DNA from: Achromobacter ruhlandii
GTDB lineage: Bacteria; Pseudomonadota; Gammaproteobacteria; Burkholderiales; Burkholderiaceae_B
Direction of reading: 5' to 3'
Assembly: GCF_902859695.1 (NCBI RefSeq)
Contig: NZ_CADIJL010000019.1
Span: forward strand, 1 to 64,000
DNA length: 64,000 nucleotides
The notes beneath the pieces were generated by a model. That model made no database searches. It had not been told where the DNA came from and saw nothing but the letters and a program-made list of their open reading frames with translations. Every line of letters begins with the position of its first letter. The stretch's first letter is position 1. Shown here one piece after another: positions 1 through 64,000 of this stretch. Position numbers and translations under genes: made by a program.

Positions 1-486
1 TTCATCCAGGCGGATGCGGGCGACGCGGTCGCCTTCGACCTTGCGCTCGATCCACATGAAGATCTCGGTGTAGACCGTCTGCGGACAGGCGTAGCCGCAG
101 AACAGCCGCCCAGCCACCGCGGTGAACAGGAACAGCGCCAGCGCCGAGATCACCAGCAGCACCGCCAGGTAGACCACGTCCTGCGGCCACAGCACCAGGC
201 CGAACAGGTAGAACTTGCGCGCGCCCAGGTCGAACAGCACCGCCTGGCGGCCGTTCCATTGCAGCCACGGCAGGCCGTAGAAGATCAGTTGGGTGAGGAA
301 GACGAAGGCGATGCGCCAGCGCGCGAAGATGCCGCTGACCGAGCGCGGATAGATCTTGCTGCGCACGCCGGCCAGGGTCTGTTCCAGCGTTTCCTGGCCC
401 GGACGCGGCGGCCGCACGTGCGGCCGCCAGGGTGGCGGGTCGCCGCCAGGCGGACTGCTGACGCTTGCGGTTGACCCATCATCCAT
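1..486 (-). CDS. ccoG: Cytochrome c oxidase accessory protein CcoG, N-terminal part (cut by window edge)
   Basis: CcoG (FixG/RdxA) is a membrane iron-sulfur protein needed for maturation of cbb3 oxidase, probably as a copper(II) reductase. The frame is open from the window edge to an ATG at 484-486 and gives 162 residues; no stop is present because the C-terminal part, with the ferredoxin-type clusters, lies outside. Visible are a polar N-terminal tail, two hydrophobic segments (about residues 59-75 and 102-122) and the family motif FCGYACPQTVYTE with its Cys pair just after the second segment. It follows ccoP after a 74-base gap on the same strand, the usual ccoNOQP-ccoG order. Family call is firm. 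Confidence 0.93.
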   Translation of the reverse strand, partial: MDDGSTASVSSPPGGDPPPWRPHVRPPRPGQETLEQTLAGVRSKIYPRSVSGIFARWRIAFVFLTQLIFYGLPWLQWNGRQAVLFDLGARKFYLFGLVLWPQDVVYLAVLLVISALALFLFTAVAGRLFCGYACPQTVYTEIFMWIERKVEGDRVARIRLDE

Positions 487-518
487 GTGCTGCTCCGTGC
501 GGTAAGTCCATGCGATAT

Positions 519-544
519 GGGGGCTGCCGTCGCGGCCTGCCCCC
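519..544 (-). terminator. GC-rich hairpin between ccoP and ccoG
   Basis: Outer arms GGGGGC/GCCCCC and inner arms GCCG/CGGC enclose a TCG loop, with small bulges between the two stems. There is no T-run on the transcribed strand, so it is more likely a partial terminator or an RNA-stability element that lowers ccoG expression relative to ccoNOQP than a true stop. Confidence 0.35.
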
Positions 545-560
545 ACCTATGTGGCGACGC

Positions 561-1514
561 CTAGTTGGCCGAGGCGGCGGCCGAGGCTGGTTGCGGTTGC
601 GCGTCCGGCTTGTTCGACAGGCCCCAGACCCATGCCGTCAGGATCTTGATCTGTTCCGGGGTCAGAATGTCGCCGTGCGCCGGCATGCGGTTCTCGCGCC
701 CATCCAGGATGGTCTTGACGATGGTGGCTTCCGAACTGCCATAGAGCCAGACGTCATCGGTCAGGTTGGGCGCGCCCAGCGCCTGGTTGCCCTTGCCGTC
801 GACACCATGACAGGCCACGCAGAAATTGGCGAACTCGCGCTTGCCGCGGAACACCCGGACCGGGTCGGCCGTCAGGCCCGACAGCGAACGCACGTACTGC
901 GCGATGTCGCCGGCGGTCTTGGGGTCGATGGCCGACTTCCAGGGCGGCATCACGCCGATGCGGCCATTGGTGATGGTCTGCATGATGGCCTCGGGCGAGC
1001 CGCCGTGCAGCCAGTCGCCGTCGGTCAGGTTGGGGAAGCTGGGGCCGCCTTTGGCGTCCGAACCATGGCACTGCGAGCAGGTGTTCAGGAACAGGCGCTG
1101 GCCGATTTCACGGGCGCCCGGATCCGCGGCGATCTGCGGCACCGTCATGGTCTCGAAACGCGCATAGATCGGGCGCACGGCCTCGGCCATTTTGGCCTGT
1201 TGCTGCGCCACCTCGTTGGCACTGCTGTAGCCCAATTGGCCCTTGTACGACCCCAGGCCCGGCATGAAGAACAGGTAGCCCAGCGCGAAGGCGCAGGCCA
1301 GCAGGTACATCCAGGTCCACCAGCCGGGCACCGGGTTGTTCAGTTCGGTGAGGTCGCCGTCCCAGACGTGGCCGGTGTCCTCGACCTGGCCGTTGGCCGG
1401 CTTGGTGCTGAGCCAGCGGCGCTGCGTGTACAGCAGCCACACACACCACACCACGCCGCCGACGGCGACGATCGAGATGAAATACCCCCAGAAGCCATTG
1501 ACGAAATCGCTCAT
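561..1514 (-). CDS. ccoP: cbb3-type cytochrome c oxidase, dihaem subunit III (CcoP/FixP)
   Basis: CcoP is the membrane-anchored dihaem c subunit that passes electrons from soluble cytochrome c to CcoO and CcoN. The 317-residue protein has two membrane segments (about 10-28 and 66-84), as in the long CcoP type, then two periplasmic cytochrome c domains with CSQCH (146-150) and CVACH (232-236). Methionine ligands are likely in the VMPPW and NRMPAHG stretches. A Pro/Ala-rich tail ends the protein. Its ATG overlaps the ccoQ stop (ATGA), so translation is coupled. Length and domain order are normal. Confidence 0.97.
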   Translation of the reverse strand: MSDFVNGFWGYFISIVAVGGVVWCVWLLYTQRRWLSTKPANGQVEDTGHVWDGDLTELNNPVPGWWTWMYLLACAFALGYLFFMPGLGSYKGQLGYSSANEVAQQQAKMAEAVRPIYARFETMTVPQIAADPGAREIGQRLFLNTCSQCHGSDAKGGPSFPNLTDGDWLHGGSPEAIMQTITNGRIGVMPPWKSAIDPKTAGDIAQYVRSLSGLTADPVRVFRGKREFANFCVACHGVDGKGNQALGAPNLTDDVWLYGSSEATIVKTILDGRENRMPAHGDILTPEQIKILTAWVWGLSNKPDAQPQPASAAASAN

Positions 1515-1684
1515 GACCGATCCGCTCCATCTTGTTGTGCCGGCCCGAACTCATCGGGCAGCGCGAACGGCAGCATGGCCGATTCGCTGTTGGCATGCTG
1601 GCGGCCGCGCGAGCAGGCCCACCAGACGATGCCGAAAAAGGTTGCCATCGAAATGGCGGTGACGATTGCGCTCAGCAAAGCCAT
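1511..1684 (-). CDS. ccoQ: cbb3-type oxidase small subunit CcoQ
   Basis: This 57-residue protein has one N-terminal membrane segment (about residues 5-24) followed by WWACSRGR and a short acidic/polar tail, the form expected of CcoQ/FixQ, which stabilises the assembled cbb3 complex. It lies exactly between ccoO (2-base gap) and ccoP (4-base ATGA overlap). Sequence conservation in the family is low, so the call rests on size, topology and position as much as on the sequence. Confidence 0.88.
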   Translation of the reverse strand: MALLSAIVTAISMATFFGIVWWACSRGRQHANSESAMLPFALPDEFGPAQQDGADRS

Positions 1685-1686
1685 GA

Positions 1687-2415
1687 TCAGCCTCCCGACG
1701 CCGCGGGTTGCGTAGCGGCGGCCGCCGGCTGCGCGGCCTTGCGGGCTTCCTCGGCCTTCTTGGCCTCTTCCGCCTTTTTGGCCTGCTGCGCCTTGCGCAC
1801 GCCCACGCCCAGCCCCTGCAGGTAAGCCACCAGCGCGTCCTCTTCGGTCTTGCCCTCGATGGCCTTGGGCGCCGCGGCGATCTCTTCGTCGGTGTACGGC
1901 ACGCCCAGGGCCCGCAGCGCGCGCATGCGCTGGTCGACGTTCTGGCCGGTGATCACGGTCTTCTCCAGCCACGGATAGGCCGGCATGTTGGACTCGGGCA
2001 CCACCTGGCGCGGGTTGCGCAGGTGGATGCGGTGCCAGTCGTCGGAATAGCGCTCGCCCACGCGCGCCAGGTCGGGACCGGTGCGCTTGGAGCCCCACAG
2101 GAACGGATGGTCGAACACCGACTCCGAGGCCAGCGAGTACGAGCCGTAGCGCTGCACTTCGGCGGCCAGCAGGCGCACCTGCTGCGAGTGGCAGCCGACA
2201 CAGCCTTCGCGGATGTAGACGTCGCGCCCCATCAGGCGCAGCGGGCTGTAGGGCTCGACCCCCGCCACCGGCTGCGTGGTGCTGTGCTGGAAGAACAGCG
2301 GCACGATCTGCACCAGCCCGGCGAAGGACACCACCAAGATGCTGGCGATGATCATCCAGCCGATGTTCTTCTCGAGCGTCTGGTGAGAGAAAAAGCCTTG
2401 TTGCTTGTTGGCCAT
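1687..2415 (-). CDS. ccoO: cbb3-type cytochrome c oxidase, monohaem subunit II (CcoO/FixO)
   Basis: CcoO carries one periplasmic haem c on a single N-terminal membrane anchor and feeds electrons to CcoN. Of its 242 residues, about 19-40 are hydrophobic; CVGCH at 72-76 is the haem site, and SNMPAYPWL supplies the probable Met ligand. The C-terminal ~35 residues are an Ala/Lys/Glu-rich helix containing two KAEEAKK-type repeats and an Ala/Pro tail, an extension beyond the conserved family core. It starts 10 bases after ccoN and ends 2 bases before ccoQ, so it is operonic. Confidence 0.97.
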
Positions 2416-2425
2416 GATGTCCTCG

Positions 2426-3913
2426 TCAAACGGTGGCCGGCGCGGGCGCGGCGACAGCCGGCGCGCGGGTGGTGTGGGGATCGTCCTGCGGGATGGCGGG
2501 GTTGACCGCCTGCGCGCCGCGCACCGTCTTCCACACGTTCCAGGCCATGACCAGCACGCCCGACAGGAACAGCGCCCCGCCCAGCAGACGGATCAGGTAG
2601 TACGGCACCCGCGTCTTGAGTTCTTCGACGAAGCTGTAGACCAGCGTGCCGTCGGCGGCGGTGTCGCGCCACATCAGGCCCTGCTGCACCCCGGCGATCC
2701 ACATCGCGGCGATGTACAGCACCACGCCGATGGTGGCGATCCAGAAGTGCAGCTCGATGGCCTTGACGCTGTACATCTTCTCGCGGCCATACAGGCGCGG
2801 GATCAGGTAGTAGAGCGAGCCGAACGAGATCATCGCGACCCAGCCCAGGGCGCCGGAGTGCACGTGGCCGATGGTCCAGTCGGTGTAGTGCGACAGGGCG
2901 TTCACGGTGCGGATCGACATCATCGAGCCTTCGAACGTGGCCATGCCGTAGAACGACAGCGCGGTCACCATGAACTTCAGGATCGGATCGGTGCGCAGCT
3001 TGTACCAGGCGCCCTGCAGCGTCATGATGCCGTTGATCATGCCGCCCCACGACGGCGCCAGCAGGATCAGCGAGAACGTCATGCCCAGCGACTGGGTCCA
3101 GTCGGGCAGCGAGGTGTACAGCAGATGGTGCGGACCGGCCCACATGTAGGTGAAGGCCAGCGCCCAGAAGTGGACGATGGACAGGCGGTACGAATAGATC
3201 GGACGGCCGGCCTGCTTGGGCACGAAGTAATACATCATGCCCAGGAAGCTGGTGGTCAGGAAGAAGCCCACCGCGTTGTGGCCGTACCACCACTGCACCA
3301 TGGCGTCCTGCACGCCGGCGTAGGCCGAGTAGGACTTCCACAGCGTCACCGGCATCTCGATGTTGTTGAAGATGTGCAGGATGGCGATGGTGAGGATGTA
3401 CGAGCCGAAGAACCAGTTGGCCACGTAGATGTGCTTGGAGCGGCGCTTGATGATGGTGCCGAAGAACACGATGGCATAGGCCACCCAGACCAGCGTGATC
3501 AGGATGTCGATGGGCCATTCGAGTTCGGCGTATTCCTTGCTGCTGGTGTAGCCCAGCGGCAGGGTGATGGCGGCGGCCACGATGACCGCCTGCCAGCCCC
3601 AGAACGTGAACGCGGCCAGCTTGTCACAGAAAATGCGGGTCTGACAGGTGCGCTGGACCACGTAGTACGAGGTTGCGAACAGCGCGCTGCCGCCGAAGGC
3701 GAAGATCACGGCGTTGGTGTGCAGCGGACGCAGGCGGCCGTAGCTGAGCCAGGCGGTGTCGAAATTCAACTGAGGCCAAATCAGCTGCGCGGCGAGAAAA
3801 ACGCCCACAGCCATGCCGACAATGCCCCAGACCACGGTCATGAGCGCGAACTGCCTCACGATCCTGTAGTTGAAGGTGTCGGCCTTGCTTGCGATTGCGG
3901 CGCAATCGTTCAT
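2426..3913 (-). CDS. ccoN: cbb3-type cytochrome c oxidase catalytic subunit I (CcoN/FixN)
   Basis: CcoN is the haem-copper subunit that reduces O2 with high affinity. The 495-residue polytopic protein keeps the metal-ligand motifs: LHTNAVIF (low-spin haem), [11 protein letters not shown] (CuB His and cross-linked Tyr region), GPHHLLYT (the His pair) and HVHSGALGW near the C-terminus. The frame stays open upstream to 4006, but the ATG at 3911-3913 was chosen: it has a purine-rich GGGGGAAGGG upstream and lies about 38 bases after the predicted transcript start. First gene of the ccoNOQPG operon, behind an FNR/Anr-type promoter. Confidence 0.97.
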
Positions 3914-3957
3914 CACCCTTCCCCCAAACAAAAAGAAACAAGTAGCTCCAGGTTTCA

Positions 3958-3999
3958 ATGATGGGGGGTCGCGGGTAAAGCGGGGTTGATGTGCGTCAA
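3958..3999 (-). promoter_or_regulatory. FNR/Anr-dependent promoter of ccoNOQPG
   Basis: An FNR/Anr box reads TTGACGCACATCAA on the minus strand (3986-3999), one base off TTGAT-N4-ATCAA. Its centre at 3992.5 puts a class II transcript start at 3951, and the predicted -10 window (3958-3963) holds CATCAT, 4 of 6 matches to TATAAT. This exact box-to-(-10) spacing supports oxygen-limited activation, which is the known regulation of cbb3 operons. Confidence 0.8.
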
Positions 4000-4123
4000 A
4001 CCCCATTGCTCGCGCAGGGGAACCCGCGGCGCGGCGGCAACGTCGATGGCGCGGACGCCGGCCAAGGCCGGGCGGGCGGCCAGCGAACGGCCGCCGCGAG
4101 ACGCCTGGAGGGATCGCGCGATC

Positions 4124-4285
4124 CTAGCCGCGCGAGGCCGGCCCGCTATCGTCGTCGCGCAGGATGGCGGTGCCGGCGTTGTCGGTGTCGTCGTATTGGC
4201 CGTTGAACACGGCCCACCACAGCGACACGCCGATCGCCAGCACGAACAGCAGCGACAGGGGCAGCAACAGGTAGAGGATGGTCAT
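4124..4285 (-). CDS. ccoS: cbb3-type oxidase assembly protein CcoS
   Basis: CcoS is a one-helix membrane protein needed to insert haem b and copper into cbb3 oxidase. The 53-residue product has the family pattern: hydrophobic N-terminal helix (about 3-26), then WWAVFNGQYDD, an acidic stretch and a short polar tail. Its ATG overlaps the stop of the upstream CcoI-like gene by 4 bases, so the two are co-translated; in other bacteria ccoS also follows ccoI. Confidence 0.92.
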   Translation of the reverse strand: MTILYLLLPLSLLFVLAIGVSLWWAVFNGQYDDTDNAGTAILRDDDSGPASRG

Positions 4286-5256
4286 GGCGCGGCTTCCAGC
4301 GCGCCGTCGGGCGCCGGGCTGCCGGACCAGTCGCGGCGCGACAGCCGCCACGAGTTGTAGGCCACCGCCAGCGACGACAGCAGCATGGTGATGGCCGCCA
4401 GCCAGGGCGTGACCCAGCCGACCAGCGCCAGCGGCGTCATCAGCAGGTGCCAGGCCAGCGAGCCATGCAGGTTCTGGCGCGCCTTGCGTTGCGCCTCGGC
4501 CAGCAGCGCGTCCAGCGCCGCGTCGGGCATGGACGGATGCGCCGCCAGCGCCGCATGGGCCGACGCCATGGCGGTGGGCACCGCCATCGACATGGCACAG
4601 GGACAGCTCATCACCAGCAGCGCCACCATCACCGGGATGCTGTGGGCCGGATCGATCCAGGCCCAGACCGCCGCCGCGCCCAGCGCCAGCGCCACCTGCG
4701 CCATGACGAAGCGCGAGGCCAGCCGGTCGGCGCCGGCGCCCAGCAGTTGGCGTTGCGCCTCGACCCGGGCGTGGCGCTGGCCGCCGGCGCTGCCGCCGAA
4801 CGACTGGCGCGCGCACAGTTCCAGGTAGCGCGCCGTCAGCAGGAAGGCCACGAACATGGTGACCGAATCGAAATAGACCTCGCCGTGGCCGGTGTAGGTG
4901 GCGTGCACGCTGGGAATGAAGGCGGCGACGATGCCCAGCGCCACCGGCACGTCCATGCCGGCGCGGCCCTGGCGCAGGTTGGCGCCGGCGTGGCGCCAGA
5001 TCGGCCAGGCCGAATACAGCACCACCGGCACCGTCAGGGCCAGGCTGGCCCAGTTCATCAGCACGATGGCCCAGTCGAGCGTATCAAGGGCGTCCTTGGG
5101 GATGCCCTCGTGGCGCAGGTAGCCCGGCCAGGCGAACATCATCACCTGCATCATCGCCAGCCACGCCAGCGACAGGCGCACCAGCGCATGCCGGCGCTGC
5201 TGGCGCTCGGCGTCGGACAGGGATGGCGGGACGGCGAAGATGGATTTTGCTCGCAT
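4282..5256 (-). CDS. CcoI/FixI-like P1B-ATPase membrane core lacking all cytoplasmic catalytic domains
   Basis: Full-length CcoI is a copper P-type ATPase (about 720-830 residues) that supplies copper to cbb3 oxidase. This 324-residue protein keeps only the membrane part: the CcoI signature MMQVMMF (36-41), the next helices to about residue 148, the copper-binding CPC (218-220) helix and the last helix pair, including ARQNL (259-263) and SSLAVAYNS. The N-terminal HMA domain, the actuator domain (no TGE; only ~25 residues remain at 150-176) and the P/N domains (no DKTGT; ~20 residues remain at 238-258) are missing, yet the frame is intact. It sits behind its own FNR box and is coupled to ccoS. 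It cannot be an ATPase; it may be a passive copper channel or a docking partner. Confidence 0.85.
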   Translation of the reverse strand: MRAKSIFAVPPSLSDAERQQRRHALVRLSLAWLAMMQVMMFAWPGYLRHEGIPKDALDTLDWAIVLMNWASLALTVPVVLYSAWPIWRHAGANLRQGRAGMDVPVALGIVAAFIPSVHATYTGHGEVYFDSVTMFVAFLLTARYLELCARQSFGGSAGGQRHARVEAQRQLLGAGADRLASRFVMAQVALALGAAAVWAWIDPAHSIPVMVALLVMSCPCAMSMAVPTAMASAHAALAAHPSMPDAALDALLAEAQRKARQNLHGSLAWHLLMTPLALVGWVTPWLAAITMLLSSLAVAYNSWRLSRRDWSGSPAPDGALEAAP

Positions 5257-5262
5257 GCGCCG

Positions 5263-5304
5263 ATGCTACCCAGCGCCGCCGGCGCTCGCCTTGACCTGGA
5301 TCAA
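5263..5304 (-). promoter_or_regulatory. FNR/Anr-type promoter of the CcoI-like gene and ccoS
   Basis: The minus strand carries TTGATCCAGGTCAA (5291-5304), again one base off the FNR/Anr consensus. The class II transcript start predicted from its centre (5297.5) is 5256, the A of the start codon, and the matching -10 window (5263-5268) reads TAGCAT (4 of 6). If the ATG is right, this mRNA is leaderless or nearly so. Confidence 0.72.
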
Positions 5305-5440
5305 GGCACGCCGGGCGATTTGCCCGGGCACGGCGCGCGGCGGCCTTGCAGAATTGCCGTCCCACAAGCGCAGGCGCGGCATTGCCAGAGGATCCGCGAA
5401 AGCTCCCCTGGCCCGCGGGGCCGCCCGCTGGCGCCCGCCT

Positions 5441-6709
5441 TCAGGGCCGTTGGGCGCGCAGCACGGCGATCACCGCCCGCATCAGCGTGTCCAGCTCGTC
5501 CGGGGCGATGGTCAGCGCCGGCGTCAAATACACCACATTGCCGAACGGCCGCACCCAGACGCCGGCCTCGACCAGGCGGCGCTTCAGGGCCTCGCGGTCG
5601 TCGATGCGGTCCAGCTCGACCACGCCGATCGCGCCCAGCACCCGCACGTCGCGCACCCAGGCCAGCTCGCGGCACGGCGCCAGCCCCGCCGCCAGGGCGG
5701 TCGACAGCGCCCGCGCCTGCGCCAGGCGCGGCTCGCTCTCGAACAGGTCGAGCGACGCATTGGCGGCGGCGCAGGCCAGCGCGTTGCCCATGAAGGTCGG
5801 GCCGTGCATCAGGGCGTGCGAGGGATCGTCCGACCAGAAGGCGTCGAACACCCGGCTGCTGGCCACCGTGGCGGCCAGCGGCAGCGTGCCGCCGGTCAGC
5901 GCCTTGGACAGCGTGATGATGTCGGGGCGGATGCCGGCCTGCTCGAACGCGAACAGGGTGCCGGTGCGGCCGAAGCCGGTGAAGATCTCGTCGAAGATCA
6001 GCAGCAGGCCATGGCGGTCGGCCAGCCGGCGCAGCCGCCGCAGCACCTCGGGGTCGTGCAGCAGCATGCCGCCGGCGCCCTGCACCAGCGGTTCGACCAG
6101 GATGCCGGCCAGTTGCGGGCCGCGCGTCTCCAGGAAGGCGTCGAGCCGGGCCATGGCGGCGTCGTCGCGCGGCAGGTCGACAATGTCGTGCTCGGCCAGC
6201 ATGCCGCGGAACAGGCTGTGCATGCCCTCGTCGGGGTCGCACACCGCCATGGTGCCGAAGGTGTCGCCGTGGTAGCCGCCGCGAAAGGCCAGGAAGCGGC
6301 TGCGGCCGCGCTCGCCCTGGTTGAGCCAGAACTGTACCGCCATCTTCATGGCGACTTCCACCGCCACCGAGCCGGAGTCCGTGTAGAACACGCGGTCCAG
6401 CCCCGGTCCCAGCAGGGCCGCCAGGCGCCGCGCCAGGGTCAGCGCGGGTTCATGGGTCAGGCCGCCGAACATGACGTGCGGCATGGCGTCCAGCTGCGCC
6501 CGCACCGCCTGGGCGATATGCGGGTGGTTGTAGCCGTGGCAGGCGGTCCACCAGGACGCCACGCCGTCGATCAATTGGCGGCCGTCGGCCAGCTCCAGGC
6601 GGCTGCCGTGGCTGCGCACCACCGGCAACGGCGGCGTCGCGGTCTTCATCTGGGCGTAGGGCTGCCAGATATGCGGCTGGCCCCGGGCCACCCAGTCAGG
6701 CGTCTGCAT
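5441..6709 (-). CDS. bioA: Adenosylmethionine-8-amino-7-oxononanoate aminotransferase (DAPA synthase)
   Basis: BioA transfers the amino group of AdoMet to 8-amino-7-oxononanoate (KAPA), giving 7,8-diaminononanoate; it is a cytoplasmic PLP enzyme. The 422-residue protein is normal for the family and shows WWTACHGY near the substrate site, GGYHGDTFGTM, DEIFTGFGRTG around the PLP-pyridine Asp (240) and the Schiff-base lysine in TLSKALTGG (Lys269). The start has a good GGAGG 5 bases upstream. It is divergent from bioF, 114 bases away, and shares a control region with the rest of the biotin genes. Confidence 0.97.
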   Translation of the reverse strand: MQTPDWVARGQPHIWQPYAQMKTATPPLPVVRSHGSRLELADGRQLIDGVASWWTACHGYNHPHIAQAVRAQLDAMPHVMFGGLTHEPALTLARRLAALLGPGLDRVFYTDSGSVAVEVAMKMAVQFWLNQGERGRSRFLAFRGGYHGDTFGTMAVCDPDEGMHSLFRGMLAEHDIVDLPRDDAAMARLDAFLETRGPQLAGILVEPLVQGAGGMLLHDPEVLRRLRRLADRHGLLLIFDEIFTGFGRTGTLFAFEQAGIRPDIITLSKALTGGTLPLAATVASSRVFDAFWSDDPSHALMHGPTFMGNALACAAANASLDLFESEPRLAQARALSTALAAGLAPCRELAWVRDVRVLGAIGVVELDRIDDREALKRRLVEAGVWVRPFGNVVYLTPALTIAPDELDTLMRAVIAVLRAQRP

Positions 6710-6722
6710 GTTTCACCTCCAC

Positions 6723-6741
6723 TACAATGGCTCGCATTCTA
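6723..6741. promoter_or_regulatory. Candidate overlapping -10 elements between bioA and bioF
   Basis: A plus-strand TACAAT (6723-6728) and a minus-strand TAGAAT (6736-6741), each 5 of 6 to TATAAT, lie 7 bases apart in the bioA/bioF gap. The minus one would start bioA transcription about 20 bases before its ATG. No good -35 was seen for either and no E. coli-type BirA operator was recognised, so this is tentative. Confidence 0.35.
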
Positions 6742-6823
6742 CGGCCGGGGGCCTGACGGCGCTGTTAACGGCCGCGGCCCGACCGCGGGACGCCCCCGCC
6801 GCCGGCCGCCGCAGGAAATCGTG

Positions 6824-8008
6824 ATGTCCAAGCTGGATCCCCTCTTTTCTTCCGAACTGGCGCAAGCCGAATCGCGCCGCGTGCGGCGCCGGCTGCGCAC
6901 CGCCGCCGCCGCGCCCGCCGGCCGCATCGCGCTGGACGGCGTCCCGGCGCTGAACTTCTCCAGCAACGACTACCTGGGCCTGTCCAAGCACCCGCTGCTG
7001 ATCGAGCGCTCGCGCGAATGGGCCGCCCGCCACGGCGCCGGCGCGCAGGCCTCGCGGCTGGTGTGCGGCAATCTCGACCTGCACGAGCAGGTCGAGGCCA
7101 AGCTGGCCCGCCTGAAGGGCACCGAGGCCGCGCTGCTGCTGGCCTCCGGCTGGCAGGCCAACGCCGCCGTGCTGCCCGCGCTGCTGCGCGCGGCCGCAGG
7201 CCAGGGCGAGGTGCAGGTCTACGCCGACAAGCTCAACCACGCCAGCCTGCACCACGGCTGCCAGGCGGCGGGCGTGCGGCAGATCCGCTTCCGCCACAAT
7301 GACCTGGACCACCTGGAAGCCTTGCTGGCGGCGCGCGCCGACCCGTCAGCGCGGCCCGCCGCGCGCTTCATCATCACCGAAAGCGTCTTCAGCATGGACG
7401 GCGACCGCACCGACGTGGCGCGGCTGGCGGCGCTGGCCGAGCGCTACCAGGCCTTCGTCTACCTGGACGAAGCCCACGCCACCGGCGTGCTGGGACCGGG
7501 CGGCATGGGGCTGGCGGGGCTGGCGCCGGGCGGTATCGACCTGGCCATGGGCACCTTCAGCAAGGCGCTGGGCGGCTTCGGCGCCTACGTGGCCGGCTCG
7601 CGCGCGCTCTGCGACTACCTGGTCAACGCCTGTTCGGGTTTCATCTACACCACCGCCCTGCCGCCTTCCGTGCTGGGCGCGATGGACGCCGCGCTCGACC
7701 TGGTGCCGACGCTGGACGCCGAACGCGCCCGGCTGGCCGCCTCGGGCGAACGCCTGCGCGCCGCGCTCCGCGGCCTGGGCGTGGACAGCGGAGACTCGTC
7801 CACCCAGATCGTGCCCGCCATCGTCGGCGACGAGGCCCGCGCCCTGGCGCTGGCGGCGGCGCTGGAACAACGCGGCCTGCTGGCCGTGGCGATCCGCCCG
7901 CCCACCGTGCCGGCCGGCACCAGCCGCCTGCGCATCGCCCTGAGCGCGGCACACCGCGACGCCGATGTCGACCAACTGATCGACGGCCTGACGGCCACGC
8001 TCGCCTGA
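6824..8008 (+). CDS. bioF: 8-amino-7-oxononanoate synthase (KAPA synthase)
   Basis: BioF condenses pimeloyl-ACP with L-alanine to give KAPA, CO2 and ACP. The 394-residue PLP enzyme shows NFSSNDYLGLSKHP near the N-terminus, YLDEAHATGVLG with the PLP Asp and His, and the Schiff-base lysine in TFSKALGG (Lys247). The frame is open far upstream, but the ATG at 6824 follows GCAGGA and matches the family start. Its TGA shares a base with the next gene's ATG (TGATG), so the biotin operon is translationally coupled. Confidence 0.97.
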   Translation: MSKLDPLFSSELAQAESRRVRRRLRTAAAAPAGRIALDGVPALNFSSNDYLGLSKHPLLIERSREWAARHGAGAQASRLVCGNLDLHEQVEAKLARLKGTEAALLLASGWQANAAVLPALLRAAAGQGEVQVYADKLNHASLHHGCQAAGVRQIRFRHNDLDHLEALLAARADPSARPAARFIITESVFSMDGDRTDVARLAALAERYQAFVYLDEAHATGVLGPGGMGLAGLAPGGIDLAMGTFSKALGGFGAYVAGSRALCDYLVNACSGFIYTTALPPSVLGAMDAALDLVPTLDAERARLAASGERLRAALRGLGVDSGDSSTQIVPAIVGDEARALALAAALEQRGLLAVAIRPPTVPAGTSRLRIALSAAHRDADVDQLIDGLTATLA

Positions 8009-8673
8009 TGCCGGCCGCCGCTCCTGTCCGCCCCACCCTGCTGTTCGTGCATGGCTGGGCCTTCGACGCCGCATTCTGGGGGCCGCTGGCCGCCGCGCTG
8101 GCCGACTGGCCGCAGGCCATGGCCGACGCCGGCTATTTCGGTCCGGCCCATACGCCCGCGCCCGCCGGCCCGGTGCTGGCCATCGGCCACTCGCTGGGCG
8201 CGCTGCGGCTGCTGGGCGAACCGCCGCCCGGCTGCCTGGGCCTGGTGGCGATCAACGGCTTTGCCCGCTTCGGCGCGGCCGCCGACTTCCCCGAAGGCGT
8301 GCCGGCCCGCATGCTGGACCGCATGTTGAACCGCCTGGCGGCGCAGCCCGAAACCGTGCTGCGCGATTTCCGCCAGCGCTGCGGCGACACCAGCGCCATC
8401 GGCGTCCCCCAGGTCGAACCGCTGGCGCGCGACCTGCGGCTCCTGCGCGACGCCGACCAGCGCGCCGCGCTGGCGGCGCTGCCGGTGCCGCTGCTGGCGC
8501 TGGCGGGCGCGGCCGACCCGATCGCCACCGCGCCGATGACGACGGCGGGCTTCGGCGCCGCCATCGAGATCCACTGGCGGGAGCACGGCGGCCACCTGCT
8601 GCCGCTGACCGACACCGACTGGTGCGCGCGGCGCATCCGCGCCTTCCTGGCCCGCGTGGCGCCCGCCGCATGA
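8008..8673 (+). CDS. Alpha/beta-hydrolase in the biotin operon, probable pimeloyl-ACP methyl ester esterase (BioH-type role)
   Basis: By position it should release the methyl group that BioC adds, as BioH, BioG, BioJ, BioK or BioV do elsewhere. The 221 residues hold an HGW oxyanion motif (about 15-17), the nucleophile motif GHSLG (serine near 54), an acid in GAADPIA and a histidine in EHGGHLLP. It is shorter than E. coli BioH (256 residues): the stretch between HGW and GHSLG is only about 40 residues, and the lid region resembles BioH only weakly. It overlaps bioF by 1 base and bioC by 4. I cannot assign it to one of the named esterase subfamilies. Confidence 0.75.
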   Translation: MPAAAPVRPTLLFVHGWAFDAAFWGPLAAALADWPQAMADAGYFGPAHTPAPAGPVLAIGHSLGALRLLGEPPPGCLGLVAINGFARFGAAADFPEGVPARMLDRMLNRLAAQPETVLRDFRQRCGDTSAIGVPQVEPLARDLRLLRDADQRAALAALPVPLLALAGAADPIATAPMTTAGFGAAIEIHWREHGGHLLPLTDTDWCARRIRAFLARVAPAA

Positions 8674-9443
8674 GCGCCCACCTGCGCAATGCCCGGGTCG
8701 GCGCGCGCTTCGGCGCCGCCGCCGCGCACTACGACGACCATGCCCCCGCCCAGCGCATCACCGCCGGACGGCTGGCCGACGCGATCGGCCGGCTGCCGCT
8801 GCCGCCGCATCCGCGCATCCTGGAGATCGGCTGCGGCACCGGCCTGCTGACGCGGGCGCTGGCCGCCCGGCTGGGGCCGGCGGACTGGACCGTGACCGAC
8901 ATCTCGCCCGCCATGCTGGCGCGGGCGCGACAAGGTCCGCCGCTGCCCGGCACCGCCCGCTACCAGGTGCTGGACGGCGAGCACCCCCGGGACCTGCCGG
9001 GCGGGTATGACCTGATCTGCTCCAGCCTGGCGGTGCAGTGGTTCGCCGACCTGAACGGCGGCCTGGGCCGCCTGGCCGGCCTGCTCGCGCCCGGCGGTCA
9101 CCTGGCGGTGGCGACGCTGGCCGAAGGCACGTTCGAGGAATGGCGCGCCGCCCATGACGCCGTCGGCCTGGTCGCCGCCACGCCACGCTATCCGCCGAGC
9201 GGCGCCATCCGTCCGGCCATGGCCGATCTGGCCGGTGGCGTGCACAGTGAACGGCTGATACAAGATCATCCTGACGGCCTGCATTTCCTGAAGGCGCTCA
9301 AGGGCATCGGCGCCACCACGCCCGCGCCCGGCACGGCGCCGCTGGGCCCGGCCGCATTGCGGCGGGTGCTGGCGCAGTTCGACCAACAAGGCGCCACGGT
9401 GACCTATCACCTGGCCTATGGAATCTGGAAGAAACATGACTGA
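8670..9443 (+). CDS. bioC: Malonyl-ACP O-methyltransferase
   Basis: BioC methylates the free carboxyl of malonyl-ACP so that fatty acid synthase can extend it to pimeloyl-ACP methyl ester. The 257-residue class I methyltransferase has the AdoMet motif LEIGCGTGLLTRAL, an acidic TVTDIS strand end and SSLAVQWFADL, typical of BioC. The ATG at 8670 overlaps the preceding stop (ATGA) and was preferred over an upstream in-frame start inside the hydrolase gene. It overlaps bioD by 8 bases. Confidence 0.93.
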   Translation: MSAHLRNARVGARFGAAAAHYDDHAPAQRITAGRLADAIGRLPLPPHPRILEIGCGTGLLTRALAARLGPADWTVTDISPAMLARARQGPPLPGTARYQVLDGEHPRDLPGGYDLICSSLAVQWFADLNGGLGRLAGLLAPGGHLAVATLAEGTFEEWRAAHDAVGLVAATPRYPPSGAIRPAMADLAGGVHSERLIQDHPDGLHFLKALKGIGATTPAPGTAPLGPAALRRVLAQFDQQGATVTYHLAYGIWKKHD

Positions 9444-10098
9444 CTCCCGCGCCCACGGCGTATTCGTCACCGGCACCGACACCGGCATCGGCAAGACCCT
9501 GGTCTCGGCCATCCTGGCGCGCGCCTGGCAGGCCGACTACTGGAAGCCGGTGCAGACCGGCGTGGCCGAGGAGCCGGGTGACACCGAGACTGTCGCGCGC
9601 CTGGCGCAGTTGCCGCCCGAACGCCTGCACCTGCCGGCCTACGTGCTGCAGGCGCCGCTGTCGCCGTGGGCCGCCGCGCCGCTGGAAGACGCGGTGATCG
9701 ACGCCACCGCCATCGTGCCGCCCGCCACGACCGCGCCCCTGATCGTCGAAGGGGCCGGCGGCCTGTACGTGCCGATCGACGACAGCCACATGATGATCGA
9801 CCTGATCGCGCGCCTGGGCATGCCGGTGGTGCTGGCCGCGCGCAGCGGCCTGGGCACCATCAACCACACCCTGCTCAGCCTGGAGGCGCTGCGCCGCCGC
9901 GCCATCCCGGTGCTGGGCGTGATCATGAGCGGCCCGCTGTCGGCCGGCAATCGCGAGGCGATCGAACGCTTCGGCAATGTGCGCGTGCTGGCCGAGATCC
10001 CCCCGCAGGACCGCGTCGACGCGGCCGCCGTCGAGGCGCTGGCGCGCGCCGTGCCGCCGCTGGCGGAATGCCTGGCGGCGATGCGCGCCGCCGGTTGA
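9436..10098 (+). CDS. bioD: Dethiobiotin synthetase
   Basis: BioD closes the ureido ring of dethiobiotin from diaminononanoate, CO2 and ATP. The 220-residue protein shows the P-loop GTDTGIGKT (about 10-18), YWKPVQTG with the substrate lysine, VEGAGGLYVP with its metal-binding Glu, and SGLGTINHTLLS. The start at 9436 lies inside the end of bioC behind GGAAG. bioB is not in this window, so the last step of the pathway must be encoded elsewhere. Confidence 0.96.
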   Translation: MTDSRAHGVFVTGTDTGIGKTLVSAILARAWQADYWKPVQTGVAEEPGDTETVARLAQLPPERLHLPAYVLQAPLSPWAAAPLEDAVIDATAIVPPATTAPLIVEGAGGLYVPIDDSHMMIDLIARLGMPVVLAARSGLGTINHTLLSLEALRRRAIPVLGVIMSGPLSAGNREAIERFGNVRVLAEIPPQDRVDAAAVEALARAVPPLAECLAAMRAAG

Positions 10099-10126
10099 CG
10101 GCAACGGACTGACCGCAGCGCCGCGC

Positions 10127-10891
10127 TCAGTCCCCGGCGGCGGTCCGCAGGAAGCGCTCAATGGCCGCCGCCAGCGCCAGCGGCGTTTCATTCATCGGAT
10201 AGTGCCCGGCATTGGCCAGCACCTCGACTGTCGTGCGCGGATAGCGCCGCGCATAGGTCGCGGCCATCAGCGCCGGCGTGAACACGGGATCGTGCTCGCC
10301 CACCAGGGCCAGCACCGGATGGCGGCCGTCGATGCGGTCGCTGAAATCGGTGCCAACCCACGCGGGCAGGTACGCGGCGAACGCGGCGGCCGACGAATGC
10401 GCGGCGGAATAGTCGGCCTTCCACGCCACCCATGCCGCCGGCAGGCGCCCGCCGGTGCTGCGGTCGATGATGGCGCGGCGCGCGGCCAGGTCCGCGGCCG
10501 CGCCGTCGAACAGCGCGCGCGTGGCCGGCGCCATGGCCACGCCGCCGCACGGCACCGGGGCCACCGCCACCAGCGCGCGCACCCGCTCGGGCGCCAGCGC
10601 CGCGACCCGCTCGATCGCCATGCCGCCCATCGAATGGCCCACCAGGCTGAAGCGCTCGAACCCCAACGCGTCGGCCAGCGCCAGCGCGTCGGCGGCGATC
10701 TCGTCGATCGAATGTTCGCCGGCCGCCTCGCGCATGCCGCCGTAGCCGCGGTAGTCCATGAAGACGTAGCTGAAGTCCGCGCCCGACAGCCAGGGTTCGA
10801 TCGGTTCGAAGGCGCGCGCGTCGCCGAACCAGCCGTGCAGCACGATGACAGGATGCGGGCCGTGGCCCACGCGATGGAAAGTGTTGGCCAT
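10127..10891 (-). CDS. Alpha/beta-hydrolase, function unknown
   Basis: The 254-residue cytoplasmic protein has HGWFGDARAFEP (oxyanion region), GHSMGG as nucleophile elbow, EHDPVFTP for the acid and NAGHYPMNE for the histidine, so the triad is complete. The ATG at 10889-10891 was chosen over upstream in-frame starts because GGAG stands 5 bases before it and homologues begin near the HG motif. It is convergent with bioD and divergent from an AraC regulator 124 bases away, which may control it. The substrate cannot be read from the sequence. Confidence 0.8.
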   Translation of the reverse strand: MANTFHRVGHGPHPVIVLHGWFGDARAFEPIEPWLSGADFSYVFMDYRGYGGMREAAGEHSIDEIAADALALADALGFERFSLVGHSMGGMAIERVAALAPERVRALVAVAPVPCGGVAMAPATRALFDGAAADLAARRAIIDRSTGGRLPAAWVAWKADYSAAHSSAAAFAAYLPAWVGTDFSDRIDGRHPVLALVGEHDPVFTPALMAATYARRYPRTTVEVLANAGHYPMNETPLALAAAIERFLRTAAGD

Positions 10892-11002
10892 GTCGGCTCC
10901 TGGGATCTGGCGATGCGCCGCCGGGGCGGCGGACGCGATTGGCAATGCCGACATCCTAGGCCCGGCAAAGCCGGCCCGCCTTCGATATCGGGTCATCCGC
11001 TG

Positions 11003-11008
11003 TAGAAT
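11003..11008 (+). promoter_or_regulatory. Candidate -10 of the AraC-type gene, near-leaderless
   Basis: TAGAAT (5 of 6) preceded by TG lies so close to the start codon that the predicted transcript start (about 11015) nearly coincides with the ATG at 11016. There is no convincing ribosome-binding site, which fits a leaderless or very short leader. No clear -35 was seen. Confidence 0.4.
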
Positions 11009-11015
11009 CCAGGCC

Positions 11016-11804
11016 ATGCGCAATACCCTGGTCGACCCCTACGAGGACATTCCGCGCGATGTGGTGGTGACGGCCTGCGACTACCCGGCCGGCCTGACCT
11101 TCCCGCTGCACGCCCACCGCCGCGGCCAGTTCGCCTACGCCGCGCGCGGCGCCATCAGCGTGGCCACGCCGACGGGCCGCTGGCTGGTGCCGCCGCAACG
11201 CGCCTGCTGGGTGCCGGCGGGCATGGATCACCAGATGACCATGAGCGGCGCGGTGACCATGCTCAACACCTTTCTCACCGCGCGCGCCGCGCAGGACCTG
11301 GGCCTGCCCGCCGAATGCCGGGTCCACGCCGTCTCGCCGCTGCTGCGCCACCTGCTCGATGAAGCCATCGACCTGCCCGCGCTCTACGACCTGGACGGCC
11401 GCGCCGGCAAGCTGATGGCGCTGCTGGCGGCCGAAATCGCCGCCATGCCGGCGCTGTCGCTGCACGCGCCGCTGCCCGCCGACCCGCGCCTGGCGCGCGC
11501 CTGCCGCGCGCTATGGGCGGCGCCGTCGATCACGACGGACCTTGACACGATGGCGGCCGCGGCCGGCATGAGCCGGCGCACCTTCACCCGCCAGTTCCGC
11601 GCCGAAGCCGGCATCAGCTTCGGCGCCTGGCGCCAGCAGGCCTGCCTGCTGGCCGCCATCGAGCGCCTGAGCCAGGGCCAGCCCGTCACCCGCGTCGCGC
11701 TGGACCTGGGCTACGCCAGCGCGAGCGCCTTCACCAGCGCGTTCCGGCGCGCGCTGGGCCAGGCGCCCAGTGCCTACCTGGCCTCGAACGGCCGCGCCGC
11801 CTGA
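11016..11804 (+). CDS. AraC-family transcriptional regulator
   Basis: The 262-residue protein has an N-terminal cupin-like sensing domain (LHAHRRGQFAYAARG, with a CWVPAGMDH strand) and a C-terminal double helix-turn-helix: MAAAAGMSRRTFTRQFRAE then VALDLGYASASAFTSAFRR and the closing GQAPSAYL. This layout is that of the many AraC proteins that control a neighbouring divergent gene, here the alpha/beta-hydrolase. The effector is unknown. The ORF is open upstream of 11016; the chosen ATG matches the usual N-terminus of this subfamily. Confidence 0.88.
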   Translation: MRNTLVDPYEDIPRDVVVTACDYPAGLTFPLHAHRRGQFAYAARGAISVATPTGRWLVPPQRACWVPAGMDHQMTMSGAVTMLNTFLTARAAQDLGLPAECRVHAVSPLLRHLLDEAIDLPALYDLDGRAGKLMALLAAEIAAMPALSLHAPLPADPRLARACRALWAAPSITTDLDTMAAAAGMSRRTFTRQFRAEAGISFGAWRQQACLLAAIERLSQGQPVTRVALDLGYASASAFTSAFRRALGQAPSAYLASNGRAA

Positions 11805-11824
11805 AACAACCGGGGCCGTCCCAC

Positions 11825-12664
11825 TCAGGTCTCGTAGGCGATGCGGTAGCCGTCGCCCTGGCGCGCGATACGGGCAAAGCCGGGTTCGCCAAGATGCATG
11901 CCGGCGATCAGGAGTCCGTCCGCGCTGACGATGTCCAGCAGCGCCGAGCGCGTGTCGGCGGCCAGGGTCGGATCCTGGTCGAAGGCGATCGACACATCGG
12001 GGCGCGCGATCTGGATCTGCGGAAAATGCACGATGTCCCCCCAGACCAGCACACTCCGTCCGTCGGACTCGATACGGAAGCCGGAATGCCCGGCGGTATG
12101 CCCTGGCAGGGGCACCGCGTCGATGCCGGGCAGGACCTCGCGGCCCGTGAACGTGCGCATCCTGGCTCGATACGCGCCGAACACCTTGCGGGCGAACTGG
12201 AAGTTGCCGCGTGCGCGCTCGCTGGCCCGCGCGAGATTGCCATCGTCTTGCCAGAACGCCACCTCCCGCGCATGCACAACCAGCTCGGCCCGCGCAAAGA
12301 CTTCCCGCCCCGCGGCATCCAGCAATCCGCCAATGTGATCGGGATGCGCGTGGGTCAGCAGCACCGTATCGACGTCGCCGGGTTGCACGCCGGCCAGCGC
12401 CAGGTTGGCCAGGAGCTTGCCGCCCCATTGCTTGAATCCGCCCGCGCCCGCATCGATCAGCAGCGTGCGGCCCCTGCCCCGCACCAGATAGCCATTGATA
12501 TGGATGGCGCCGGGGTCGGAGACGCCCGCGTCGCGCTGCAGCCTGGCGGCATCCTCCGGGTCGATGTTGGAGAGCGATTCAAGGGCGGCGGACAGGTATC
12601 CGTCACTGATGGCGGTGATCGAAAACTCACCGATCCGCAGGCTTGGCAAGGTCATGGGTGGCAT
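11825..12664 (-). CDS. MBL-fold metallohydrolase
   Basis: A 279-residue metallo-beta-lactamase-fold hydrolase. The metal motif is complete: LTHAHPDHIGG (HxHxDH), a later His in GHTAGHSGF, Asp in VWGDIVHF and a terminal His in GMHLG. The overall pattern resembles lactonase and arylsulfatase-like members rather than antibiotic-hydrolysing enzymes. There is no signal peptide, so it is cytoplasmic. GGAGG lies 6 bases before the ATG. It is followed on the same strand by nothing and preceded by the tautomerase and an unknown gene, with which it may form a small operon facing the LysR gene at 13704. Confidence 0.85.
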   Translation of the reverse strand: MPPMTLPSLRIGEFSITAISDGYLSAALESLSNIDPEDAARLQRDAGVSDPGAIHINGYLVRGRGRTLLIDAGAGGFKQWGGKLLANLALAGVQPGDVDTVLLTHAHPDHIGGLLDAAGREVFARAELVVHAREVAFWQDDGNLARASERARGNFQFARKVFGAYRARMRTFTGREVLPGIDAVPLPGHTAGHSGFRIESDGRSVLVWGDIVHFPQIQIARPDVSIAFDQDPTLAADTRSALLDIVSADGLLIAGMHLGEPGFARIARQGDGYRIAYET

Positions 12665-12682
12665 GGCGATCCTCCAGAATGC

Positions 12683-13009
12683 TCAATGGCGCGCATGGAT
12701 GGCTCCTGCCGCATGGCCGAAGCAGCGGATGCGCGCGGTCAGCCCCGTGATGCGCAGGATGGTCTCATCCACCCCCGCCATGAAGGCCTCCATCACGGCG
12801 GGCGGGCGGAACGGTTCGAGCCGGAATTGGACTTCCGCGAACGCCGGAAGTCCGCGCCCGGGGTGCACCGCCAGGTAGATGATGTGCACGTTCTCCAGCG
12901 CCGCGCCGAGCACGTCAACGCACAGCGCTGTGCATGCCTCGGCCAACTCCGCCAGATCGCGGTCGGCCGGCATGCATGGCGCCGCGAAGAAAAATGTCAC
13001 GTTGGGCAT
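12683..13009 (-). CDS. Tautomerase-superfamily-like small protein
   Basis: The 108-residue product begins Met-Pro (MPNVTFFF), which after Met removal would expose the catalytic Pro1 of the 4-oxalocrotonate tautomerase/MIF superfamily; length and the beta-strand-rich start also fit. The track of conserved residues is weak beyond that, so the family call is tentative. An upstream in-frame start would overlap the previous gene; the MPNV start avoids it and leaves a 7-base gap. It lies 18 bases before the MBL-fold gene and 7 bases after the unknown gene, so the three probably form one transcript. Confidence 0.6.
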   Translation of the reverse strand: MPNVTFFFAAPCMPADRDLAELAEACTALCVDVLGAALENVHIIYLAVHPGRGLPAFAEVQFRLEPFRPPAVMEAFMAGVDETILRITGLTARIRCFGHAAGAIHARH

Positions 13010-13016
13010 GGCGGCG

Positions 13017-13562
13017 CTACTTCGACGCATCGCGTCCGGCCCCGCGCGCATTCGTCAGCTGTGCCGTCATCGGCGCATAGCGGTGCACGCCGGACGGCAA
13101 TGCGGGGGCTTCGATATTCGCGCCACGCGGGCACTTCGCCAGCCACCGGTGGCCGGGCGATTTGTCCAGCGCCACGGCGCGCATGGCGGCGGGCGTCAGG
13201 CCCAGCGCGACCAGCGGCTCGGCGCCGACGTCACTCACCAGCAGGGTTTCGTCCGCGGCAATGGCGGGGGCTTGCGCCAGGCCGGCATAGAGATTGCGGT
13301 GCCAGTCCGTGATGTGCGGCTGCCAGCGGGCGAAGTTGCCGCCGCCCTTCTGCCGATACTCCTCGCCGAGCAACACCTCGAGCCCGGCGATCGAATGGAC
13401 GGCGAGGTAGGTCGGGCAACCCGGGCTCAGCGCCTGAAAGCGCTGCGAGGTCTGGAAACCGCTCACGGAAATGAGCGCGGGCAGCTTTTTCAGGCTGTAG
13501 AAATCATTCCAGGCCCCTTCGCTGGCGGGGTCCGAGAAACTGCATTCGACGGTGTAGATCAT
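13017..13562 (-). CDS. Unknown protein, possibly EthD/dimeric alpha-beta-barrel fold
   Basis: I do not recognise this 181-residue protein. It starts MIYTVECSF and includes WNDFYSLKKLPALISVSGFQ, a layout seen in ferredoxin-fold dimeric barrel proteins such as EthD or small monooxygenases, and later HITDWHRNLY and a Lys/Pro-rich stretch KSPGHRWLAKCP. No signal peptide or membrane segment. It heads a likely three-gene operon with the tautomerase-like and MBL-fold genes, divergent from a LysR regulator 141 bases away, which suggests catabolism of a small organic compound. Confidence 0.6.
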   Translation of the reverse strand: MIYTVECSFSDPASEGAWNDFYSLKKLPALISVSGFQTSQRFQALSPGCPTYLAVHSIAGLEVLLGEEYRQKGGGNFARWQPHITDWHRNLYAGLAQAPAIAADETLLVSDVGAEPLVALGLTPAAMRAVALDKSPGHRWLAKCPRGANIEAPALPSGVHRYAPMTAQLTNARGAGRDASK

Positions 13563-13703
13563 GGGTTCGGTCGCGGCCGGCCATGTTTCGTGGCCGGCGC
13601 CTTGATTGAGGTTTCATCATGGTAGGGCCGGAAAAAGACGCCATAAAACGATTTTTCGGTATGCTTCAGTGAGCAAACATCAAGGCAAACCGGAACTCGC
13701 CCC

Positions 13704-14606
13704 ATGCGCCGCAGGATTCCCAGCAATACTTCCTTAATGGCCTTCGAGGCGGCCGCCCGCCATGGCAGCTTCGCCCGCGCGGCCGACGAACTGGCCGTCA
13801 CCGAAGGCGCCATCAGCCGCCAGATCGGCCGGCTGGAAGCCTTCCTCGGCGTTCCATTGTTCGAGCGGATCGGTAACCGCGTCCGGCTGCTGCCCAACGG
13901 CGCGCGCTACGCCGACCAGGTGCGCGAACTGCTCGACCGGCTGGATCGGGACAGCCAGTACCTGATCGGGCAACAGCAGGACAGCGCCAACCTTGACATC
14001 GCCACGGTGCCCACCTTCGCCATGCGTTGGTTGATTCCCCGCCTGCCGCGATTCCAGCGGCGGCACCCGAACATCGCCGTGCATCTGGCCGAGCGCCTGG
14101 AGCCGTTTGCCCTGGCCGGCAGCGGGTTCGACGCCGCCATCCATTTCGCGCATCCGGCCTGGACTGGAATGCATACGCAGCATTTGCTCGACGAAGTGCT
14201 GATCCCCGTGTGCCATCCCGCGCTGGTGGAAGGCGACGCCGGTCCGATGGCCCTGGACGCCCTGCCGCGACTGCATCGGCGGCAGAATCCGGACGCCTGG
14301 CAGCGGTTTGCGCGGGAAACCGGCATCCCCCTGGCCAACGCGGCGCTGGGCGTGCGCTATGACCTGCATGCCATGCTGATCGAAGCGGCATTGGCCGGCC
14401 TGGGCGTGGCGCTGGTGCCGCGCCTCTACGTGGAAACCGAAATCGCCATGGGCCGGCTGGTAGCGCCATGGCCCCAGGCAAAAACCGTCTCCAAGGCCTT
14501 CTGTCTGGTGCTCCCCGAACCGTTCACCCTGAGCCCGCCCCCTATCCAGGCGTTCACCGAATGGCTAAAGGAAGAAGCGGGTAACGCGGCGGCAGCCGGG
14601 CCGTAG
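13704..14606 (+). CDS. LysR-family regulator (GcvA-like)
   Basis: A 300-residue LysR protein with winged helix at residues 8-66 (LMAFEAAARHGSFARAADEL, then AISRQIGRLEAFLGVPLFER) and a periplasmic-binding-type effector domain (FAMRWLIPRLPRFQRRHP). The FAMRWLIPRL stretch is typical of the GcvA/AmpR group. GGAA stands 8 bases before the ATG. It is divergent from the unknown/tautomerase/MBL genes and is probably their regulator. Confidence 0.88.
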   Translation: MRRRIPSNTSLMAFEAAARHGSFARAADELAVTEGAISRQIGRLEAFLGVPLFERIGNRVRLLPNGARYADQVRELLDRLDRDSQYLIGQQQDSANLDIATVPTFAMRWLIPRLPRFQRRHPNIAVHLAERLEPFALAGSGFDAAIHFAHPAWTGMHTQHLLDEVLIPVCHPALVEGDAGPMALDALPRLHRRQNPDAWQRFARETGIPLANAALGVRYDLHAMLIEAALAGLGVALVPRLYVETEIAMGRLVAPWPQAKTVSKAFCLVLPEPFTLSPPPIQAFTEWLKEEAGNAAAAGP

Positions 14607-14639
14607 GACGCCGCTCCCATCGCGCGACGGTGCCCGCCC

Positions 14640-14668
14640 AAAAAAAAGAGGGTGCCCGAAGGCACCCT
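14640..14668 (-). terminator. Rho-independent terminator of aceA
   Basis: On the minus strand an 8-bp stem AGGGTGCC/GGCACCCT closes on a stable TTCG loop and is followed by C and eight T. It lies 55 bases after the aceA stop codon. This is a textbook intrinsic terminator. Confidence 0.92.
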
Positions 14669-14723
14669 GAATCCACCCTACAACAGCACTACAACTGCAA
14701 CTGCACAATCAATCCCGTCCGGC

Positions 14724-16043
<1,320 letters not shown>

Positions 16044-16150
16044 GGTCATGCTCCTTGGTCTATGGCTGAAAAGGCAAGAAAACTTCGGGGTTGCATTGCG
16101 TGAATCGTTGGAGAAAGTCTATGCCTGTGCTGCGGAGCAATGTGGCCGCG

Positions 16151-16166
16151 CCTCTTATATAAGAGG
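16151..16166. promoter_or_regulatory. Perfect 16-bp palindrome in the aceA promoter
   Basis: CCTCTTATATAAGAGG is its own reverse complement and lies about 110 bases before the aceA start, in an unusually AT-rich island (16150-16210). Its TATATAAG core is also the best candidate for the aceA -10, so a dimeric repressor bound here would block RNA polymerase. The cognate regulator is not known from the sequence. The rest of the 322-base aceA/queF gap holds no gene. Confidence 0.6.
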
Positions 16167-16326
16167 AAAAATATTATTTATATAAATCAATAAGTTATTT
16201 CATTCATTCCGCATTACGGAACGCAATTGTCATCCGTGAAATGGCCTCGCGCGGCGGCGCAGCACGAACTTTCACATGCCGGGAGCAGCGTTTCATGATG
16301 CGAAAAATGAAGCGTTCGCAACCGCC

Positions 16327-16332
16327 TACAAT
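16327..16332 (+). promoter_or_regulatory. Candidate -10 of queF
   Basis: TACAAT (5 of 6) lies 33 bases before the chosen queF ATG. It supports a start at 16366 rather than the in-frame ATG at 16276, which lies upstream of this promoter element. No good -35 was found. Confidence 0.35.
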
Positions 16333-16365
16333 GCGGTCATCTCCACGTTTTCCGACGACCTTTCC

Positions 16366-17190
16366 ATGACGCTGTCTCACGGCCCGCTGGGCCAGAGCGT
16401 GACCTACGTCTCGCAATACGACCCCTCGCTGCTGTTCCCCATCGCCCGCGCCCACAACCGCGAGGCGCTCAACCTGGCGAGCGGGCCCCTGCCGTTCACC
16501 GGAGTCGATCTGTGGAACGCCTACGAGCTGTCCTGGCTCGACGCCAAGGGCAAGCCGCGGGTGGCGATGGCGACGTTCTCGGTGCCGGCCGACAGCCCCA
16601 ACATCATCGAGTCCAAGTCGTTCAAGCTGTACCTGAATTCGTTCAACCAGACCCGGCTGGTCAACTCGGCCGCCCTGCGCGGCCGCCTGGAGCGCGACCT
16701 GAGCGCCGCCGCCGGCGCCCCCGTGGGGCTGGACTTCATCCTGCCGCAGCGCTTTGGCGAACTGCGCATGGGCGAATTGGACGGTATCTATATAGATAAG
16801 CTCGACATCGAGATCGACACCTACGAGCCGGCGCCCGAGCTGCTGCGCACGCGCGCCGGCGAGGTGGTCGAGGAAACCCTGTGCTCGCGCCTGCTCAAAT
16901 CCAACTGCCCGGTGACCGGCCAGCCCGACTGGGCCAGCGTGCAGGTCCGCTACCGCGGCAAGCCGATAGACCGCGAGTCGCTGCTGCGCTACGTGATCTC
17001 GTTCCGCCAGCACGCCGAGTTCCACGAGCACTGCGTGGAACGCATCTTCACCGACATCATGCAGGCCTGCGCGCCCGAGCAACTGACGGTCTATGCGCGC
17101 TACACGCGGCGCGGCGGGCTGGACATCAACCCGTGGCGCAGCAACGTCGAGACGGCGCCGCCGGCTGACGTGCGCACGGTGCGCCAGTAA
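16366..17190 (+). CDS. queF: NADPH-dependent 7-cyano-7-deazaguanine reductase (type II QueF)
   Basis: QueF reduces the nitrile preQ0 to the amine preQ1 in queuosine tRNA modification. The 274-residue protein is the long, two-domain type II form: N-terminal domain with the [12 protein letters not shown] motif (82-93), then the catalytic domain with [11 protein letters not shown] (nucleophile Cys181, general acid Asp188) and FHEHCVE. The frame is open to 16276, but MTLSHGPLG at 16366 is the usual family start. It is convergent with the cytochrome c peroxidase gene. Confidence 0.95.
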
Positions 17191-17262
17191 AAACGGTCGT
17201 CGTCCGCCCCGACGCGAACGACGCCCTTCACGGGCGGCTCCCCCGACGACGCCGCCCCCTCC

Positions 17263-18267
17263 CTACTTCACGAACGGCGCCGGCCGCGGCGTGTCGTCCG
17301 CCGACGGCGGCAGCAGCGGGTACTGGATCGCCGGCTGGTCGCCCGTCAGGGTCTTCAGGAACGCCACGATCTGCGCGTTCTCGTCCGGCGTGAAGGTGCG
17401 GCCCAATTGCAGGCGGCCCATCACGTCCACCGCCTGCGTCAAGGTGGCGGCCTCGCCGTCATGGAAGTACGGATAGGTCAGCGCCACGTTGCGCAGCGTC
17501 GGCACCTTGAAGTTGAAGCGATCGGCGTCCTTGCCCGTGACGGCGGCGCGGCCCTCGGCCTTGTTGTCGGTCTGGTACGGCGCCACCAGCCCCATCTTCT
17601 GGAACGAGTTGCCACCCACCGCCACGCCGTTGTGGCACGCCACGCAGCCGCTGTTCTTGAACAACGTGTAGCCGGCCAGTTCCTGGACGGTCAGCGCCTT
17701 GTCGTCGCCCTTGAGCCACTGGTCGAAGCGCGAGTTCGGCGTCACCAGCGTTTCCTCGAAGGCGGCCAGCGCGCCCGTCACCTCGTCAATGGTGATGCCG
17801 TCCTTGCCGAACACCTGCTTGAACTCGGCGCGGTAGCCCGGAATGGAATTGAGCACCTGCACCGCCAGTTCATGGGTGGAGGCCATTTCCATCGGATTGG
17901 CGATCGGGCCGCCGGCCTGCTCGCGCAGGTCCTTGGCGCGGCCGTCCCAGAACTGGGCGATGTTCAGGCTGGAATTGAGCACCGTGGGCGAGTTGATCGA
18001 ACCCTGCTGCCACTTGTGGCCGATCGACGCCTTCAGGTTGTCCGAGCCGCCCATGCCCAGGTTGTGGCAGGAATTACAGGAGATCGCGCCCGAGCGCGAC
18101 AGGCGCGGGTCGAAGAACAGCTTCTTGCCCAGTTCCACTTTGGCCGGGTCCTTGACCACCGCCGCCTCGATCGGCTGGATCGGTTCCTGGCGAGGCGCAC
18201 CCGACGCCTGGCCCGCCCATAGCGCAATGACGACACCCGCCGCGAGCATCGCGTGCTTCTTTCTCAT
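17263..18267 (-). CDS. Dihaem cytochrome c peroxidase (CcpA/MauG family)
   Basis: This periplasmic enzyme reduces H2O2 with electrons from cytochrome c. The 334-residue protein has a signal peptide (cleavage about residue 23, ASGAP) and two haem c sites, CNSCH (64-68) and CVACH (208-212), plus the conserved FWDGRAKDLREQAGGPI loop and TLRNVALTYPYFHDG. Both haem domains are whole. The ATG at 18265-18267 follows AGGAG; an in-frame start at 18309 lacks this and would lengthen the signal. An FNR-like promoter lies upstream. Confidence 0.93.
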   Translation of the reverse strand: MRKKHAMLAAGVVIALWAGQASGAPRQEPIQPIEAAVVKDPAKVELGKKLFFDPRLSRSGAISCNSCHNLGMGGSDNLKASIGHKWQQGSINSPTVLNSSLNIAQFWDGRAKDLREQAGGPIANPMEMASTHELAVQVLNSIPGYRAEFKQVFGKDGITIDEVTGALAAFEETLVTPNSRFDQWLKGDDKALTVQELAGYTLFKNSGCVACHNGVAVGGNSFQKMGLVAPYQTDNKAEGRAAVTGKDADRFNFKVPTLRNVALTYPYFHDGEAATLTQAVDVMGRLQLGRTFTPDENAQIVAFLKTLTGDQPAIQYPLLPPSADDTPRPAPFVK

Positions 18268-18307
18268 GGCTTTCTCCTGTTGAAATAACCTTATCCTCAG
18301 CAAGGTC

Positions 18308-18349
18308 ATTACAGCGGAGCGGGCCGGCGGGCGGCTTGCGATGCGTCAA
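18308..18349 (-). promoter_or_regulatory. FNR/Anr-like promoter of the cytochrome c peroxidase gene
   Basis: TTGACGCATCGCAA (18336-18349, minus strand) matches the left FNR half-site well but the right one in only 3 of 5 bases. Its centre predicts a -10 at 18308-18313, and that window reads TGTAAT (5 of 6), the exact class II spacing. A second copy of the same degenerate pattern, TTGACCTGACGCAA, lies at 18386-18399 on the plus strand. Peroxidases of this family are commonly FNR/Anr controlled. Confidence 0.55.
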
Positions 18350-18443
18350 GGGCGCCAGCGCGCCGTCTCGCCCCGCCAAGGCCGCTTGACCTGACGCAAT
18401 CCGAACACGCCGACCTGTCGCCGCCCCATGCCCCGCCGCGGAC

Positions 18444-18495
18444 GCGTGCATCGAGCGCGTGCATCGAGCGCGTGCATCGAGCGCGGACATCGATT
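18444..18495. repeat. 13-bp tandem repeat array 1 (3 exact plus 1 diverged unit)
   Basis: Three perfect copies of GCGTGCATCGAGC (18444-18456, 18457-18469, 18470-18482) are followed by a diverged copy GCGGACATCGATT (18483-18495). It lies in the 350-base gap between the peroxidase start and the LysR stop, where no gene is seen. Confidence 0.92.
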
Positions 18496-18496
18496 C

Positions 18497-18585
18497 GCGG
18501 CCTCGATTAGCGGCCTCGATTAGCGGCCTAGATTAGCGGCCTAGAGGCCGCCTCGATAGGCGGCCCCGATTGGCTGCCTCGATCC
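18497..18585. repeat. 13-bp tandem repeat array 2 (about 7 units)
   Basis: One base after array 1 a related series begins: GCGGCCTCGATTA twice (18497-18522), GCGGCCTAGATTA (18523-18535), an 11-base copy (18536-18546), then GCCGCCTCGATAG, GCGGCCCCGATTG and GCTGCCTCGATCC to 18585. Units decay toward the LysR end, as expected of an older edge. Confidence 0.9.
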
Positions 18586-18617
18586 GCCTGGCCAGCGCGC
18601 CGCGCGGGCCGATCGCG

Positions 18618-19526
18618 TCAGTCGTTCGCGTCAAGCTGGCGCAGATGCGCCTCCAGGAAATCCACGCACACGCGCACCTTGGCCGAAGCGTTCAGCCGCG
18701 CCGGATACACGGCCCAGATATTGGCCTCCTGGCGGTATTGCGGCAGCACCGGCACCAGCTTGCCGGCGGCGATCAGCGGCCCCACATCCCAGGCCGAGCG
18801 CAGAATGATGCCGCGGCCGTCCACCGCCCACTGCACCACCATCTCGCCATTGTTGGCCGACAGCGGTCCGCGCACCTTGACGGTGTGCTCGCGCTCGCCG
18901 CGCCGCATGCGCCAGACGCCGAAGGGATGGTCGCGCTCCTTGATCACCAGGCAATCGTGCGCCGCCAGGTCGTCCAGCTTGCGCGGCACGCCGCGTTCGG
19001 CCAGGTAAGACGGCGCGGCGCACAGCAGCCGGTGGTTGGCGGCAAGCTTGCGCGCGATCACGTGCGGCGCGATATCGTCGCCGACCCGCACGTCCAGGTC
19101 GTAGCCCTCGGCGGCCACGTCGACCAGCCGGTCGAACACCTCGAAGCGCACCTGCACCTGGGGATGGCGCGACACGAACGCCGACAGCGCCGGCGCCACC
19201 ACTCGCCGCCCAAAGCCAAAACTGCTGCAGATGCGCAGCAGCCCGCGCGGTTCGCGGCGCGTGACGCCGACCTCTTCGACCAGGTGCTCGACGTCGTCCA
19301 GAATGCGCTGGGCCCAGTGGTAGACACGCTCGCCCGCTTCGCTGACGACCACGCGCCGCGTGGTGCGATGGAACAGCGGCGTGCCCAGGCTGGCTTCGAG
19401 CAGCCGGATGCGCTTGGTGACGTAGGCCGCCGACATGCCCAGGTCTTCAGCAGCCCGGGAAAAGCTGGAGGCGCGCACCACCGCGTTGAACACGCGCAGG
19501 TCGGCAGGCAGCAGGTCATTATTCAT
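18618..19526 (-). CDS. LysR-family regulator, probably of the divergent tartrate/D-malate dehydrogenase gene
   Basis: A 302-residue LysR protein: winged helix at about 5-64 (FNAVVRASSFSRAAEDLGMS, KRIRLLEASLGTPLF) and a CrgA-type effector domain (GLLRICSSFGFGRRVVAPAL, DLDVRVGDD). It is divergent from the dehydrogenase gene by 139 bases, the same arrangement as dmlR-dmlA in E. coli, where DmlR activates D-malate use. Control of the neighbour is inferred from this arrangement. Confidence 0.85.
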   Translation of the reverse strand: MNNDLLPADLRVFNAVVRASSFSRAAEDLGMSAAYVTKRIRLLEASLGTPLFHRTTRRVVVSEAGERVYHWAQRILDDVEHLVEEVGVTRREPRGLLRICSSFGFGRRVVAPALSAFVSRHPQVQVRFEVFDRLVDVAAEGYDLDVRVGDDIAPHVIARKLAANHRLLCAAPSYLAERGVPRKLDDLAAHDCLVIKERDHPFGVWRMRRGEREHTVKVRGPLSANNGEMVVQWAVDGRGIILRSAWDVGPLIAAGKLVPVLPQYRQEANIWAVYPARLNASAKVRVCVDFLEAHLRQLDAND

Positions 19527-19572
19527 GATTCGTGCATATTCATTTCACGCGATGGATCATTGTAGATGGACT

Positions 19573-19586
19573 GTAGGCGCGCCTAC
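19573..19586. promoter_or_regulatory. 14-bp palindrome in the LysR/dehydrogenase gap
   Basis: GTAGGCGCGCCTAC is a perfect palindrome centred between the two divergent starts. It could be the binding site of the LysR protein, although it does not have the classic T-N11-A spacing. Confidence 0.4.
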
Positions 19587-19665
19587 CATGGCTGCCATTG
19601 CCTGCAACGCGCCCGATGGCGCGGCGCGGTGCGTTCTTTCCTCTTCCCTTTTCAGGTCGCTCTCC

Positions 19666-20742
19666 ATGTCCCACGTTCACAAAATCGCAGCCATCGCCGG
19701 CGACGGCATCGGCAATGAAGTCCTGCCCGAAGGCCTGCGCGCCGTCGAGGCCGCCGCCCGCCGCTTCGGCCTGACGCTGCAGATCGACACCTTCCCCTGG
19801 GCCAACTGCGAGTACTACGCGCAGCACGGCGAGATGATGCCGCCCGACTGGAAGGAACAATTGCAGGGCTACGACGCCATCTACTTCGGCGCGGTCGGCT
19901 GGCCCGCCACGGTGCCGGACCACGTGTCGCTGTGGGGCTCGCTGTTGAAATTCCGCCGCGAGTTCGACCAGTACATCAACCTGCGGCCGGTCCGCCTGTT
20001 CGAGGGCGTGCCCTGCCCGCTGGCCGGCCAGCGCCCGGGCGACATCGATTTCTTCATCGTGCGCGAGAACACCGAGGGCGAGTACACCAACCTGGGCGGG
20101 CGCCTGTTCTCCGGCACCGAGCGCGAGATCGTGATCCAGGAATCGGTCTTCACCCGCCACGGCACCGACCGCGTCATGCGCTACGCCTTCGAGCTGGCCA
20201 ACCGCCGCCAGCGCAAGCAGCTCACCATCGCCACCAAGAGCAACGGCATCGCCATCAGCATGCCGTGGTGGGACGAGCGCGCCGACGCCGTCGGCCAGCA
20301 GTATCCGGACGTCAAGACCGACAAGCAGCACATCGACATCCTGGCCGCGCGCTTCGTGCTGCAGCCGCAGCGCTTCGACGTGGTGGTGGCCTCCAATCTG
20401 TTCGGCGACATCCTGTCGGACCTGGGCCCGGCCTGCACCGGCACCATCGGCATCGCGCCCTCGGCCAATCTGAATCCGGAGCGCGCCTTCCCCTCGCTGT
20501 TCGAGCCGGTGCACGGCTCGGCGCCGGACATCTACGGCAAGGGCATCGCCAACCCGATCGCCATGATCTGGTCGGGCGCGCTGATGCTGCAGTTCCTGGG
20601 CAGCCAGGACGCGCACGACGCCATCCTGGCGGCCATCGAGCACTGCCTGAAGGACGGCCCGCGCACGCCCGACCTGGGCGGCAAGGCCCGCACCGAAGAC
20701 ATCGGCCGCGCCATCGCCGCCCATATCGAGGCACAAGGCTGA
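19666..20742 (+). CDS. ttuC: Tartrate dehydrogenase / D-malate dehydrogenase (decarboxylating)
   Basis: This NAD-dependent enzyme of the isocitrate/isopropylmalate dehydrogenase family oxidises tartrate or D-malate (to pyruvate and CO2). The 358 residues show IAGDGIGNEV at the N-terminus, VRENTEGEYTNLGG, NLFGDILSDLGP with the metal Asp residues and FEPVHGSAPDIYGKGIANP. YTNLGG in place of the isopropylmalate pattern and the overall length fit TtuC/DmlA. The ATG at 19666 was chosen; an upstream in-frame start would enter the LysR gene. Substrate preference cannot be read with certainty. Confidence 0.9.
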   Translation: MSHVHKIAAIAGDGIGNEVLPEGLRAVEAAARRFGLTLQIDTFPWANCEYYAQHGEMMPPDWKEQLQGYDAIYFGAVGWPATVPDHVSLWGSLLKFRREFDQYINLRPVRLFEGVPCPLAGQRPGDIDFFIVRENTEGEYTNLGGRLFSGTEREIVIQESVFTRHGTDRVMRYAFELANRRQRKQLTIATKSNGIAISMPWWDERADAVGQQYPDVKTDKQHIDILAARFVLQPQRFDVVVASNLFGDILSDLGPACTGTIGIAPSANLNPERAFPSLFEPVHGSAPDIYGKGIANPIAMIWSGALMLQFLGSQDAHDAILAAIEHCLKDGPRTPDLGGKARTEDIGRAIAAHIEAQG

Positions 20743-20801
20743 TCCCGGGCGCGACAAACGCCCTCTCCCCCCGGGAGCGACGGCGAATCCGCCGTCCCCC
20801 A

Positions 20802-20835
20802 AAGCAGAACGCCGCCCGAGGGCGGCGTTCTGCTT
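20802..20835. terminator. Perfect long hairpin between convergent genes
   Basis: Arms AAGCAGAACGCCGCCC and its exact complement (20820-20835) meet over a GA loop, about 15 usable base pairs. AA and TT at the ends give little T-run on either strand, but the position between two convergent genes makes a bidirectional terminator likely. Confidence 0.75.
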
Positions 20836-20860
20836 GCGGCCATGGCGCGCGGCGGGCGTG

Positions 20861-22147
20861 TCAGGAACGCGCCGGCACCGCGGCGGCGGGATCCGCCCGG
20901 CGCGCCTGCACCGCGATCCACTGCGCCAGCAGCGCGGCGGCGGTGAATGCCACGCCCGCGCCGATCCACGGCCCCTGGCGCAACCCCGCGTCCAACAGCA
21001 GGCCGAAGGCCAGCGGCCCCAGCGCCGAGCCGACATCCATGCCGGAATACACCAGGCCATAGACCGAGCCGGTCGAGCCCTTGGGCGTCACCCGCCGGAT
21101 CAGCATGTCGCGCGACGGCGCGGCCACGCCCGAGCAGAAACCGGCCAGCGCCACCACCGGCGCGGCGAACAGCGCCGGCACCAGGCCCAGGGCCAGCACC
21201 ACCAGCGTCAGGCCGGCCAGGATCAGCGCCACCATCACCGTGCGTTCGGTGCGTGGATTGGCCGACACCAGGAAGCCGCCGGCCGCCATGCCCGCCGCCG
21301 ACGCCACCATGTAGCCGGACAGCGCCGAGCTGGCCGCCACCTTGGACAGGTCGTACAGCTGGCCCAGCAGCGGAATGGTGTAGTTCTGCACCGATGACAG
21401 CGCGATCGAGGTGCAGGCGAAGAACAGGAACGCGCCCCACAGCGCCGGCTTGGACAGCAGCGTGGCCAGGGTCGTCAACACGCTTTCCTGCGGCTTGGGC
21501 GCGGCGCGCGCGCCGGCCTTGGCGTCGTCCGCCTGGGCCGGTTCCGCGCCGCCCAGCAGGTTGCGGCCGAGCACGGTCAGCAGCAGCACGAAGGCCACCA
21601 GCGCGGCCGCGCTGTAGGCCGCCACGCGCCAGTTCGCCAGCAACGTGATCGAGGTCATGAACACGGGCGTAAGCGCCCAGCCCAGGTTGCCGGTCAGGCC
21701 ATGGGCCGAAAAGGCGTGGCCCAGGCGCGGCGCCGTGACGCGGTGGTTGATGATGGAATAGTCGGCCGGGTGGAACACCGAATTGCCGATGCCGCCGACC
21801 ACGGCCGCCGCCATCAGCATGGGGTAGCCGGTGGCCGAGCCGATCAGCAGCCCCGACAGCACGAAACAGGCCAGGCCGAACCACAGCACCGGCCGCGCGC
21901 CGATGCGGTCCACCACGAAGCCGGACGAGGCCTGGCCAATGCCCGAGACCACGTAGAAGGTCGACACCAGCAGGCCAAGGCGGGCGAAGTCCAGCCCGAA
22001 CTCGTTGCCAAGCGACACGTACAGCGACGGCAGGACCAGTTGGAAGAAATGCGACGAGGCGTGGGCCACGCCGATCAGGAGGATGATCTGCCAGTCGCGC
22101 CGGCGGACGGCGGCGTCCGAGGCCAGGGAGGATGCAGCGGTAGTCAT
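20861..22147 (-). CDS. MFS transporter (fosmidomycin-resistance/FSR-like group)
   Basis: A 428-residue, 12-helix major facilitator protein. It has the GVAHASSHFFQLVLPSLY first helix and DRIGARPVLW loop 2-3 motif, the HPADYSIINHRV stretch typical of the FSR/NarK-related group, and a central cytoplasmic loop rich in Ala, Lys and Pro (about 195-225). The substrate is unknown. The frame is open well upstream, but the ATG at 22145-22147 matches the start of this group. The ~197-base gap before it holds no gene. Confidence 0.85.
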   Translation of the reverse strand: MTTAASSLASDAAVRRRDWQIILLIGVAHASSHFFQLVLPSLYVSLGNEFGLDFARLGLLVSTFYVVSGIGQASSGFVVDRIGARPVLWFGLACFVLSGLLIGSATGYPMLMAAAVVGGIGNSVFHPADYSIINHRVTAPRLGHAFSAHGLTGNLGWALTPVFMTSITLLANWRVAAYSAAALVAFVLLLTVLGRNLLGGAEPAQADDAKAGARAAPKPQESVLTTLATLLSKPALWGAFLFFACTSIALSSVQNYTIPLLGQLYDLSKVAASSALSGYMVASAAGMAAGGFLVSANPRTERTVMVALILAGLTLVVLALGLVPALFAAPVVALAGFCSGVAAPSRDMLIRRVTPKGSTGSVYGLVYSGMDVGSALGPLAFGLLLDAGLRQGPWIGAGVAFTAAALLAQWIAVQARRADPAAAVPARS

Positions 22148-22344
22148 TGCGCAAGGCCGCGGGCAGCGGCGAAAGGCGGCCGCCTGGGGCGGCGCGCGGG
22201 TTGTCTCCAGCAACGTCCGGCCGGGCCGGCGTTGTCCCTGTGGCGAATGCGGCGCGCGGCCGGGCCGGTCGCGGTCCACGCCCCGCCGGCTTCGCTCTTG
22301 GTCTGTCCTGGCGGCCCCGCACGCAAGCCGGGCCGCCGTGATGG

Positions 22345-22917
22345 TTACTGCGCTTTCTCGCGGATCGCGGGCCAGGCGCGCTGCAGGTAATACAGCATCG
22401 ACCAGACCGTCAGCACCGCGGCAACGATGATCAGCACGTCGCCCAGCAGCTTGCTGGACACGCCGTAGATCGGCTGGTTGTACAGCAGGCACGGAATCGC
22501 CACCATCTGCGCGGCGGTCTTGAACTTGCCCAGCCGGTGCACCGCCACGCTGGCGCTGGCGCCGATCTTGGCCATCCATTCACGCAGCGCCGAAATGGTG
22601 ATTTCGCGGCCGATGATGATGAGCGAAATGAAGGCATCGACGCGGCTCAGGTCCAGCAGCACGATCAGCGCGGCGCAGACCATCAGCTTGTCGGCCACCG
22701 GATCCAGGAACGCCCCGAACGCCGAGGTCTGGTTCCAGCGGCGCGCCAGCCAGCCATCGAACCAGTCGGTCAGGGCGGCGATGATGAAGGCCCAGGCGGC
22801 GAACGTGTCGCGCACCGGCACGGACAACCAGCTTTCAGGCAGGTAGAACAGCCCGACTACCAGCGGGATCATGGCGATACGCAGCCACGTCAGGATGATG
22901 GGTACGTTAATTGGCAT
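22345..22917 (-). CDS. pgsA: CDP-diacylglycerol--glycerol-3-phosphate 3-phosphatidyltransferase
   Basis: PgsA makes phosphatidylglycerol phosphate, the committed step to phosphatidylglycerol and cardiolipin, in the inner membrane. The 190-residue protein starts MPINVPIILTWLRI and holds the CDP-alcohol phosphotransferase signature, read as D-x2-DG-x2-AR-x8-G-x3-D-x3-D, within residues 50-76. Several membrane helices are visible. It follows uvrC on the same strand, a conserved order in proteobacteria. Confidence 0.95.
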   Translation of the reverse strand: MPINVPIILTWLRIAMIPLVVGLFYLPESWLSVPVRDTFAAWAFIIAALTDWFDGWLARRWNQTSAFGAFLDPVADKLMVCAALIVLLDLSRVDAFISLIIIGREITISALREWMAKIGASASVAVHRLGKFKTAAQMVAIPCLLYNQPIYGVSSKLLGDVLIIVAAVLTVWSMLYYLQRAWPAIREKAQ

Positions 22918-22996
22918 AGTGTCCGTATGCTACATCAGCCGGGTTGCACTGGCTGTCTCGGGGCCGCCGGGCGGCCACGAACCGGCCGTCCGGGCC

Positions 22997-24826
22997 CTAT
23001 CCGCGCAGCGCCTCATAGATCCGTTCGGCCAATTCCTCGGAAATGCCGTCCACCGACGCCAGGTCCTCGATGCTGGCCGAGGCCACCCCCGAAAATCCGC
23101 CAAAGCGGGCCAGCAGACGCTGCCGCCGGCGTGCCCCGACCCCTTCGATCTCCTCCAGCCGCGACACGTTGCGGGTCTTGGCGCGACGCGCGCGCATGCC
23201 GGTGATGGCGAAACGGTGGGCCTCGTCGCGCACCTGGGCAATCAGCATCAGGGCGGCCGATTCGCCGCCCAGCGCCACCGGCGGGCGGCCATCGGCAAAT
23301 ACCAGGGTTTCCAGGCCGACCTTGCGCCCTTCCCCCTTGGCCACGCCCACCAGCGCCTGGATGTCCAGGCCCAGCTCGGCGAATACCTGGCGCGCCACCT
23401 CGACCTGGCCCTTGCCGCCGTCGATCAGCACCAGCCCGGGCATCTGCGCCTCGCCGTCGGCCACCTTGGCGAAGCGCCGCGTCAGCACCTGGCGCATGGC
23501 GGCGTAGTCGTCGCCCGGGGTAATGCCGGCGATGTTGTAACGGCGGTATAGCGAGGGCTGCATGTCGTGGTGCTCGAACACCACGCAGGAGGCCTGGGTG
23601 GCCTCGCCGGCGGTATGGCTGATGTCGAAGCACTCGATGCGCAGCGCGTCCAGCGCCGCCTCGTCGGTGTCCAGGTCCAGCGCCTCGGCCAGCGCCAGGG
23701 TGCGGGCGGCGCGGGCGCCGGATTCGGTCAGGGCGCGGGCCAATGCCATCTCGGCGTTCTTGAGCGCCTGCTCCAGCCAGGCGCGGCGCGCGCCCTGCGG
23801 CCGGGTCAGCACGCGCGACGGGCGGCCCCCGGCCTGCTCCACCAGCAGGTCGATCAGGCCGGCGTCGGGCAGCGCGTGCGAACAGACCAGCACCGGCGGC
23901 AGCGCGTTGTCGGTGTAGTGCTGGGCCACGAAGGCTTCCAGCACCTGCGGCGCGGCCTCGCCTTCGGCGTGGGTCGGGAAGAACGGCTTGTCGCCCAGGT
24001 GGCGCCCGCCCCGCACCATGGCCAGGTTGACGCAGACCTTGCCGCCGGCAATGGCGACCGCGACGATGTCGGTGTCCTCGCCGCTGACGTTCTCCATGGT
24101 CTGCTGGTGCAGCACCCGCGCCAGCGAGCCCATCTGGTCGCGCAGCGCGGCGGCCTCCTCGAAGCGCAGCGCCTCGGCGGCCTCCAGCATGCGGGCCTCG
24201 ATCTCGCCCATCACGTCCTTGGCCTCGCCGTTCAAGAAGCGCACCGCGCGCTGCACGTCCGAAGCGTAGTCCTGCGCCTGGATGGCGCCCACACAGGGCG
24301 CCGAACAGCGCCCGATCTGATGCAACAGACAGGGCCGCGAACGGTTGGCGAAGACGGTGTCCTCACAGGTGCGCAGGCGGAACACCTTCTGCAGGATCTG
24401 GATGGTCTCGCGCACCGCCCAGGCGTTGGGGAACGGGCCGAAGTATTGGCCGCGCTTGTTGGTGGCGCCGCGGTAATAGGCGATGCGCGGCCAGTCATGG
24501 CCGGTGATCAGCAGGTACGGGTATGACTTGTCGTCGCGGAACAGGATGTTGTAGCGCGGCTTCAGGCTCTTGATGAGGTTGTTTTCCAGGATCAGCGCTT
24601 CGGCCTCGGAGCGCGTGACGGTGACCTCCAGCCGCGCCACCTTCGCCACCATCTGGGCGATGCGCGGGCTGGACAGGTTCTTCTGGAAATACGACGAGAC
24701 GCGCTTTTTCAGGTCGCGCGCCTTGCCGACATACATGACCTCGCCGGCCGCATCCAGGTGCCGGTAGACACCCGGCAGATGCGGCAGGTCAGCCAGGAAC
24801 GATTTGAGATTGAAGTCGTCGGGCAT
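22997..24826 (-). CDS. uvrC: Excinuclease ABC subunit C
   Basis: UvrC makes the two incisions around UvrAB-bound DNA damage. The 609-residue protein has the GIY-YIG nuclease domain ([21 protein letters not shown], about 18-38), the UVR motif ([22 protein letters not shown]), the RNase H-like C-terminal nuclease ([12 protein letters not shown] and VLIDGGKGQ) and a terminal helix-hairpin-helix pair. Full length. Its start lies inside the end of nagZ, overlapping by 38 bases, so the two are likely co-translated. Confidence 0.97.
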
Positions 24827-25844
24827 TCTGGTAACGGCTTTCGGCCTGCAGGGAATCCCAGTCGAGCGCGTCGAAACGCGGCATCAACCGGCGGATGCGG
24901 GCCACGGACTCGGGCGCGTGGTCGAATTCGAGCCGCGCCAGCAGCTCGTCGGCCAGGTCGGGCCGGTTGCACACCAGCACCATGTCGCAGCCGGCGCCGA
25001 GCGCGGCCTGGGCGCGCGCCAGGATATCGCCGGCGACGGACGCGCCTTCCATGGTCAGGTCATCCGAGAACACCACGCCATCGTAGCCCAGGCGGGTGCG
25101 CAGGATGTCCTGCACCCAGCGCCTGGAGAAGCCGGCCGGATGCTTGTCGACCTTGGGGTAGATCACGTGCGCCGGCATCACCGACGGCAGCACCGCGTCG
25201 CCCAGCCAGGCGTAGGGCGCGGCGTCGTCCTTGAGGATGCGTTCGAGCGGACGCGGATCGACCGGGATCTCGTGGTGCGAATCCGCGCCGACGAAGCCGT
25301 GTCCCGGGAAATGCTTACCGCAGGCCGACATGCCGGCCAGCGCCAGGCCCTGGATCAACGCGCGCGACAGCATCGTCACCACCCGCGCGTCATGATGGAA
25401 AGCGCGGTTGCCGATCACCTTGCTGACGCCGTAGTCCAGGTCCAGCACCGGCGTGAAGCTCATGTCCACGCCGCAGGCGCGCAGCTCGGCGGCCAGCACG
25501 TAGCCGGCCTCGGTCGCCAGGCGCATGGCGGTCAGCGGATCGCGGTCCCACAGCGCGCCCAGGTCGCGCATCGCCGGCAGCGGCGTGAAGCCGTCCTCGC
25601 GGAAGCGCTGCACCCGGCCACCCTCGTGGTCGACCAGGATCAGCAGGCGCTCCTTGCGCGCCTTGTGGATCTGGCGGGTCAGCTCGGTCAGCTGGCGGCG
25701 GTTCTCGAAATTGCGCGCGAACAGGATGACGCCGCCCACCAGCGGGTGGCGCAGGCGTTTCTTTTCTTCCTTGGTCAGCACGGTGCCGGCCACATCGACC
25801 ATCACGGGACCGGGCGGCAGCGCCCGGGATTTCTTCTTGGCCAT
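24789..25844 (-). CDS. nagZ: Beta-N-acetylhexosaminidase (cell-wall recycling)
   Basis: NagZ removes GlcNAc from 1,6-anhydro-muropeptides in the cytoplasm. The 351-residue glycoside hydrolase family 3 protein has [20 protein letters not shown] (with the catalytic His loop GFVGADSH) and the nucleophile Asp in [14 protein letters not shown] precedes the ATG. Its product feeds the AmpR/AmpC regulatory route in bacteria that have it. Confidence 0.95.
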
Positions 25845-25882
25845 CGGCGTGTCCTTCTGTGTTGCAAGCCGGCCCGCGGGCG

Positions 25883-26320
25883 TCAGGGCTTGCGTTCGAC
25901 CACCACGTAGGCGGCGGCCATGTCGGATTCATCGGTAATGGAAACGTGCGCGGCGCCAAAGCGCTGCACGTACCATTCCAGCAGTTCAGGGGCGATCACC
26001 AGCACCGGCCGGCCGCCGGGCGCGTTCAGCGTCTGCACCCGGCGCCAGGTCATGGGCATGCGCATGCCCAGCCCCACCGCCTTGGAGAACGCTTCCTTGG
26101 CGGCAAAGCGCGTCGCCAGGAAGCGCACGCCGCGCACCGGGTCGCGGGCGCGGCGGACATGGAACTTGGCCAGCTCCTCGGGCCCCAGGATCTTCTCGGC
26201 GAAACGGTCGCCGTGGCGCGCCAGCGCGCGCTCGATGCGATCGATGCGCAGCAGGTCCATGCCGATGCCGCCGATGGCGGCCGGCGCGGGGACGGCGAGA
26301 GGGGCTTCGGGCTGGGACAT
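25883..26320 (-). CDS. acpS: Holo-[acyl-carrier-protein] synthase
   Basis: AcpS attaches 4'-phosphopantetheine from CoA to acyl carrier protein. The 145-residue protein shows [16 protein letters not shown] with the Mg-binding Asp, EKILGPEEL and [14 protein letters not shown], all standard. It carries an extra ~15-residue Pro/Ala-rich N-terminus. A TTG at 26359 would overlap the pdxJ stop, as is common in operons; the ATG at 26318-26320 is preferred because nothing of the family is encoded further up. Confidence 0.93.
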
Positions 26321-26355
26321 CGCTGCGGCGCCGTTCAAGGGGATCGGGCCCGGGC

Positions 26356-27096
26356 TCAACGGCCGCGCAGCGCTTCCAGGCGGGCCTGCACCATCAGCGC
26401 CTTCATGTCGCGCACGGCCTTTTCCCAGCCGTCGAACACCGCCTGCGCCACGATGGCATGGCCGATGTTGAGTTCGGAAATGCCGTCCAGCGCCGCCACC
26501 GGCTTGACGTTGCCATAGTGCAGTCCATGGCCGGCGTTGACGCGCAGGCCATGGCGCAGCCCTTCGGCCACCGCCACGCGGATGCGCTCCAGCTCGGCCA
26601 GGGCGGCGTCGCCCTCGGCTTCGGCATAGGCGCCGGTGTGCAGTTCAATGACCGGCGCGCCCGCGCGGGCGGCGGCGGCGATCTGCGCCGGATCGGGATC
26701 GATGAACAGCGACACGCGGATGCCGGTCTCGGTCAGCAGGCCGACCGCGTCCGTCACCGCCGACAGCGCGCCGGCCACTTCCAGCCCGCCTTCGGTGGTC
26801 AGTTCGGTGCGTTTTTCCGGCACCAGGCAGACGTCATTGGGCTTGACCGCGCAGGCGATCTCCAGCATCTCGGGCGTGACCGCGCATTCCAGGTTCATGC
26901 GCGTGCGCAATTGCGGCCGGATCGCGTAGACGTCGGCGTCCTGGATGTGGCGGCGGTCTTCGCGCAAATGCAGCGTGATCAGGTCGGCGCCGGCGTCCTC
27001 GGCGCGCAGCGCCGCGGCCACCGGGTCGGGATAGGTCGTGTGACGCTGTTGCCGCAGGGTCGCGACGTGATCGATGTTTACACCAAGTTCTATCAT
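26356..27096 (-). CDS. pdxJ: Pyridoxine 5'-phosphate synthase
   Basis: PdxJ joins 1-deoxyxylulose-5-phosphate with 3-amino-2-oxopropyl phosphate to make pyridoxine 5'-phosphate. The 246-residue TIM-barrel protein begins [16 protein letters not shown], a near-invariant family start, and has [25 protein letters not shown] and [14 protein letters not shown]. Its ATG overlaps the oprM stop (ATGA), so this housekeeping gene is coupled to the efflux operon. Confidence 0.97.
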
Positions 27097-28580
27097 TGCA
27101 CTTTCGTTGTTTCTTCCCAGCCGCCGCCCAACGCCTTGTAGAGTTCCACACGGTTGATCAGCGCGGCCAGGCCGGTTTGCACCAGCGCCAGCTGGGCATT
27201 GAAAAAGTCCACTTGCGCGGTCTGCACCTGCAGGTAGCTGTCGATGCCATTGGTATAGCGCAGGTTCGACAGTTCCAGGGTGCGCGCCGACGAATCCTGC
27301 AACGCGCGCTGGGCGTCCAGCTGCGCGCCATAGGTAGCCTCGCCCGCCAGCGCGTCCGAGACCTCGCGGAACGCCTGCTGGATGGTCTGCTCGTACTGCG
27401 CCACGGCGATGTTGTCGCGGGCCTTGGCCAGGTTCAAGCCTTCGCGGATGCTGCCGCCGGCGAACAGCGGCGTGGTGATCGACGGCGAGAAGCTCCAGTA
27501 GCCCTGGCCGCCCTTGAACAGGGTATCCAGCGACGGGCTGGCCACGCCGAACAGCCCGGTCAGCGAGATGGTCGGGAAGAACGCCGCGCGCGCCGCGCCA
27601 ATGTTGGCGTTGGCCGACTTCAGGTTGTTCTCGGCGGCCAGGATGTCCGGACGACGCTCCAGCAGGTCGGACGGCAATCCGGCCGGCACCGTGGCCAGCA
27701 ACTGGTCGCGGCCGAACGTGGCCGGCGGCGGCAGGTCCTCGGGCAGCGGCGTGCCCAGCAGCAGCACCAGCGCATTGACGGCCTGGGCCTGGGCCCGGGC
27801 CAGTTGCGCCAGGTCGGCCGATGCCGTGTCCAGCAGCGACTTGGACTGGTTCAGGTCCAGTTCGGACGCCACGCCGCCATCGAAGCGGCGCTTGACCAGG
27901 TTGTACGACTCCTGGCGCGAGGCCAGCGTGCGCTGGGTCAGTTCCAGCTGCACCTGGGCGGCGCGCAGGTTGAAGTACGACTGCGCCACCGCGCCGATCA
28001 GCGTGATGTGGGTGCTCTTTTGCGCCTGCTCGGTCGACAGGTACTGCTGGTACGCCGCTTCCGACAGGCTGCGCAGGCGGCCGAACAGGTCGATCTCGAA
28101 CGTGGTCAGGCCGATGCCGGCCTGGTACGAACTGCTGATCGAACCGGCGCCCGGCTGGCGCATGTTCTCGGGCAAGCGCTGGCGCTGGCCCTGGATGCCG
28201 GCGCCGATGCTGGGCCATTGCGCGCCGCGCTGCACGCCGTACTGGGCGCGCGCCTCTTCGACGCGCTGCACCGCCACGCGCAGGTCGCGGTTGTTGACCA
28301 GCGCCAGTTCGATCAGGCGCTGCAGGCGCGGATCGCGGAAGAAATCGCGCCAGCCCAGGTCGGCTGCCGGCGTGCCGGCCTGCGGCGCCACCGCCGCCGC
28401 GGGCTGCGTGCCCAGCGACATGGGCGTGGCGTATGCGCCGTACTGCACCTTGGGCTGATCCGGCCAGTTGCCGGAAACCGGCGCGTCGGGACGCTTATAG
28501 TCGGGCGCCAGCGAGCAGCCGGCCAACGCCACCGCCACGAAGGCGGACAAGGCGGTCTGTTTGAACATCAGGGCGCTCAT
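27093..28580 (-). CDS. oprM: Outer-membrane efflux lipoprotein of RND pump (OprM/AxyM type)
   Basis: This TolC-family channel forms the outer-membrane exit of a tripartite drug pump. The 495-residue protein has a lipoprotein signal with LAGC (lipidated Cys22), then two OEP repeats (about 75-270 and 285-480), including [19 protein letters not shown] and the [15 protein letters not shown] [14 protein letters not shown] motif. It is last in the efflux operon; its ATG overlaps the mexB stop by 4 bases. It matches the Achromobacter AxyABM pump in layout. Confidence 0.93.
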
Positions 28581-31500
28581 TCCTTGCCCTCCTGGCCACC
28601 GTTGGGTTGTGCGGGAGCGTCCGGCGGGGTCTGCCCCGCGGCCGCCTTCTTGGCCGCCTGCTCTTCCTCGAAGGCGCGCAGCTCGGCGCCCAGCAGGCGC
28701 GGCTTGGTCTTGAACAGGCCCAGCACCACCACGAAGAAGGTCGGCACGAAAATCACCGCGAACGGCGTGGCGGCCAGCATGCCACCCAGCACGCCCAGGC
28801 CCACCGCGCGCTGGCTGGCGGCGCCGGCGCCGGTGGCCATGGCCAGCGGCACCACGCCCAGGATGAAGGCCAGCGAGGTCATCAGGATCGGCCGGAACCG
28901 CAGGCGCGCGGCTTCCACCGCCGCTTCATATAGCCCCATGCCGCGCGCGTACTGGTCCTTGGCGAATTCCACGATCAGGATGGCGTTCTTGGCCGCCAGC
29001 CCGATCACGGTCACCATGCCCACCTGGAAGTACACGTCGTTGGACATGCCCAGCGCGCTGACCAGCGCCACCGCGCCCAGCATGCCCAGCGGCACCACCA
29101 GCATCACGGAGATCGGAATGGCCCAGCTTTCGTACAGCGCGGCCAGCACCAGGAACACCACCAGCAGCGACAGGCCCATCAGGATCGGGGCCTGGTTGCC
29201 GGCCTGGCGTTCCTGGTAGGACAGCCCGGTCCACTCGTAGCCGAAGCCCTGCGGCAACTGGCCCACCAGCTTCTGCATTTCCTCCATGGCCTGGCCGGTG
29301 GTGTAACCGGCCGCGGCGCTGCCGCCGATCCGCATCGATTCGTAGCTGTTGTAGCGCACCACCTGCACCGGGCCTTGCGACCACTTGGCGGTGACGAACG
29401 ACGACAGCGGCACCATGCCACCCTGGGTGTTGCGGGCGTTCAGCTTGAGCACGTCGGACAGCTGCATGCGGTACGGCGCATCCGCCTGCACCCAGATGTT
29501 CTGCATCCGGCCCAGGTTGGGGAACTTGCTCAGGTAGGCTGAACCGACGGCGGTGGAGATCAGCGAGGCGGCCTCGTCGAAATTCACCCCCAGCGCGGCG
29601 GCCTTGTCGCGGTCGATGTCCAACGTCAGTTGCGTGCCGGCCGACAGGCCGGTGATGCGCACCTGCGACAGCACCGGGCTCTTCATGGCCATGCCCATCA
29701 GTTGCCCGGTGGCCGCGGCCAGCGCCTCGGTGCCGGCCGCGCCGCGGTCCTGCAGGCGCAGGTCGAAACCGGTGGCGTTGCCCAGCGACGAGATGGCTGG
29801 CGGCACGAGCGTGAACACCTGGGCGTCGTGGATGCCCATGAGCTGCTTCTGGAATGCATTGAACGCAATCGCGCCGGCCGAATCGCCCTTGCCCTTGCGG
29901 TCCTTGAAGTCCTTGAGCGTGGTGAAAGCGATGGCCGCGTTCAGGCCGTTACCGTTGAAGCTGAAGCCCTGCACGGTAATGATGTTCTCGACCGCGGGGA
30001 TCTGGCGGAAATAGGCCTCGACCTCCTCGATCACCTCCACCGTGCGGTTGGCGCTGGCGCCCGTGGGCAGCTCGATGTTGCTGATGACGTAGCCCTGGTC
30101 TTCTTCCGGCAGGAACGAAGACGGCAGGCGCAGGTACAGCCAGCCCAGCAGGATCACCAGCACCAGGAACGCCAGCATCATGCGGCCGCCCTTGTGCAAA
30201 ATGCGCGAGACCCAGTTCTGGTAGCCATGCGTGGTGGCGTCGAACTTGCGGTTGAACCAGCCGAAGAAGCCCTTTTTGTCGTTGTGGTGTCCCTTGGGCA
30301 CCGGCTTGAGGATGGTCGCGCACAGCGCCGGCGTGAAGGTCAGCGCCAGCAGCGCCGAGAAGAAGATCGACACGGCCATGGCCACCGAGAACTGGCGGTA
30401 GATCACGCCCACCGACCCGCTCATGAAGGCCAGCGGCAGGAACACCGTCACCAGCACCAGCGTGATGCCGATGATGGCGCCGCTGATCTGCGGCATGGCC
30501 TTCTTGGTGGCTTCCTTGGGCGGCAGGCCTTCGGTCGCCATGATCCGCTCGACGTTCTCGACCACCACGATGGCGTCGTCCACCAGAATACCGATGGCCA
30601 GCACCATGGCGAACATGGTCAGCACGTTGATCGAGAAGCCCAGCCCCAGCATGACCGCGAACGACCCCAGCATGGCCACCGGCACCACCAGCGCCGGGAT
30701 CAGGGTATATCGCACGTTCTGCAGGAACAGGTACATCACCAGGAACACCAGCACCATGGCTTCGGCCAGGGTGTGCAGCACCTGCTCGATCGAGACCTTG
30801 ACGTACGGCGCGGTGTCGTAGGGGATGGCGTAGGTGATGTTGCCGGGGAAGTACTTGGACAGCTGATCCATCTGCTGACGCACGCCCTGGGCGGTGGCCA
30901 GCGCGTTGGCGTCAGGCGACAGCACGATGGCGAAGGCCGCCGTCGGCTTGCCGTTCAGGCGCGCGCCGAACTGGTAGTTGTCGGCGCCGACCTCGATGCG
31001 GGCGACGTCGCGCAGCAGCACCTTGGAGCCGTCGGTGTTGGCGCGCAGCACGATCTTGCCGAAACCTTCCACCGTGCTGAGCTGGCCGTTGGCCACCACC
31101 GTGGCGGTGATGCGCTGCGAGTCGGGGTTGGGCGGCGCGCCGATGCTGCCGCCGGACACCAGCACGTTCTGCGACGAGATGGCCTGGTTGACCTCGGCCA
31201 TGCTCAGGCTGAAGCCCACCAGCTTGGCCGGATCGACCCAGATGCGCATGGCGCGCGGCGCCGCGAACAGCTGGAACTGGCCCACGCCCGACACCCGCGA
31301 CACCGGGTTCTGGACGTTGCGGGTGATGTAGTCGGCCAGCGCCGTCTGGTCGAGCGAGCCGTCGGTGGACGACAGCGTCACGATCATCAGGAAGCCGGTG
31401 CTGGTCTGCTCGTACTTCAGGCCCTGCTGCTGCACGGCGGCGGGCAACTGGGCGATCACGTTGGACACGCGGTTCTGCACGTCCACCTGCGCCAGGTCGG

Positions 31501-31798
31501 GATCGCGCCCGGGCGCGAAGGTGGCGGTGATGGTCGAGGTGCCGTAGGAATCGCTGACCGACTCGTAGTAGATCAGGCCCTTGGCGCCGTTGAGCTTGTC
31601 CTCGATGATACTGGTGACCGATTCGGCCACTTCCTTGGCCGACGCGCCCGGATAGGTCGCGGTGATGGTGATGGCCGGCGGCGCCACGTCGGGGTACTGC
31701 GACACCGGCATGTTCGGGATGGCCAGTATCCCCGCCAACAGGATGAACAGGGCGACTACCCAGGCGAAGATTGGTCGATCAATGAAAAATTGCGGCAT
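28577..31798 (-). CDS. mexB: RND multidrug efflux transporter (MexB/AcrB/AxyB type)
   Basis: The proton-driven inner-membrane pump subunit. The 1073 residues follow the HAE-1 pattern: FIDRPIFAWV start, two large periplasmic loops, 12 helices and the proton-relay Asp pair in GILVDDAIVVVENVER (about 400-415). It is ~27 residues longer than E. coli AcrB because of a charged, Ala/Pro-rich cytoplasmic tail. Substrates are expected to be hydrophobic drugs, as for close relatives; the sequence does not define them. Confidence 0.95.
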   Translation of the reverse strand: MPQFFIDRPIFAWVVALFILLAGILAIPNMPVSQYPDVAPPAITITATYPGASAKEVAESVTSIIEDKLNGAKGLIYYESVSDSYGTSTITATFAPGRDPDLAQVDVQNRVSNVIAQLPAAVQQQGLKYEQTSTGFLMIVTLSSTDGSLDQTALADYITRNVQNPVSRVSGVGQFQLFAAPRAMRIWVDPAKLVGFSLSMAEVNQAISSQNVLVSGGSIGAPPNPDSQRITATVVANGQLSTVEGFGKIVLRANTDGSKVLLRDVARIEVGADNYQFGARLNGKPTAAFAIVLSPDANALATAQGVRQQMDQLSKYFPGNITYAIPYDTAPYVKVSIEQVLHTLAEAMVLVFLVMYLFLQNVRYTLIPALVVPVAMLGSFAVMLGLGFSINVLTMFAMVLAIGILVDDAIVVVENVERIMATEGLPPKEATKKAMPQISGAIIGITLVLVTVFLPLAFMSGSVGVIYRQFSVAMAVSIFFSALLALTFTPALCATILKPVPKGHHNDKKGFFGWFNRKFDATTHGYQNWVSRILHKGGRMMLAFLVLVILLGWLYLRLPSSFLPEEDQGYVISNIELPTGASANRTVEVIEEVEAYFRQIPAVENIITVQGFSFNGNGLNAAIAFTTLKDFKDRKGKGDSAGAIAFNAFQKQLMGIHDAQVFTLVPPAISSLGNATGFDLRLQDRGAAGTEALAAATGQLMGMAMKSPVLSQVRITGLSAGTQLTLDIDRDKAAALGVNFDEAASLISTAVGSAYLSKFPNLGRMQNIWVQADAPYRMQLSDVLKLNARNTQGGMVPLSSFVTAKWSQGPVQVVRYNSYESMRIGGSAAAGYTTGQAMEEMQKLVGQLPQGFGYEWTGLSYQERQAGNQAPILMGLSLLVVFLVLAALYESWAIPISVMLVVPLGMLGAVALVSALGMSNDVYFQVGMVTVIGLAAKNAILIVEFAKDQYARGMGLYEAAVEAARLRFRPILMTSLAFILGVVPLAMATGAGAASQRAVGLGVLGGMLAATPFAVIFVPTFFVVVLGLFKTKPRLLGAELRAFEEEQAAKKAAAGQTPPDAPAQPNGGQEGKE

Positions 31799-31861
31799 GT
31801 GGGCTGACTCTGAAAGCGATGCTCACCAAAGAGGAACGCAGCGCGTTGCGCTGCGAGCCGC

Positions 31862-33106
31862 TTACGATTTCTGCGGGGCCTGTTGCGCCGGCTGGGCCGG
31901 CTTGGCGCCCGGATCCGCGGGCTTGGCGCCGGGCTGCGCCGGCTGCCCGCCCGCGGCGGGCGCGCCGCCCGCCTTGTTCCAGGGGCTGGCCTGCACCGGC
32001 GCGCCGGGTCGGATCTTCTGGAAGCCTTCGACCACGACCACGTCGCCAGCCTTCAGGCCGCTGGTGATGATCCAGTCGTTCTTGATGGCCCCGCCGGTGG
32101 TGACGGGCAACTGTTCGATCTTGTTGTCCTTGACCAGCATCAGGCTCTGCGAACCGTCGGCCGTGCGCTGCAGGGCCTGCTGCGGCACCAGCAGGGCCTG
32201 GTCGTCCACGCCCTGCTCCAGGCGCACGCGCACGTACATGCCGGGCAGCAGGATGCCGTCGGGGTTCGGCACCTCGGCGCGCAGGTTGACCTGACCGGTG
32301 CTGGGATCGACGGTGATGCCGGTGAACAGCAGCTTGCCGGGGCGGTCGTACTCGGTGCCGTCCTCGAGCACCACGGTGGCGCGCGCGGCGTCCTTGCCCA
32401 CCTGCTGCAGCTTGCCGCTGGCGAAGGCGCGGCGCAATGCGGCGAGGTCGGAGGTGGACTGGGTGAAGTCGACGTAGATCGGGTCGAGCTGCTGCACGGT
32501 GGCCATCTGCGTGGCCGAGGTGGCCTCGACCAGCGCGCCTTCGGTCACCAGCGGCTTGCCGATGCGCCCCGTGATGGGCGAAACGACGTCGGTGTAGCCG
32601 AGGTTGATCGAGGCGTTGTCCTGCGTCGCCTTGGCGGCGGCCACGGTGGCCTCGGCCTGGCGGTACGCCGCCACGGCGTTGTCGTATTCCTGCTTGCTGA
32701 CGGCGTTGGCCTTGACCAGCGGCGCGTAGCGATCGGCCAGCAGCTTGGCGCTGAACAGATTGGCCTGCGCCTGCTTGAGCTGCGCGGTGGCCTGGTCGTA
32801 GGCGGCCTTGTAGGGCGCCGGATCGATCTTGAACAGCAGCTGGTTTTCCTTGACGTCACCCCCTTGCTCGAAGGTGATCTTCTGCACGATGCCGGTGACC
32901 CGCGAGCGGATCTGGGCGTCGCGCACCGCGTCGACGCGGCCGGGCAGTTCGGAAACGATGGGGGTGCGCTGCGGCTGCACCGTGATGACGCTGACCTGGG
33001 GCATGCCAGGGTTCATTTGCGGTTTTTCACCGCAGCCCGCCAACAACAGCGCGAGGACACCACCGGAAAGAGCCAGACCTGAGACACGTTTAGGCGAAAA
33101 CCGCAT
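31862..33106 (-). CDS. mexA: RND efflux periplasmic adaptor lipoprotein (MexA/AxyA type)
   Basis: The membrane-fusion subunit that links MexB to OprM. The 414-residue protein has a lipoprotein signal (LLLAGC, lipidated Cys about 25), the barrel and lipoyl halves (PGRVDAVRDAQIRSRVTGIV; VSPITGRIGKPLVTEG), a coiled-coil hairpin between and a 45-residue tail of Pro/Ala/Gly repeats (GAKPADPGAKPAQPAQQ). The frame is open to 33238; the ATG at 33104-33106 follows a G-rich site and starts the signal peptide. First gene of the operon; 63 bases separate it from mexB. Confidence 0.94.
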   Translation of the reverse strand: MRFSPKRVSGLALSGGVLALLLAGCGEKPQMNPGMPQVSVITVQPQRTPIVSELPGRVDAVRDAQIRSRVTGIVQKITFEQGGDVKENQLLFKIDPAPYKAAYDQATAQLKQAQANLFSAKLLADRYAPLVKANAVSKQEYDNAVAAYRQAEATVAAAKATQDNASINLGYTDVVSPITGRIGKPLVTEGALVEATSATQMATVQQLDPIYVDFTQSTSDLAALRRAFASGKLQQVGKDAARATVVLEDGTEYDRPGKLLFTGITVDPSTGQVNLRAEVPNPDGILLPGMYVRVRLEQGVDDQALLVPQQALQRTADGSQSLMLVKDNKIEQLPVTTGGAIKNDWIITSGLKAGDVVVVEGFQKIRPGAPVQASPWNKAGGAPAAGGQPAQPGAKPADPGAKPAQPAQQAPQKS

Positions 33107-33228
33107 TGAAACCCCCGCGAAGTTAACCGCGTCAAGCGACCGCAACAATGTAACGGCGTCTGCCGACTGCCGAGTCCGGTTGCCGAAGGGCGGTCGCGGG
33201 CTTGCGCGGCCGTGTCCGACCGCCGTAT

Positions 33229-33257
33229 TTGACCGCAATAAACGTTTGCGATCAAAG
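33229..33257. promoter_or_regulatory. Inverted repeat upstream of mexA, candidate operator
   Basis: Arms TTTGACCGCAAT (33229-33240) and TTTGCGATCAAA (33246-33257) are inverted copies matching at 10 of 12 positions with a 5-base spacer. The site lies about 125-150 bases before mexA in a gap that holds no gene. It may bind a TetR-type or other dimeric regulator of the pump. Confidence 0.5.
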
Positions 33258-33377
33258 CAACACCCTGCGCCCCGCCAATGACACGTGAATAGCCCGTTAA
33301 TGTAACTCAGTTATTGGGGAAATCACGGATTTTCACGGGCTCGCGCGGCGTTGCGGAGGGGAAGAAAACAACGCCGA

Positions 33378-33839
33378 TCAGACGTCGGCCACTTCTTGCA
33401 GGTTGCCCAGGAACACATAGCCCACGCCGTGCACGGTATGCAGCGGCAGGCGCCCGCCCGCCTGGCGCACCTTGCGCCGCAGGCGGCAGATCGCCACGTT
33501 CAGCGCACGCAGATTGGTGCTCTGGCGCGGCAGCATCAGTTCCTCACGCAGCAGCGCCAGTTCTTCGCGCAGCAGTTCCTTGCGCGGGTTGCGCAGCAGG
33601 CACTGGAAGCAGGCGCGCTCGACTTCGGTCAGGTCCAGCCGGGTGCCCTGTGGCGTCAGCAGGGTCCAGCCATGGTAGAGCAGGCTCCACCAGCCATCCA
33701 GGCGCACCGGGAAGGGTCCGCCGGCCCGCTCGGCGGTTGCGGCCACCTGGGGATCGCCCGGCGGCATCGTCGCGGCGGCGGGTCCGGACGGCGTGGATTG
33801 CGGGGCGGACGGGGCGGAATACGGGGCGGGCTGGCTCAT
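33378..33839 (-). CDS. Stand-alone OmpR/PhoB-type winged-helix regulator without receiver domain
   Basis: The 153-residue protein has a Pro/Ala/Ser-rich, probably disordered N-terminus (1-40), then a trans_reg_C-type DNA-binding domain: LTEVERACFQCLLRNPRKEL, LREEL, NLRALNVAICRLRRKVRQ and LHTVHGVGYVFLG. No receiver domain or phospho-acceptor Asp is encoded here or next to it, nor a histidine kinase. GGAGA precedes the ATG. It lies just upstream of the efflux operon on the same strand and might regulate it, which is inference from position only. Confidence 0.85.
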   Translation of the reverse strand: MSQPAPYSAPSAPQSTPSGPAAATMPPGDPQVAATAERAGGPFPVRLDGWWSLLYHGWTLLTPQGTRLDLTEVERACFQCLLRNPRKELLREELALLREELMLPRQSTNLRALNVAICRLRRKVRQAGGRLPLHTVHGVGYVFLGNLQEVADV

Positions 33840-33855
33840 GCGGTGTCTCCATCGG

Positions 33856-33885
33856 GCCGGGCCACCGGAATGACGGTGGCCCGGC
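33856..33885 (-). promoter_or_regulatory. Perfect 12-bp hairpin before the winged-helix gene
   Basis: Arms GCCGGGCCACCG and its exact complement enclose a six-base loop and end 16 bases before the start codon, next to the GGAGA ribosome-binding site. No T-run follows, so it looks like a translational or stability element in the leader, or a weak terminator after the patatin gene. Confidence 0.5.
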
Positions 33886-33990
33886 GCCGAAACAAGGTTT
33901 CAAGTCTTGCCGAAAGACTACCGTTCTTGACGCCGTTATGCGGCGCCCCGCCCCGGGAATCAGACACGTCCTAGTCAATCCGTGCCTGGA

Positions 33991-35187
33991 TCAAGACGTA
34001 TGCGTGCCGTTGCGATGGATGTCGTGCGTGACAAAACAACTGTCCTGGGTGGGACGCGCCAGGATGCCGGGCTTGGCCAGCGTCTGGCGGATATCGGCCA
34101 GGCCCGATTCCCAGTGCTCGCGCATGGCCTCGGTGCCGAATTCATAGTCCTTGGAGAAACGCTCGCGATGCTTGGACTCGTAGATCAGGTTGATGATGTT
34201 AGTGGCCGGCGTCTTGGCCAGACGACGGATCTCGGCCAGCTCGGGCGCGCCGCGTTCCTTTTCGGGCAGGCGCTCGAGCAGTTGCTGCAAGCCATGGCGC
34301 AGCTTCAGCACCCGCCGCAGCTGGTCCGTGACCATGCGGGTCCGGCTGGAATACTGGATGTCCTTCTGGCGCTCGGCCACCTCTTCGAGCGTGGTCGGCA
34401 GGCCGCCCCGGGCGGGCCACAGGTCCACCTGGAACGCCAGCGTGTCGCGCATGGTGTCGCTGGTCAGCACCTGGGCCAGCGGCGTGTTGGAGACCACGCC
34501 GCCATCCCAGTAATGCTCGCCGTCGATCTCGACCGACGGGAAACCGGGCGGCAAGGCGCCCGAGGCCATGATGTGCTCGGGGCCGAGTGTATGCGTCCGG
34601 CTGTCGAAATAGGCGAAGTTGCCGCTGCGCACGTTGACCACGCCGAAGCTGGCGCGCACCGCGCCCGAATTGAGCAGGTCGAAATCGATGTACTGGCGCA
34701 GCGTCGCGGCCAGCGGCGTGGTGTCGTAGAAACTGGTGGAGGCCGCGCCCTTGCCATGCATCCAGTACGGCGGCGGGAAGCGCGGCTTGAAGAAACCCGG
34801 CTGGCCCGAGAACAGCGCCTGGAAGGCCGACAGCTGGCCATTCATGGCCGGCGAGCCGAAACCGAATGGAATCCCCTCGAACATGCCGGCCAGGGTGTCG
34901 CCCCAGGGCACCGAGGCGAACCCCGCCGGCCGGCAGATGCTTTCCCAGAACCCGCGCAACCGCTCGACCCGCTCGTCCTCGGGCGAGCCGGCGATGATGG
35001 CCGCGTTGATCGATCCGATGGAGATGCCGGAAATCCAGTTGGGTCGGATCCCCGCCTCGTGCAGCCCCTGGTACACCCCGGCCTGGTAGGATCCCAGGGC
35101 GCCCCCGCCCTGCAGCACCAGGGCCACGGTTTCATAGGACGGCGTCGCGCCGGTGTCGGGGGATGCGGCCTTGCGGCGAGTACTCAT
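33991..35187 (-). CDS. Patatin-like phospholipase
   Basis: A Ser-Asp dyad lipid acyl hydrolase. The 398-residue protein has the oxyanion motif LQGGGALGSYQ (25-35), the nucleophile in GISIG (Ser56) and the DGG motif with Asp228 (YWDGGVVS). A ~110-residue helical C-terminal region (KDIQYSSRTRMVTDQLRRVL onward) follows, as in the DUF3734-containing bacterial patatins. No signal peptide; cytoplasmic. In beta-proteobacteria this type often neighbours 3-hydroxybutyrate dehydrogenase, which is not seen here. Confidence 0.92.
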   Translation of the reverse strand: MSTRRKAASPDTGATPSYETVALVLQGGGALGSYQAGVYQGLHEAGIRPNWISGISIGSINAAIIAGSPEDERVERLRGFWESICRPAGFASVPWGDTLAGMFEGIPFGFGSPAMNGQLSAFQALFSGQPGFFKPRFPPPYWMHGKGAASTSFYDTTPLAATLRQYIDFDLLNSGAVRASFGVVNVRSGNFAYFDSRTHTLGPEHIMASGALPPGFPSVEIDGEHYWDGGVVSNTPLAQVLTSDTMRDTLAFQVDLWPARGGLPTTLEEVAERQKDIQYSSRTRMVTDQLRRVLKLRHGLQQLLERLPEKERGAPELAEIRRLAKTPATNIINLIYESKHRERFSKDYEFGTEAMREHWESGLADIRQTLAKPGILARPTQDSCFVTHDIHRNGTHTS

Positions 35188-35206
35188 GCGGCGGTTCCTT
35201 GGGATA

Positions 35207-35803
35207 CTAGGGCTTGGTCTTGTCCGGCCCCTGCGGCGCGGCCACGCCGGCGCGGAACGGATACTTGGCGAAGATGTCGGCCACGGCCTTGTCGATGCTC
35301 TGCGGCGAGGTCGCCATTTCGGGGTTCCGTACCTCGCCGACGGCCACGCCTTCCCACACCATCTGCTTGCGGCGCGCGTCCACCAAATCGATGTTGAGGG
35401 TGCCTTCGGTGTACTGGTAGACGGTGTCGCCCCAGCCGTAGCCGGGCCAGCCGCCGTAGAAGCCGGCGCGGTAGCCGTAGTACGGCCCCATGGCCGGCGG
35501 CGCCTCGGTCACCTGGGTCTTTTGCTGCAGCTTGCCATTGAAATTGACCAGCAGGTCGGGATTGGCGGCGTCGTAGACATAGCCGCGCATTTCCATCTGG
35601 CCACGGGTGGCGTCCTTGAGCCGCTCGGTCAGCAGGGTGCTGTAGCCCGCCTTGTCGGTGCCCAACGGCGACATGTAGCCAAAGGTGCGGTACCGCGAGA
35701 AGTCGGCCTGGCGATCGTAGTCGCCCTTGACGGTGGGTCCGGAGGCGCAGGCCGCCAACAGTGTCGCCATGGAACCCGATGCCAGCATTTTCAGCGCTTT
35801 CAT
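35207..35803 (-). CDS. DUF4136-family lipoprotein
   Basis: A 198-residue predicted lipoprotein with signal peptide and lipobox LLAAC (Cys about 19). The body fits DUF4136: YDRQADFSRYRTFGY near the start, a Gly/Tyr-rich centre (YYGYRAGFYGGWPGYGWG) and LNIDLVDARRKQMVWEGVAVG toward the end. Function of the family is unknown. The ATG at 35801-35803 follows GGAG; an upstream Met is 4 codons away. It precedes the patatin gene by 19 bases and is probably co-transcribed. A 7-bp GC hairpin (35822-35840) lies in its leader. Confidence 0.85.
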   Translation of the reverse strand: MKALKMLASGSMATLLAACASGPTVKGDYDRQADFSRYRTFGYMSPLGTDKAGYSTLLTERLKDATRGQMEMRGYVYDAANPDLLVNFNGKLQQKTQVTEAPPAMGPYYGYRAGFYGGWPGYGWGDTVYQYTEGTLNIDLVDARRKQMVWEGVAVGEVRNPEMATSPQSIDKAVADIFAKYPFRAGVAAPQGPDKTKP

Positions 35804-36002
35804 GTCGATCTCCAAGAAGGCGGGGCCGCGAGCCGGCCCCCGATGTCAACATCCATCAACACACCCTGAGCGCATTCATAGTGCCGCGAAGCGGATAAAG
35901 TTTCAACAGCATCTCATTCTCATCGGATATATCTCAAAGGACGGCGGACCTGGCTCCATTACACTCGGGGTTGCTTCCAGACCCTGACCACACCTGATAC
36001 CG

Positions 36003-36797
36003 ATGTTGGAACTCGACGGCTCGATTTGGTTTCGTTCCGGCGCCCAGAACTGGGGCGGCAGGAACCGCATAGACCTGCTGGCGCAGATCGACGCCACCGG
36101 CTCGATCACGGCCGCCGCGCGCGCGGTTGGCATGAGCTACAAGGGCGCCTGGGATGCCATCGACGCCATGAACAACCTGGCCGGCGAACCGCTGGTGCTG
36201 CGGGCGGCCGGCGGCAAGGGCGGCGGCGGCACGCGCCTGACCGACCGCGCCCGCGGCCTGATCGCGACCTTCCGGGCGCTGGAAGCCGAGCACCGCAGAT
36301 TCATGGAAAACCTGGCGCGCGCCGGCCTGGATGCCAGCGGCGACATTGACCTGATGAGGCGATTCATGCTGAAAACCAGCGCGCGCAACAAGCTCATGGG
36401 CACCGTGATGGAAGTCCGTCCCGGGGCCGTCAACGACGAAATCCGGCTGCGCATCGCTGGCGGCCAGGTCATCACCGCCACCATCACGCGCGAAAGCACG
36501 CAGGAACTGGAGCTGGCTCCCGGCAAGGAAGCGCTGGCGCTGGTCAAGGCCTCGTCGGTCATCGTCGGCGCGCCAGGCGCCGGCCTGCGCCTGTCGGCCC
36601 GCAATCAGCTGGCGGGCACCATCACGGCGGTGCGCACCGGCGCGGTCAACAGCGAGATCCTGATCGGGCTGGAAGGCGGCGCCACGCTGGCCGCCATCGT
36701 CACCAACGATAGCGCGCAGGACCTGGGGTTGGGCGAAGGCGCACCCGCAGTCGCCATTTTCAAGGCATCAAGCGTGATCCTGGGCGTGCTGGACTGA
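36003..36797 (+). CDS. modE: Molybdate-responsive regulator ModE
   Basis: ModE binds molybdate and represses molybdate uptake genes. The 264 residues comprise an N-terminal winged helix (RIDLLAQIDATGSITAAARAVGMSYKGAWDAIDAMN, about 22-57) and two tandem Mop/TOBE domains (about 124-190 and 196-262), each starting SARN and ending KASSVI. The molybdate-contacting SARNKLMG and KASSVIVG motifs are present. It is convergent with modC rather than divergent from modA as in E. coli. Confidence 0.96.
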   Translation: MLELDGSIWFRSGAQNWGGRNRIDLLAQIDATGSITAAARAVGMSYKGAWDAIDAMNNLAGEPLVLRAAGGKGGGGTRLTDRARGLIATFRALEAEHRRFMENLARAGLDASGDIDLMRRFMLKTSARNKLMGTVMEVRPGAVNDEIRLRIAGGQVITATITRESTQELELAPGKEALALVKASSVIVGAPGAGLRLSARNQLAGTITAVRTGAVNSEILIGLEGGATLAAIVTNDSAQDLGLGEGAPAVAIFKASSVILGVLD

Positions 36798-36833
36798 CCG
36801 CGCGCCCACCGGGCGGACACCCGCCCCCGAGCG

Positions 36834-36852
36834 GCCGCCCTGGCGGGGCGGC
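36834..36852. terminator. GC hairpin between convergent modE and modC
   Basis: Arms GCCGCCC and GGGCGGC enclose a five-base loop in the 90-base gap. No T-run on either strand, so terminator function is a guess from position. Confidence 0.35.
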
Positions 36853-36887
36853 TATGACATCCACGCGCGGCACGCCGCCCCTGTCCG

Positions 36888-37574
36888 TCAGAGCCCGACA
36901 TCCTCATCGCGGCGGCGCACCTTGCCGTCGCGCAGCTCGAACACTTCATCGGCCAGCGCCTCGACGTCGGCCGGGTCGTGCGTGATCAGCAGCATCGGCA
37001 CGTCCAGCTGGCGCTGCAACGTATCCAGTTCCTGGCGCATCTTGCCGCGCAGTTGCGAGTCGAGCGCCGAAAATGGTTCGTCCAGCAGCAGAATCTCCGG
37101 CTTGAGCATCAGCGCGCGCGCCAGGGCCACGCGCTGCTTCTGGCCGCCCGAGATCTCGTGCGGATAGCTGCCCAGGATCGCGCCCAGCTCGAAGGCGTCG
37201 ACCCAGCGCCGCGCCTCGGCCGACACGGCCCGCCGCGGCGGATTGCGCCAGCCGCGGCGCGAGCCGAAGGCGATGTTCTGCGCCACCGTCAGATGCGGGA
37301 ACAATGCGTAGTCCTGGAACAGGTAGGCCACGCGGCGGGCCTGCGGCGCGACGCTCAGGCGCGCGTCGGAATCGAACAGCACCCGGCCGTTGATCTCGAT
37401 GCGGCCGGCGTCCGGCCGCAGCAGGCCGGCCACCGCCCGCAGCGTCAGGCTCTTGCCGGCGCCCGACGGGCCGAACAGCGCGATGCGCTTGGACTTGGAC
37501 GAGAACGCCACGTCCAGGGAAAAGTGACGCTCACCCGACACCATGTTCTTGCGTATGCGCAGATCGACGCTCAT
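36888..37574 (-). CDS. modC: Molybdate ABC transporter ATP-binding protein, short form
   Basis: ModC powers molybdate import. The 228 residues give one complete ABC domain: Walker A GPSGAGKS (about 35-42), Q-loop YLFQDYALFPHL, signature SGGQKQRVALARAL, Walker B ILLLDEP and ITHDPADVE. The C-terminal TOBE domain of E. coli ModC (352 residues) is absent, so molybdate sensing by the transporter through that domain is lost. Its ATG overlaps the modB stop (ATGA). Confidence 0.93.
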   Translation of the reverse strand: MSVDLRIRKNMVSGERHFSLDVAFSSKSKRIALFGPSGAGKSLTLRAVAGLLRPDAGRIEINGRVLFDSDARLSVAPQARRVAYLFQDYALFPHLTVAQNIAFGSRRGWRNPPRRAVSAEARRWVDAFELGAILGSYPHEISGGQKQRVALARALMLKPEILLLDEPFSALDSQLRGKMRQELDTLQRQLDVPMLLITHDPADVEALADEVFELRDGKVRRRDEDVGL

Positions 37575-38254
37575 CGCCCGCCTCCGCGCCGGCTGGAACG
37601 GATCGGCACCAGCCTGCCCGCCGCCAGCAGCACCACGATGCAGGTGATGGACGTGACCAGCACCAGGAAATTGGCGGTGGCGTCGTCGCCCGCCTGCACC
37701 GCCTCGTAGATGGCGACCGACAGCGTCTGGGTGCGGCCCGGCAGGTTGCCGGCGATCATCAGGGTGGCGCCGAACTCGCCCAGCGCGCGGGCGAAGGCCA
37801 GCAGCACGCCGGCCACGATGCCGCGCGCCGCCAGCGGCAAGGTCACGCGAAAGAACACGCCGACCTCGCGCACGCCCAGCACGCGGGCCGCGCTTTCCAA
37901 TTGGGGATCGACGTTTTCGAAGGCGGCGCGGGCCGACTTGAACACCAGCGGAAAGGCCACCACCGACGCGGCGATGACCGCGCCCTGCCAGGTGAACACC
38001 AGTTCAATGCCCAGCGCCGCCAGCTTCTCGCCCAGCACGCCGCGCCGTCCCAGCAGCACCAGCAGGTAATAACCCAGCACCGTGGGCGGCAGCACCAGCG
38101 GCAGGGTCAGGACGGCATCCAGCAGGTCGCGGCCCGGCCAGCGCCAGCGCGACAGGCCATAGGCGGCCGCGGTGCCGGCCACGGCGGCCAGCAGCGTTGC
38201 CCAGCCCGCCACTTTCAGGGTAAGCAGCAGGGGCACCCATACCGGATCACTCAT
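37571..38254 (-). CDS. modB: Molybdate ABC transporter permease
   Basis: The inner-membrane channel of the molybdate transporter. The 227-residue protein has about five helices and the EAA loop ESAARVLGVREVGVFFRVTLP that docks on ModC, followed by AFARALGEFGATLMIAGN, typical of ModB. A GTG one codon upstream is possible; the ATG at 38252-38254 is given. It follows modA after 31 bases and overlaps modC by 4. Confidence 0.95.
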   Translation of the reverse strand: MSDPVWVPLLLTLKVAGWATLLAAVAGTAAAYGLSRWRWPGRDLLDAVLTLPLVLPPTVLGYYLLVLLGRRGVLGEKLAALGIELVFTWQGAVIAASVVAFPLVFKSARAAFENVDPQLESAARVLGVREVGVFFRVTLPLAARGIVAGVLLAFARALGEFGATLMIAGNLPGRTQTLSVAIYEAVQAGDDATANFLVLVTSITCIVVLLAAGRLVPIRSSRRGGGR

Positions 38255-38285
38255 CACAGACCGCGTGGGCTACCCGCCCGCGTCC

Positions 38286-39044
38286 TCAAGGCTTCTGGAA
38301 GCCGTAGCGTGACAGGATTTCCTGTCCGGCGGGCGACATCACGTAGGCCACGAAGCGCTTGGCTTCCTGGGCGGCGGCATCGCGCGCCGTCACGGCGATG
38401 GGATAGGTGACCGGTGTCTGCGACGGCACGCGCACCGCCACCTTGACCTTGTCCGGCATGATTGCCGCGTCGGTGGCGAACACGAAGCCCGCGTCCACTT
38501 CGCCGCGCGACACGTAGTCCAGGCTCTGGCGCACGTTCTGCGCCAGCACGCTCTTGGCCTGCACCGCGTCCCACAGGCCGGCGGCCTGCAGCGCGCCCTG
38601 CGTGTAGCGGCCCACCGGCACCGAGGCCGGGTTGCCGTAGGCGATGCGCTTGATGTCGTCGCGCGTCAGGTCCTTGAGCGCGGTGATGTTGGCCTTGCTG
38701 TCGGTCGGCACGATCAGCACGACCTGGTTGGCGGCGAAATCCACCCGCGATTCGGGCTTGACGGCCTTTTCCTCGACGGCCTTGTCCATCGCCTTCTGGT
38801 CGGCGGACGCGAACACGTCGGCGGGCGCGCCCTTGACGATCTGCTGCAGCAGCACGTCGGAAGCGCCGAAGTTCAGGATGACCTTGGTGCCGGCATGCTC
38901 CTTCTCGTACGCCTGGGCCACGTCCTTGAACGCGTTGGTCAGGCTGGCGGCGGCGGACACGACCAGGTCGCCGGCGTGGGCGCTGGGGGCCCAGGCGGCG
39001 GCGAGGGCCAGCGACAGCGCCAGGACCGGGTGTTTGCGGAACAT
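38286..39044 (-). CDS. modA: Molybdate-binding periplasmic protein
   Basis: ModA captures molybdate or tungstate in the periplasm. The 252-residue protein has a signal peptide (cleavage after APSAHA, about residue 24) and the family motifs VSAAASLTNAF (Ser contacts), NFGASDVLLQQI, GAPADVFASAD and GEVDAGFVFATDA. The ATG at 39042-39044 follows GAGGAG; the upstream in-frame codon at 39068 lies between it and the ModE operator. First gene of modABC. Confidence 0.96.
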   Translation of the reverse strand: MFRKHPVLALSLALAAAWAPSAHAGDLVVSAAASLTNAFKDVAQAYEKEHAGTKVILNFGASDVLLQQIVKGAPADVFASADQKAMDKAVEEKAVKPESRVDFAANQVVLIVPTDSKANITALKDLTRDDIKRIAYGNPASVPVGRYTQGALQAAGLWDAVQAKSVLAQNVRQSLDYVSRGEVDAGFVFATDAAIMPDKVKVAVRVPSQTPVTYPIAVTARDAAAQEAKRFVAYVMSPAGQEILSRYGFQKP

Positions 39045-39077
39045 GTATCTCTCCTCGGACAAGATCAATCTCGGTGA

Positions 39078-39101
39078 CGAAATATATATAGGTATATAAC
39101 G
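39078..39101 (-). promoter_or_regulatory. ModE operator of modABC
   Basis: A 24-base inverted repeat with CG at each end, TATATA-type inner arms (39082-39090 and 39093-39098) and a short centre has the same length and layout as the E. coli modA operator. It ends 33 bases before the modA start, over the likely promoter, as expected of a molybdate-dependent ModE repression site. Confidence 0.85.
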
Positions 39102-39170
39102 CTCGTCAATTTGTGCCCGGGGCCGACTTGCGCCCGATCAACGAAAGGAGGAAATCGACCCGGAACCCGC

Positions 39171-39521
39171 TCAGCCGCGGTCGACCGTGGTGACGCGCAC
39201 CGTGTCGGGGGCCAGCGCGGCCCGCAGCCGCTCGAGCGCCAGTTCGGGCCGGGCGGCCCCGCACATGAAGATGTCCAGCGCCGCGAACCGGTGCTCCGGC
39301 CAGGAATGCACGCTGATGTGCGATTCGCTCAGCATGACCACGCCCGTCACGCCCGCGCCTTCGCCGAAATGGTGGAAGTGGGCGCCCAGCACGCGCGCGC
39401 CGGCGGCCTCGGCGGCCCCCAGCAGCTCGCGCTCGAGCGCCTGGGCGTCGGCCAGCAGGCCGGCGTCCACGCCACGGAAGTCGGCCAGGATGTGGCGGCC
39501 GGGCGTCGCGTGCGGCGTCAC
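39171..39521 (-). CDS. speD: S-adenosylmethionine decarboxylase, short prokaryotic type
   Basis: SpeD self-cleaves to form a pyruvoyl group and makes decarboxylated AdoMet, the aminopropyl donor. The 116-residue protein is the short form seen in Bacillus and Thermotoga: LSESHISVHSWPE contains the cleavage site Glu66-Ser67 and His68, and LDIFMCG the catalytic Cys87. The GTG at 39519-39521 overlaps the stop of the preceding small gene (GTGA), and no other in-frame start fits. It closes an operon of membrane-associated genes rather than sitting with speE of ordinary spermidine synthesis. Confidence 0.92.
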   Translation of the reverse strand: MTPHATPGRHILADFRGVDAGLLADAQALERELLGAAEAAGARVLGAHFHHFGEGAGVTGVVMLSESHISVHSWPEHRFAALDIFMCGAARPELALERLRAALAPDTVRVTTVDRG

Positions 39522-39688
39522 TTGTGCGATCCGCCCGACGACCAGCCCGAGCTGCCCGACGATCCGCCGCCCCAACTGCTGCTGCTGCCGCCGCTGCCAC
39601 CGCTGGTGAAGCGGGCGCCGGGCGAGCTGGCGCCGGTGGCTGCGATGACCACGATCAGGGCGTAGATGGCGTAGAAGAACTTGCCCAT
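39518..39688 (-). CDS. 56-residue membrane peptide with Gly/Ser-rich tail
   Basis: A small gene easily missed by length cut-offs. The product begins MGKFFYAIYALIVVIAATGA, one hydrophobic segment (about 3-20) that could be a signal peptide or membrane anchor, and continues as an almost pure Gly/Ser/Trp tail (GGSGGSSSSWGGGSSGSSGW) ending in SHK. It fits tightly between the DUF4178 gene (3-base gap) and speD (4-base GTGA overlap), which argues strongly that it is translated. Function unknown. Confidence 0.75.
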   Translation of the reverse strand: MGKFFYAIYALIVVIAATGASSPGARFTSGGSGGSSSSWGGGSSGSSGWSSGGSHK

Positions 39689-39691
39689 GCC

Positions 39692-41161
39692 TCAGTCGTC
39701 CTTTGCCGACATCTTGTCCGCGAGGCTGGCCGGCAGCCACAGGAAGGCCAGGCCGATCAGGATCGGCAGGATGCGGCCGCTGAAGATGTTGCCCAAGTTG
39801 AGGAATCCCATGGCGATGGTGGCGAACCAGGCCCATTTGCGATAACCGCCCAGCGAGGCCGAGCGCGGCATCGCCTTCTGCCTGGCCAGTTCGGGATTGT
39901 CGAACCACTGGGCCAGTTGCGCCGGCGCCACCGGCGCAGCGGCCGACCAGCCCACCTCGGCCGGCCCCTGTTCGCGGGTGAGCTTGAGGTTGCCGGCCTT
40001 GTAGTCGGTGATCTTGGTGCTGTCGCCGACCCTGACGCGCCAGTTGAAGGCGCCCAGCGCCAGGTCGACGCGCGAGGTGTAGTCGTACAGCTTCTGGTAC
40101 AGCTTGGAGCGCCAGCGCACGCTGGTGGCGTTGTTGTAGCTGGGCCAGGTATCGCAGACCTGCACGCGCTCCCAGCCCTCGTCCGTCTCCACCAGCCAGA
40201 TGAAGCCCTTGGCGGGGTTGAACAACAGGTATTCGATCCAGTCCGAGGGCTCTTCGGGATCCGGATCGGCGCATTTCATCAGGCCGATCAGGGTGTAGGC
40301 GGCGCCATCGATCTTGGCGGTGGCGCCCAGCGCCAGCGTGGTCTTGATGGCGTTGATCTTGCGCGCCTTGCCGATGACTTCGGCGGTCTCGCCGGCGCAG
40401 TCGACCGTGGCCGCGCACGACGGGCACACCACCTGCGTCGCCATGGCGGCGACGAAGCTGATCGGCGCGCCGCAGCTGGGGCAGTCCAGGGCCTTGATCT
40501 GGCCGCGGAAGCGCCCGGCGGTTTCCTCGACCTGTTCGTTCGAACGCAGCGTCGCCGCCTGCATGCCCGACAGGTCGAAGGCCTTGCCGATGTAGAGCTC
40601 GGGTTCGGGACCATCGGAGAAGTCCAGCGTCAGGAACGCATCCAGGCTGCGGAAATCGGCCACCTTGGCTTCCCAGCCATCGCCCGGCACGAACGGCAGT
40701 TCCCCCTGCGCGCCGCCAGCGCGGCAGCGCCGCACGTCGGAAGCCGTGAAGCGCTGGCCGTCCAGCTTCATGTCGTCGCCGGGCGAGATGTCGGCGAAGG
40801 CCGGCAGGCCCTGCACCGTCTTGACCTTGCGGCGGCGGGTAATGGCGTACTGGCCGGAGGCGTCCGACAGCCAGCCGTCCGAGCCGTCATCGAACCACAG
40901 GTACCACTCGTTCCAGAAGCCGTCCTCGTAGCGCAGCTGGATGCGGCCGATCAGGTCGAAGCGCTTGCCCTCGAACTGGCCGGCGGCGCCCAGGCACAGC
41001 GGCGAATAGTCTTCCAGGACATCGGCGGTCTCGCCGATGCGCTTGACCGACTCGGCGTCCTTGAGCAGCGTGCTGCGGCAGGCGCCGCAGACCGCCATGA
41101 CCGATGCCGTGGAAGTGAACTTGACGGGTGCTCCGCACTGCGGACACAGGACCTGCTGCAT
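39692..41161 (-). CDS. Double DUF4178 protein with two zinc ribbons and C-terminal membrane segments
   Basis: The 489 residues are an internal duplication. Each half starts with a zinc ribbon (CPQCGAP...CGAC at 6-29; CPSCGAP...CPSC at about 226-249) followed by a DUF4178 domain (DYSPLCLGAAGQFEGKRFDLIGRIQ; TTLALGATAKIDGAAYTLIGLM, each leading to a W-rich strand such as WYLWFDDG or WIEYLLF). The last ~55 residues hold two hydrophobic helices (WAWFATIAMGFLNLG; ILPILIGLAFLWLP), so it is membrane attached. The biochemical role of DUF4178 is not known. It lies in an operon with SPFH, DUF350 and SpeD proteins. Confidence 0.88.
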   Translation of the reverse strand: MQQVLCPQCGAPVKFTSTASVMAVCGACRSTLLKDAESVKRIGETADVLEDYSPLCLGAAGQFEGKRFDLIGRIQLRYEDGFWNEWYLWFDDGSDGWLSDASGQYAITRRRKVKTVQGLPAFADISPGDDMKLDGQRFTASDVRRCRAGGAQGELPFVPGDGWEAKVADFRSLDAFLTLDFSDGPEPELYIGKAFDLSGMQAATLRSNEQVEETAGRFRGQIKALDCPSCGAPISFVAAMATQVVCPSCAATVDCAGETAEVIGKARKINAIKTTLALGATAKIDGAAYTLIGLMKCADPDPEEPSDWIEYLLFNPAKGFIWLVETDEGWERVQVCDTWPSYNNATSVRWRSKLYQKLYDYTSRVDLALGAFNWRVRVGDSTKITDYKAGNLKLTREQGPAEVGWSAAAPVAPAQLAQWFDNPELARQKAMPRSASLGGYRKWAWFATIAMGFLNLGNIFSGRILPILIGLAFLWLPASLADKMSAKDD

Positions 41162-41174
41162 GGGCGGGCGGCGC

Positions 41175-42215
41175 TCAGCTGGTGAGTTTCTTCAGGACTT
41201 CGGCCTTGGCCGCGTCGTAGTCGGCCGGCGTGATCAGGCCCTTGTCGAGCAGGTCCTTGAGCTGCTGCAGGCGCTGCACCGGGTCGGCGCCCGAAGCGGC
41301 CGCCGCGCCCGCGGCCGTGCCAGCTGCCGCCTGGGCGCCGGCCGCCGGTTGCCCCGCGGCCACGCCCAGTCCGGCCGCCATGGTCTGGCCCAGCGCCGCG
41401 CCGGCCGCCAGGCCCGCGCCGATGCCGGCGATGCCGCCTTCGTTCTGCGCCGCCAGTGGGATCGAGGTGGCGGTCTGGTACTGGGTGAACTTGCCCAGGT
41501 CGCCCGCCATGCCCATCGAGATCCGCGTGTCCAGCGCCTTCTGCAGTTCTTCCGGCAGCGACACGTTCTCGACCGTGAAGTTGTCGAGCTTGACGCCATA
41601 GCGCTCGAACACCGGGCCGAGCTGTTCGCCGATGCTCTGCGACATCAGGCCCTGGTTGCCGGCGATGTCCAGGAACGGCACCTTGGAGCCGCCCAGCGCG
41701 GTGGTCATGGCCGCGACCACCATGTTGCGCAACTGCGCTTCCAGGTCATCGACGGTGTAGACGTCGCGCGTGCCGCTGATCTCGCGGTAGAACTTGGCCG
41801 GATCGGTGATCTGGTACGAATACACGCCGAAGGCGCGCAGCCGCACCATGCCGAATTCGCTGTCGCGCAGCGTCACCGGCTGCGCCGTGCCCCAGCGCCG
41901 GCCCAGTTGCAGGCGGGTGCTGAAGAAGATCACGTCCGACTTGAAGGGCGACTCGAACAGCTTGTCCCAGTTCTTCAGGTACGTCAGCACCGGCAGCGTC
42001 TGGGTGGTCAGCTTGTACATGCCGGGGCCGAACACGTCGGCCACCTTGCCTTCGTTGACGAACACCGCCATCTGCGACTCGCGCACGGTCAGGCTGGCGC
42101 CGTACTGGATTTCGAAATCCTGCATCGGGTGGCGCCAGGCCAGCACGCCGTCGCCGTCCTCGTTCCATTGCAGGATGTCGATGAACTGTTTGCGGATAAA
42201 TGAACCGAGACTCAT
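41175..42215 (-). CDS. SPFH/band-7 domain protein with C-terminal SHOCT domain
   Basis: The 346-residue protein resembles the YdjI/virion-core group: SLGSFIRKQFIDILQW start, SPFH domain (about 20-245; VRESQMAVFVNEGKVADVFGPG, RLRAFGVYSYQITDP), an Ala/Gly-rich hinge (about 255-310) and a SHOCT module at the end (DPVQRLQQLKDLLDKGLITP). SPFH proteins form ring scaffolds on membranes; SHOCT modules mediate oligomerisation or contact. Thirteen bases separate it from the DUF4178 gene, so they are co-transcribed. Confidence 0.9.
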   Translation of the reverse strand: MSLGSFIRKQFIDILQWNEDGDGVLAWRHPMQDFEIQYGASLTVRESQMAVFVNEGKVADVFGPGMYKLTTQTLPVLTYLKNWDKLFESPFKSDVIFFSTRLQLGRRWGTAQPVTLRDSEFGMVRLRAFGVYSYQITDPAKFYREISGTRDVYTVDDLEAQLRNMVVAAMTTALGGSKVPFLDIAGNQGLMSQSIGEQLGPVFERYGVKLDNFTVENVSLPEELQKALDTRISMGMAGDLGKFTQYQTATSIPLAAQNEGGIAGIGAGLAAGAALGQTMAAGLGVAAGQPAAGAQAAAGTAAGAAAASGADPVQRLQQLKDLLDKGLITPADYDAAKAEVLKKLTS

Positions 42216-42258
42216 GGCTAGTTCTCCTGTGTCAGAGATGGGTCGACGCGCGGGCCGC

Positions 42259-42657
42259 TCAGGTCAGGCAGGCGGCGTTGACCACGCCGGCGGCCAGCGA
42301 GATCGAACCGATCAGGCCGCCCATGGCGATGTTGTTTTCCTCGATGGCCTCGTGCAGGCCCTGGATGGCGCGCGACACGACGGCATAGACGACCAGTTGC
42401 ACCACCATGGCGGCCACGCCCCAGACCAGGAACATGACGAAGCTCGCATGGATGGCGATGCTGGAGCAGAGCGTGAACGAAAAACCGACCAACGCGCCGC
42501 TGTATGAGAGCACCGCGGCAATGTTGCCCTGGCGGATCAGTTCGAATTCCTTGTAGCGCGTCACCGTGGTGTAGACGGCGGTGAAAATGCCCAGCATGAC
42601 CAGCGCCGAAACAATGTAGATCAGATAGGTCACCGCCGGATGCATCGCTTCTCCCAT
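42259..42657 (-). CDS. DUF350 membrane protein (YjfL-like)
   Basis: A 132-residue protein with four predicted helices (about 11-31, 45-66, 70-92, 110-130) and the DUF350 pattern with a central polar EENNIAMGGLIGSISLAAG motif. The role of the family is unknown; it occurs next to polyamine-modifying and PspA or SPFH proteins in other bacteria, as I recall. GGAGG stands 6 bases before the ATG at 42655-42657. First gene of the leftward operon. Confidence 0.88.
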   Translation of the reverse strand: MGEAMHPAVTYLIYIVSALVMLGIFTAVYTTVTRYKEFELIRQGNIAAVLSYSGALVGFSFTLCSSIAIHASFVMFLVWGVAAMVVQLVVYAVVSRAIQGLHEAIEENNIAMGGLIGSISLAAGVVNAACLT

Positions 42658-42683
42658 AATCGCCCCTCCAGGCCCTGATTGCG

Positions 42684-42715
42684 CGCAGTATATACGCCGC
42701 CTTCGATATACTGCG
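42684..42715. promoter_or_regulatory. Symmetric divergent promoter/operator of the polyamine-membrane system
   Basis: Perfect 10-bp arms CGCAGTATAT (42684-42693) and ATATACTGCG (42706-42715) are separated by 12 bases, centre to centre 22 bases (two helical turns). Each arm holds a TATACT -10 (5 of 6) for its own direction: minus strand 42687-42692 for the DUF350 operon, plus strand 42707-42712 for the aminopropyltransferase operon. The -35 region of each promoter falls on the -10 of the other. Confidence 0.7.
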
Positions 42716-42741
42716 AACGCATTTTTCGAGTCGGAACCCTC

Positions 42742-44253
42742 ATGCGCGACCGCGTCCTCATCCTGTCGGTATTGATCGTCGCTTCCTGCGGCCTGGGCTA
42801 CGAGCTCATCAGCAGCGCGCTGGCCAGCTATCTGCTGGGCGATTCCATCCTCCAGTTCTCGTCCGTCATCGGCTGCTATCTGTTCGCGATGGGCATCGGA
42901 TCGTGGTTGTCAAAATATGTAAGAGACGACGACGTTTTGAATCGATTCATCGACGTCGAACTGGCCGTCGCCTTGCTGGGCGGGGTTTCCGCCGCGGTCC
43001 TGTTCCTGGTGTTCGCCTGGCTGTCGGCGCCGTTTCGCGCGGCGCTGTACGCGGGCGTCTTCATCATCGGACTGATGGTCGGCATGGAGATCCCGCTGGT
43101 GATGCGCGTCTTCAACCAGCGCAAGGCCGAGTTCCGCGAGATCGTCAGCCGCGTGCTGACTTTCGATTATCTCGGCGCGCTGGCCGTGTCGCTGATCTTT
43201 CCGCTGCTGCTGGCGCCCAAGCTGGGCCTGCTGCGCACCAGTTTCCTGTTCGGCATGCTCAACGCCGGCGTGGCGCTGTGGACCACCTGGCTGTTCCGCG
43301 GCGAGATCCGGCGCCCTGCCGAACGTGCCATACGCGGCGGCGTGGTGCTGGGGCTGCTGGCGCTGGGCTTCCTGTTTTCCGGCCAGATGACGGCCTGGGC
43401 CGAGAAGGGCCTGTACGGCGACGACGTGGTGCACGCCGAGACCACGCCCTACCAGCGCCTGATCGTGACGCGCTGGCACGACGACCTGCGGCTGTACATC
43501 AACGGCAACCTGCAATTCTCGTCGCGCGACGAACACCGTTACCACGAGTCGCTGGTGATCCCGGGCCTGCAGGCCCTGCCCTGGGCCCGCAACGTACTGG
43601 TGCTGGGCGGCGGTGACGGCCTGGCGGTGCGCGAGATCCTCAAATTCAAGCACGTTGAGCGTGTCACGCTGGTGGACCTGGACCCGGCCATGACCGGCCT
43701 GTTCTCGCGCTCCGAACCGTTGACGAAACTGAATCAGGGCTCGCTGACCGATCCGCGCGTCACCGTCATCAACGACGACGCCGGCCGCTGGCTCGAAAGC
43801 CACGCCGAGGTCTACGACTTCATCGTGGTGGACTTTCCGGATCCGTCCAACTTCGGCCTGGGCCGGCTGTACTCGGTGCCGGTCTACCACCTGATGGCGC
43901 GGCACCTGGCCGAGAACGGCTACATGGTGATCCAGTCGACCTCGCCCTACTTCGCGCCGCGCTCGTTCTGGAGCGTGGACTCCACGCTCAAGGAAGCCGG
44001 CCTGAACACCTGGCCGTACCACGCCTACGTGCCGTCGTTCGGCGACTGGGGCTTCATCCTGGCCGGCAAGCGCCGCGACTACACGCCGCCGGACGCCGTC
44101 ACCGTGCCGACCCGCTACCTCGATCCGGCCACGCTGCGCGAGCTGTTCCACTTTCCCGCCGACATGCCGGCGCTGGCCATGCCGCCGAACCGCCTGAACG
44201 AACAATCGCTCGTGCGGTACTTCGACGAGGACTGGCGCAAGGTCATCCGCTGA
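42742..44253 (+). CDS. Membrane-embedded spermidine-synthase-like aminopropyltransferase
   Basis: The N-terminal ~215 residues form about seven helices (from VLILSVLIVASCGLGYEL onward) and the C-terminal ~285 residues are a spermidine-synthase domain: INGNLQFSSRDEHRYHESL, VLVLGGGDGLAVREILK (decarboxylated-AdoMet site), VTLVDLDPAM, NDDAGRWLE and VVDFPDPSNFGLGRLYS (amine-side Asp). Such enzymes transfer aminopropyl groups to an amine; the fused membrane part suggests a substrate at or across the membrane. The ATG at 42742 follows GGAA. It is divergent from the SpeD operon and overlaps the next gene (TGATG). Confidence 0.9.
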   Translation: MRDRVLILSVLIVASCGLGYELISSALASYLLGDSILQFSSVIGCYLFAMGIGSWLSKYVRDDDVLNRFIDVELAVALLGGVSAAVLFLVFAWLSAPFRAALYAGVFIIGLMVGMEIPLVMRVFNQRKAEFREIVSRVLTFDYLGALAVSLIFPLLLAPKLGLLRTSFLFGMLNAGVALWTTWLFRGEIRRPAERAIRGGVVLGLLALGFLFSGQMTAWAEKGLYGDDVVHAETTPYQRLIVTRWHDDLRLYINGNLQFSSRDEHRYHESLVIPGLQALPWARNVLVLGGGDGLAVREILKFKHVERVTLVDLDPAMTGLFSRSEPLTKLNQGSLTDPRVTVINDDAGRWLESHAEVYDFIVVDFPDPSNFGLGRLYSVPVYHLMARHLAENGYMVIQSTSPYFAPRSFWSVDSTLKEAGLNTWPYHAYVPSFGDWGFILAGKRRDYTPPDAVTVPTRYLDPATLRELFHFPADMPALAMPPNRLNEQSLVRYFDEDWRKVIR

Positions 44254-45890
44254 TGCGGCGCCGCACCTTCCTGCTGGGCGTCGCCACCGCCGCCGCCGCC
44301 GGCACGGCGGGTTACTACCGTTCACGCGTGGTCGAGACCACGCCCGAGGTGCGCTACCCGGGCATGCAGGCCGGTCACGCGCTGCGCGATGGCGCGGCGC
44401 TGCCGCCGTCGGCCGGCGCCCGCCGCTGCCAGGTGGCGATCCTGGGGTCCGGCGTGGCCGGCCTGTCGTGCGCCTGGAAACTAGCGCGCGAAGGCTTCAC
44501 CGATTTCGTCGTGGTCCAAGGCCCCGAGTACGGCGGCAACGCCGCCGCCGGCGCCCGCGACGGGCTCGACTACCCGCTCGGCGCGCACTACCTGCCGCTG
44601 CCGTCGATGCAGTCCACCCACGTGCGCGAGATGCTGGCCGATTTCGGCATCGCCGAGCGCGACGCCTTCGGCGAGCGGCCCTATTACGACGAGGCCATCC
44701 TGGCGCACTCGCCGCAGGAACGGCTGCTGCGCGACGGCCGCTGGGAAGACGGTCTCTTGCCGATGCACGGGCTGCCCGAGGCCGATCTCGAACAGCACCG
44801 CAAGTTCCTGGCGCTGGTGGACCGGCTGCACGGCGCGATCGGCAACGACGGCCGCAAGGTCTTCTGCATCCCGATCGTGCTGTCCTCGCGCGACCCTGTC
44901 TGGCGCGCGCTGGACGCGCTCACATTCAAGCAGTGGCTGGACCGCGAAGGCTACACCTCCCCCGCCCTGCACTGGTACCTGAACTACTGCTGCCGCGACG
45001 ACTACGGCGCGCCCTACGACCGGGTCTCGGCCTGGGCCGGGCTGCACTACTTCGCCAGCCGCGACGGCCATGCCGCCAACGCCGCCGAGGGCGCGGTGCT
45101 GACCTGGCCCGGCGGCCTGGCGCCGCTGGTGCAACGGCTGCGCAACGCCATCAGCGCCCGTCTCGGCCATGAGGGCTGGCTGCTGCCCGGGACCGCCGCG
45201 CGGTTGCAGGAAAGCGCGGCCGGCCCGCGCATCGATTGCCTGGCGCCGGGGCCCGCCGCCCGCGTCTTTACGCTGCAAGCGCAACGCGCGGTCTGCGCCA
45301 TGCCGCTGTTCGTGGCCCAGCGCCTGCTGCCCGACATCCGCGCCTACGGTTACGATCCGGCCGCGCATGCGTCGCCGCACGCGCCCTGGCTGGTGTCGAA
45401 CTTCGTCATGGACGGCTATCCGCGCGAAGCGCCGGGCGAACCGCTATCGTGGGACAACGTGGTCTACCAGGGCCAGGCGCTGGGCTACGTGGTCTCGACC
45501 CACCAATTGCTGCGCGTGGCGCGTTCGCCGCGCACGGTGTTCACCGCCTACCATGCCCTCAGCAACCAGACGCCACAGGCCGCGCGGCAATGGCTCGCCG
45601 AGGCCCGCCCCGAGGCGCTGCGCGACGAGGCCGCCGCCGACCTGGTCGCCGCCTATGGCGACGAGTTCTGGCGTCGCGCCCGGCAGTTGGAGATCACGGT
45701 GCGCGGCCATGCCATGGCCTCGCCCTATTGCGGCTATCTATCGAACGCCGGCCTGGCGGCGTTGCGCGAGGTGGACGGCCCGGTGCTGTTCGCCCATGCC
45801 GACCTGTCCGGCTATTCGGTGTTCGAAGAAGCCGCGTGGTGGGGCGTGGCGGCGGCCGGCCGCATCCTGGGGCAGCGGCCGCCGGCGTGA
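44253..45890 (+). CDS. Tat-exported FAD-dependent amine-oxidase-like protein
   Basis: The 545-residue protein starts with a twin-arginine signal (RRRTFLLGVATAAAAGTAG), so it is exported folded with its cofactor. A dinucleotide-binding fold follows (VAILGSGVAGLSCAWKLAREG, about 63-83) with GGNAAAG near the flavin, and a C-terminal FAD closing stretch (GPVLFAHADLSGYSVFEEAAWWG). The fold is that of flavin amine oxidases/polyamine oxidases. It shares a base with the aminopropyltransferase stop, so the two are made together, which suggests that it oxidises the product or a related polyamine. Confidence 0.85.
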   Translation: MRRRTFLLGVATAAAAGTAGYYRSRVVETTPEVRYPGMQAGHALRDGAALPPSAGARRCQVAILGSGVAGLSCAWKLAREGFTDFVVVQGPEYGGNAAAGARDGLDYPLGAHYLPLPSMQSTHVREMLADFGIAERDAFGERPYYDEAILAHSPQERLLRDGRWEDGLLPMHGLPEADLEQHRKFLALVDRLHGAIGNDGRKVFCIPIVLSSRDPVWRALDALTFKQWLDREGYTSPALHWYLNYCCRDDYGAPYDRVSAWAGLHYFASRDGHAANAAEGAVLTWPGGLAPLVQRLRNAISARLGHEGWLLPGTAARLQESAAGPRIDCLAPGPAARVFTLQAQRAVCAMPLFVAQRLLPDIRAYGYDPAAHASPHAPWLVSNFVMDGYPREAPGEPLSWDNVVYQGQALGYVVSTHQLLRVARSPRTVFTAYHALSNQTPQAARQWLAEARPEALRDEAAADLVAAYGDEFWRRARQLEITVRGHAMASPYCGYLSNAGLAALREVDGPVLFAHADLSGYSVFEEAAWWGVAAAGRILGQRPPA

Positions 45891-46027
45891 CCAGCGCCGG
45901 CCCACCCGCCTGGTGGCCGCCGCGTCGCAATCCTGGAATGCCCGCCTTCGCTGGCGCCCGCCCGCTGCCCTACAATCGTCCGCTCACCTCCCTTGGTTCC
46001 ATACCGACTCAAGCAGCGACAGCGACG

Positions 46028-47278
46028 ATGGGAAAGCAAGTCATAGTGCTCGGCGCCGGCATCGTCGGCGTCTGCTGCGCGCTGGAACTGCAGCGGCGCG
46101 GCATGCAGGTCACCCTGGTCGACCGCCAGGATCCCGGCCGGGAAACCTCATCCGGCAACGCCGGCGTCCTGGCCCGCAGCTCCCTCATGCCCTTCAACCA
46201 TCCCGGCCTGTGGCGCCAGTTGCCCCGGCTGCTGCGCAACGACACCGTCCAATTCCGCTACCGCGCCGCGTACCTGGCCCGCAACCTGGGCTGGGCGGCG
46301 GGCTTCCTGGCGCGCGCCCGGCCGTCGGTGTTCGGCGAAACCACGGCGGCGCTCGACGGCCTGATCCGGCGCTCCGCCGCCGAACACCTGCGCCTGCTGG
46401 ACGCGGCCGGCGCGCGCCACCGCCTGCGCGACAGCGGCTGGATCTTCCTGTTCCGCAGCGAACAGGCGTGGCAGGGCGGCGCCCTGGCGCGCGAGGCCTA
46501 CGCCCGCCACCAGGTGCCGACCCAGGCGCTGGCCCCGGCCGAACTGGCGCAACTGGAGCCGGCCCTGGCGCCGATCTTCCCGCGCGCGCTGTGGATCCAG
46601 GGTTCCTATTCGGTGGACGATCCCGGCGCCGTGACCACGGCCTACGCCGACCTGTTCCAGCGCTCGGGCGGCGTCTTCCGCACACTGCGGGCCGCCGCCA
46701 TCCGCCGCGATGGCGGACGTGGCTGGATCGTGCAAGGCGACGCCGGCACGGAAACGCTGACGGCGCCCGACCTGGTGGTGGCGCTGGGCCCGTGGTCCAA
46801 GGCCCTGCTCAAGACCACCGGCATCGACCTGCCGCTGGCGTTCGAGCGCGGCTATCACATGCATTACGGCGCCGCCGGCGGCCCGGCGCTGGGCCGCCCC
46901 ATCTACGACACCGGCGGCGGCTACGTGCTGTCGCCGATGGCGCGCGGTCTGCGGCTGACCACCGGCGTCGAGCTGGACGACTGCGACGCGCCTGCCCGTC
47001 CCATCCAGTTGGACCTGGCGGAAACCCGGGCGCGCGAGGCCATCGACCTGGGCGAGCGGCTGGACCCGCGGGCCTGGCTCGGCCGCCGCCCGACGCTGCC
47101 GGACAGCCGCCCGATGATCGGCCAGGCGCCGCGCCATCCCGGCCTGTGGCTGGCGCTGGGCCACCAGCACATCGGTTTCAGCACGGCGCCCGGCACCGCG
47201 CAGATACTAGGGGAATTGATGACCGACGGCGACGCCACCGGCCGCCACGACGCCTTCCGTCCGGGACGATTCCTCTAG
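46028..47278 (+). CDS. dadA: D-amino-acid dehydrogenase (DadA-like FAD oxidoreductase)
   Basis: DadA-type flavoproteins deaminate D-amino acids at the inner membrane face and pass electrons to the respiratory chain. The 416-residue protein has the FAD motif VIVLGAGIVGVCCALELQRRG (5-25), ETSSGNAGVL and the C-terminal GHQHIGFSTAPGTAQILGEL. Typical length for the family. TACAAT at 45971-45976 may be its -10. It precedes an Asp/Glu racemase by 28 bases; together they could convert and use D-amino acids. The exact substrate is not readable. Confidence 0.87.
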   Translation: MGKQVIVLGAGIVGVCCALELQRRGMQVTLVDRQDPGRETSSGNAGVLARSSLMPFNHPGLWRQLPRLLRNDTVQFRYRAAYLARNLGWAAGFLARARPSVFGETTAALDGLIRRSAAEHLRLLDAAGARHRLRDSGWIFLFRSEQAWQGGALAREAYARHQVPTQALAPAELAQLEPALAPIFPRALWIQGSYSVDDPGAVTTAYADLFQRSGGVFRTLRAAAIRRDGGRGWIVQGDAGTETLTAPDLVVALGPWSKALLKTTGIDLPLAFERGYHMHYGAAGGPALGRPIYDTGGGYVLSPMARGLRLTTGVELDDCDAPARPIQLDLAETRAREAIDLGERLDPRAWLGRRPTLPDSRPMIGQAPRHPGLWLALGHQHIGFSTAPGTAQILGELMTDGDATGRHDAFRPGRFL

Positions 47279-47306
47279 GGCGTATCGACATTCACGGGAG
47301 CCTCGC

Positions 47307-48011
47307 GTGGCCACGAACGATGCAACTCTGCCAGCCGCGCCCGCGGCCCCAGGCGCCTTTCTCGGCCTGCTGATGCTGGACACGCGCTTTCCGCGCCCGC
47401 CCGGCGACGTCGGCAACCCCGAGACCTACGCCCGCGCCGGCATCCCGGCGCGCTTCGTCACGGTGCCGGGCGCCTCGCCGCGCAAGATCGTGCAGGAAGC
47501 CGACCCGGCCTTCCTGCGGCCGTTCATCGATGCCGCCGTGGGTCTGGCGCGCGACGGCGCGGCGCTGATCTCCACCAGTTGCGGTTTCCTGGCGCGCTAC
47601 CAGGACGCCTTGCAGGCCGCCGTGCCGGTGCCAGTCGTGTCGTCCAGCCTGCTGCAATGCCATGGCCTGGCGCGGGTGGGCATCGTCACCTTCGATGCGG
47701 CCTCGCTCGATCGCGCCTTGCAGGATGCGGCCGGCGTGCCCGCCAACGCCGTGGTCGAAGGCCTGGCGCCCGGCTGCGAGATGCAGGCGCGCATCCTGGA
47801 AAACGCGCCGGACATGGATCTGGCGCGGGTCGAACGCGACGTGGTCGAGGCGGCCGAACGGCTGGCGCGGCGCGCCCCGGACCTGACCGACATCGTGCTC
47901 GAATGCACCAACATGCCGCCCTACCGCGAGGCCGTGGCGCGCGCCACCGGCCTGCCAGTGCACGACATCGAGACGCTGCTGCTGCGCAGCTGGCGCGCGC
48001 TGGCGGCCTGA
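47307..48011 (+). CDS. Aspartate/glutamate racemase family protein
   Basis: A 234-residue protein of the cofactor-free Asp/Glu/hydantoin racemase superfamily. The two catalytic Cys positions are present: STSCGFLARYQ (about residue 92) and LECTNMPPYRE (about 199). The start is a GTG at 47307 behind GGGAG. It may be co-transcribed with the D-amino-acid dehydrogenase upstream. Members without biochemical data are common, so the substrate stays open. Confidence 0.85.
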   Translation: MATNDATLPAAPAAPGAFLGLLMLDTRFPRPPGDVGNPETYARAGIPARFVTVPGASPRKIVQEADPAFLRPFIDAAVGLARDGAALISTSCGFLARYQDALQAAVPVPVVSSSLLQCHGLARVGIVTFDAASLDRALQDAAGVPANAVVEGLAPGCEMQARILENAPDMDLARVERDVVEAAERLARRAPDLTDIVLECTNMPPYREAVARATGLPVHDIETLLLRSWRALAA

Positions 48012-48044
48012 CCGCCAATCCGCGCGGGCGCCGCGCGCCGGCAT

Positions 48045-48083
48045 GAAAAAACCCGGCGTGATCCCGAGGGATCCGCGCCGGGT
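48045..48083 (-). terminator. Rho-independent terminator of the ABC operon
   Basis: On the minus strand an outer stem ACCCGGCG/CGCCGGGT and inner stem GATCCC/GGGATC form a long hairpin followed by TTTTTT (plus-strand A-run 48046-48050 plus flanking A). It lies 31 bases after the ATPase stop. Confidence 0.9.
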
Positions 48084-48113
48084 CTTGCGCCTGGCGGCTT
48101 CCGGAGCGTCCGT

Positions 48114-48908
48114 TCAGCCCAGCAGCAAGGCGTCGTCCGACAGCTTCTCGCCGCGCACGCGCTCGAACATGGCCAGCAGGTCGGGCACGTCCATGCCGCG
48201 GCGTTCATCGCCGGACACGTCCAGCACCACCTGGCCCTGGTGCAGCATCACCGTGCGGTCGCCCACGTCCAGCGCCTGGCGCATGCTGTGCGTGACCATC
48301 ATGGTGGTCAGCTTGCTTTCGGCCACGATGCGCGCCGTCAGTTGCAGCACGAAGTCGGCGGTGCGCGGGTCGAGCGCGGCGGTGTGTTCGTCCAGCAGCA
48401 GGATGCGCGACGGCTGCAGCGCCGCCATCAGCAGGCTCACGGCCTGGCGCTGGCCGCCCGAGAGCAGGCCGATGCGGTCGGTCAGGCGGTTTTCCAGGCC
48501 CAGGCCGAGCGTGGCCAGGCGTTCGCGGAAACCTTCCTTCATCGAGGCCTTGACCGCGCGGCCATAGCCACGGCGCGCGCCGCGCAACTGCGCCAGCGCC
48601 ATGTTCTCTTCGATGGTCAGGTCTTCGCAGGTGCCAGCCATCGGATCCTGGAACACGCGCGCCACGCGCGAGGCGCGGGCCCAGACCGGCTGGCGCGTGA
48701 CGTCGGCGCCGTCGATCTCGATGCGGCCGGAATCGACCGGCAGGTCGCCCGACACGGCATTCAGGAAGGTCGACTTGCCCGCGCCGTTGGAGCCGATGAC
48801 GGTGACGAACTGGCCCGACGGGATGTCCAGCGACAGCCCGCGCAGCGCCCGCGTCTCGATCGGCGTGCCGGCGTTGAAAGTGATCTTGAGGTCTTTTGCG
48901 GACAACAT
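48114..48908 (-). CDS. ABC transporter ATP-binding protein (TrpXYZ/COG1101-like)
   Basis: A 264-residue ABC ATPase: Walker A GSNGAGKS (about 39-46), signature LSGGQRQAVSLLMAAL, Walker B ILLLDEH with the Ala/Leu following, and VTHSMRQALDVGDR. The HTAALDPRTADFVLQLT and VTHSMRQAL patterns match the group that pairs with COG4120 permeases and COG2984 binding proteins, some of which take up tryptophan or other aromatic amino acids. It directly follows the permease gene. Confidence 0.9.
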   Translation of the reverse strand: MLSAKDLKITFNAGTPIETRALRGLSLDIPSGQFVTVIGSNGAGKSTFLNAVSGDLPVDSGRIEIDGADVTRQPVWARASRVARVFQDPMAGTCEDLTIEENMALAQLRGARRGYGRAVKASMKEGFRERLATLGLGLENRLTDRIGLLSGGQRQAVSLLMAALQPSRILLLDEHTAALDPRTADFVLQLTARIVAESKLTTMMVTHSMRQALDVGDRTVMLHQGQVVLDVSGDERRGMDVPDLLAMFERVRGEKLSDDALLLG

Positions 48909-48909
48909 A

Positions 48910-49800
48910 TCAGCGCCCCTTCTTGCCGACCAGCCGGCGCTTGAGCATGGGAATGACCAGGGCGATCGTGACCAGCACCGCGGTGACGAGGTTCAGGTCC
49001 TGCGCCTTCAGGCCGATGAAATCGCTGTTCAGCGCCAGCGCGATGAAGAAGCGGTAGACGATGGCGCCGATGATGACGGCCAGCGTGGCCAGCACCAGCT
49101 TGCGCGACGGCAGGATGCTTTCGCCGACGATCACCGCGGCCAGGCCGATGACGATGGTGCCGATGCCCATGGAGATGTCGGAACCGCCCTGGGTCTGCGC
49201 GAACAGCGCGCCCGCCATGGCGACCAGCGCGTTCGACAGCGCCATGCCGCCCAGGATCATGCGGCCGGTGTTCACGCCCTGCGCGCGGGCCATGCGGCCG
49301 TTCGAGCCGGTGGCGCGCACCGCCAGGCCGGTCTGGGTGGCGAAGAACCAGTCCAGCGCCAGCTTGGCCAGGATCACGATGACCACCAGGATCAGCGGCC
49401 GCGCCACGTAGTCCGACAGCCAGCCCGGCTGCAGGATGGTGAAGACGGTGGGTTCGGTGATGAGCGGCACGTTGGGCTTGCCCATGATGCGCAGGTTCAC
49501 GGAATACAGCGCGATCATCATCAGGATGCTGGCCAGCAGATCCATGATCTTGAGCTTGACGTTGAGCCAGCCGGTGACCAGCCCGGCGGCGGCGCCGGCG
49601 AAGGTGGCGGCGATGGTGGCCACGAACGGGTCGGTGCCCGAGGCGATCAGCGTGGCACAGACGGCGCCGCCCAGCGGGAAACTGCCATCAACGGTCAGGT
49701 CCGGAAAGCGCAGCAGGCGAAAGGAGATAAATACGCCCAAGGCCACCAGGCTGAAGATCAGGCCGATCTCCAGTGCGCCTAACAACGAGAACAATGACAT
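48910..49800 (-). CDS. ABC transporter permease (COG4120-like)
   Basis: A 296-residue protein of about eight to nine helices, beginning LFSLLGALEIGLIFSLVALGVFISF and with the branched-chain-type permease motif FPDLTVDGSFPLGGAVCATL, then AFAGAAAGLVTGWLNVKLKI. It resembles the permeases of the same TrpXYZ-like family. One base separates its stop from the ATPase start. A 390-base gap with a terminator lies between it and the binding-protein gene upstream. Confidence 0.9.
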   Translation of the reverse strand: MSLFSLLGALEIGLIFSLVALGVFISFRLLRFPDLTVDGSFPLGGAVCATLIASGTDPFVATIAATFAGAAAGLVTGWLNVKLKIMDLLASILMMIALYSVNLRIMGKPNVPLITEPTVFTILQPGWLSDYVARPLILVVIVILAKLALDWFFATQTGLAVRATGSNGRMARAQGVNTGRMILGGMALSNALVAMAGALFAQTQGGSDISMGIGTIVIGLAAVIVGESILPSRKLVLATLAVIIGAIVYRFFIALALNSDFIGLKAQDLNLVTAVLVTIALVIPMLKRRLVGKKGR

Positions 49801-50133
49801 GGGTCAAATCCAATCAGGTAGGGAACGAGCATATTAGAGATTAGGAACGTCCAACTTCTTGCGTTTCGGGGTCAGTTTTACCCGAGCTTTCGCAATAAAC
49901 GTTTCCTGCCGTGCGATTTTCTCTCGATTCCTGCCAAGGCGTTGCCGGGCTTGGCGGCCAGGGCCGCAAGCGGGCTGCTTGAGGGACGCTCCGGGGAGCA
50001 AAACGCGGCATGCGGTCCGTGACCAACCTGCCGTTCAAGGCCAACGCCATCGCGCCGGGCCGCGCGCACCTTGTGGATGCTGCCGCCCTGTGGACCCCGC
50101 GTACCGGCGCGGGGCAAACACAAGAAAACAAGA

Positions 50134-50174
50134 TAAAACAAAACCCCGCTCATGCCGGGTAGGCACGGGCGGGG
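50134..50174 (-). terminator. Terminator between binding-protein and permease genes
   Basis: Outer arms CCCCGC/GCGGGG (50144-50149 and 50169-50174) and inner arms TGCC/GGCA form a two-part hairpin, followed on the minus strand by TTTTGTTTT. It lies 17 bases after the binding-protein stop. A second hairpin (arms CCCCGCG/CGCGGGG, 50095-50114) follows. No gene is seen in the rest of the gap 49801-50190. Confidence 0.8.
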
Positions 50175-50190
50175 CCGAACGACTTGCGCT

Positions 50191-51162
50191 TTACTTTACC
50201 ACCACCGCGGCCGACTTGATGATCGCGTCGGACAGCGTCACGCCTTGCTTGGCGGCGGCGCCCGGGTTCACGTAGAGCTCCAGCTTGGAGATGGTTTCGG
50301 ACGGAATCGCGCCGGGCTTCTCGCCCTTGAGGATGCGCACCACGACCTTGCCGGTCTGCACGCCCAGGTCACGGTAATTGATGCCCAGGGCGGCGATGCC
50401 GCCGCGCTTGACGCTGTCGGTGTCCGAGGCGATCAGCGGGATCTTGGCGTCGTTGCCGACCTTCACCAGCGATTCGTAGGCCGAGACCACGTTGTTGTCG
50501 GTGTTGGTGTAGATGACGTCGACCTTGCCGATCAGGCTGCGCGCGGCGGACGCCACGTCGACCGAACGCGGGGCGGCGGCTTCGACCAGGCTCATGCCCG
50601 ACTTGGGCAGGATTTCCTGCAGTTTCTTGACCACCACGACCGAGTTGGCCTCGCCCGGGTTGTAGACCATGCCGACGCGCTTGGCGTTGGGCACGATCTT
50701 CTTGATCAGCTCGACCTGCTTGTCCAGCGCCAGCAGGTCCGACACGCCGGTGACGTTGGTGCCCGAGGCGTCCATGCTGGCGACCAGCTGGGCGGCGACC
50801 GGGTCGGTCACGGCGGAATACACCACCGGCACGTCCTTGGTGGCGGCCACGACGGCCTGGGCCGACGGGGTGGCGATGGCGACGATGGCGTCGGGCTTGT
50901 CGCCGACGAACTTGCGCGCGATCTGGGCGGCGGTGCCGGTGTTGCCCTGGGCGCTCTGGTACTGCCACTTCAGGTTCTTGCCCGGCTCGTAGCCGGCTTG
51001 CTTGAGGGCGTCCTGCACCCCGTCACGCACGGCGTCCAGCGCCGGGTGCTCGACGATGGCGGTGACCGCCACCGACTTCTGCTGCGCCGCCACCGGCGCG
51101 GCGATCGCCATCGCCAGCGCCATTGCGCCAACCGTCAGAAAATGTTTTTTTCCGATCAGCAT
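50191..51162 (-). CDS. ABC transporter substrate-binding protein (COG2984/TrpX-like)
   Basis: The 323-residue protein has a signal peptide (cleavage near AAPVAAQ, about residue 26) and a type I periplasmic-binding fold: VAVTAIVEHPALDAVRDGVQ, NLKWQYQSAQGNTGTAAQIA, VVYSAVTDPVAAQLVASMD and VDVIYTNTDNNVVSAYE. The EHPALDAVRDG start is typical of COG2984. It is first in the operon and ends in its own terminator, so it should be made in excess over the permease and ATPase. Confidence 0.92.
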   Translation of the reverse strand: MLIGKKHFLTVGAMALAMAIAAPVAAQQKSVAVTAIVEHPALDAVRDGVQDALKQAGYEPGKNLKWQYQSAQGNTGTAAQIARKFVGDKPDAIVAIATPSAQAVVAATKDVPVVYSAVTDPVAAQLVASMDASGTNVTGVSDLLALDKQVELIKKIVPNAKRVGMVYNPGEANSVVVVKKLQEILPKSGMSLVEAAAPRSVDVASAARSLIGKVDVIYTNTDNNVVSAYESLVKVGNDAKIPLIASDTDSVKRGGIAALGINYRDLGVQTGKVVVRILKGEKPGAIPSETISKLELYVNPGAAAKQGVTLSDAIIKSAAVVVK

Positions 51163-51404
51163 AGGTAAGCTCCTTGAACCCTTGGTATTTGTTCATTATT
51201 ACGGCTGTTCCGCGGGCTTCCCCACGGTCCGGACAGCCGTAAAGCCGTATAGTCTAACGTGTCGCAACACAAATTCACTTGGGGGGAATCCCTGAAATGG
51301 TGCATGCGCGGCGCGACTGCCCCATGCCGGGGCGGGCGGCGCCAATATACTAAAAGCGCCGCGCCCGCGCGACACGACATCCGCGACATCCAAAGGGCCA
51401 CATC

Positions 51405-52361
51405 ATGATCAAACGCGCATTGGGCCGCTCCGGCCTGCAGATTCCTCCCCTCACCTTCGGCGGCAACGTCTTCGGCTGGACCGTCGACGAGGCCGGCACG
51501 TTCTCGCTGCTGGACGCGCTGGTTGACGCCGGCCTGAATTTCATCGACACCGCCGACGTTTATTCGCGCTGGGTGCCCGGCAACCAGGGCGGTGAATCCG
51601 AAACCCTGATCGGCAAGTGGCTCAAGCGCTCGGGCAAGCGCGACCGCGTGCTGATCGCCACCAAGGTCGGCATGGAGATGGGCCCGGACGCCAAGGGCCT
51701 GGCGCCGGCCTACATCCGGCGCGCGCTGGACGCGTCGCTGGCGCGGCTGCAGACCGACCACGTCGACCTGTACCAGTCGCACAAGGACGACCCCGACACG
51801 CCGCTGACCGACACGCTGGGCGAATACGCCAAGCTGATCGAAGCCGGCAAGGTGCGCGCCATCGGCGCCTCCAACTACACCGCGGTGCGGCTGTCCGAAG
51901 CGCTGATCGCCAGCGAACGCCACAACCTGCCGCGCTACGAGAGCATCCAGCCGGAATACAACCTGTACAGCCGCGAACCGTTCGAGGGGCACCTGCAGGC
52001 GCTGGTCAAGGCGCAGGACCTGGGCACCATCAACTATTACGCGCTGGCCAGCGGCTTTCTCAGCGGCAAGTACCGCGGCCCGGCCGACGTCGGCAAGAGC
52101 GCGCGCGGCAAGAAGATCGTCGACACTTACTTGAACGACCGCGGCTACCGCATCCTCAAGGCGCTGGATGAAGTCGCCGAGGACGCCAACTGTACGCCCG
52201 CCCAGGCCGCGCTGGCCTGGCAGATCGCGCAGCCCGGCATCACCTCGCCGATCGTCAGCGCCACGTCGCTGGCGCAGCTGGACGAACTGGTCAAGGCCGC
52301 CAGCCTGACGCTGACGCGCGACCAGCTGGCCAGGCTCAGCCTGGCCAGCGACTGGCGCTGA
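51405..52361 (+). CDS. Aldo/keto reductase
   Basis: A 318-residue NADPH-dependent reductase of carbonyl compounds. TIM-barrel start LGRSGLQIPPLTFGGNVFGW; catalytic residues visible are Asp and Tyr in DTADVYSRW (about 49-57), Lys in ATKVGMEMG and His in YQSHKDD; the NADPH-binding end has SPIVSATSLAQLDEL. It resembles the YajO/Tas-like group. AGGG precedes the ATG. Substrate unknown. It is divergent from the ABC binding-protein gene. Confidence 0.9.
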   Translation: MIKRALGRSGLQIPPLTFGGNVFGWTVDEAGTFSLLDALVDAGLNFIDTADVYSRWVPGNQGGESETLIGKWLKRSGKRDRVLIATKVGMEMGPDAKGLAPAYIRRALDASLARLQTDHVDLYQSHKDDPDTPLTDTLGEYAKLIEAGKVRAIGASNYTAVRLSEALIASERHNLPRYESIQPEYNLYSREPFEGHLQALVKAQDLGTINYYALASGFLSGKYRGPADVGKSARGKKIVDTYLNDRGYRILKALDEVAEDANCTPAQAALAWQIAQPGITSPIVSATSLAQLDELVKAASLTLTRDQLARLSLASDWR

Positions 52362-52388
52362 CGCGCGCCCGCGCCCGCGCCGCGGGCG

Positions 52389-53363
52389 TCAATCCAGCTT
52401 GACGCCCGAGTCCGACACCACCTTGGCCCAGCGCGACACCTCGCTGTCGACGAACTTGCCGAAGGCCGGCCCGGTCAGGGTCGGAATGGCGGTGCCGTTG
52501 CTCTCCCAGGTCTCCTTGATCTTCGGCGTGTTCAGGGCCTTGGTGATTTCCGCCGTCATGCGGTCCACCGCCTCCTGCGGCGTGCCCGCGGGCGCCCAGA
52601 TCGCGTACCAGGTCGACACCACGTAGTTCGGCACCCCGGCCTCGGCCGCGGTCGGCACGTCCGGCAGCGACGGCGAGCGCTTGTCGGCGGCCACCGCCAG
52701 CGGCTTGATCGCGCCCGAGCGGATATGACCCGATGACGAGCCCAGGCCGTCGAACGCCAGGTCCACCTGCCCGCCAATCAGCGCGGTCAGCATCGGCCCA
52801 GCGCCCTGGTACGGCACGTCGACCAGCTTGATGCCGGTCTGCATGGCGAACAGTTCGCCGGCCAGGTGGTGGGTGCTGCCCTTGCCGGCCGTGCCGAAGT
52901 TGATGTCGCCGGGATGCTGCTTGGCGTAGGCGATGAATTCCTGCAGCGTCTTGACGGGCAGCTTGGTGGCATTGATGACCACCACCTGCGGCGGCTGCGC
53001 CACCAGCGCCACCGGCACGAAGTCCTTCTGGATGTTGTAGTTCAGGCTCTTGTACAGCGACGGCGCCAGCGCATGGTGCGCGCCCCCCATGAAGAAGGTG
53101 TAGCCGTCCGGCCGCGCCTTGGCGGCCACGCCCGCGCCGACGGTGCCGCCGGCGCCGCCCTTGTTGTCGATCACCACCGACTGGCCCAGTTGCATCGTCA
53201 ACTGCTGGGCCAGCGGCCGGGCGAAGGTATCGGTGCCGCCCCCGGCGGGAAAGGGCACGATGAGCGTGATGGGCCGTTCCGGCCAGGACGCGGCGCTGGC
53301 GGTGCCGGCGAAACCGGCGGCCAGCGTGGCCAGCAGGGTCGCGGCGAACATGCGGTATTTCAT
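52389..53363 (-). CDS. Bug-family tripartite tricarboxylate transporter receptor
   Basis: Bug proteins are periplasmic receptors, hugely expanded in Bordetella and Achromobacter, most without their own membrane partners. The 324 residues have a signal peptide (cleavage after GTASA, about 24) and the family motifs WPERPITLIVPFPAGGGTDTFAR, NKGGAGGTVGA, GKGSTHHLAGELF and DVPYQGAGPMLTAL. No tctA/tctB genes are near, so it must use shared membrane subunits or work as a sensor. It follows the malonate operon, beyond a terminator, so malonate binding is possible but unproven. Confidence 0.94.
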   Translation of the reverse strand: MKYRMFAATLLATLAAGFAGTASAASWPERPITLIVPFPAGGGTDTFARPLAQQLTMQLGQSVVIDNKGGAGGTVGAGVAAKARPDGYTFFMGGAHHALAPSLYKSLNYNIQKDFVPVALVAQPPQVVVINATKLPVKTLQEFIAYAKQHPGDINFGTAGKGSTHHLAGELFAMQTGIKLVDVPYQGAGPMLTALIGGQVDLAFDGLGSSSGHIRSGAIKPLAVAADKRSPSLPDVPTAAEAGVPNYVVSTWYAIWAPAGTPQEAVDRMTAEITKALNTPKIKETWESNGTAIPTLTGPAFGKFVDSEVSRWAKVVSDSGVKLD

Positions 53364-53482
53364 ATTGTCTCCTCTTGCTGCAGCGTGGGGACGGCGCGTT
53401 TCCCGCGTCTCGTCTCTTGTGTTCTTGGGTTGGGATGCTGCCTGGTTCGGGAATCGTTCTGGAAAGGGGTCGGGCTCCTTGG

Positions 53483-53512
53483 AAAAAAATGGCCGGTCTG
53501 CGTGGACCGGCC
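53483..53512 (-). terminator. Rho-independent terminator after matB
   Basis: Arms GGCCGGTC and GACCGGCC enclose a six-base loop and are followed on the minus strand by A and seven T. It lies 13 bases after the matB stop and separates the malonate operon from the Bug receptor gene. Confidence 0.9.
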
Positions 53513-53525
53513 TGGCATGACGACG

Positions 53526-55067
53526 CTACAGCGCCTGATAGGTTTCGCGCAGCACGTTCTTCTGCACCTTGCCCATGGTGTTGCGCGGCAGCTGGTCAAC
53601 GATGTGCACGCGCTTGGGCACCTTGAAGTTGGCGATGCGCGCCTTCAGCTCGGCCTGCATCGCGGCGGCGTCCAGCGTGGCGCCGTCCTTGGGCACCACC
53701 ACCGCCACCACCGCTTCGCCGAAATCGGCATGCGGCACGCCGATGACGGCCGACTCGGCCACGCCCGGCATGTCGTCGATCAGCGTCTCGATCTCTTTCG
53801 GATAGACGTTGAAGCCGCCGGAGATGATCAGGTCCTTGCTGCGGCCGACGATCGACAGGTAGTCGGCAGGCACGTCACGGCCGGCGGATTCGCCGCCCCA
53901 GCGGCCCACGTCGCCGGTCTTGAACCAGCCGTCCTGCGTGAATTCCTCGCGGGTCTTTTCCGGCATGCGCCAGTAGCCCGAGAACACGTTGGGTCCGCGC
54001 ACCTGCACGTTGCCGATCTCGCCCGGCGCCAGCGCGATGCCGGCATCGTCCACCACCCGCACCTGCACGCCCGGCAACGCCCGGCCCACGGTGCCGGCCA
54101 GGCGTTCGCCATCGGCCGCGTCATACGGATTGGAGGTCAGCATGACGGTCTCGCTCATGCCGTAGCGTTCCAGGATGGCGTGGCCGCTGCGCTCGCGGAA
54201 ATCGTTGAAGGTCTCGGACAGCAGCGGCGCCGAGCCCGAGATGAACAGGCGCATGTTGGCGCACACGTCGCGATTGAAGCGCTTGTCGGCCAGCAGCCGC
54301 ACGTAGTAGGTCGGCACGCCCATCATTACCGTGCTCTGCGGCAGGTAGCGCAGCGCCTGGTCGGCGTCCAGCTTGGGCAGCCAGATCATCTTCGCCCCCG
54401 CCAGCAGCGCGCCGTGCGAGGCCACGAACAGGCCGTGCACATGGAAGATCGGCAGCATGTGCAGCAGCACGTCGTCCGAGCGCCAGCCCCAGTGCTTGTG
54501 CAGCACTTGCGCGTTGGACGCCAGGTTGCCATGCGACAGCATCGCCCCCTTGCTGCGGCCGGTGGTGCCGGACGTGTAGAGGATGGCGGCCAGGTCGTCC
54601 GGCTTGCGCTTGACGGTCCTGAAGGTCTGCGACAGGCCGCCGGCGGCTTCCAGCAGCGTGCCGGTGCGATCTTCGTCGAGCGTGTACACATGCGCGCAGC
54701 CGGCCTTGTCGGCGGCGCGCTGGACCCAGTCGCGGTTCTTGCCGGCGCAGACCACCACGGCCGGCTCGGCGTTGCCCAGGAAATACTCGATCTCGGCTTC
54801 GCGATAAGCGGTGTTCAGCGGCAGGTACACCAGGCCGGCGCGCAGCGTGGCCAGGTACAGCAACAGGGCTTCGGGCGATTTCTCGACCTGCACCGCGACC
54901 CGCGCGCCCTCGGGCAGCTTGAGCGAGGCCAGCAGGTTGGCCAGGCAGGCCGTGGCGCGGTCGATGTCGTCCCAGGTGTAGGCCAGCTCGGGGGTTTCGA
55001 GCGCGACCTGTTTGCGATCGGCGGGGAATCCGCCCTCCAGCACAGCGTATAGATTGGCGTTGCTCAC
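53526..55067 (-). CDS. matB: Malonyl-CoA synthetase (MatB-like acyl-CoA ligase)
   Basis: MatB activates malonate with ATP and CoA. The 513-residue ANL-family protein has LYTSGTTGRSKGAMLSHGN (P-loop-like A3), RYGMSETVMLTSNPY (A5; the arginine-free MSET form of MatB), GWFKTGDVG (A7), GRSKDLIISGGFNVYPKEIE (A8) and the catalytic Lys in PRNTMGKVQK. The start is a GTG at 55065-55067 behind GGAGA; the frame is open further up but inside the preceding gene. Its neighbours (malonyl-CoA decarboxylase and a GntR regulator) support malonate as substrate. Confidence 0.92.
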   Translation of the reverse strand: MSNANLYAVLEGGFPADRKQVALETPELAYTWDDIDRATACLANLLASLKLPEGARVAVQVEKSPEALLLYLATLRAGLVYLPLNTAYREAEIEYFLGNAEPAVVVCAGKNRDWVQRAADKAGCAHVYTLDEDRTGTLLEAAGGLSQTFRTVKRKPDDLAAILYTSGTTGRSKGAMLSHGNLASNAQVLHKHWGWRSDDVLLHMLPIFHVHGLFVASHGALLAGAKMIWLPKLDADQALRYLPQSTVMMGVPTYYVRLLADKRFNRDVCANMRLFISGSAPLLSETFNDFRERSGHAILERYGMSETVMLTSNPYDAADGERLAGTVGRALPGVQVRVVDDAGIALAPGEIGNVQVRGPNVFSGYWRMPEKTREEFTQDGWFKTGDVGRWGGESAGRDVPADYLSIVGRSKDLIISGGFNVYPKEIETLIDDMPGVAESAVIGVPHADFGEAVVAVVVPKDGATLDAAAMQAELKARIANFKVPKRVHIVDQLPRNTMGKVQKNVLRETYQAL

Positions 55068-55072
55068 CGTTT

Positions 55073-55864
55073 TCAGTCTCCGGAGAAGTGGGGGTCTACG
55101 CCGGCCAGGAAAGCGCGCACGCCCTCCTTGTGGTCCCGGCTCTCGGCGTAGGAGAAATAATCCTGGTATTCGGCTTCGGTCAAGGCGCCGCCCTGCGCCA
55201 GGCGCGCCGACAGGCGCTTGTTGATGCGGGCGGCCAGCGGCGCGCCCTGGCAGATGCGTTCGGCGCTGCGCCGGGCCTGCGCGGCCACCTCGGCATCGGC
55301 CACGATGCGCGTCAGCAATCCCAGGTCGCGCGCCTCGGCGGCGCCGAACACGCGGCCTTCGAGCAGAATGGCCAGCGTCGCGGCGCGGCCGGCCAATGCC
55401 AGCAGGCCGCGCATCTCGTCGGGCGCCATGGGAAAGCCCAGCCGGTTGATCGGCACGCCAAAGCGCGCCGATTCGCCGGCGATGCGCAGGTCGCACTGGC
55501 AGGCGATCTCCAGCCCGCCGCCGACGCACACGCCTTCGATCTGCGCCACCACCGGCTGCGGGCATTGCGCCACGGCCATCAATGCGGGCGCCAGTATCTC
55601 GCGGTGATAGCGCTGCACGCCCGCGGCATCGGCGCGCTCGGCCGGAAACTCGCGGATGTCCGCGCCCGCGGCGAAATTGCCGCCCTCGCCGCGCACGATC
55701 ACGCAGCGCAGCGCGTCGTCGGCGGCGATGCGCGTGAAGACGTCGCGCAGTTCGCGCCACATGCCCACGGTGATGGCGTTCAGGCGCCCCGGGTGCGACA
55801 GCGTCACCCAGGCCAGTTGCCCGTCGCGTTGCAGCAGCACACGGCCTGCCGTGTTGTCCGTCAT
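55073..55864 (-). CDS. Enoyl-CoA hydratase/isomerase family protein
   Basis: A 263-residue crotonase-fold enzyme with LSHPGRLNAIT, GEGGNFAAGADIREF (oxyanion hole) and GVCVGGGLEIACQCDLRIAGESARFG. Where typical enoyl-CoA hydratases have a catalytic Glu in the GGGxE position it is present (GGGLE); the second Glu region reads FPMAPDEMRGL. Its presence within the malonate operon, between the decarboxylase and matB, is unusual, since malonate use does not need a hydratase. It may serve another acid used by the same operon. Confidence 0.88.
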   Translation of the reverse strand: MTDNTAGRVLLQRDGQLAWVTLSHPGRLNAITVGMWRELRDVFTRIAADDALRCVIVRGEGGNFAAGADIREFPAERADAAGVQRYHREILAPALMAVAQCPQPVVAQIEGVCVGGGLEIACQCDLRIAGESARFGVPINRLGFPMAPDEMRGLLALAGRAATLAILLEGRVFGAAEARDLGLLTRIVADAEVAAQARRSAERICQGAPLAARINKRLSARLAQGGALTEAEYQDYFSYAESRDHKEGVRAFLAGVDPHFSGD

Positions 55865-55883
55865 GTCCCCTCGCTGGTTATCG

Positions 55884-55893
55884 TTTTTTTTTT
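55884..55893 (-). repeat. A10 homopolymer upstream of the hydratase gene
   Basis: Ten T on the plus strand, hence ten A on the coding strand, lie 20 bases before the hydratase ATG. In a genome this GC-rich such a run is rare and prone to slipped-strand change. Confidence 0.7.
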
Positions 55894-55913
55894 GTGTGAC
55901 GACGCGCCGCCGC

Positions 55914-57227
55914 TCAGGCCGCGCGTCCCACGCCGCGGCTCACTTGCGGCTTGCCTTCATGCAGGCGCGCCAGATTGCCGTCCAGTTCATCCAGGTCGTA
56001 CAGGTAATTGACCATCAGGCCGCAGGACTGCTTGAGTCCCTTGGCCGACGTATCCGCCGCCCAGTTCAGGCGCTCGATGCGCGCGCCGTTGCCCAGGTGG
56101 AAGCGCGCCACCGCGTCCAGCGGCAAGCCGTTCTTCATCGCCTGCAGGTAGTGCGCGGCCAGGCGGAACGCGGCGCGCTTGACCACGTCGGACGTCTTCC
56201 TGCCCTGTGCCGCGCGCGTCAGCCGCGCCACCCAGCGCCGGCCGTCGGGCACGCCGGCGCGCTGGCGCGCCTGGGCGCGCGACTTATCCTCGCGCAGGAC
56301 CGCCTCGACCGCGTCGGCGTCGAGCTTGCCGAGCCAGTCGGCGAAGCCGGGAATCGGCGACAGCGTGGCGAACGACTTGAGCTTGGGCAGTTCCTCCAGC
56401 AATTGCTCGACCACGCGCTTGAGCAGGAAATTGCCGAAACTGATGCCCTTCAGGCCCGGCTGGGTGTTGGAAATGGAATAGAAAATCGCCCAGCGCGCCT
56501 TGTCCAGGTCCTGCCGTGGCGCGGCGCTGTCCAGCAGCGCCTGCACGTTGTCGGCCATGCTGCCGGCAAAGGCCACCTCGACGAAGATCAGCGGCACGTC
56601 GGGCAACTGCGGATGGAAGTATGCGTAGCAGCGGCGATCCGGCGCCACGCGGTGGCGCAGGTCGTCCCACGACTGGATCTCGTGCACGGCCTCGTAGATG
56701 ATCAGTTTTTCCAGCAGCGAGGCGGGCGAGTCCCAGGTCAGCGGCCGCAGTTCCAGCAGGCCGACGTCGAACCAGGCCGACAGCAGGCCTTCGAGATCCT
56801 TGTCCAGCGCCTGGATGCCGGCGACCTGCTTGCGCCAGCGCAGCATGTCGGCGCGCAGCTCGACCAGGAAGCGCAGGCCCATCGGTTGCGCGTTGAAGCG
56901 CTTGAACAGGCGTGCGCCCTCGGCGGCATCGCCCGCGAAGGTGCCGCGCACCTGCGCCAGGGCGGCCAGCATCAGGCGCCGGTCCTTGCCGTCGGCGGCG
57001 CTATAGCGCTCGCACCAGCGCCGCGCCAGCTTGTTGGCGGCCACGTCGGTCAGGCGCGCCTCGAACAGCCGCCGCACTTCGGATTCACTGGGCAGGCGGC
57101 CGCGTTCCCACAACCGGCCCAGGCGGGTGATCAGGCTTTCGCCGGCCTCGGCGGCGTCCGTGTCGACCGGTTCGGCGTCAGGCGTGCGTGCGCCGCGCGC
57201 GGGCGCGAGATTGGCGGGTGCGTTCAT
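55914..57227 (-). CDS. matA: Malonyl-CoA decarboxylase
   Basis: MatA decarboxylates malonyl-CoA to acetyl-CoA. The 437-residue protein matches the malonyl-CoA decarboxylase family: helical N-terminal domain (ITRLGRLWERGRLPSESEVR), then the GNAT-like catalytic part with VHEIQSWDDLRHRVAPDRRCYAYFHP, LIFVEVAFA, SISNTQPGLKGISFGNFLLKRV, FATLSPIPGF, and a C-terminal FHLGNGARIERLNW. The catalytic Ser/His positions in these motifs are retained. It overlaps the GntR gene by 50 bases. Confidence 0.94.
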   Translation of the reverse strand: MNAPANLAPARGARTPDAEPVDTDAAEAGESLITRLGRLWERGRLPSESEVRRLFEARLTDVAANKLARRWCERYSAADGKDRRLMLAALAQVRGTFAGDAAEGARLFKRFNAQPMGLRFLVELRADMLRWRKQVAGIQALDKDLEGLLSAWFDVGLLELRPLTWDSPASLLEKLIIYEAVHEIQSWDDLRHRVAPDRRCYAYFHPQLPDVPLIFVEVAFAGSMADNVQALLDSAAPRQDLDKARWAIFYSISNTQPGLKGISFGNFLLKRVVEQLLEELPKLKSFATLSPIPGFADWLGKLDADAVEAVLREDKSRAQARQRAGVPDGRRWVARLTRAAQGRKTSDVVKRAAFRLAAHYLQAMKNGLPLDAVARFHLGNGARIERLNWAADTSAKGLKQSCGLMVNYLYDLDELDGNLARLHEGKPQVSRGVGRAA

Positions 57228-57927
57228 GGGCGGTTTCCTCGGCTGCGGGAAGATCGGAAAGCGGTGGCGCGTCGTCGGCGGCGGCCAATGCGCGCAGCAC
57301 CTCGAGCTGGCGCATCAGGTGATGACGCGCCAGCGCCTCGGCGCGTTCGGGCTCGCGGGCCCGGAGGGCCTCGAAGATGGCCAGGTGCTCGGCACAGGAC
57401 TCCTGGATGCGGCCGGGCCAGGCCAGGCTGCGGTGGCGCGACAGGCTCAGCACCTTGCGCAGATTGCCCACCATGTCGACCAGCCACTGGTTGCCGGCCA
57501 GCGCCTGCACCGCCTCGTGGATCAGGTAATTGGTCTGGTAATAGGCGTCGATGCGGCCGGCGGCGGCATGGCCGGCCAGCGCCTCGTGCAACGGCGCCAG
57601 CGCCGCCAACTGCGCGTCCGACGCCTTGCACGCGGCTTCATGGGCGCAGCGGCCTTCCAGCATGGCCATCAACGGAAAGATGTCTTCCAGGTCCTGCGCC
57701 GACAATTCATTGACGAAGCAGCCGCGGCGCGGCTCCAGCCGCACCAGGCCCTCGGTGGCCAGCACCTTCAACGCCTCGCGCAGCGGCGTGCGCGAGATGC
57801 CCAGCTCGCCCGCCAGGCGCAGTTCGTCGATCCACTCGCCGTTGCGCAGCGCGCGCGCGTGGATCATGCCGCGCAGGCGATCCGCGACTTCCAGGTACAG
57901 GGCTTGCCGGACGATGGGTGAGGTCAT
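57178..57927 (-). CDS. matR: GntR-family (FCD) regulator of malonate use
   Basis: A 249-residue FadR-subfamily regulator: winged helix (EWIDELRLAGELGISRTPLREALKVLATEGLV, about 30-61), then an FCD ligand domain with the metal/acid-binding HEAACK, NYLIHEAV and EHLAIFEAL His residues. First gene of the malonate operon, overlapping matA. MatR of rhizobia is such a protein and responds to malonate. A palindrome lies 25 bases before its start. Confidence 0.9.
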   Translation of the reverse strand: MTSPIVRQALYLEVADRLRGMIHARALRNGEWIDELRLAGELGISRTPLREALKVLATEGLVRLEPRRGCFVNELSAQDLEDIFPLMAMLEGRCAHEAACKASDAQLAALAPLHEALAGHAAAGRIDAYYQTNYLIHEAVQALAGNQWLVDMVGNLRKVLSLSRHRSLAWPGRIQESCAEHLAIFEALRAREPERAEALARHHLMRQLEVLRALAAADDAPPLSDLPAAEETAHERTRQSRARARRTHA

Positions 57928-57952
57928 GGGCAGACGGCCTGACGGCGCCGTA

Positions 57953-57968
57953 ATTCATAATTATGAAT
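57953..57968. promoter_or_regulatory. 16-bp palindrome, probable MatR operator
   Basis: ATTCATAATTATGAAT is a perfect palindrome placed upstream of the GntR gene, in an AT-rich patch. FCD-type GntR regulators bind such short, AT-rich dyads; autoregulation of the malonate operon is likely. Confidence 0.7.
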
Positions 57969-58038
57969 AAGGCCATCATATCTCCGGTCTGTGGAAGCGG
58001 ACCAGTCCGATGTTGTAAGGACTTGCCCTAACCCGTAC

Positions 58039-58809
58039 CTAAAAATGCAGAACGCCGTCAACCGCGTGACGGGTCAGCGCACGCGCCCAGCGGCGCGCCG
58101 GCAGGCCATACTGGGATTCGACCACCTCGGCCCGCGCCAGCAGCTCGGCCGGCGTGACCGCCAGGCGCGGACCGGAAAACGCCAGCACGATCTGGTTGCC
58201 GGCATCGATCTCGGGCAGCAGCACGATGCGATCGTCGAAGGCCTTGGCCAGATTGTCGATGTTCTTGCCGAAACTTTCGTGACGGCCGAACAGGTTCACC
58301 GCCACCACCCCGACCTCTCCCAGCACGCGGCGGCAATCACGGTAGAACTTGACGCTGTCGCGCACCGGCCCCTGCGCCGAGGCGTCATACAGGTCGACCA
58401 TCAGCACGGGACAGCGGCCGGCGTTGAGCGGATCCGCGGCCCATTCGGCGGCGTCGGCGTGCTCGACCCGCAGGCGGTTCTCGCCCGGCAGGCGGAAGAA
58501 CATGTGGCAGGCGGCGGTGACACGCGGGTTCCATTCCACCGCCAGCAGCGGCGCGCGCGTCTGCCTGGCGCAGAAGCGCGCCAGCGAGCCGGCGCCCAGG
58601 CCGAACATGCCGATGGCCTCGTCCTTGGGCGGTTCCAGGAACAGCAGCCAGGCCATCATCTGGCTGGTGTATTCCAGCACCAGCTCCGCCGGGTTCTTGA
58701 TGCGCATGGCGCCCTGGACCCATTCGGTGTTGAAGTGCAGATAACGCACGCCGTCCAATTCCGACAGGGTCGGCTGGTCGAGTTCGGAGGGGAATTTGGA
58801 TTTGTACAT
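58039..58809 (-). CDS. Spermidine-synthase-fold methyltransferase-like protein
   Basis: The 256-residue cytoplasmic protein has the spermidine-synthase Rossmann fold with AIGMFGLGAGSLARFCAR (nucleotide site) and LLAVEWNPRVT, but the amine-binding Asp motif of true SpeE is replaced by VLMVDLYDASAQGP. It is therefore a SpeE-like protein of unknown substrate, different from the membrane form at 42742. The ATG at 58807-58809 is preferred; a GTG lies 14 codons upstream. Confidence 0.8.
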   Translation of the reverse strand: MYKSKFPSELDQPTLSELDGVRYLHFNTEWVQGAMRIKNPAELVLEYTSQMMAWLLFLEPPKDEAIGMFGLGAGSLARFCARQTRAPLLAVEWNPRVTAACHMFFRLPGENRLRVEHADAAEWAADPLNAGRCPVLMVDLYDASAQGPVRDSVKFYRDCRRVLGEVGVVAVNLFGRHESFGKNIDNLAKAFDDRIVLLPEIDAGNQIVLAFSGPRLAVTPAELLARAEVVESQYGLPARRWARALTRHAVDGVLHF

Positions 58810-58949
58810 GGGCGCGATTGTAGGCCCGGCGCGCACAGCCGTCGGCGCCACGCCGCCATGCGACCGGAATGCGGGCCGGCGCGGGCGGACCGTCGCGGCC
58901 CGCCCCGGGATACCGATGCGCGGTCAACGCCGCACCGGCGAAGCGTCGC

Positions 58950-60131
58950 TCAGATGCGCTCGAAGATCGCCGCGATGCCCTGGCCGCCGCCGATGCACAT
59001 GGTCACCAGCGCGTAGCGGCCTTGCACGCGCTGCAATTCGTGCAGCGCCTTGACCGTGATGATGGCGCCGGTGGCGCCAATCGGGTGGCCCAGGCCGATG
59101 CCGCTGCCGTTGGGGTTGACCTTGGCCGGGTCCAGCTTCAGTTCGCGGGTCACGGCGCACGCCTGCGCGGCGAAGGCCTCGTTGGCCTCGATCACGTCCA
59201 GCTGGTCCACGGTCAGGCCGGCGCGCTTGAGCGCGGCCTGCGTGGCCGGCACCGGGCCGATGCCCATGATGGTCGGGTCGACGCCGGCGTGCGCGTAGGC
59301 CACCAGGCGCGCCAGCGGCTTGACGCCGCGCTTGGCCGCCACCGAGGCGTTCATCAGCACCAGCGCGCCGGCGCCGTCGTTCAGCCCCGAGGCATTGCCG
59401 GCGGTGACGGTGCCGTTTTCCTTCTGGAACACCGGCTTGAGCGCGGCCAGGCTGTCGGCCGTGACGTCGCGACGCACGTGCTCGTCGGTGTCGAACACCA
59501 CTTCGCCCTTGCGCGTCTTCTGCACGATCGGCACGATCTGGTCGCGGAAGTAGCCGGCCTCGATGGCGTTGGCGGCGCGACGATGCGATTCGGCGGCCAG
59601 CGCGTCCTGGTCCTGACGGCTGATGCCGAACTGGGCGGCGACGTTCTCGGCGGTCACGCCCATGTGCATGCGGCCGAACGGATCGGACAGCGCGCCGGTC
59701 ATCATGTCCTGCATGATGCTGTCGCCCATGCGCGCGCCCCAGCGCTGCGCCGGCGCGATGTAGGGCGCGCGGCTCATGCTCTCGGCGCCCGCGCCGATGG
59801 CGATGTCGGCATCGCCCAGCAGGATGGTCTGCGCCGCCGACACGATGGCCTGCAGGCCCGAACCGCACAGGCGGTTGACGTTGAAGGCGGGGGTTTCCTT
59901 GGCGATGCCCGCGTTCATGGCGGCCACGCGCGACAGGTACATGTCGCGCGGTTCGGTGTTGATGACGTGGCCGACGGCGACATGGCCCACTTCGTCGCCC
60001 TTGACGGCGGCGCGTTCCAGCGCGGCCTTGATGACGGCGGCGCCCAGATCGCAGGGCGGCACGTCCTTCAGCGCGCCGCCGAAATCGCCGATGGCGGTGC
60101 GGACGGCGGATGCGACGATGACTTCGTTCAT
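58950..60131 (-). CDS. Acetyl-CoA acetyltransferase (thiolase)
   Basis: A 393-residue type II biosynthetic-type thiolase joining or splitting acetyl-CoA units. The catalytic residues are all present: Cys in NRLCGSGLQAI (about 88), His in GHPIGATG (about 348) and Cys in TMCIGGGQG near the C-terminus. Length is exactly that of AtoB/PhaA. It is divergent from a pair of acyl-CoA dehydrogenases 170 bases away, suggesting joint use in fatty or aromatic acid oxidation. Confidence 0.94.
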   Translation of the reverse strand: MNEVIVASAVRTAIGDFGGALKDVPPCDLGAAVIKAALERAAVKGDEVGHVAVGHVINTEPRDMYLSRVAAMNAGIAKETPAFNVNRLCGSGLQAIVSAAQTILLGDADIAIGAGAESMSRAPYIAPAQRWGARMGDSIMQDMMTGALSDPFGRMHMGVTAENVAAQFGISRQDQDALAAESHRRAANAIEAGYFRDQIVPIVQKTRKGEVVFDTDEHVRRDVTADSLAALKPVFQKENGTVTAGNASGLNDGAGALVLMNASVAAKRGVKPLARLVAYAHAGVDPTIMGIGPVPATQAALKRAGLTVDQLDVIEANEAFAAQACAVTRELKLDPAKVNPNGSGIGLGHPIGATGAIITVKALHELQRVQGRYALVTMCIGGGQGIAAIFERI

Positions 60132-60187
60132 GATGTGTTTCCTCCTGGTGATCCTTTCATCATACTCGCGCCGCCGCGCGCTCCCGG

Positions 60188-60199
60188 TCCGATATCGGA
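60188..60199. promoter_or_regulatory. Palindrome in the thiolase/acyl-CoA dehydrogenase gap
   Basis: TCCGATATCGGA is a perfect 12-bp palindrome with a further TATCGG half-site eight bases on. It may be an operator shared by the two divergent operons. Confidence 0.4.
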
Positions 60200-60301
60200 T
60201 CCTTATCGGCAGGCAAGAATTTACTATTGGACAGCCCGCGCGCGGCTCGCGGATAGTGGCCAGCGGCGCGCCGCCCCGGCGCCCGCCAGACCGGACCCGC
60301 C

Positions 60302-61453
60302 ATGATCGAAACGCTGGAACTGACCGCCATCCCCCCGCAGGACGAGGCGCTGCGCGCCGACGTACGCGCCTTCCTGGCCGACGCGCTGGACGGGCTGGAA
60401 CCCGATGAACGCGCCCGCTCCTGGATGGGTTACGACGCCGGTTTCAGCCGCCAGCTGGCCGAACGCGGCTGGCTCGGCCTGACGCTGCCGCGCGAATACG
60501 GCGGCGCCGGGCGCGGCCATTTCGCGCGCTTCGTGCTGTCCGAGGAATTGCTGGGTGCGGGCGCACCGGTGTCGGCGCACTGGATCGCCGACCGCCAGAG
60601 CGCGCCGCTGATCCTCAAGCTCGGCACGCCGGCGCAGAAGGCCTTCTACCTGCCGCGCATCTGCCGCGCCGAGGCCTTCTTCTGCATCGGCATGAGCGAG
60701 CCCGGCTCGGGCTCCGACCTGGCCAGCATCCGCACCCGCGCCGAGCCCGTGGCGGGCGGCTGGCGCCTGAACGGCAGCAAGGTCTGGACCACCAATGCGC
60801 ACCGCTCGCACTACATGATCGCGCTGGCCCGCACCTCGGGCACGCCGGAGGACCGTCACCAAGGCCTGTCGCAGCTCATCGTCGACCTGTCGCTGCCGGG
60901 CGTGTCCATCCGGCCGATCAAGGATCTGGCCGGCGACGCGCATTTCTCCGAAGTGTTCTTCGACAACGTCGAGCTGGCGCCGGACGCGCTCATCGGCCAG
61001 GAGGGCGCGGGCTGGGCCCAGGTCAACGCCGAACTGGCGTTCGAGCGCAGCGGGCCGGAACGCCTGTATTCCTCCATCTCGCTGTTGCAGTGCTGGCTGG
61101 CGCACGGCCGCGCCGGCGGCGGACTGGACGCCGCCGACCAAGCCCTGCTGGGCGCCCTCCTGGCGCAGATGGCGGTGCTGCGCGCCCTGTCGCTGGCGGT
61201 CGCCGGCAAGCTGGCGGCGGGCCAGAGTCCGGCCATCGAGGCGGCCCTGGTGAAGGACCTGGGCACGGAACTGGAGCAGGACATCCCGCGCCTGATCGCC
61301 GACGCGCTGGGCCGCCGGCCCGAGCGCCCGCCCCCCTTGCCGCTGCTGCGCACGCTGGCCTACCTGGAACAGGTGGCCCCGACTTTCTCGCTGCGCGGTG
61401 GCACCCGCGAAATCCTGCGCGGCATCATCGCGCGCGGCCTCGGCCTTCGATAG
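60302..61453 (+). CDS. Acyl-CoA dehydrogenase, first subunit of a pair
   Basis: The 383-residue protein has the acyl-CoA dehydrogenase middle domain FFCIGMSEPGSGSDLASIRTRA (FAD-contact region) and WRLNGSKVWTTNAHRSHYMI, but the C-terminal QxFGGxGY FAD-closing motif is changed (TFSLRGGTREILRGIIAR). A second, shorter dehydrogenase follows after 9 bases. Such pairs are known in steroid and aromatic acid degradation to form one heteromeric enzyme with complementary half-sites. The substrate cannot be read. Confidence 0.88.
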   Translation: MIETLELTAIPPQDEALRADVRAFLADALDGLEPDERARSWMGYDAGFSRQLAERGWLGLTLPREYGGAGRGHFARFVLSEELLGAGAPVSAHWIADRQSAPLILKLGTPAQKAFYLPRICRAEAFFCIGMSEPGSGSDLASIRTRAEPVAGGWRLNGSKVWTTNAHRSHYMIALARTSGTPEDRHQGLSQLIVDLSLPGVSIRPIKDLAGDAHFSEVFFDNVELAPDALIGQEGAGWAQVNAELAFERSGPERLYSSISLLQCWLAHGRAGGGLDAADQALLGALLAQMAVLRALSLAVAGKLAAGQSPAIEAALVKDLGTELEQDIPRLIADALGRRPERPPPLPLLRTLAYLEQVAPTFSLRGGTREILRGIIARGLGLR

Positions 61454-61462
61454 GAACCCATC

Positions 61463-62476
61463 ATGGAATCGATGCTTGGCGATGCCGCCAACCGCCTGTT
61501 CGCGCAGACCTGCACGCCCGACGTGATCCGCCAGGCCGAACAGGGCCAGCCGCCGGCGCAAGCCTGGCAGGCCTGCGAAGACGCCGGATTCGCCGACGCG
61601 CTGGTGCCGGAATCCCGAGGCGGCGCCGGGCTGGCGCTGGCCGACGCGCTGCCGCTGGCCACCGCCGCCGGCCGCCACCTGTGCCCCTACCCCATCGTCG
61701 ATACGCTGCTGGCGCGCGCCTGGCTGGCACACGCCGGTCATGCGCCCGCCCCCGGCGCGATCGCGCTGGCGCCGCATGGCTGGCAGGCATCCGGGCGCCA
61801 GGCAGCGGGCGCCAACGTGCCCTGGATCCGCGGCGCCGATGCGGTGCTGGCGCGCATCGGCGAACAGACCTGGCTGCTGCCGGTCCGCGCCGCAACCATT
61901 GAATCCAGCGGCGTGCACGGCAGCCTGGACGCGCCGGCGCGCTGGTCGCTGGAGGACGGCGAGCGCATCGACGCCGGCGCCGGCCTGCCGGCCCTGGACG
62001 AACTGGCGGCCACCGCCTGCGCCGGCCTGATCGCCGGCGCCATGGACCGGGTGCTGGCCATGACACTGGACCATGCCAACCAGCGCCAGCAATTCGGCAA
62101 GCCGATTGGCCGTTTCCAGGCCGTGCAGCAACAGATCAGCGTCATGGCCGAACAGGTCTGGGCCGCGCGCATGGCGGCGCAACTGGCCTTCCAGGGCCGC
62201 GACGGCCTGCCACGGCCCTTGCTCGCCGCGCTCGGCAAGGCCCGCGCCAGCCTGGCGGTGGCGCGCGTGGCCGACATCGCCCATGCGGTGCACGGCGCCA
62301 TCGGCATCACCGAGGAATACGACCTGCAGCTGTACACGCGCCGGCTGCGCGAATGGCGGCTGGCGGCCGGCTCGGAATCGCACTGGCACGCGCGCATCGG
62401 CGCGCATGCGCTGGCCGACGGCGGCGACGCGGTGTCCTACCTGCGCACCGCGCTGTTCGATCGCGAGACCGCCTGA
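61463..62476 (+). CDS. Acyl-CoA dehydrogenase, second subunit of a pair
   Basis: A 337-residue, shorter acyl-CoA dehydrogenase. The N-terminal half (GFADALVPESRGGAGLALADAL) is present but the SEPGSGSD-type middle-domain motif is absent; the C-terminal helical domain is well kept: ALDHANQRQQFGKPIGRFQ-like stretch (TLDHANQRQQFGKPIGRFQ) and HAVHGAIGITEEYDLQLYTRR, equivalent to the FAD-closing segment missing from its partner. This complementarity points to a heteromeric enzyme with the preceding gene. Confidence 0.87.
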   Translation: MESMLGDAANRLFAQTCTPDVIRQAEQGQPPAQAWQACEDAGFADALVPESRGGAGLALADALPLATAAGRHLCPYPIVDTLLARAWLAHAGHAPAPGAIALAPHGWQASGRQAAGANVPWIRGADAVLARIGEQTWLLPVRAATIESSGVHGSLDAPARWSLEDGERIDAGAGLPALDELAATACAGLIAGAMDRVLAMTLDHANQRQQFGKPIGRFQAVQQQISVMAEQVWAARMAAQLAFQGRDGLPRPLLAALGKARASLAVARVADIAHAVHGAIGITEEYDLQLYTRRLREWRLAAGSESHWHARIGAHALADGGDAVSYLRTALFDRETA

Positions 62477-62487
62477 GGCGGCGCCGC

Positions 62488-63384
62488 TCAGTCCATTTGC
62501 GCCAGCATGCTGTCGCGCAGGCGCAGCACCGAGGCACAGGACGTATCGCGGTGCGTCACCAGCGATAGCGACAACGCGGCGCGCGCCTCGGCATCGGCCA
62601 GCGGCACGAATGCCACCAGCGGCGTGCTGTAGGCGCGCGTCACGCCCGGCACCAGCGCCAGCCCCATGCCGCTGGCCACCAGGCTGACCAGCGTCTGCAC
62701 CTGGATCGCTTCCTGGCTGATGCGCGGCGAAAAGCCGGCCTTGCGGCACAGCGCCTGCGCCACGCCGTGCAGGCCCGGCACCTTGGCCGGCGAATACATC
62801 ACGAAACGCTCGCCGCGGGCGCGGGACAGTTCGACCGGCGCGGCGCCGGCCAGCGGATGCCCCGCGGGCACCGCCAGGATCAGGTCGTCGTGCTCGACCA
62901 CCCAGGAATCCAGCGCCGGATCCTCCGCCAGCGGACCGCGCACCAGGCCGGCATCGATATCGTTGGCGCGCAGCATCGCCACCAGGCCCACGGTGCTGTC
63001 CTCGCGCAGCTCCAATTGCACGTCCGGATACTGCGCGCGGAAGGCCGGCAGGCAGCGCGGCAGCAGCGTGTAGGTGGCCGAGCCGACGAAACCCAGCCGC
63101 AGCGTGCCCCACTCGCCCAGCGCCACGCGGCGCGCGGCCTGGCGCGCCTGCTCGGTATGGAACAGCGCGCGGCGGGCGTCGGCCATCAGCGCCTCGCCGG
63201 CCGGCGTCAGCGTCACGCCCTTGGCGCCGCGCGCCAGCAGCGGCACGCCGACCGCGTGCTCCAGTTTCTGGATCGACACCGACAGCGCGGGCTGCGCGAT
63301 ATGCAGCGCGTCGGCGGCGCGGCGATAGCTGCCCAGTTCGGCGATGGTGAGGAACTGGCGCAGTTGCCGTAGATCGATAGCCAT
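62488..63384 (-). CDS. LysR-family regulator
   Basis: A 298-residue LysR protein with winged helix at about 2-62 (IDLRQLRQFLTIAELGSYRRAADAL; LSVSIQKLEHAVGVPLLARG) and effector domain (GTLRLGFVGSATYTLLPRCL, PAGHPLAG). The BenM/CatM-like pattern suits control of degradation genes. The ATG at 63382-63384 has GGAA 8 bases upstream; an ATG at 63394-63396 is also possible. It is divergent from the CoA-transferase gene by 71 bases and convergent with the acyl-CoA dehydrogenase pair. Confidence 0.88.
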   Translation of the reverse strand: MAIDLRQLRQFLTIAELGSYRRAADALHIAQPALSVSIQKLEHAVGVPLLARGAKGVTLTPAGEALMADARRALFHTEQARQAARRVALGEWGTLRLGFVGSATYTLLPRCLPAFRAQYPDVQLELREDSTVGLVAMLRANDIDAGLVRGPLAEDPALDSWVVEHDDLILAVPAGHPLAGAAPVELSRARGERFVMYSPAKVPGLHGVAQALCRKAGFSPRISQEAIQVQTLVSLVASGMGLALVPGVTRAYSTPLVAFVPLADAEARAALSLSLVTHRDTSCASVLRLRDSMLAQMD

Positions 63385-63455
63385 AACGGATTCCATATCA
63401 AGCAATACCGAAGCCATATTAGACGGGTATCAACCGCGCCGATAGGATTCCCGCC

Positions 63456-64000
63456 ATGAGCTCCGCTACCCTCCCCCAAGCCGCCGCCCTGGGCGGCCTG
63501 CGCGTGCTGGACCTGACGTCCGTGGTGTTCGGTCCCTACGCCTCGCAGATCCTGGCCGACTACGGCGCCGACGTCGTCAAGATCGAGGCGCCCGCCGGCG
63601 ACTCCACCCGCAACACCGGCCCGGCCCAGGAACCCGGCCTGGCCGCCATCTTCCTGGGCCTGAACCGCAACAAGCGCAGCGTGGTGCTGGACCTGAAACA
63701 GGCCGCCGCGCGCCAGGCGCTGCTGACGCTGGTGGACGGCGCCGACGTACTGATGCACAGCATGCGGCCGGCCAAGATGGCCGCGCTGGGCCTGGATCCC
63801 GCAACGCTCTGCACCCGTAACCCGCGCCTGGTGTATGCCGGCCTGTATGGCTTCGGCGCCGGCGGCGCCTACGACGGCAGGCCGGCCTACGACGACATCA
63901 TCCAGGGCCTGTCGGGCTTTGCCGACCTGGCCGACCGCCAGACCGGGACGCCGCGCTACCTGCCGACGGTCGCGGCCGACAAGACCTGCGGACTGATCGC
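63456..64000 (+). CDS. CaiB/BaiF CoA-transferase, N-terminal part (cut by window edge)
   Basis: Family III CoA-transferases move CoA between carboxylic acids. The frame runs from an ATG at 63456 to the window edge (181 codons, no stop). It has LGGLRVLDLTSVVFGPYASQ, LADYGADVVKIEAP, FLGLNRNKRSVVLDLK and AGLYGFG..RPAYDDIIQG; the catalytic Asp of the family lies in the AYDD region. About half of the ~400-residue family length is visible. With the divergent LysR and the acyl-CoA dehydrogenase pair it suggests a degradation cluster for an organic acid. Confidence 0.93.
   Translation, partial: MSSATLPQAAALGGLRVLDLTSVVFGPYASQILADYGADVVKIEAPAGDSTRNTGPAQEPGLAAIFLGLNRNKRSVVLDLKQAAARQALLTLVDGADVLMHSMRPAKMAALGLDPATLCTRNPRLVYAGLYGFGAGGAYDGRPAYDDIIQGLSGFADLADRQTGTPRYLPTVAADKTCGLI

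Follow-up and report, generated by a model that had tools for sequence, protein, structure and literature searches.

A seven-gene cluster of Achromobacter ruhlandii encodes a short Gly/Ser tail peptide with an invariant terminal lysine, and we propose, with confidence neither high nor low, that the cluster is a machine placing an aminopropyl group on this C-terminal lysine at the outer face of the inner membrane. The lysine-ended tail as candidate acceptor is the new part; the cluster itself is already known. An earlier sequence-only reading of the same DNA listed the peptide but passed over its weight; judged from sequence, it is the most telling part of the cluster. Genes, conservation and lysine-ended tails are treated here as sequence-level observations, sidedness as a prediction and the reaction as a proposal.

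Within the window, the 64,000-nucleotide stretch of DNA that was analysed, the genes form two divergent operons in the order, strands and spacing given by the sequence-only reading, whose description of seven tightly packed genes was borne out in all coordinates, overlaps and gaps (Table 1). On the minus strand, the DUF350 and Band-7 genes are separated by 43 bases, the Band-7 and DUF4178 genes by 13, and the DUF4178 and peptide genes by 3; the start of SpeD overlaps the peptide stop via GTGA. The oxidase start likewise overlaps the 7TM-SpeE stop via TGATG. The ATG at 42742 was taken as the start of 7TM-SpeE; the mechanical list of open reading frames has a TTG at 42679. The DUF4178 protein contains CxxC motifs resembling zinc ribbons, and visual inspection points to a hydrophobic hairpin at its C-terminus.

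Table 1. Features of the cluster, with positions in the window and the basis of each assignment.
Feature	Coordinates	Strand	Basis
SpeD, class 1b AdoMet decarboxylase proenzyme, 116 aa	39171-39521	-	AdoMet_dc 2.5e-34; TIGR03330 2e-34 (query with one extra N-terminal residue included)
Single-TM Gly/Ser tail peptide, 55 residues, ending ...GGSHK	39518-39688	-	sequence reading
Stop codon of the peptide	39518-39520	-	
Lys codon of the peptide	39521-39523	-	
His codon of the peptide	39524-39526	-	
Double DUF4178 protein	39692-41161	-	PF13785 6.8e-25, two stretches
SPFH/Band-7 protein with C-terminal SHOCT	41175-42215	-	PF13421 (Band_7_1) 4.9e-75; PF09851 1.8e-07
DUF350 membrane protein	42259-42657	-	PF03994 8.8e-31
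Divergent intergenic region, 84 bases, presumed shared promoter	42658-42741	.	coordinates only
7TM-SpeE	42742-44253	+	Spermine_synth 2.3e-31; NF002956 'polyamine aminopropyltransferase' 696 bits (clears the cut-off of 472 bits)
Predicted Tat-exported FAD amine-oxidase-like protein	44253-45890	+	NAD_binding_8 2.5e-11; weaker Amino_oxidase 6.6e-05

To follow the peptide across relatives, 56 occupants of its slot were picked by position, strand, length and hydrophobicity, with the ending ignored, and all 56 end in lysine (39 HK, 16 GK and 1 IK). This is the unbiased set; the fused, looser-filter, PspA-type, plasmid and split-cluster tails described below were found via their lysine ending. Four loci added by a looser filter and 11 relatives in which the tail is fused to the C-terminus of the DUF4178 protein bring the total to 71 related loci with a strong DUF4178 match, and a C-terminal lysine is present in all 71 (60 separate peptides and 11 fused tails; 51 HK, 19 GK and 1 IK). 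Among the controls, lysine is the last residue in 306 of 6,691 small open reading frames (4.6%) and in 7 of the 339 other proteins of the clusters. The terminal lysine is the sole lysine within the last 20 residues in 62 of the 71 tails, whose genes use all three stop codons, so that the gene overlap does not force this residue. The same ending recurs at 11 PspA-type or related loci on transmembrane proteins of 79-100 aa and on proteins of 311-576 aa; PspA was confirmed in all five of these loci tested, and a lipobox marks five of the six long carriers read as predicted lipoproteins. Lysine-ended tails were also found at all six plasmid loci read and, where 7TM-SpeE stands apart, at the DUF4178 locus elsewhere in eight of nine genomes (not found in the ninth). 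No tail was nearby in 18 of 100 loci. Such an invariant final lysine points to a protein tail as the acceptor and away from a free amine.

A co-occurrence search across phyla showed that the genes stay together in related genomes, as the sequence-only reading had expected: all five partner families are present at 31 of 56 well-covered loci, with DUF4178 near 7TM-SpeE in 48 and DUF350 in 41 of the 56. Of 200 Pseudomonadota genomes, 22 have an above-cut-off 7TM-SpeE, and every one of the 13 that encode DUF4178 is among these 22 (more than expected by chance, P = 5.6e-15). This broad conservation in one gene order speaks against an anti-phage defence system, which the membrane proteins, the compact cluster and a mad2 match might suggest and which the sequence-only reading had raised. 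PADLOC gave no set match: it returned just this mad2 (1e-14), covering the SpeE-type domain alone, and a weak hit to the FAD domain (C3a186, 0.00035), and we regard a defence role as extremely improbable.

In 7TM-SpeE, about residues 2-211 form a membrane domain of seven helices, and about residues 228-503 the aminopropyltransferase domain. Its AlphaFold2 model (pLDDT 89.5, pTM 0.72) has seven long N-terminal helices, and Foldseek matched it to 1uir and other SpeE structures. Residue roles set out for spermidine synthase in PMC4356361 were carried to 7TM-SpeE through our own residue matching. All 100 proteins compared retain the donor-site and catalytic residues Q238, Y267, H268, D292, D314, D346, D364 and D367. 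The acceptor side has changed: P366 (T in soluble enzymes) and F433 (soluble Y) occur in all 100, and T400 (soluble E or G), at a position that we take to be on the acceptor side, in 99. 7TM-SpeE shares its fold and donor-site residues with the soluble SpeE proteins 1uir, 1iy9 and 2o06, whereas these have no membrane domain and differ in acceptor-side residues and gene partners.

The retained amine-binding aspartates D364 and D367, and the small amines used by soluble SpeE relatives (as their protein names indicate), would also suit an enzyme acting at the membrane on a small molecule or the head group of a lipid, with the lysine tail only docking to or sensing the enzyme or its product; DUF350, SPFH and DUF4178 suggest a membrane scaffold that fits this reading. 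We consider it unlikely, if deserving of attention: a docking motif need not be the last residue on several unlike carriers, the acceptor-side residues are shifted, and tails of the sister system in E. coli end in GG, suiting a carboxylate-using ligase.

Aligned to T. maritima 1vr7, SpeD retains SESH, H and C, plus the WP of bona fide AdoMet decarboxylases; it therefore has the pyruvoyl Ser, the catalytic His and Cys, and the Pro that sets such enzymes apart from arginine decarboxylases, this Pro being judged from the legend of a published figure. A profile search of the genome found no AdoMet_dc match besides the cluster SpeD and no SpeE at or above the TIGR00417 cut-off, that is, no canonical SpeE; an OKR_DC-type decarboxylase is encoded on another contig. 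The earlier statement that soluble speE and ornithine/arginine decarboxylases are absent thus holds for the cluster and, as regards SpeE, for the genome, but fails for the decarboxylase at the genome level. Its view that ordinary spermidine supply is unlikely stands, because the genome is without a canonical SpeE. Ordinary spermidine synthesis through a SpeE anchored in the membrane could rely on the intact SpeD and donor site, with putrescine supplied by OKR_DC; we nevertheless judge it highly improbable, given the frequent SPFH, DUF350, DUF4178, oxidase and tail partners, the changed acceptor side and the failure of such fusions to complement an E. coli SpeE deletion, as reportedly found by Li in 2019.

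Loops 2-3, 4-5 and 6-7 of 7TM-SpeE carry a mean of 9.5 K+R against 2.2 in the odd loops, a positive-inside pattern seen in 100 of 100 proteins, and the aminopropyltransferase domain is predicted to lie outside, on the same side as the tail and the Tat oxidase. The low cysteine content of the SpeE core (0.25%, versus 1.43% in soluble SpeE) is a mild signal, because predicted-exported oxidases contain about 1% by a rough count and 47 SpeE-domain cysteines fall in one alignment column. The short peptides favour no clear side, with 84 K+R before and 79 after the hydrophobic core. Were the SpeE domain cytosolic instead, the tail lysine would be aminopropylated there and exported later. The donor, decarboxylated AdoMet (dcAdoMet), is cytosolic, and the annotated E. 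coli peptide-spermidine ligases, being ATP-grasp enzymes, should act in the cytosol; with an ATP-dependent ligase as the parallel, modification of the tail could precede its export. The positive-inside pattern with seven helices and the low SpeE-domain cysteine content argue the other way, and we find a cytosolic reaction rather improbable.

The oxidase begins with MRRRTFLLG, and 42 of 50 relatives have RR close to the N-terminus. Foldseek with its AlphaFold2 model (pLDDT 92) ranked putrescine oxidase 2yg3 first and bacterial monoamine oxidase among the top matches; the MAO-like folds reach TM values of about 0.6 (model) and 0.7 (targets) at 15-19% identity, and protoporphyrinogen oxidase matches about as well as the amine oxidases. 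With an FAD GxGxxG motif and an MAO-like fold, the protein resembles MAO/polyamine oxidases, and amine oxidation is predicted. It was not seen in the annotated neighbourhoods of PspA-type clusters and is hence not a core component. These matches and the predicted export could also fit a lysyl-oxidase-like enzyme that converts the tail lysine to an aldehyde for cross-linking, the aminopropyl product being separate. PspA-type clusters, however, keep the lysine tail in neighbourhoods annotated without an oxidase, and the constant partner is 7TM-SpeE, which makes this reading improbable. The sequence-only reading had an amine aminopropylated at the membrane and then oxidised outside: the membrane reaction and the predicted export of an amine-oxidase-like protein agree with our analysis, but the free-amine acceptor would give way to the protein tail.

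In the proposed tail modification, SpeD, with its intact active site, would decarboxylate AdoMet in the cytosol. Either the seven-helix domain or DUF350 would let the product through the membrane; this is the weakest step, as dcAdoMet is made in the cytosol and we know of no exporter for it, so that its transport to a periplasmic SpeE domain is hypothetical. That domain, which follows helix 7 and is predicted to face the periplasm, would then add the aminopropyl group to the tail at the epsilon-amine of its final lysine. Since lysine has an aminobutyl side chain, which resembles half of putrescine, the modified residue would amount to a spermidine-like group bound covalently to the tail. The Tat amine oxidase, predicted to share this compartment, may oxidise the tag and so remove or edit it, and SPFH-SHOCT and DUF4178 may hold the tail in a membrane scaffold. 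The role is likely to be envelope charge control or stress sensing.

Li, in 2019, reportedly described a polyamine-independent AdoMet decarboxylase, proposed a role for it outside spermidine synthesis, and found it clustered with an MFS-SpdSyn fusion and DUF350, leaving the acceptor unnamed. These clusters reportedly have SpeD, a membrane-fused SpeE-like enzyme and DUF350 in common with the Achromobacter cluster, which adds the proposed lysine-tail acceptor, SPFH-SHOCT, double DUF4178 and the Tat oxidase. A 2024 phage-shock survey in mSystems (PMC11237479) already lists 7TM-SpeE operons and cites the 2019 paper. Its related operon groups include 7TM-SpeE, DUF350, DUF4178, Band-7 with SHOCT, AdoMet decarboxylase and polyamine oxidase, and its operons carry a CesT/Tir-PspA pair or, in a variant, Band-7 with 2TM and SHOCT. 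The Achromobacter cluster shares the 7TM-fused spermidine-synthase domain and the DUF350 and DUF4178 partners; unlike the PspA/CesT operons of the survey, it has no PspA among its seven proteins in a profile search, which did find the Band-7 protein with SHOCT. The survey's passages on these operons mention 'aminopropylation of other substrates' and propose no acceptor; the word lysine is absent from its main text, where the small protein Ctha_1186 is a 'novel lipoprotein'.

In E. coli, the Gly/Ser/Arg tails of YgiB and of YjfM, the neighbour of the DUF350 protein YjfL, end in GG, and the enzymes next to both are annotated peptide--spermidine ligase. Pederick is said to have described such E. 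coli peptide-spermidine ligases in 2023. The yjfIJKLMC and ygiBC loci resemble the cluster in DUF350 (yjf), a membrane or lipoprotein Gly/Ser/Arg-rich tail and a polyamine-to-peptide enzyme, but pair GG-ended tails with a carboxylate-using ligase, whereas the Achromobacter cluster pairs a Lys-ended tail with an aminopropyltransferase. None of its seven proteins gave an ATP-grasp match, its tail ends in HK, not GG, and none of the 24 DUF1190 proteins read ends in K. Chemically related modifications are described in PMC4557024 and PMC12270671: in diatom silaffins the lysine epsilon-amine is alkylated with aminopropyl units, and hypusine in eIF5A carries an aminobutyl group. These are eukaryotic, on internal lysines and made by other enzymes; our proposal concerns bacteria and a lysine at the very C-terminus of a membrane tail. 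A 2018 review (PMC6302742) suggests searching for protein modifications that use aminopropyl groups.

We tentatively suggest, with somewhat more doubt than belief, that bacteria of at least seven phyla share a post-translational protein modification not known from bacteria before: an aminopropyltransferase embedded in the membrane and active in the periplasm would build up a polyamine on the C-terminal lysine of dedicated membrane-tethered tails, with exported dcAdoMet as its supply and an exported amine oxidase as editor. Together with the GG tails and spermidine ligases of E. coli, this would make up a broader class of membrane tails that are tipped with polyamine and linked to the SPFH and PspA machinery of membrane stress. 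The question of the acceptor of membrane aminopropyltransferases goes back to the link between AdoMet decarboxylase and a non-polyamine role, reportedly drawn by Li in 2019. With its invariant terminal lysine, the tail offers a single candidate acceptor, at a defined residue and with a defined mass shift, which makes the proposal testable in a single proteomics experiment. If true, it would be a new protein modification for bacteria, and would explain the association of DUF350, SPFH and PspA proteins with polyamine genes and unite them with the E. coli spermidine ligases.

Re-reading the sequence bore out the seven genes, their order, and the overlaps and gaps that the sequence-only reading had claimed for the cluster. 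Pfam and NCBIfam searches of the window matched the AdoMet decarboxylase (SpeD), the double DUF4178 protein, the Band-7 protein with SHOCT, and DUF350. On the plus strand, they matched a SpeE-like enzyme with a membrane domain (7TM-SpeE; NF002956 at 696 bits) and, as the last gene, an FAD amine-oxidase-like protein. No Pfam or NCBIfam family was above cut-off for the 55-residue peptide, which ends in GGSHK. The window 7TM-SpeE is 98–99% identical to records named Achromobacter xylosoxidans. ORFs of >1000 aa that resembled 7TM-SpeE/oxidase fusions were alternate-frame read-ins ahead of the oxidase start and were dismissed. We propose that 7TM-SpeE, using decarboxylated AdoMet (dcAdoMet) from SpeD, may aminopropylate the C-terminal lysine of this peptide and its counterparts, here termed the tail.

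We annotated 100 loci around 7TM-SpeE (20 stretches and 80 from a scan of GTDB species genomes), 71 of which have a DUF4178 match above 150 bits. The gap between DUF4178 and the next gene holds a short ORF that encodes a single hydrophobic segment. When candidates were selected solely on their position and strand, length and hydrophobicity, blind to their ending and with DUF350-like ORFs left out, 56 of the 71 loci had such a peptide, and lysine is the last residue in every one of the 56 (39 HK, 16 GK, 1 IK). Eleven further loci carry the tail fused: the DUF4178 protein is extended by a membrane segment plus a Gly/Ser/Tyr tail ending in HK, with one or three predicted membrane segments where the count is clear. 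The remaining four have a lysine-ended peptide under the hydrophobicity cut. Lysine is therefore the last residue in 71 of 71 DUF4178 loci (51 HK, 19 GK, 1 IK), 15 of these tails (fused and rescued) being recognised by that ending and the other 56 independently of it. As controls, 306 of 6,691 small ORFs without annotation end in lysine (75 in HK or GK), and so do 7 of 339 other cluster proteins. In 62 of the 71 tails, the final 20 residues hold no lysine but the terminal one. One alternative is that a start/stop overlap (AAGTGA, AAATGA) forces the lysine codon; we rejected it because such an overlap is possible in only 37 of the 71 tails, and the stop that follows may be TGA, TAA or TAG. Six tail carriers gave zero Pfam families above cut-off. 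In the fused forms of loci L042, L043, L122, L130 and L139, several cysteines follow the membrane segment and precede the Gly/Ser tail, as though they formed disulfides outside.

The tail also occurs on other carriers. A strong DUF4178 match is absent from 29 of the 100 loci; when tails were sought there by a lysine ending and a Gly/Ser/Arg-type tail, 11 loci were found to have such a membrane protein within 4 kb. Short carriers (79–100 aa, ending in GSGK, HGGK or RGGK) lie immediately upstream of SpeE, and long carriers (311–576 aa) end in RRGK, FGGK or RSGK. PspA was confirmed in all five of the 11 loci that were tested. A lipobox opens five of the six long carriers read, including one from an Alteromonas plasmid, so the tails of these five should be extracytoplasmic. 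A 510-aa lipoprotein-like protein bears the lysine tail on the Alteromonas plasmid stretch L177. No tail was found near 7TM-SpeE in 18 of the 100 loci; lysine-ended ORFs in three of these (L054, L079 and L049) were judged by eye to be unrelated. A DUF4178 search in ten genomes of tail-less loci located it elsewhere in nine; eight of the nine carry a lysine-ended tail at that separate locus, and none was found in the ninth. Full-length 7TM-SpeE is present on twelve plasmid records. All six plasmid loci read have a lysine-ended tail, five with HK or GK and the Tritonibacter one with VK; the six leave out a further region, from Rhodovulum, in which SpeE is matched only in part. Novosphingobium resinovorum SA1 carries both 7TM-SpeE and the tail, and a Cupriavidus necator record of the enzyme is among the matches listed. 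By record titles, tail-bearing loci span at least seven phyla, and are found in Proteobacteria, Acidobacteria, Gemmatimonadetes, Solitalea (Bacteroidota), Leptospiraceae (Spirochaetota), Fibrobacteres and Verrucomicrobiota.

Among 200 Pseudomonadota genomes, 7TM-SpeE was over cut-off in 22 and DUF4178 in 13, and all 13 fall within the 22 (P = 5.6e-15); 12 of the 13 have both genes on the same contig, within a few kb of each other. The GTDB scan confirmed at least 544 relatives, from which the best 80 loci were taken; partner counts use the 56 of these with at least 6 kb upstream and at least 2.5 kb downstream. DUF4178 is near 7TM-SpeE in 48 of them, the oxidase in 46, DUF350 in 41, SpeD in 40 and Band-7 in 38. 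The sequence-only reading had proposed that co-occurrence be searched for across genomes; all five partners stand beside 7TM-SpeE in 31 of the 56 loci and none in 6, although distant partners may be missed because the profiles were grown from the window's own proteins. Overlap between 7TM-SpeE and soluble SpeE in the 200 genomes is low (1 of 22), but not significantly so (P = 0.15). DUF350 seems to be a two-helix unit in one, two or more copies; many loci have a DUF350-like gene of only ~70 aa before 7TM-SpeE. A membrane protein family of ~360 aa recurs beside the cluster in L105, L115, L123, L127, L132, L134 and L141.

Coordinates of features in and around the cluster and in related loci (L handles)
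Stretch	Position	Feature
Window	36003-39068	Molybdate ABC operon-like genes adjoining the cluster (ModE-, ModC-, ModB- and ModA-like, by eye)
Window	39171-45890	Seven-gene cluster
Window	46031-48908	Genes downstream of the oxidase gene: second FAD protein (D-amino acid dehydrogenase-like), racemase-like protein, ABC transporter ATPase (by eye)
L099	8758-8973	DUF350-like gene, ~70 aa, half the window form
L123	3094-3309	DUF350-like gene, ~70 aa, half the window form
L179	7703-7912	DUF350-like gene, ~70 aa, half the window form
L177	7944-14602	Alteromonas plasmid cluster, one gene in it annotated as 'toxic anion resistance protein'

The DUF1190 family of E. coli (YgiB/YjfM) offers a comparison. 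E. coli YjfL is a DUF350 protein; the tail of the adjoining YjfM ends in RGHWGG, and YjfC, also beside YjfL, is annotated as a peptide–spermidine ligase. YgiB ends in RSMGG, and the adjoining YgiC is likewise annotated. The same 200 genomes hold 25 DUF1190 loci, 24 of them readable, with 15 endings in GG, 2 in GS, 2 in SS and 5 that look out of frame or weak; none of the 24 ends in lysine. A ligase needs a carboxylate, whereas an aminopropyltransferase needs an amine. The last tail residue tracks the enzyme type, and this pattern is the strongest indirect argument for lysine as the acceptor. DUF1190 and 7TM-SpeE occur in 22 genomes each and share none of the 200, a mutual exclusion that is not significant (P = 0.066).

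SpeD retains the pyruvoyl Ser, the His, the Cys and the Pro that marks a true AdoMetDC. This pattern, with the Pro retained, makes it unlikely that SpeD is an ornithine or arginine decarboxylase (compare the excerpt of PMC10407285). The genome has no AdoMet decarboxylase match apart from the cluster SpeD. The earlier claim that soluble speE is missing holds in that no SpeE in the genome exceeds the TIGR00417 cut-off (a second Spermine_synth match reaches 53 bits), but the accompanying claim for ornithine/arginine decarboxylase does not extend to the genome, which encodes an ornithine/lysine/arginine-type decarboxylase elsewhere and has two Orn_Arg_deC_N matches. In the SpeE domain, the GGGDG donor site is intact, and by our own residue matching the domain retains the aspartates to which the excerpt of PMC4356361 assigns amine binding in Plasmodium SpeE. 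The gatekeeper is P366 in 7TM-SpeE and T in soluble SpeE, and position 433 is F rather than Y. Position 400, presumably an acceptor-side site, is T in 7TM-SpeE and mostly E or G in soluble SpeE. Because the SpeE pocket is narrow, a protein acceptor would have to enter it by its end, and a flexible Gly/Ser tail with lysine as its last residue would fit that description. For the oxidase (AlphaFold2 model, pLDDT 92), the best Foldseek match is putrescine oxidase, followed by protoporphyrinogen oxidase and bacterial monoamine oxidase, with the spermidine dehydrogenase SpdH at rank 20; the modelled fold alone is no proof of an amine substrate.

Seven hydrophobic segments are present in 100 aligned 7TM-SpeE proteins (the window and 99 loci). 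The mean K+R count is 9.5 in loops 2–3, 4–5 and 6–7 versus 2.2 in loops 1–2, 3–4 and 5–6, and the even loops are in excess in 100 of 100 proteins. An AlphaFold2 model from 73 sequences (pLDDT 89.5) has seven long helices and a short helix before the SpeE fold; among the 50 of 1,621 Foldseek matches listed for it, only SpeE-type structures appear. An orientation with the positive loops inside predicts that the SpeE domain, which comes after helix 7, lies outside. Cysteine makes up 0.25% of the SpeE core versus 1.43% of 28 soluble SpeE reads (one only 2 residues), a weak side marker because oxidases predicted to be exported have ~1%; 47 of the SpeE-domain cysteines share one alignment column. 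By simple patterns, 42 of 50 oxidase relatives have RR near the N-terminus and 12 have a lipobox. For the short peptides, K+R balance did not settle the side. Tail, SpeE domain and oxidase would share one compartment, and the predicted outside position of the SpeE domain leaves dcAdoMet export without explanation.

Work by Li et al. in 2019, cited by a 2024 phage-shock survey in which operons of this kind are listed (PMC11237479), reportedly found no spermidine synthesis by AdoMetDC-linked membrane-SpeE fusions. A 2018 review, in its excerpt, considers possible aminopropyl protein modifications perhaps worth investigating (PMC6302742), and silaffin lysines bear aminopropyl units, according to the excerpt of PMC4557024. 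Within mainly non-subscription literature, no paper on the tail was among the matches listed for DUF350/DUF4178/SPFH, DUF350/spermidine synthase or C-terminal lysine/aminopropyltransferase, and a search for aminopropyl-lysine gave none; PMC10433244 was set aside, as it concerns DUF3509. The cluster itself is of an already known kind. We consider the chances of aminopropylation of the tail lysine to be about even, and those of the oxidase step and of dcAdoMet transport to be lower. That the tail is a core part of the system is more probable than its aminopropylation, and the lysine-ended tail, with its fit to the enzyme chemistry, is new as far as our literature searches go.
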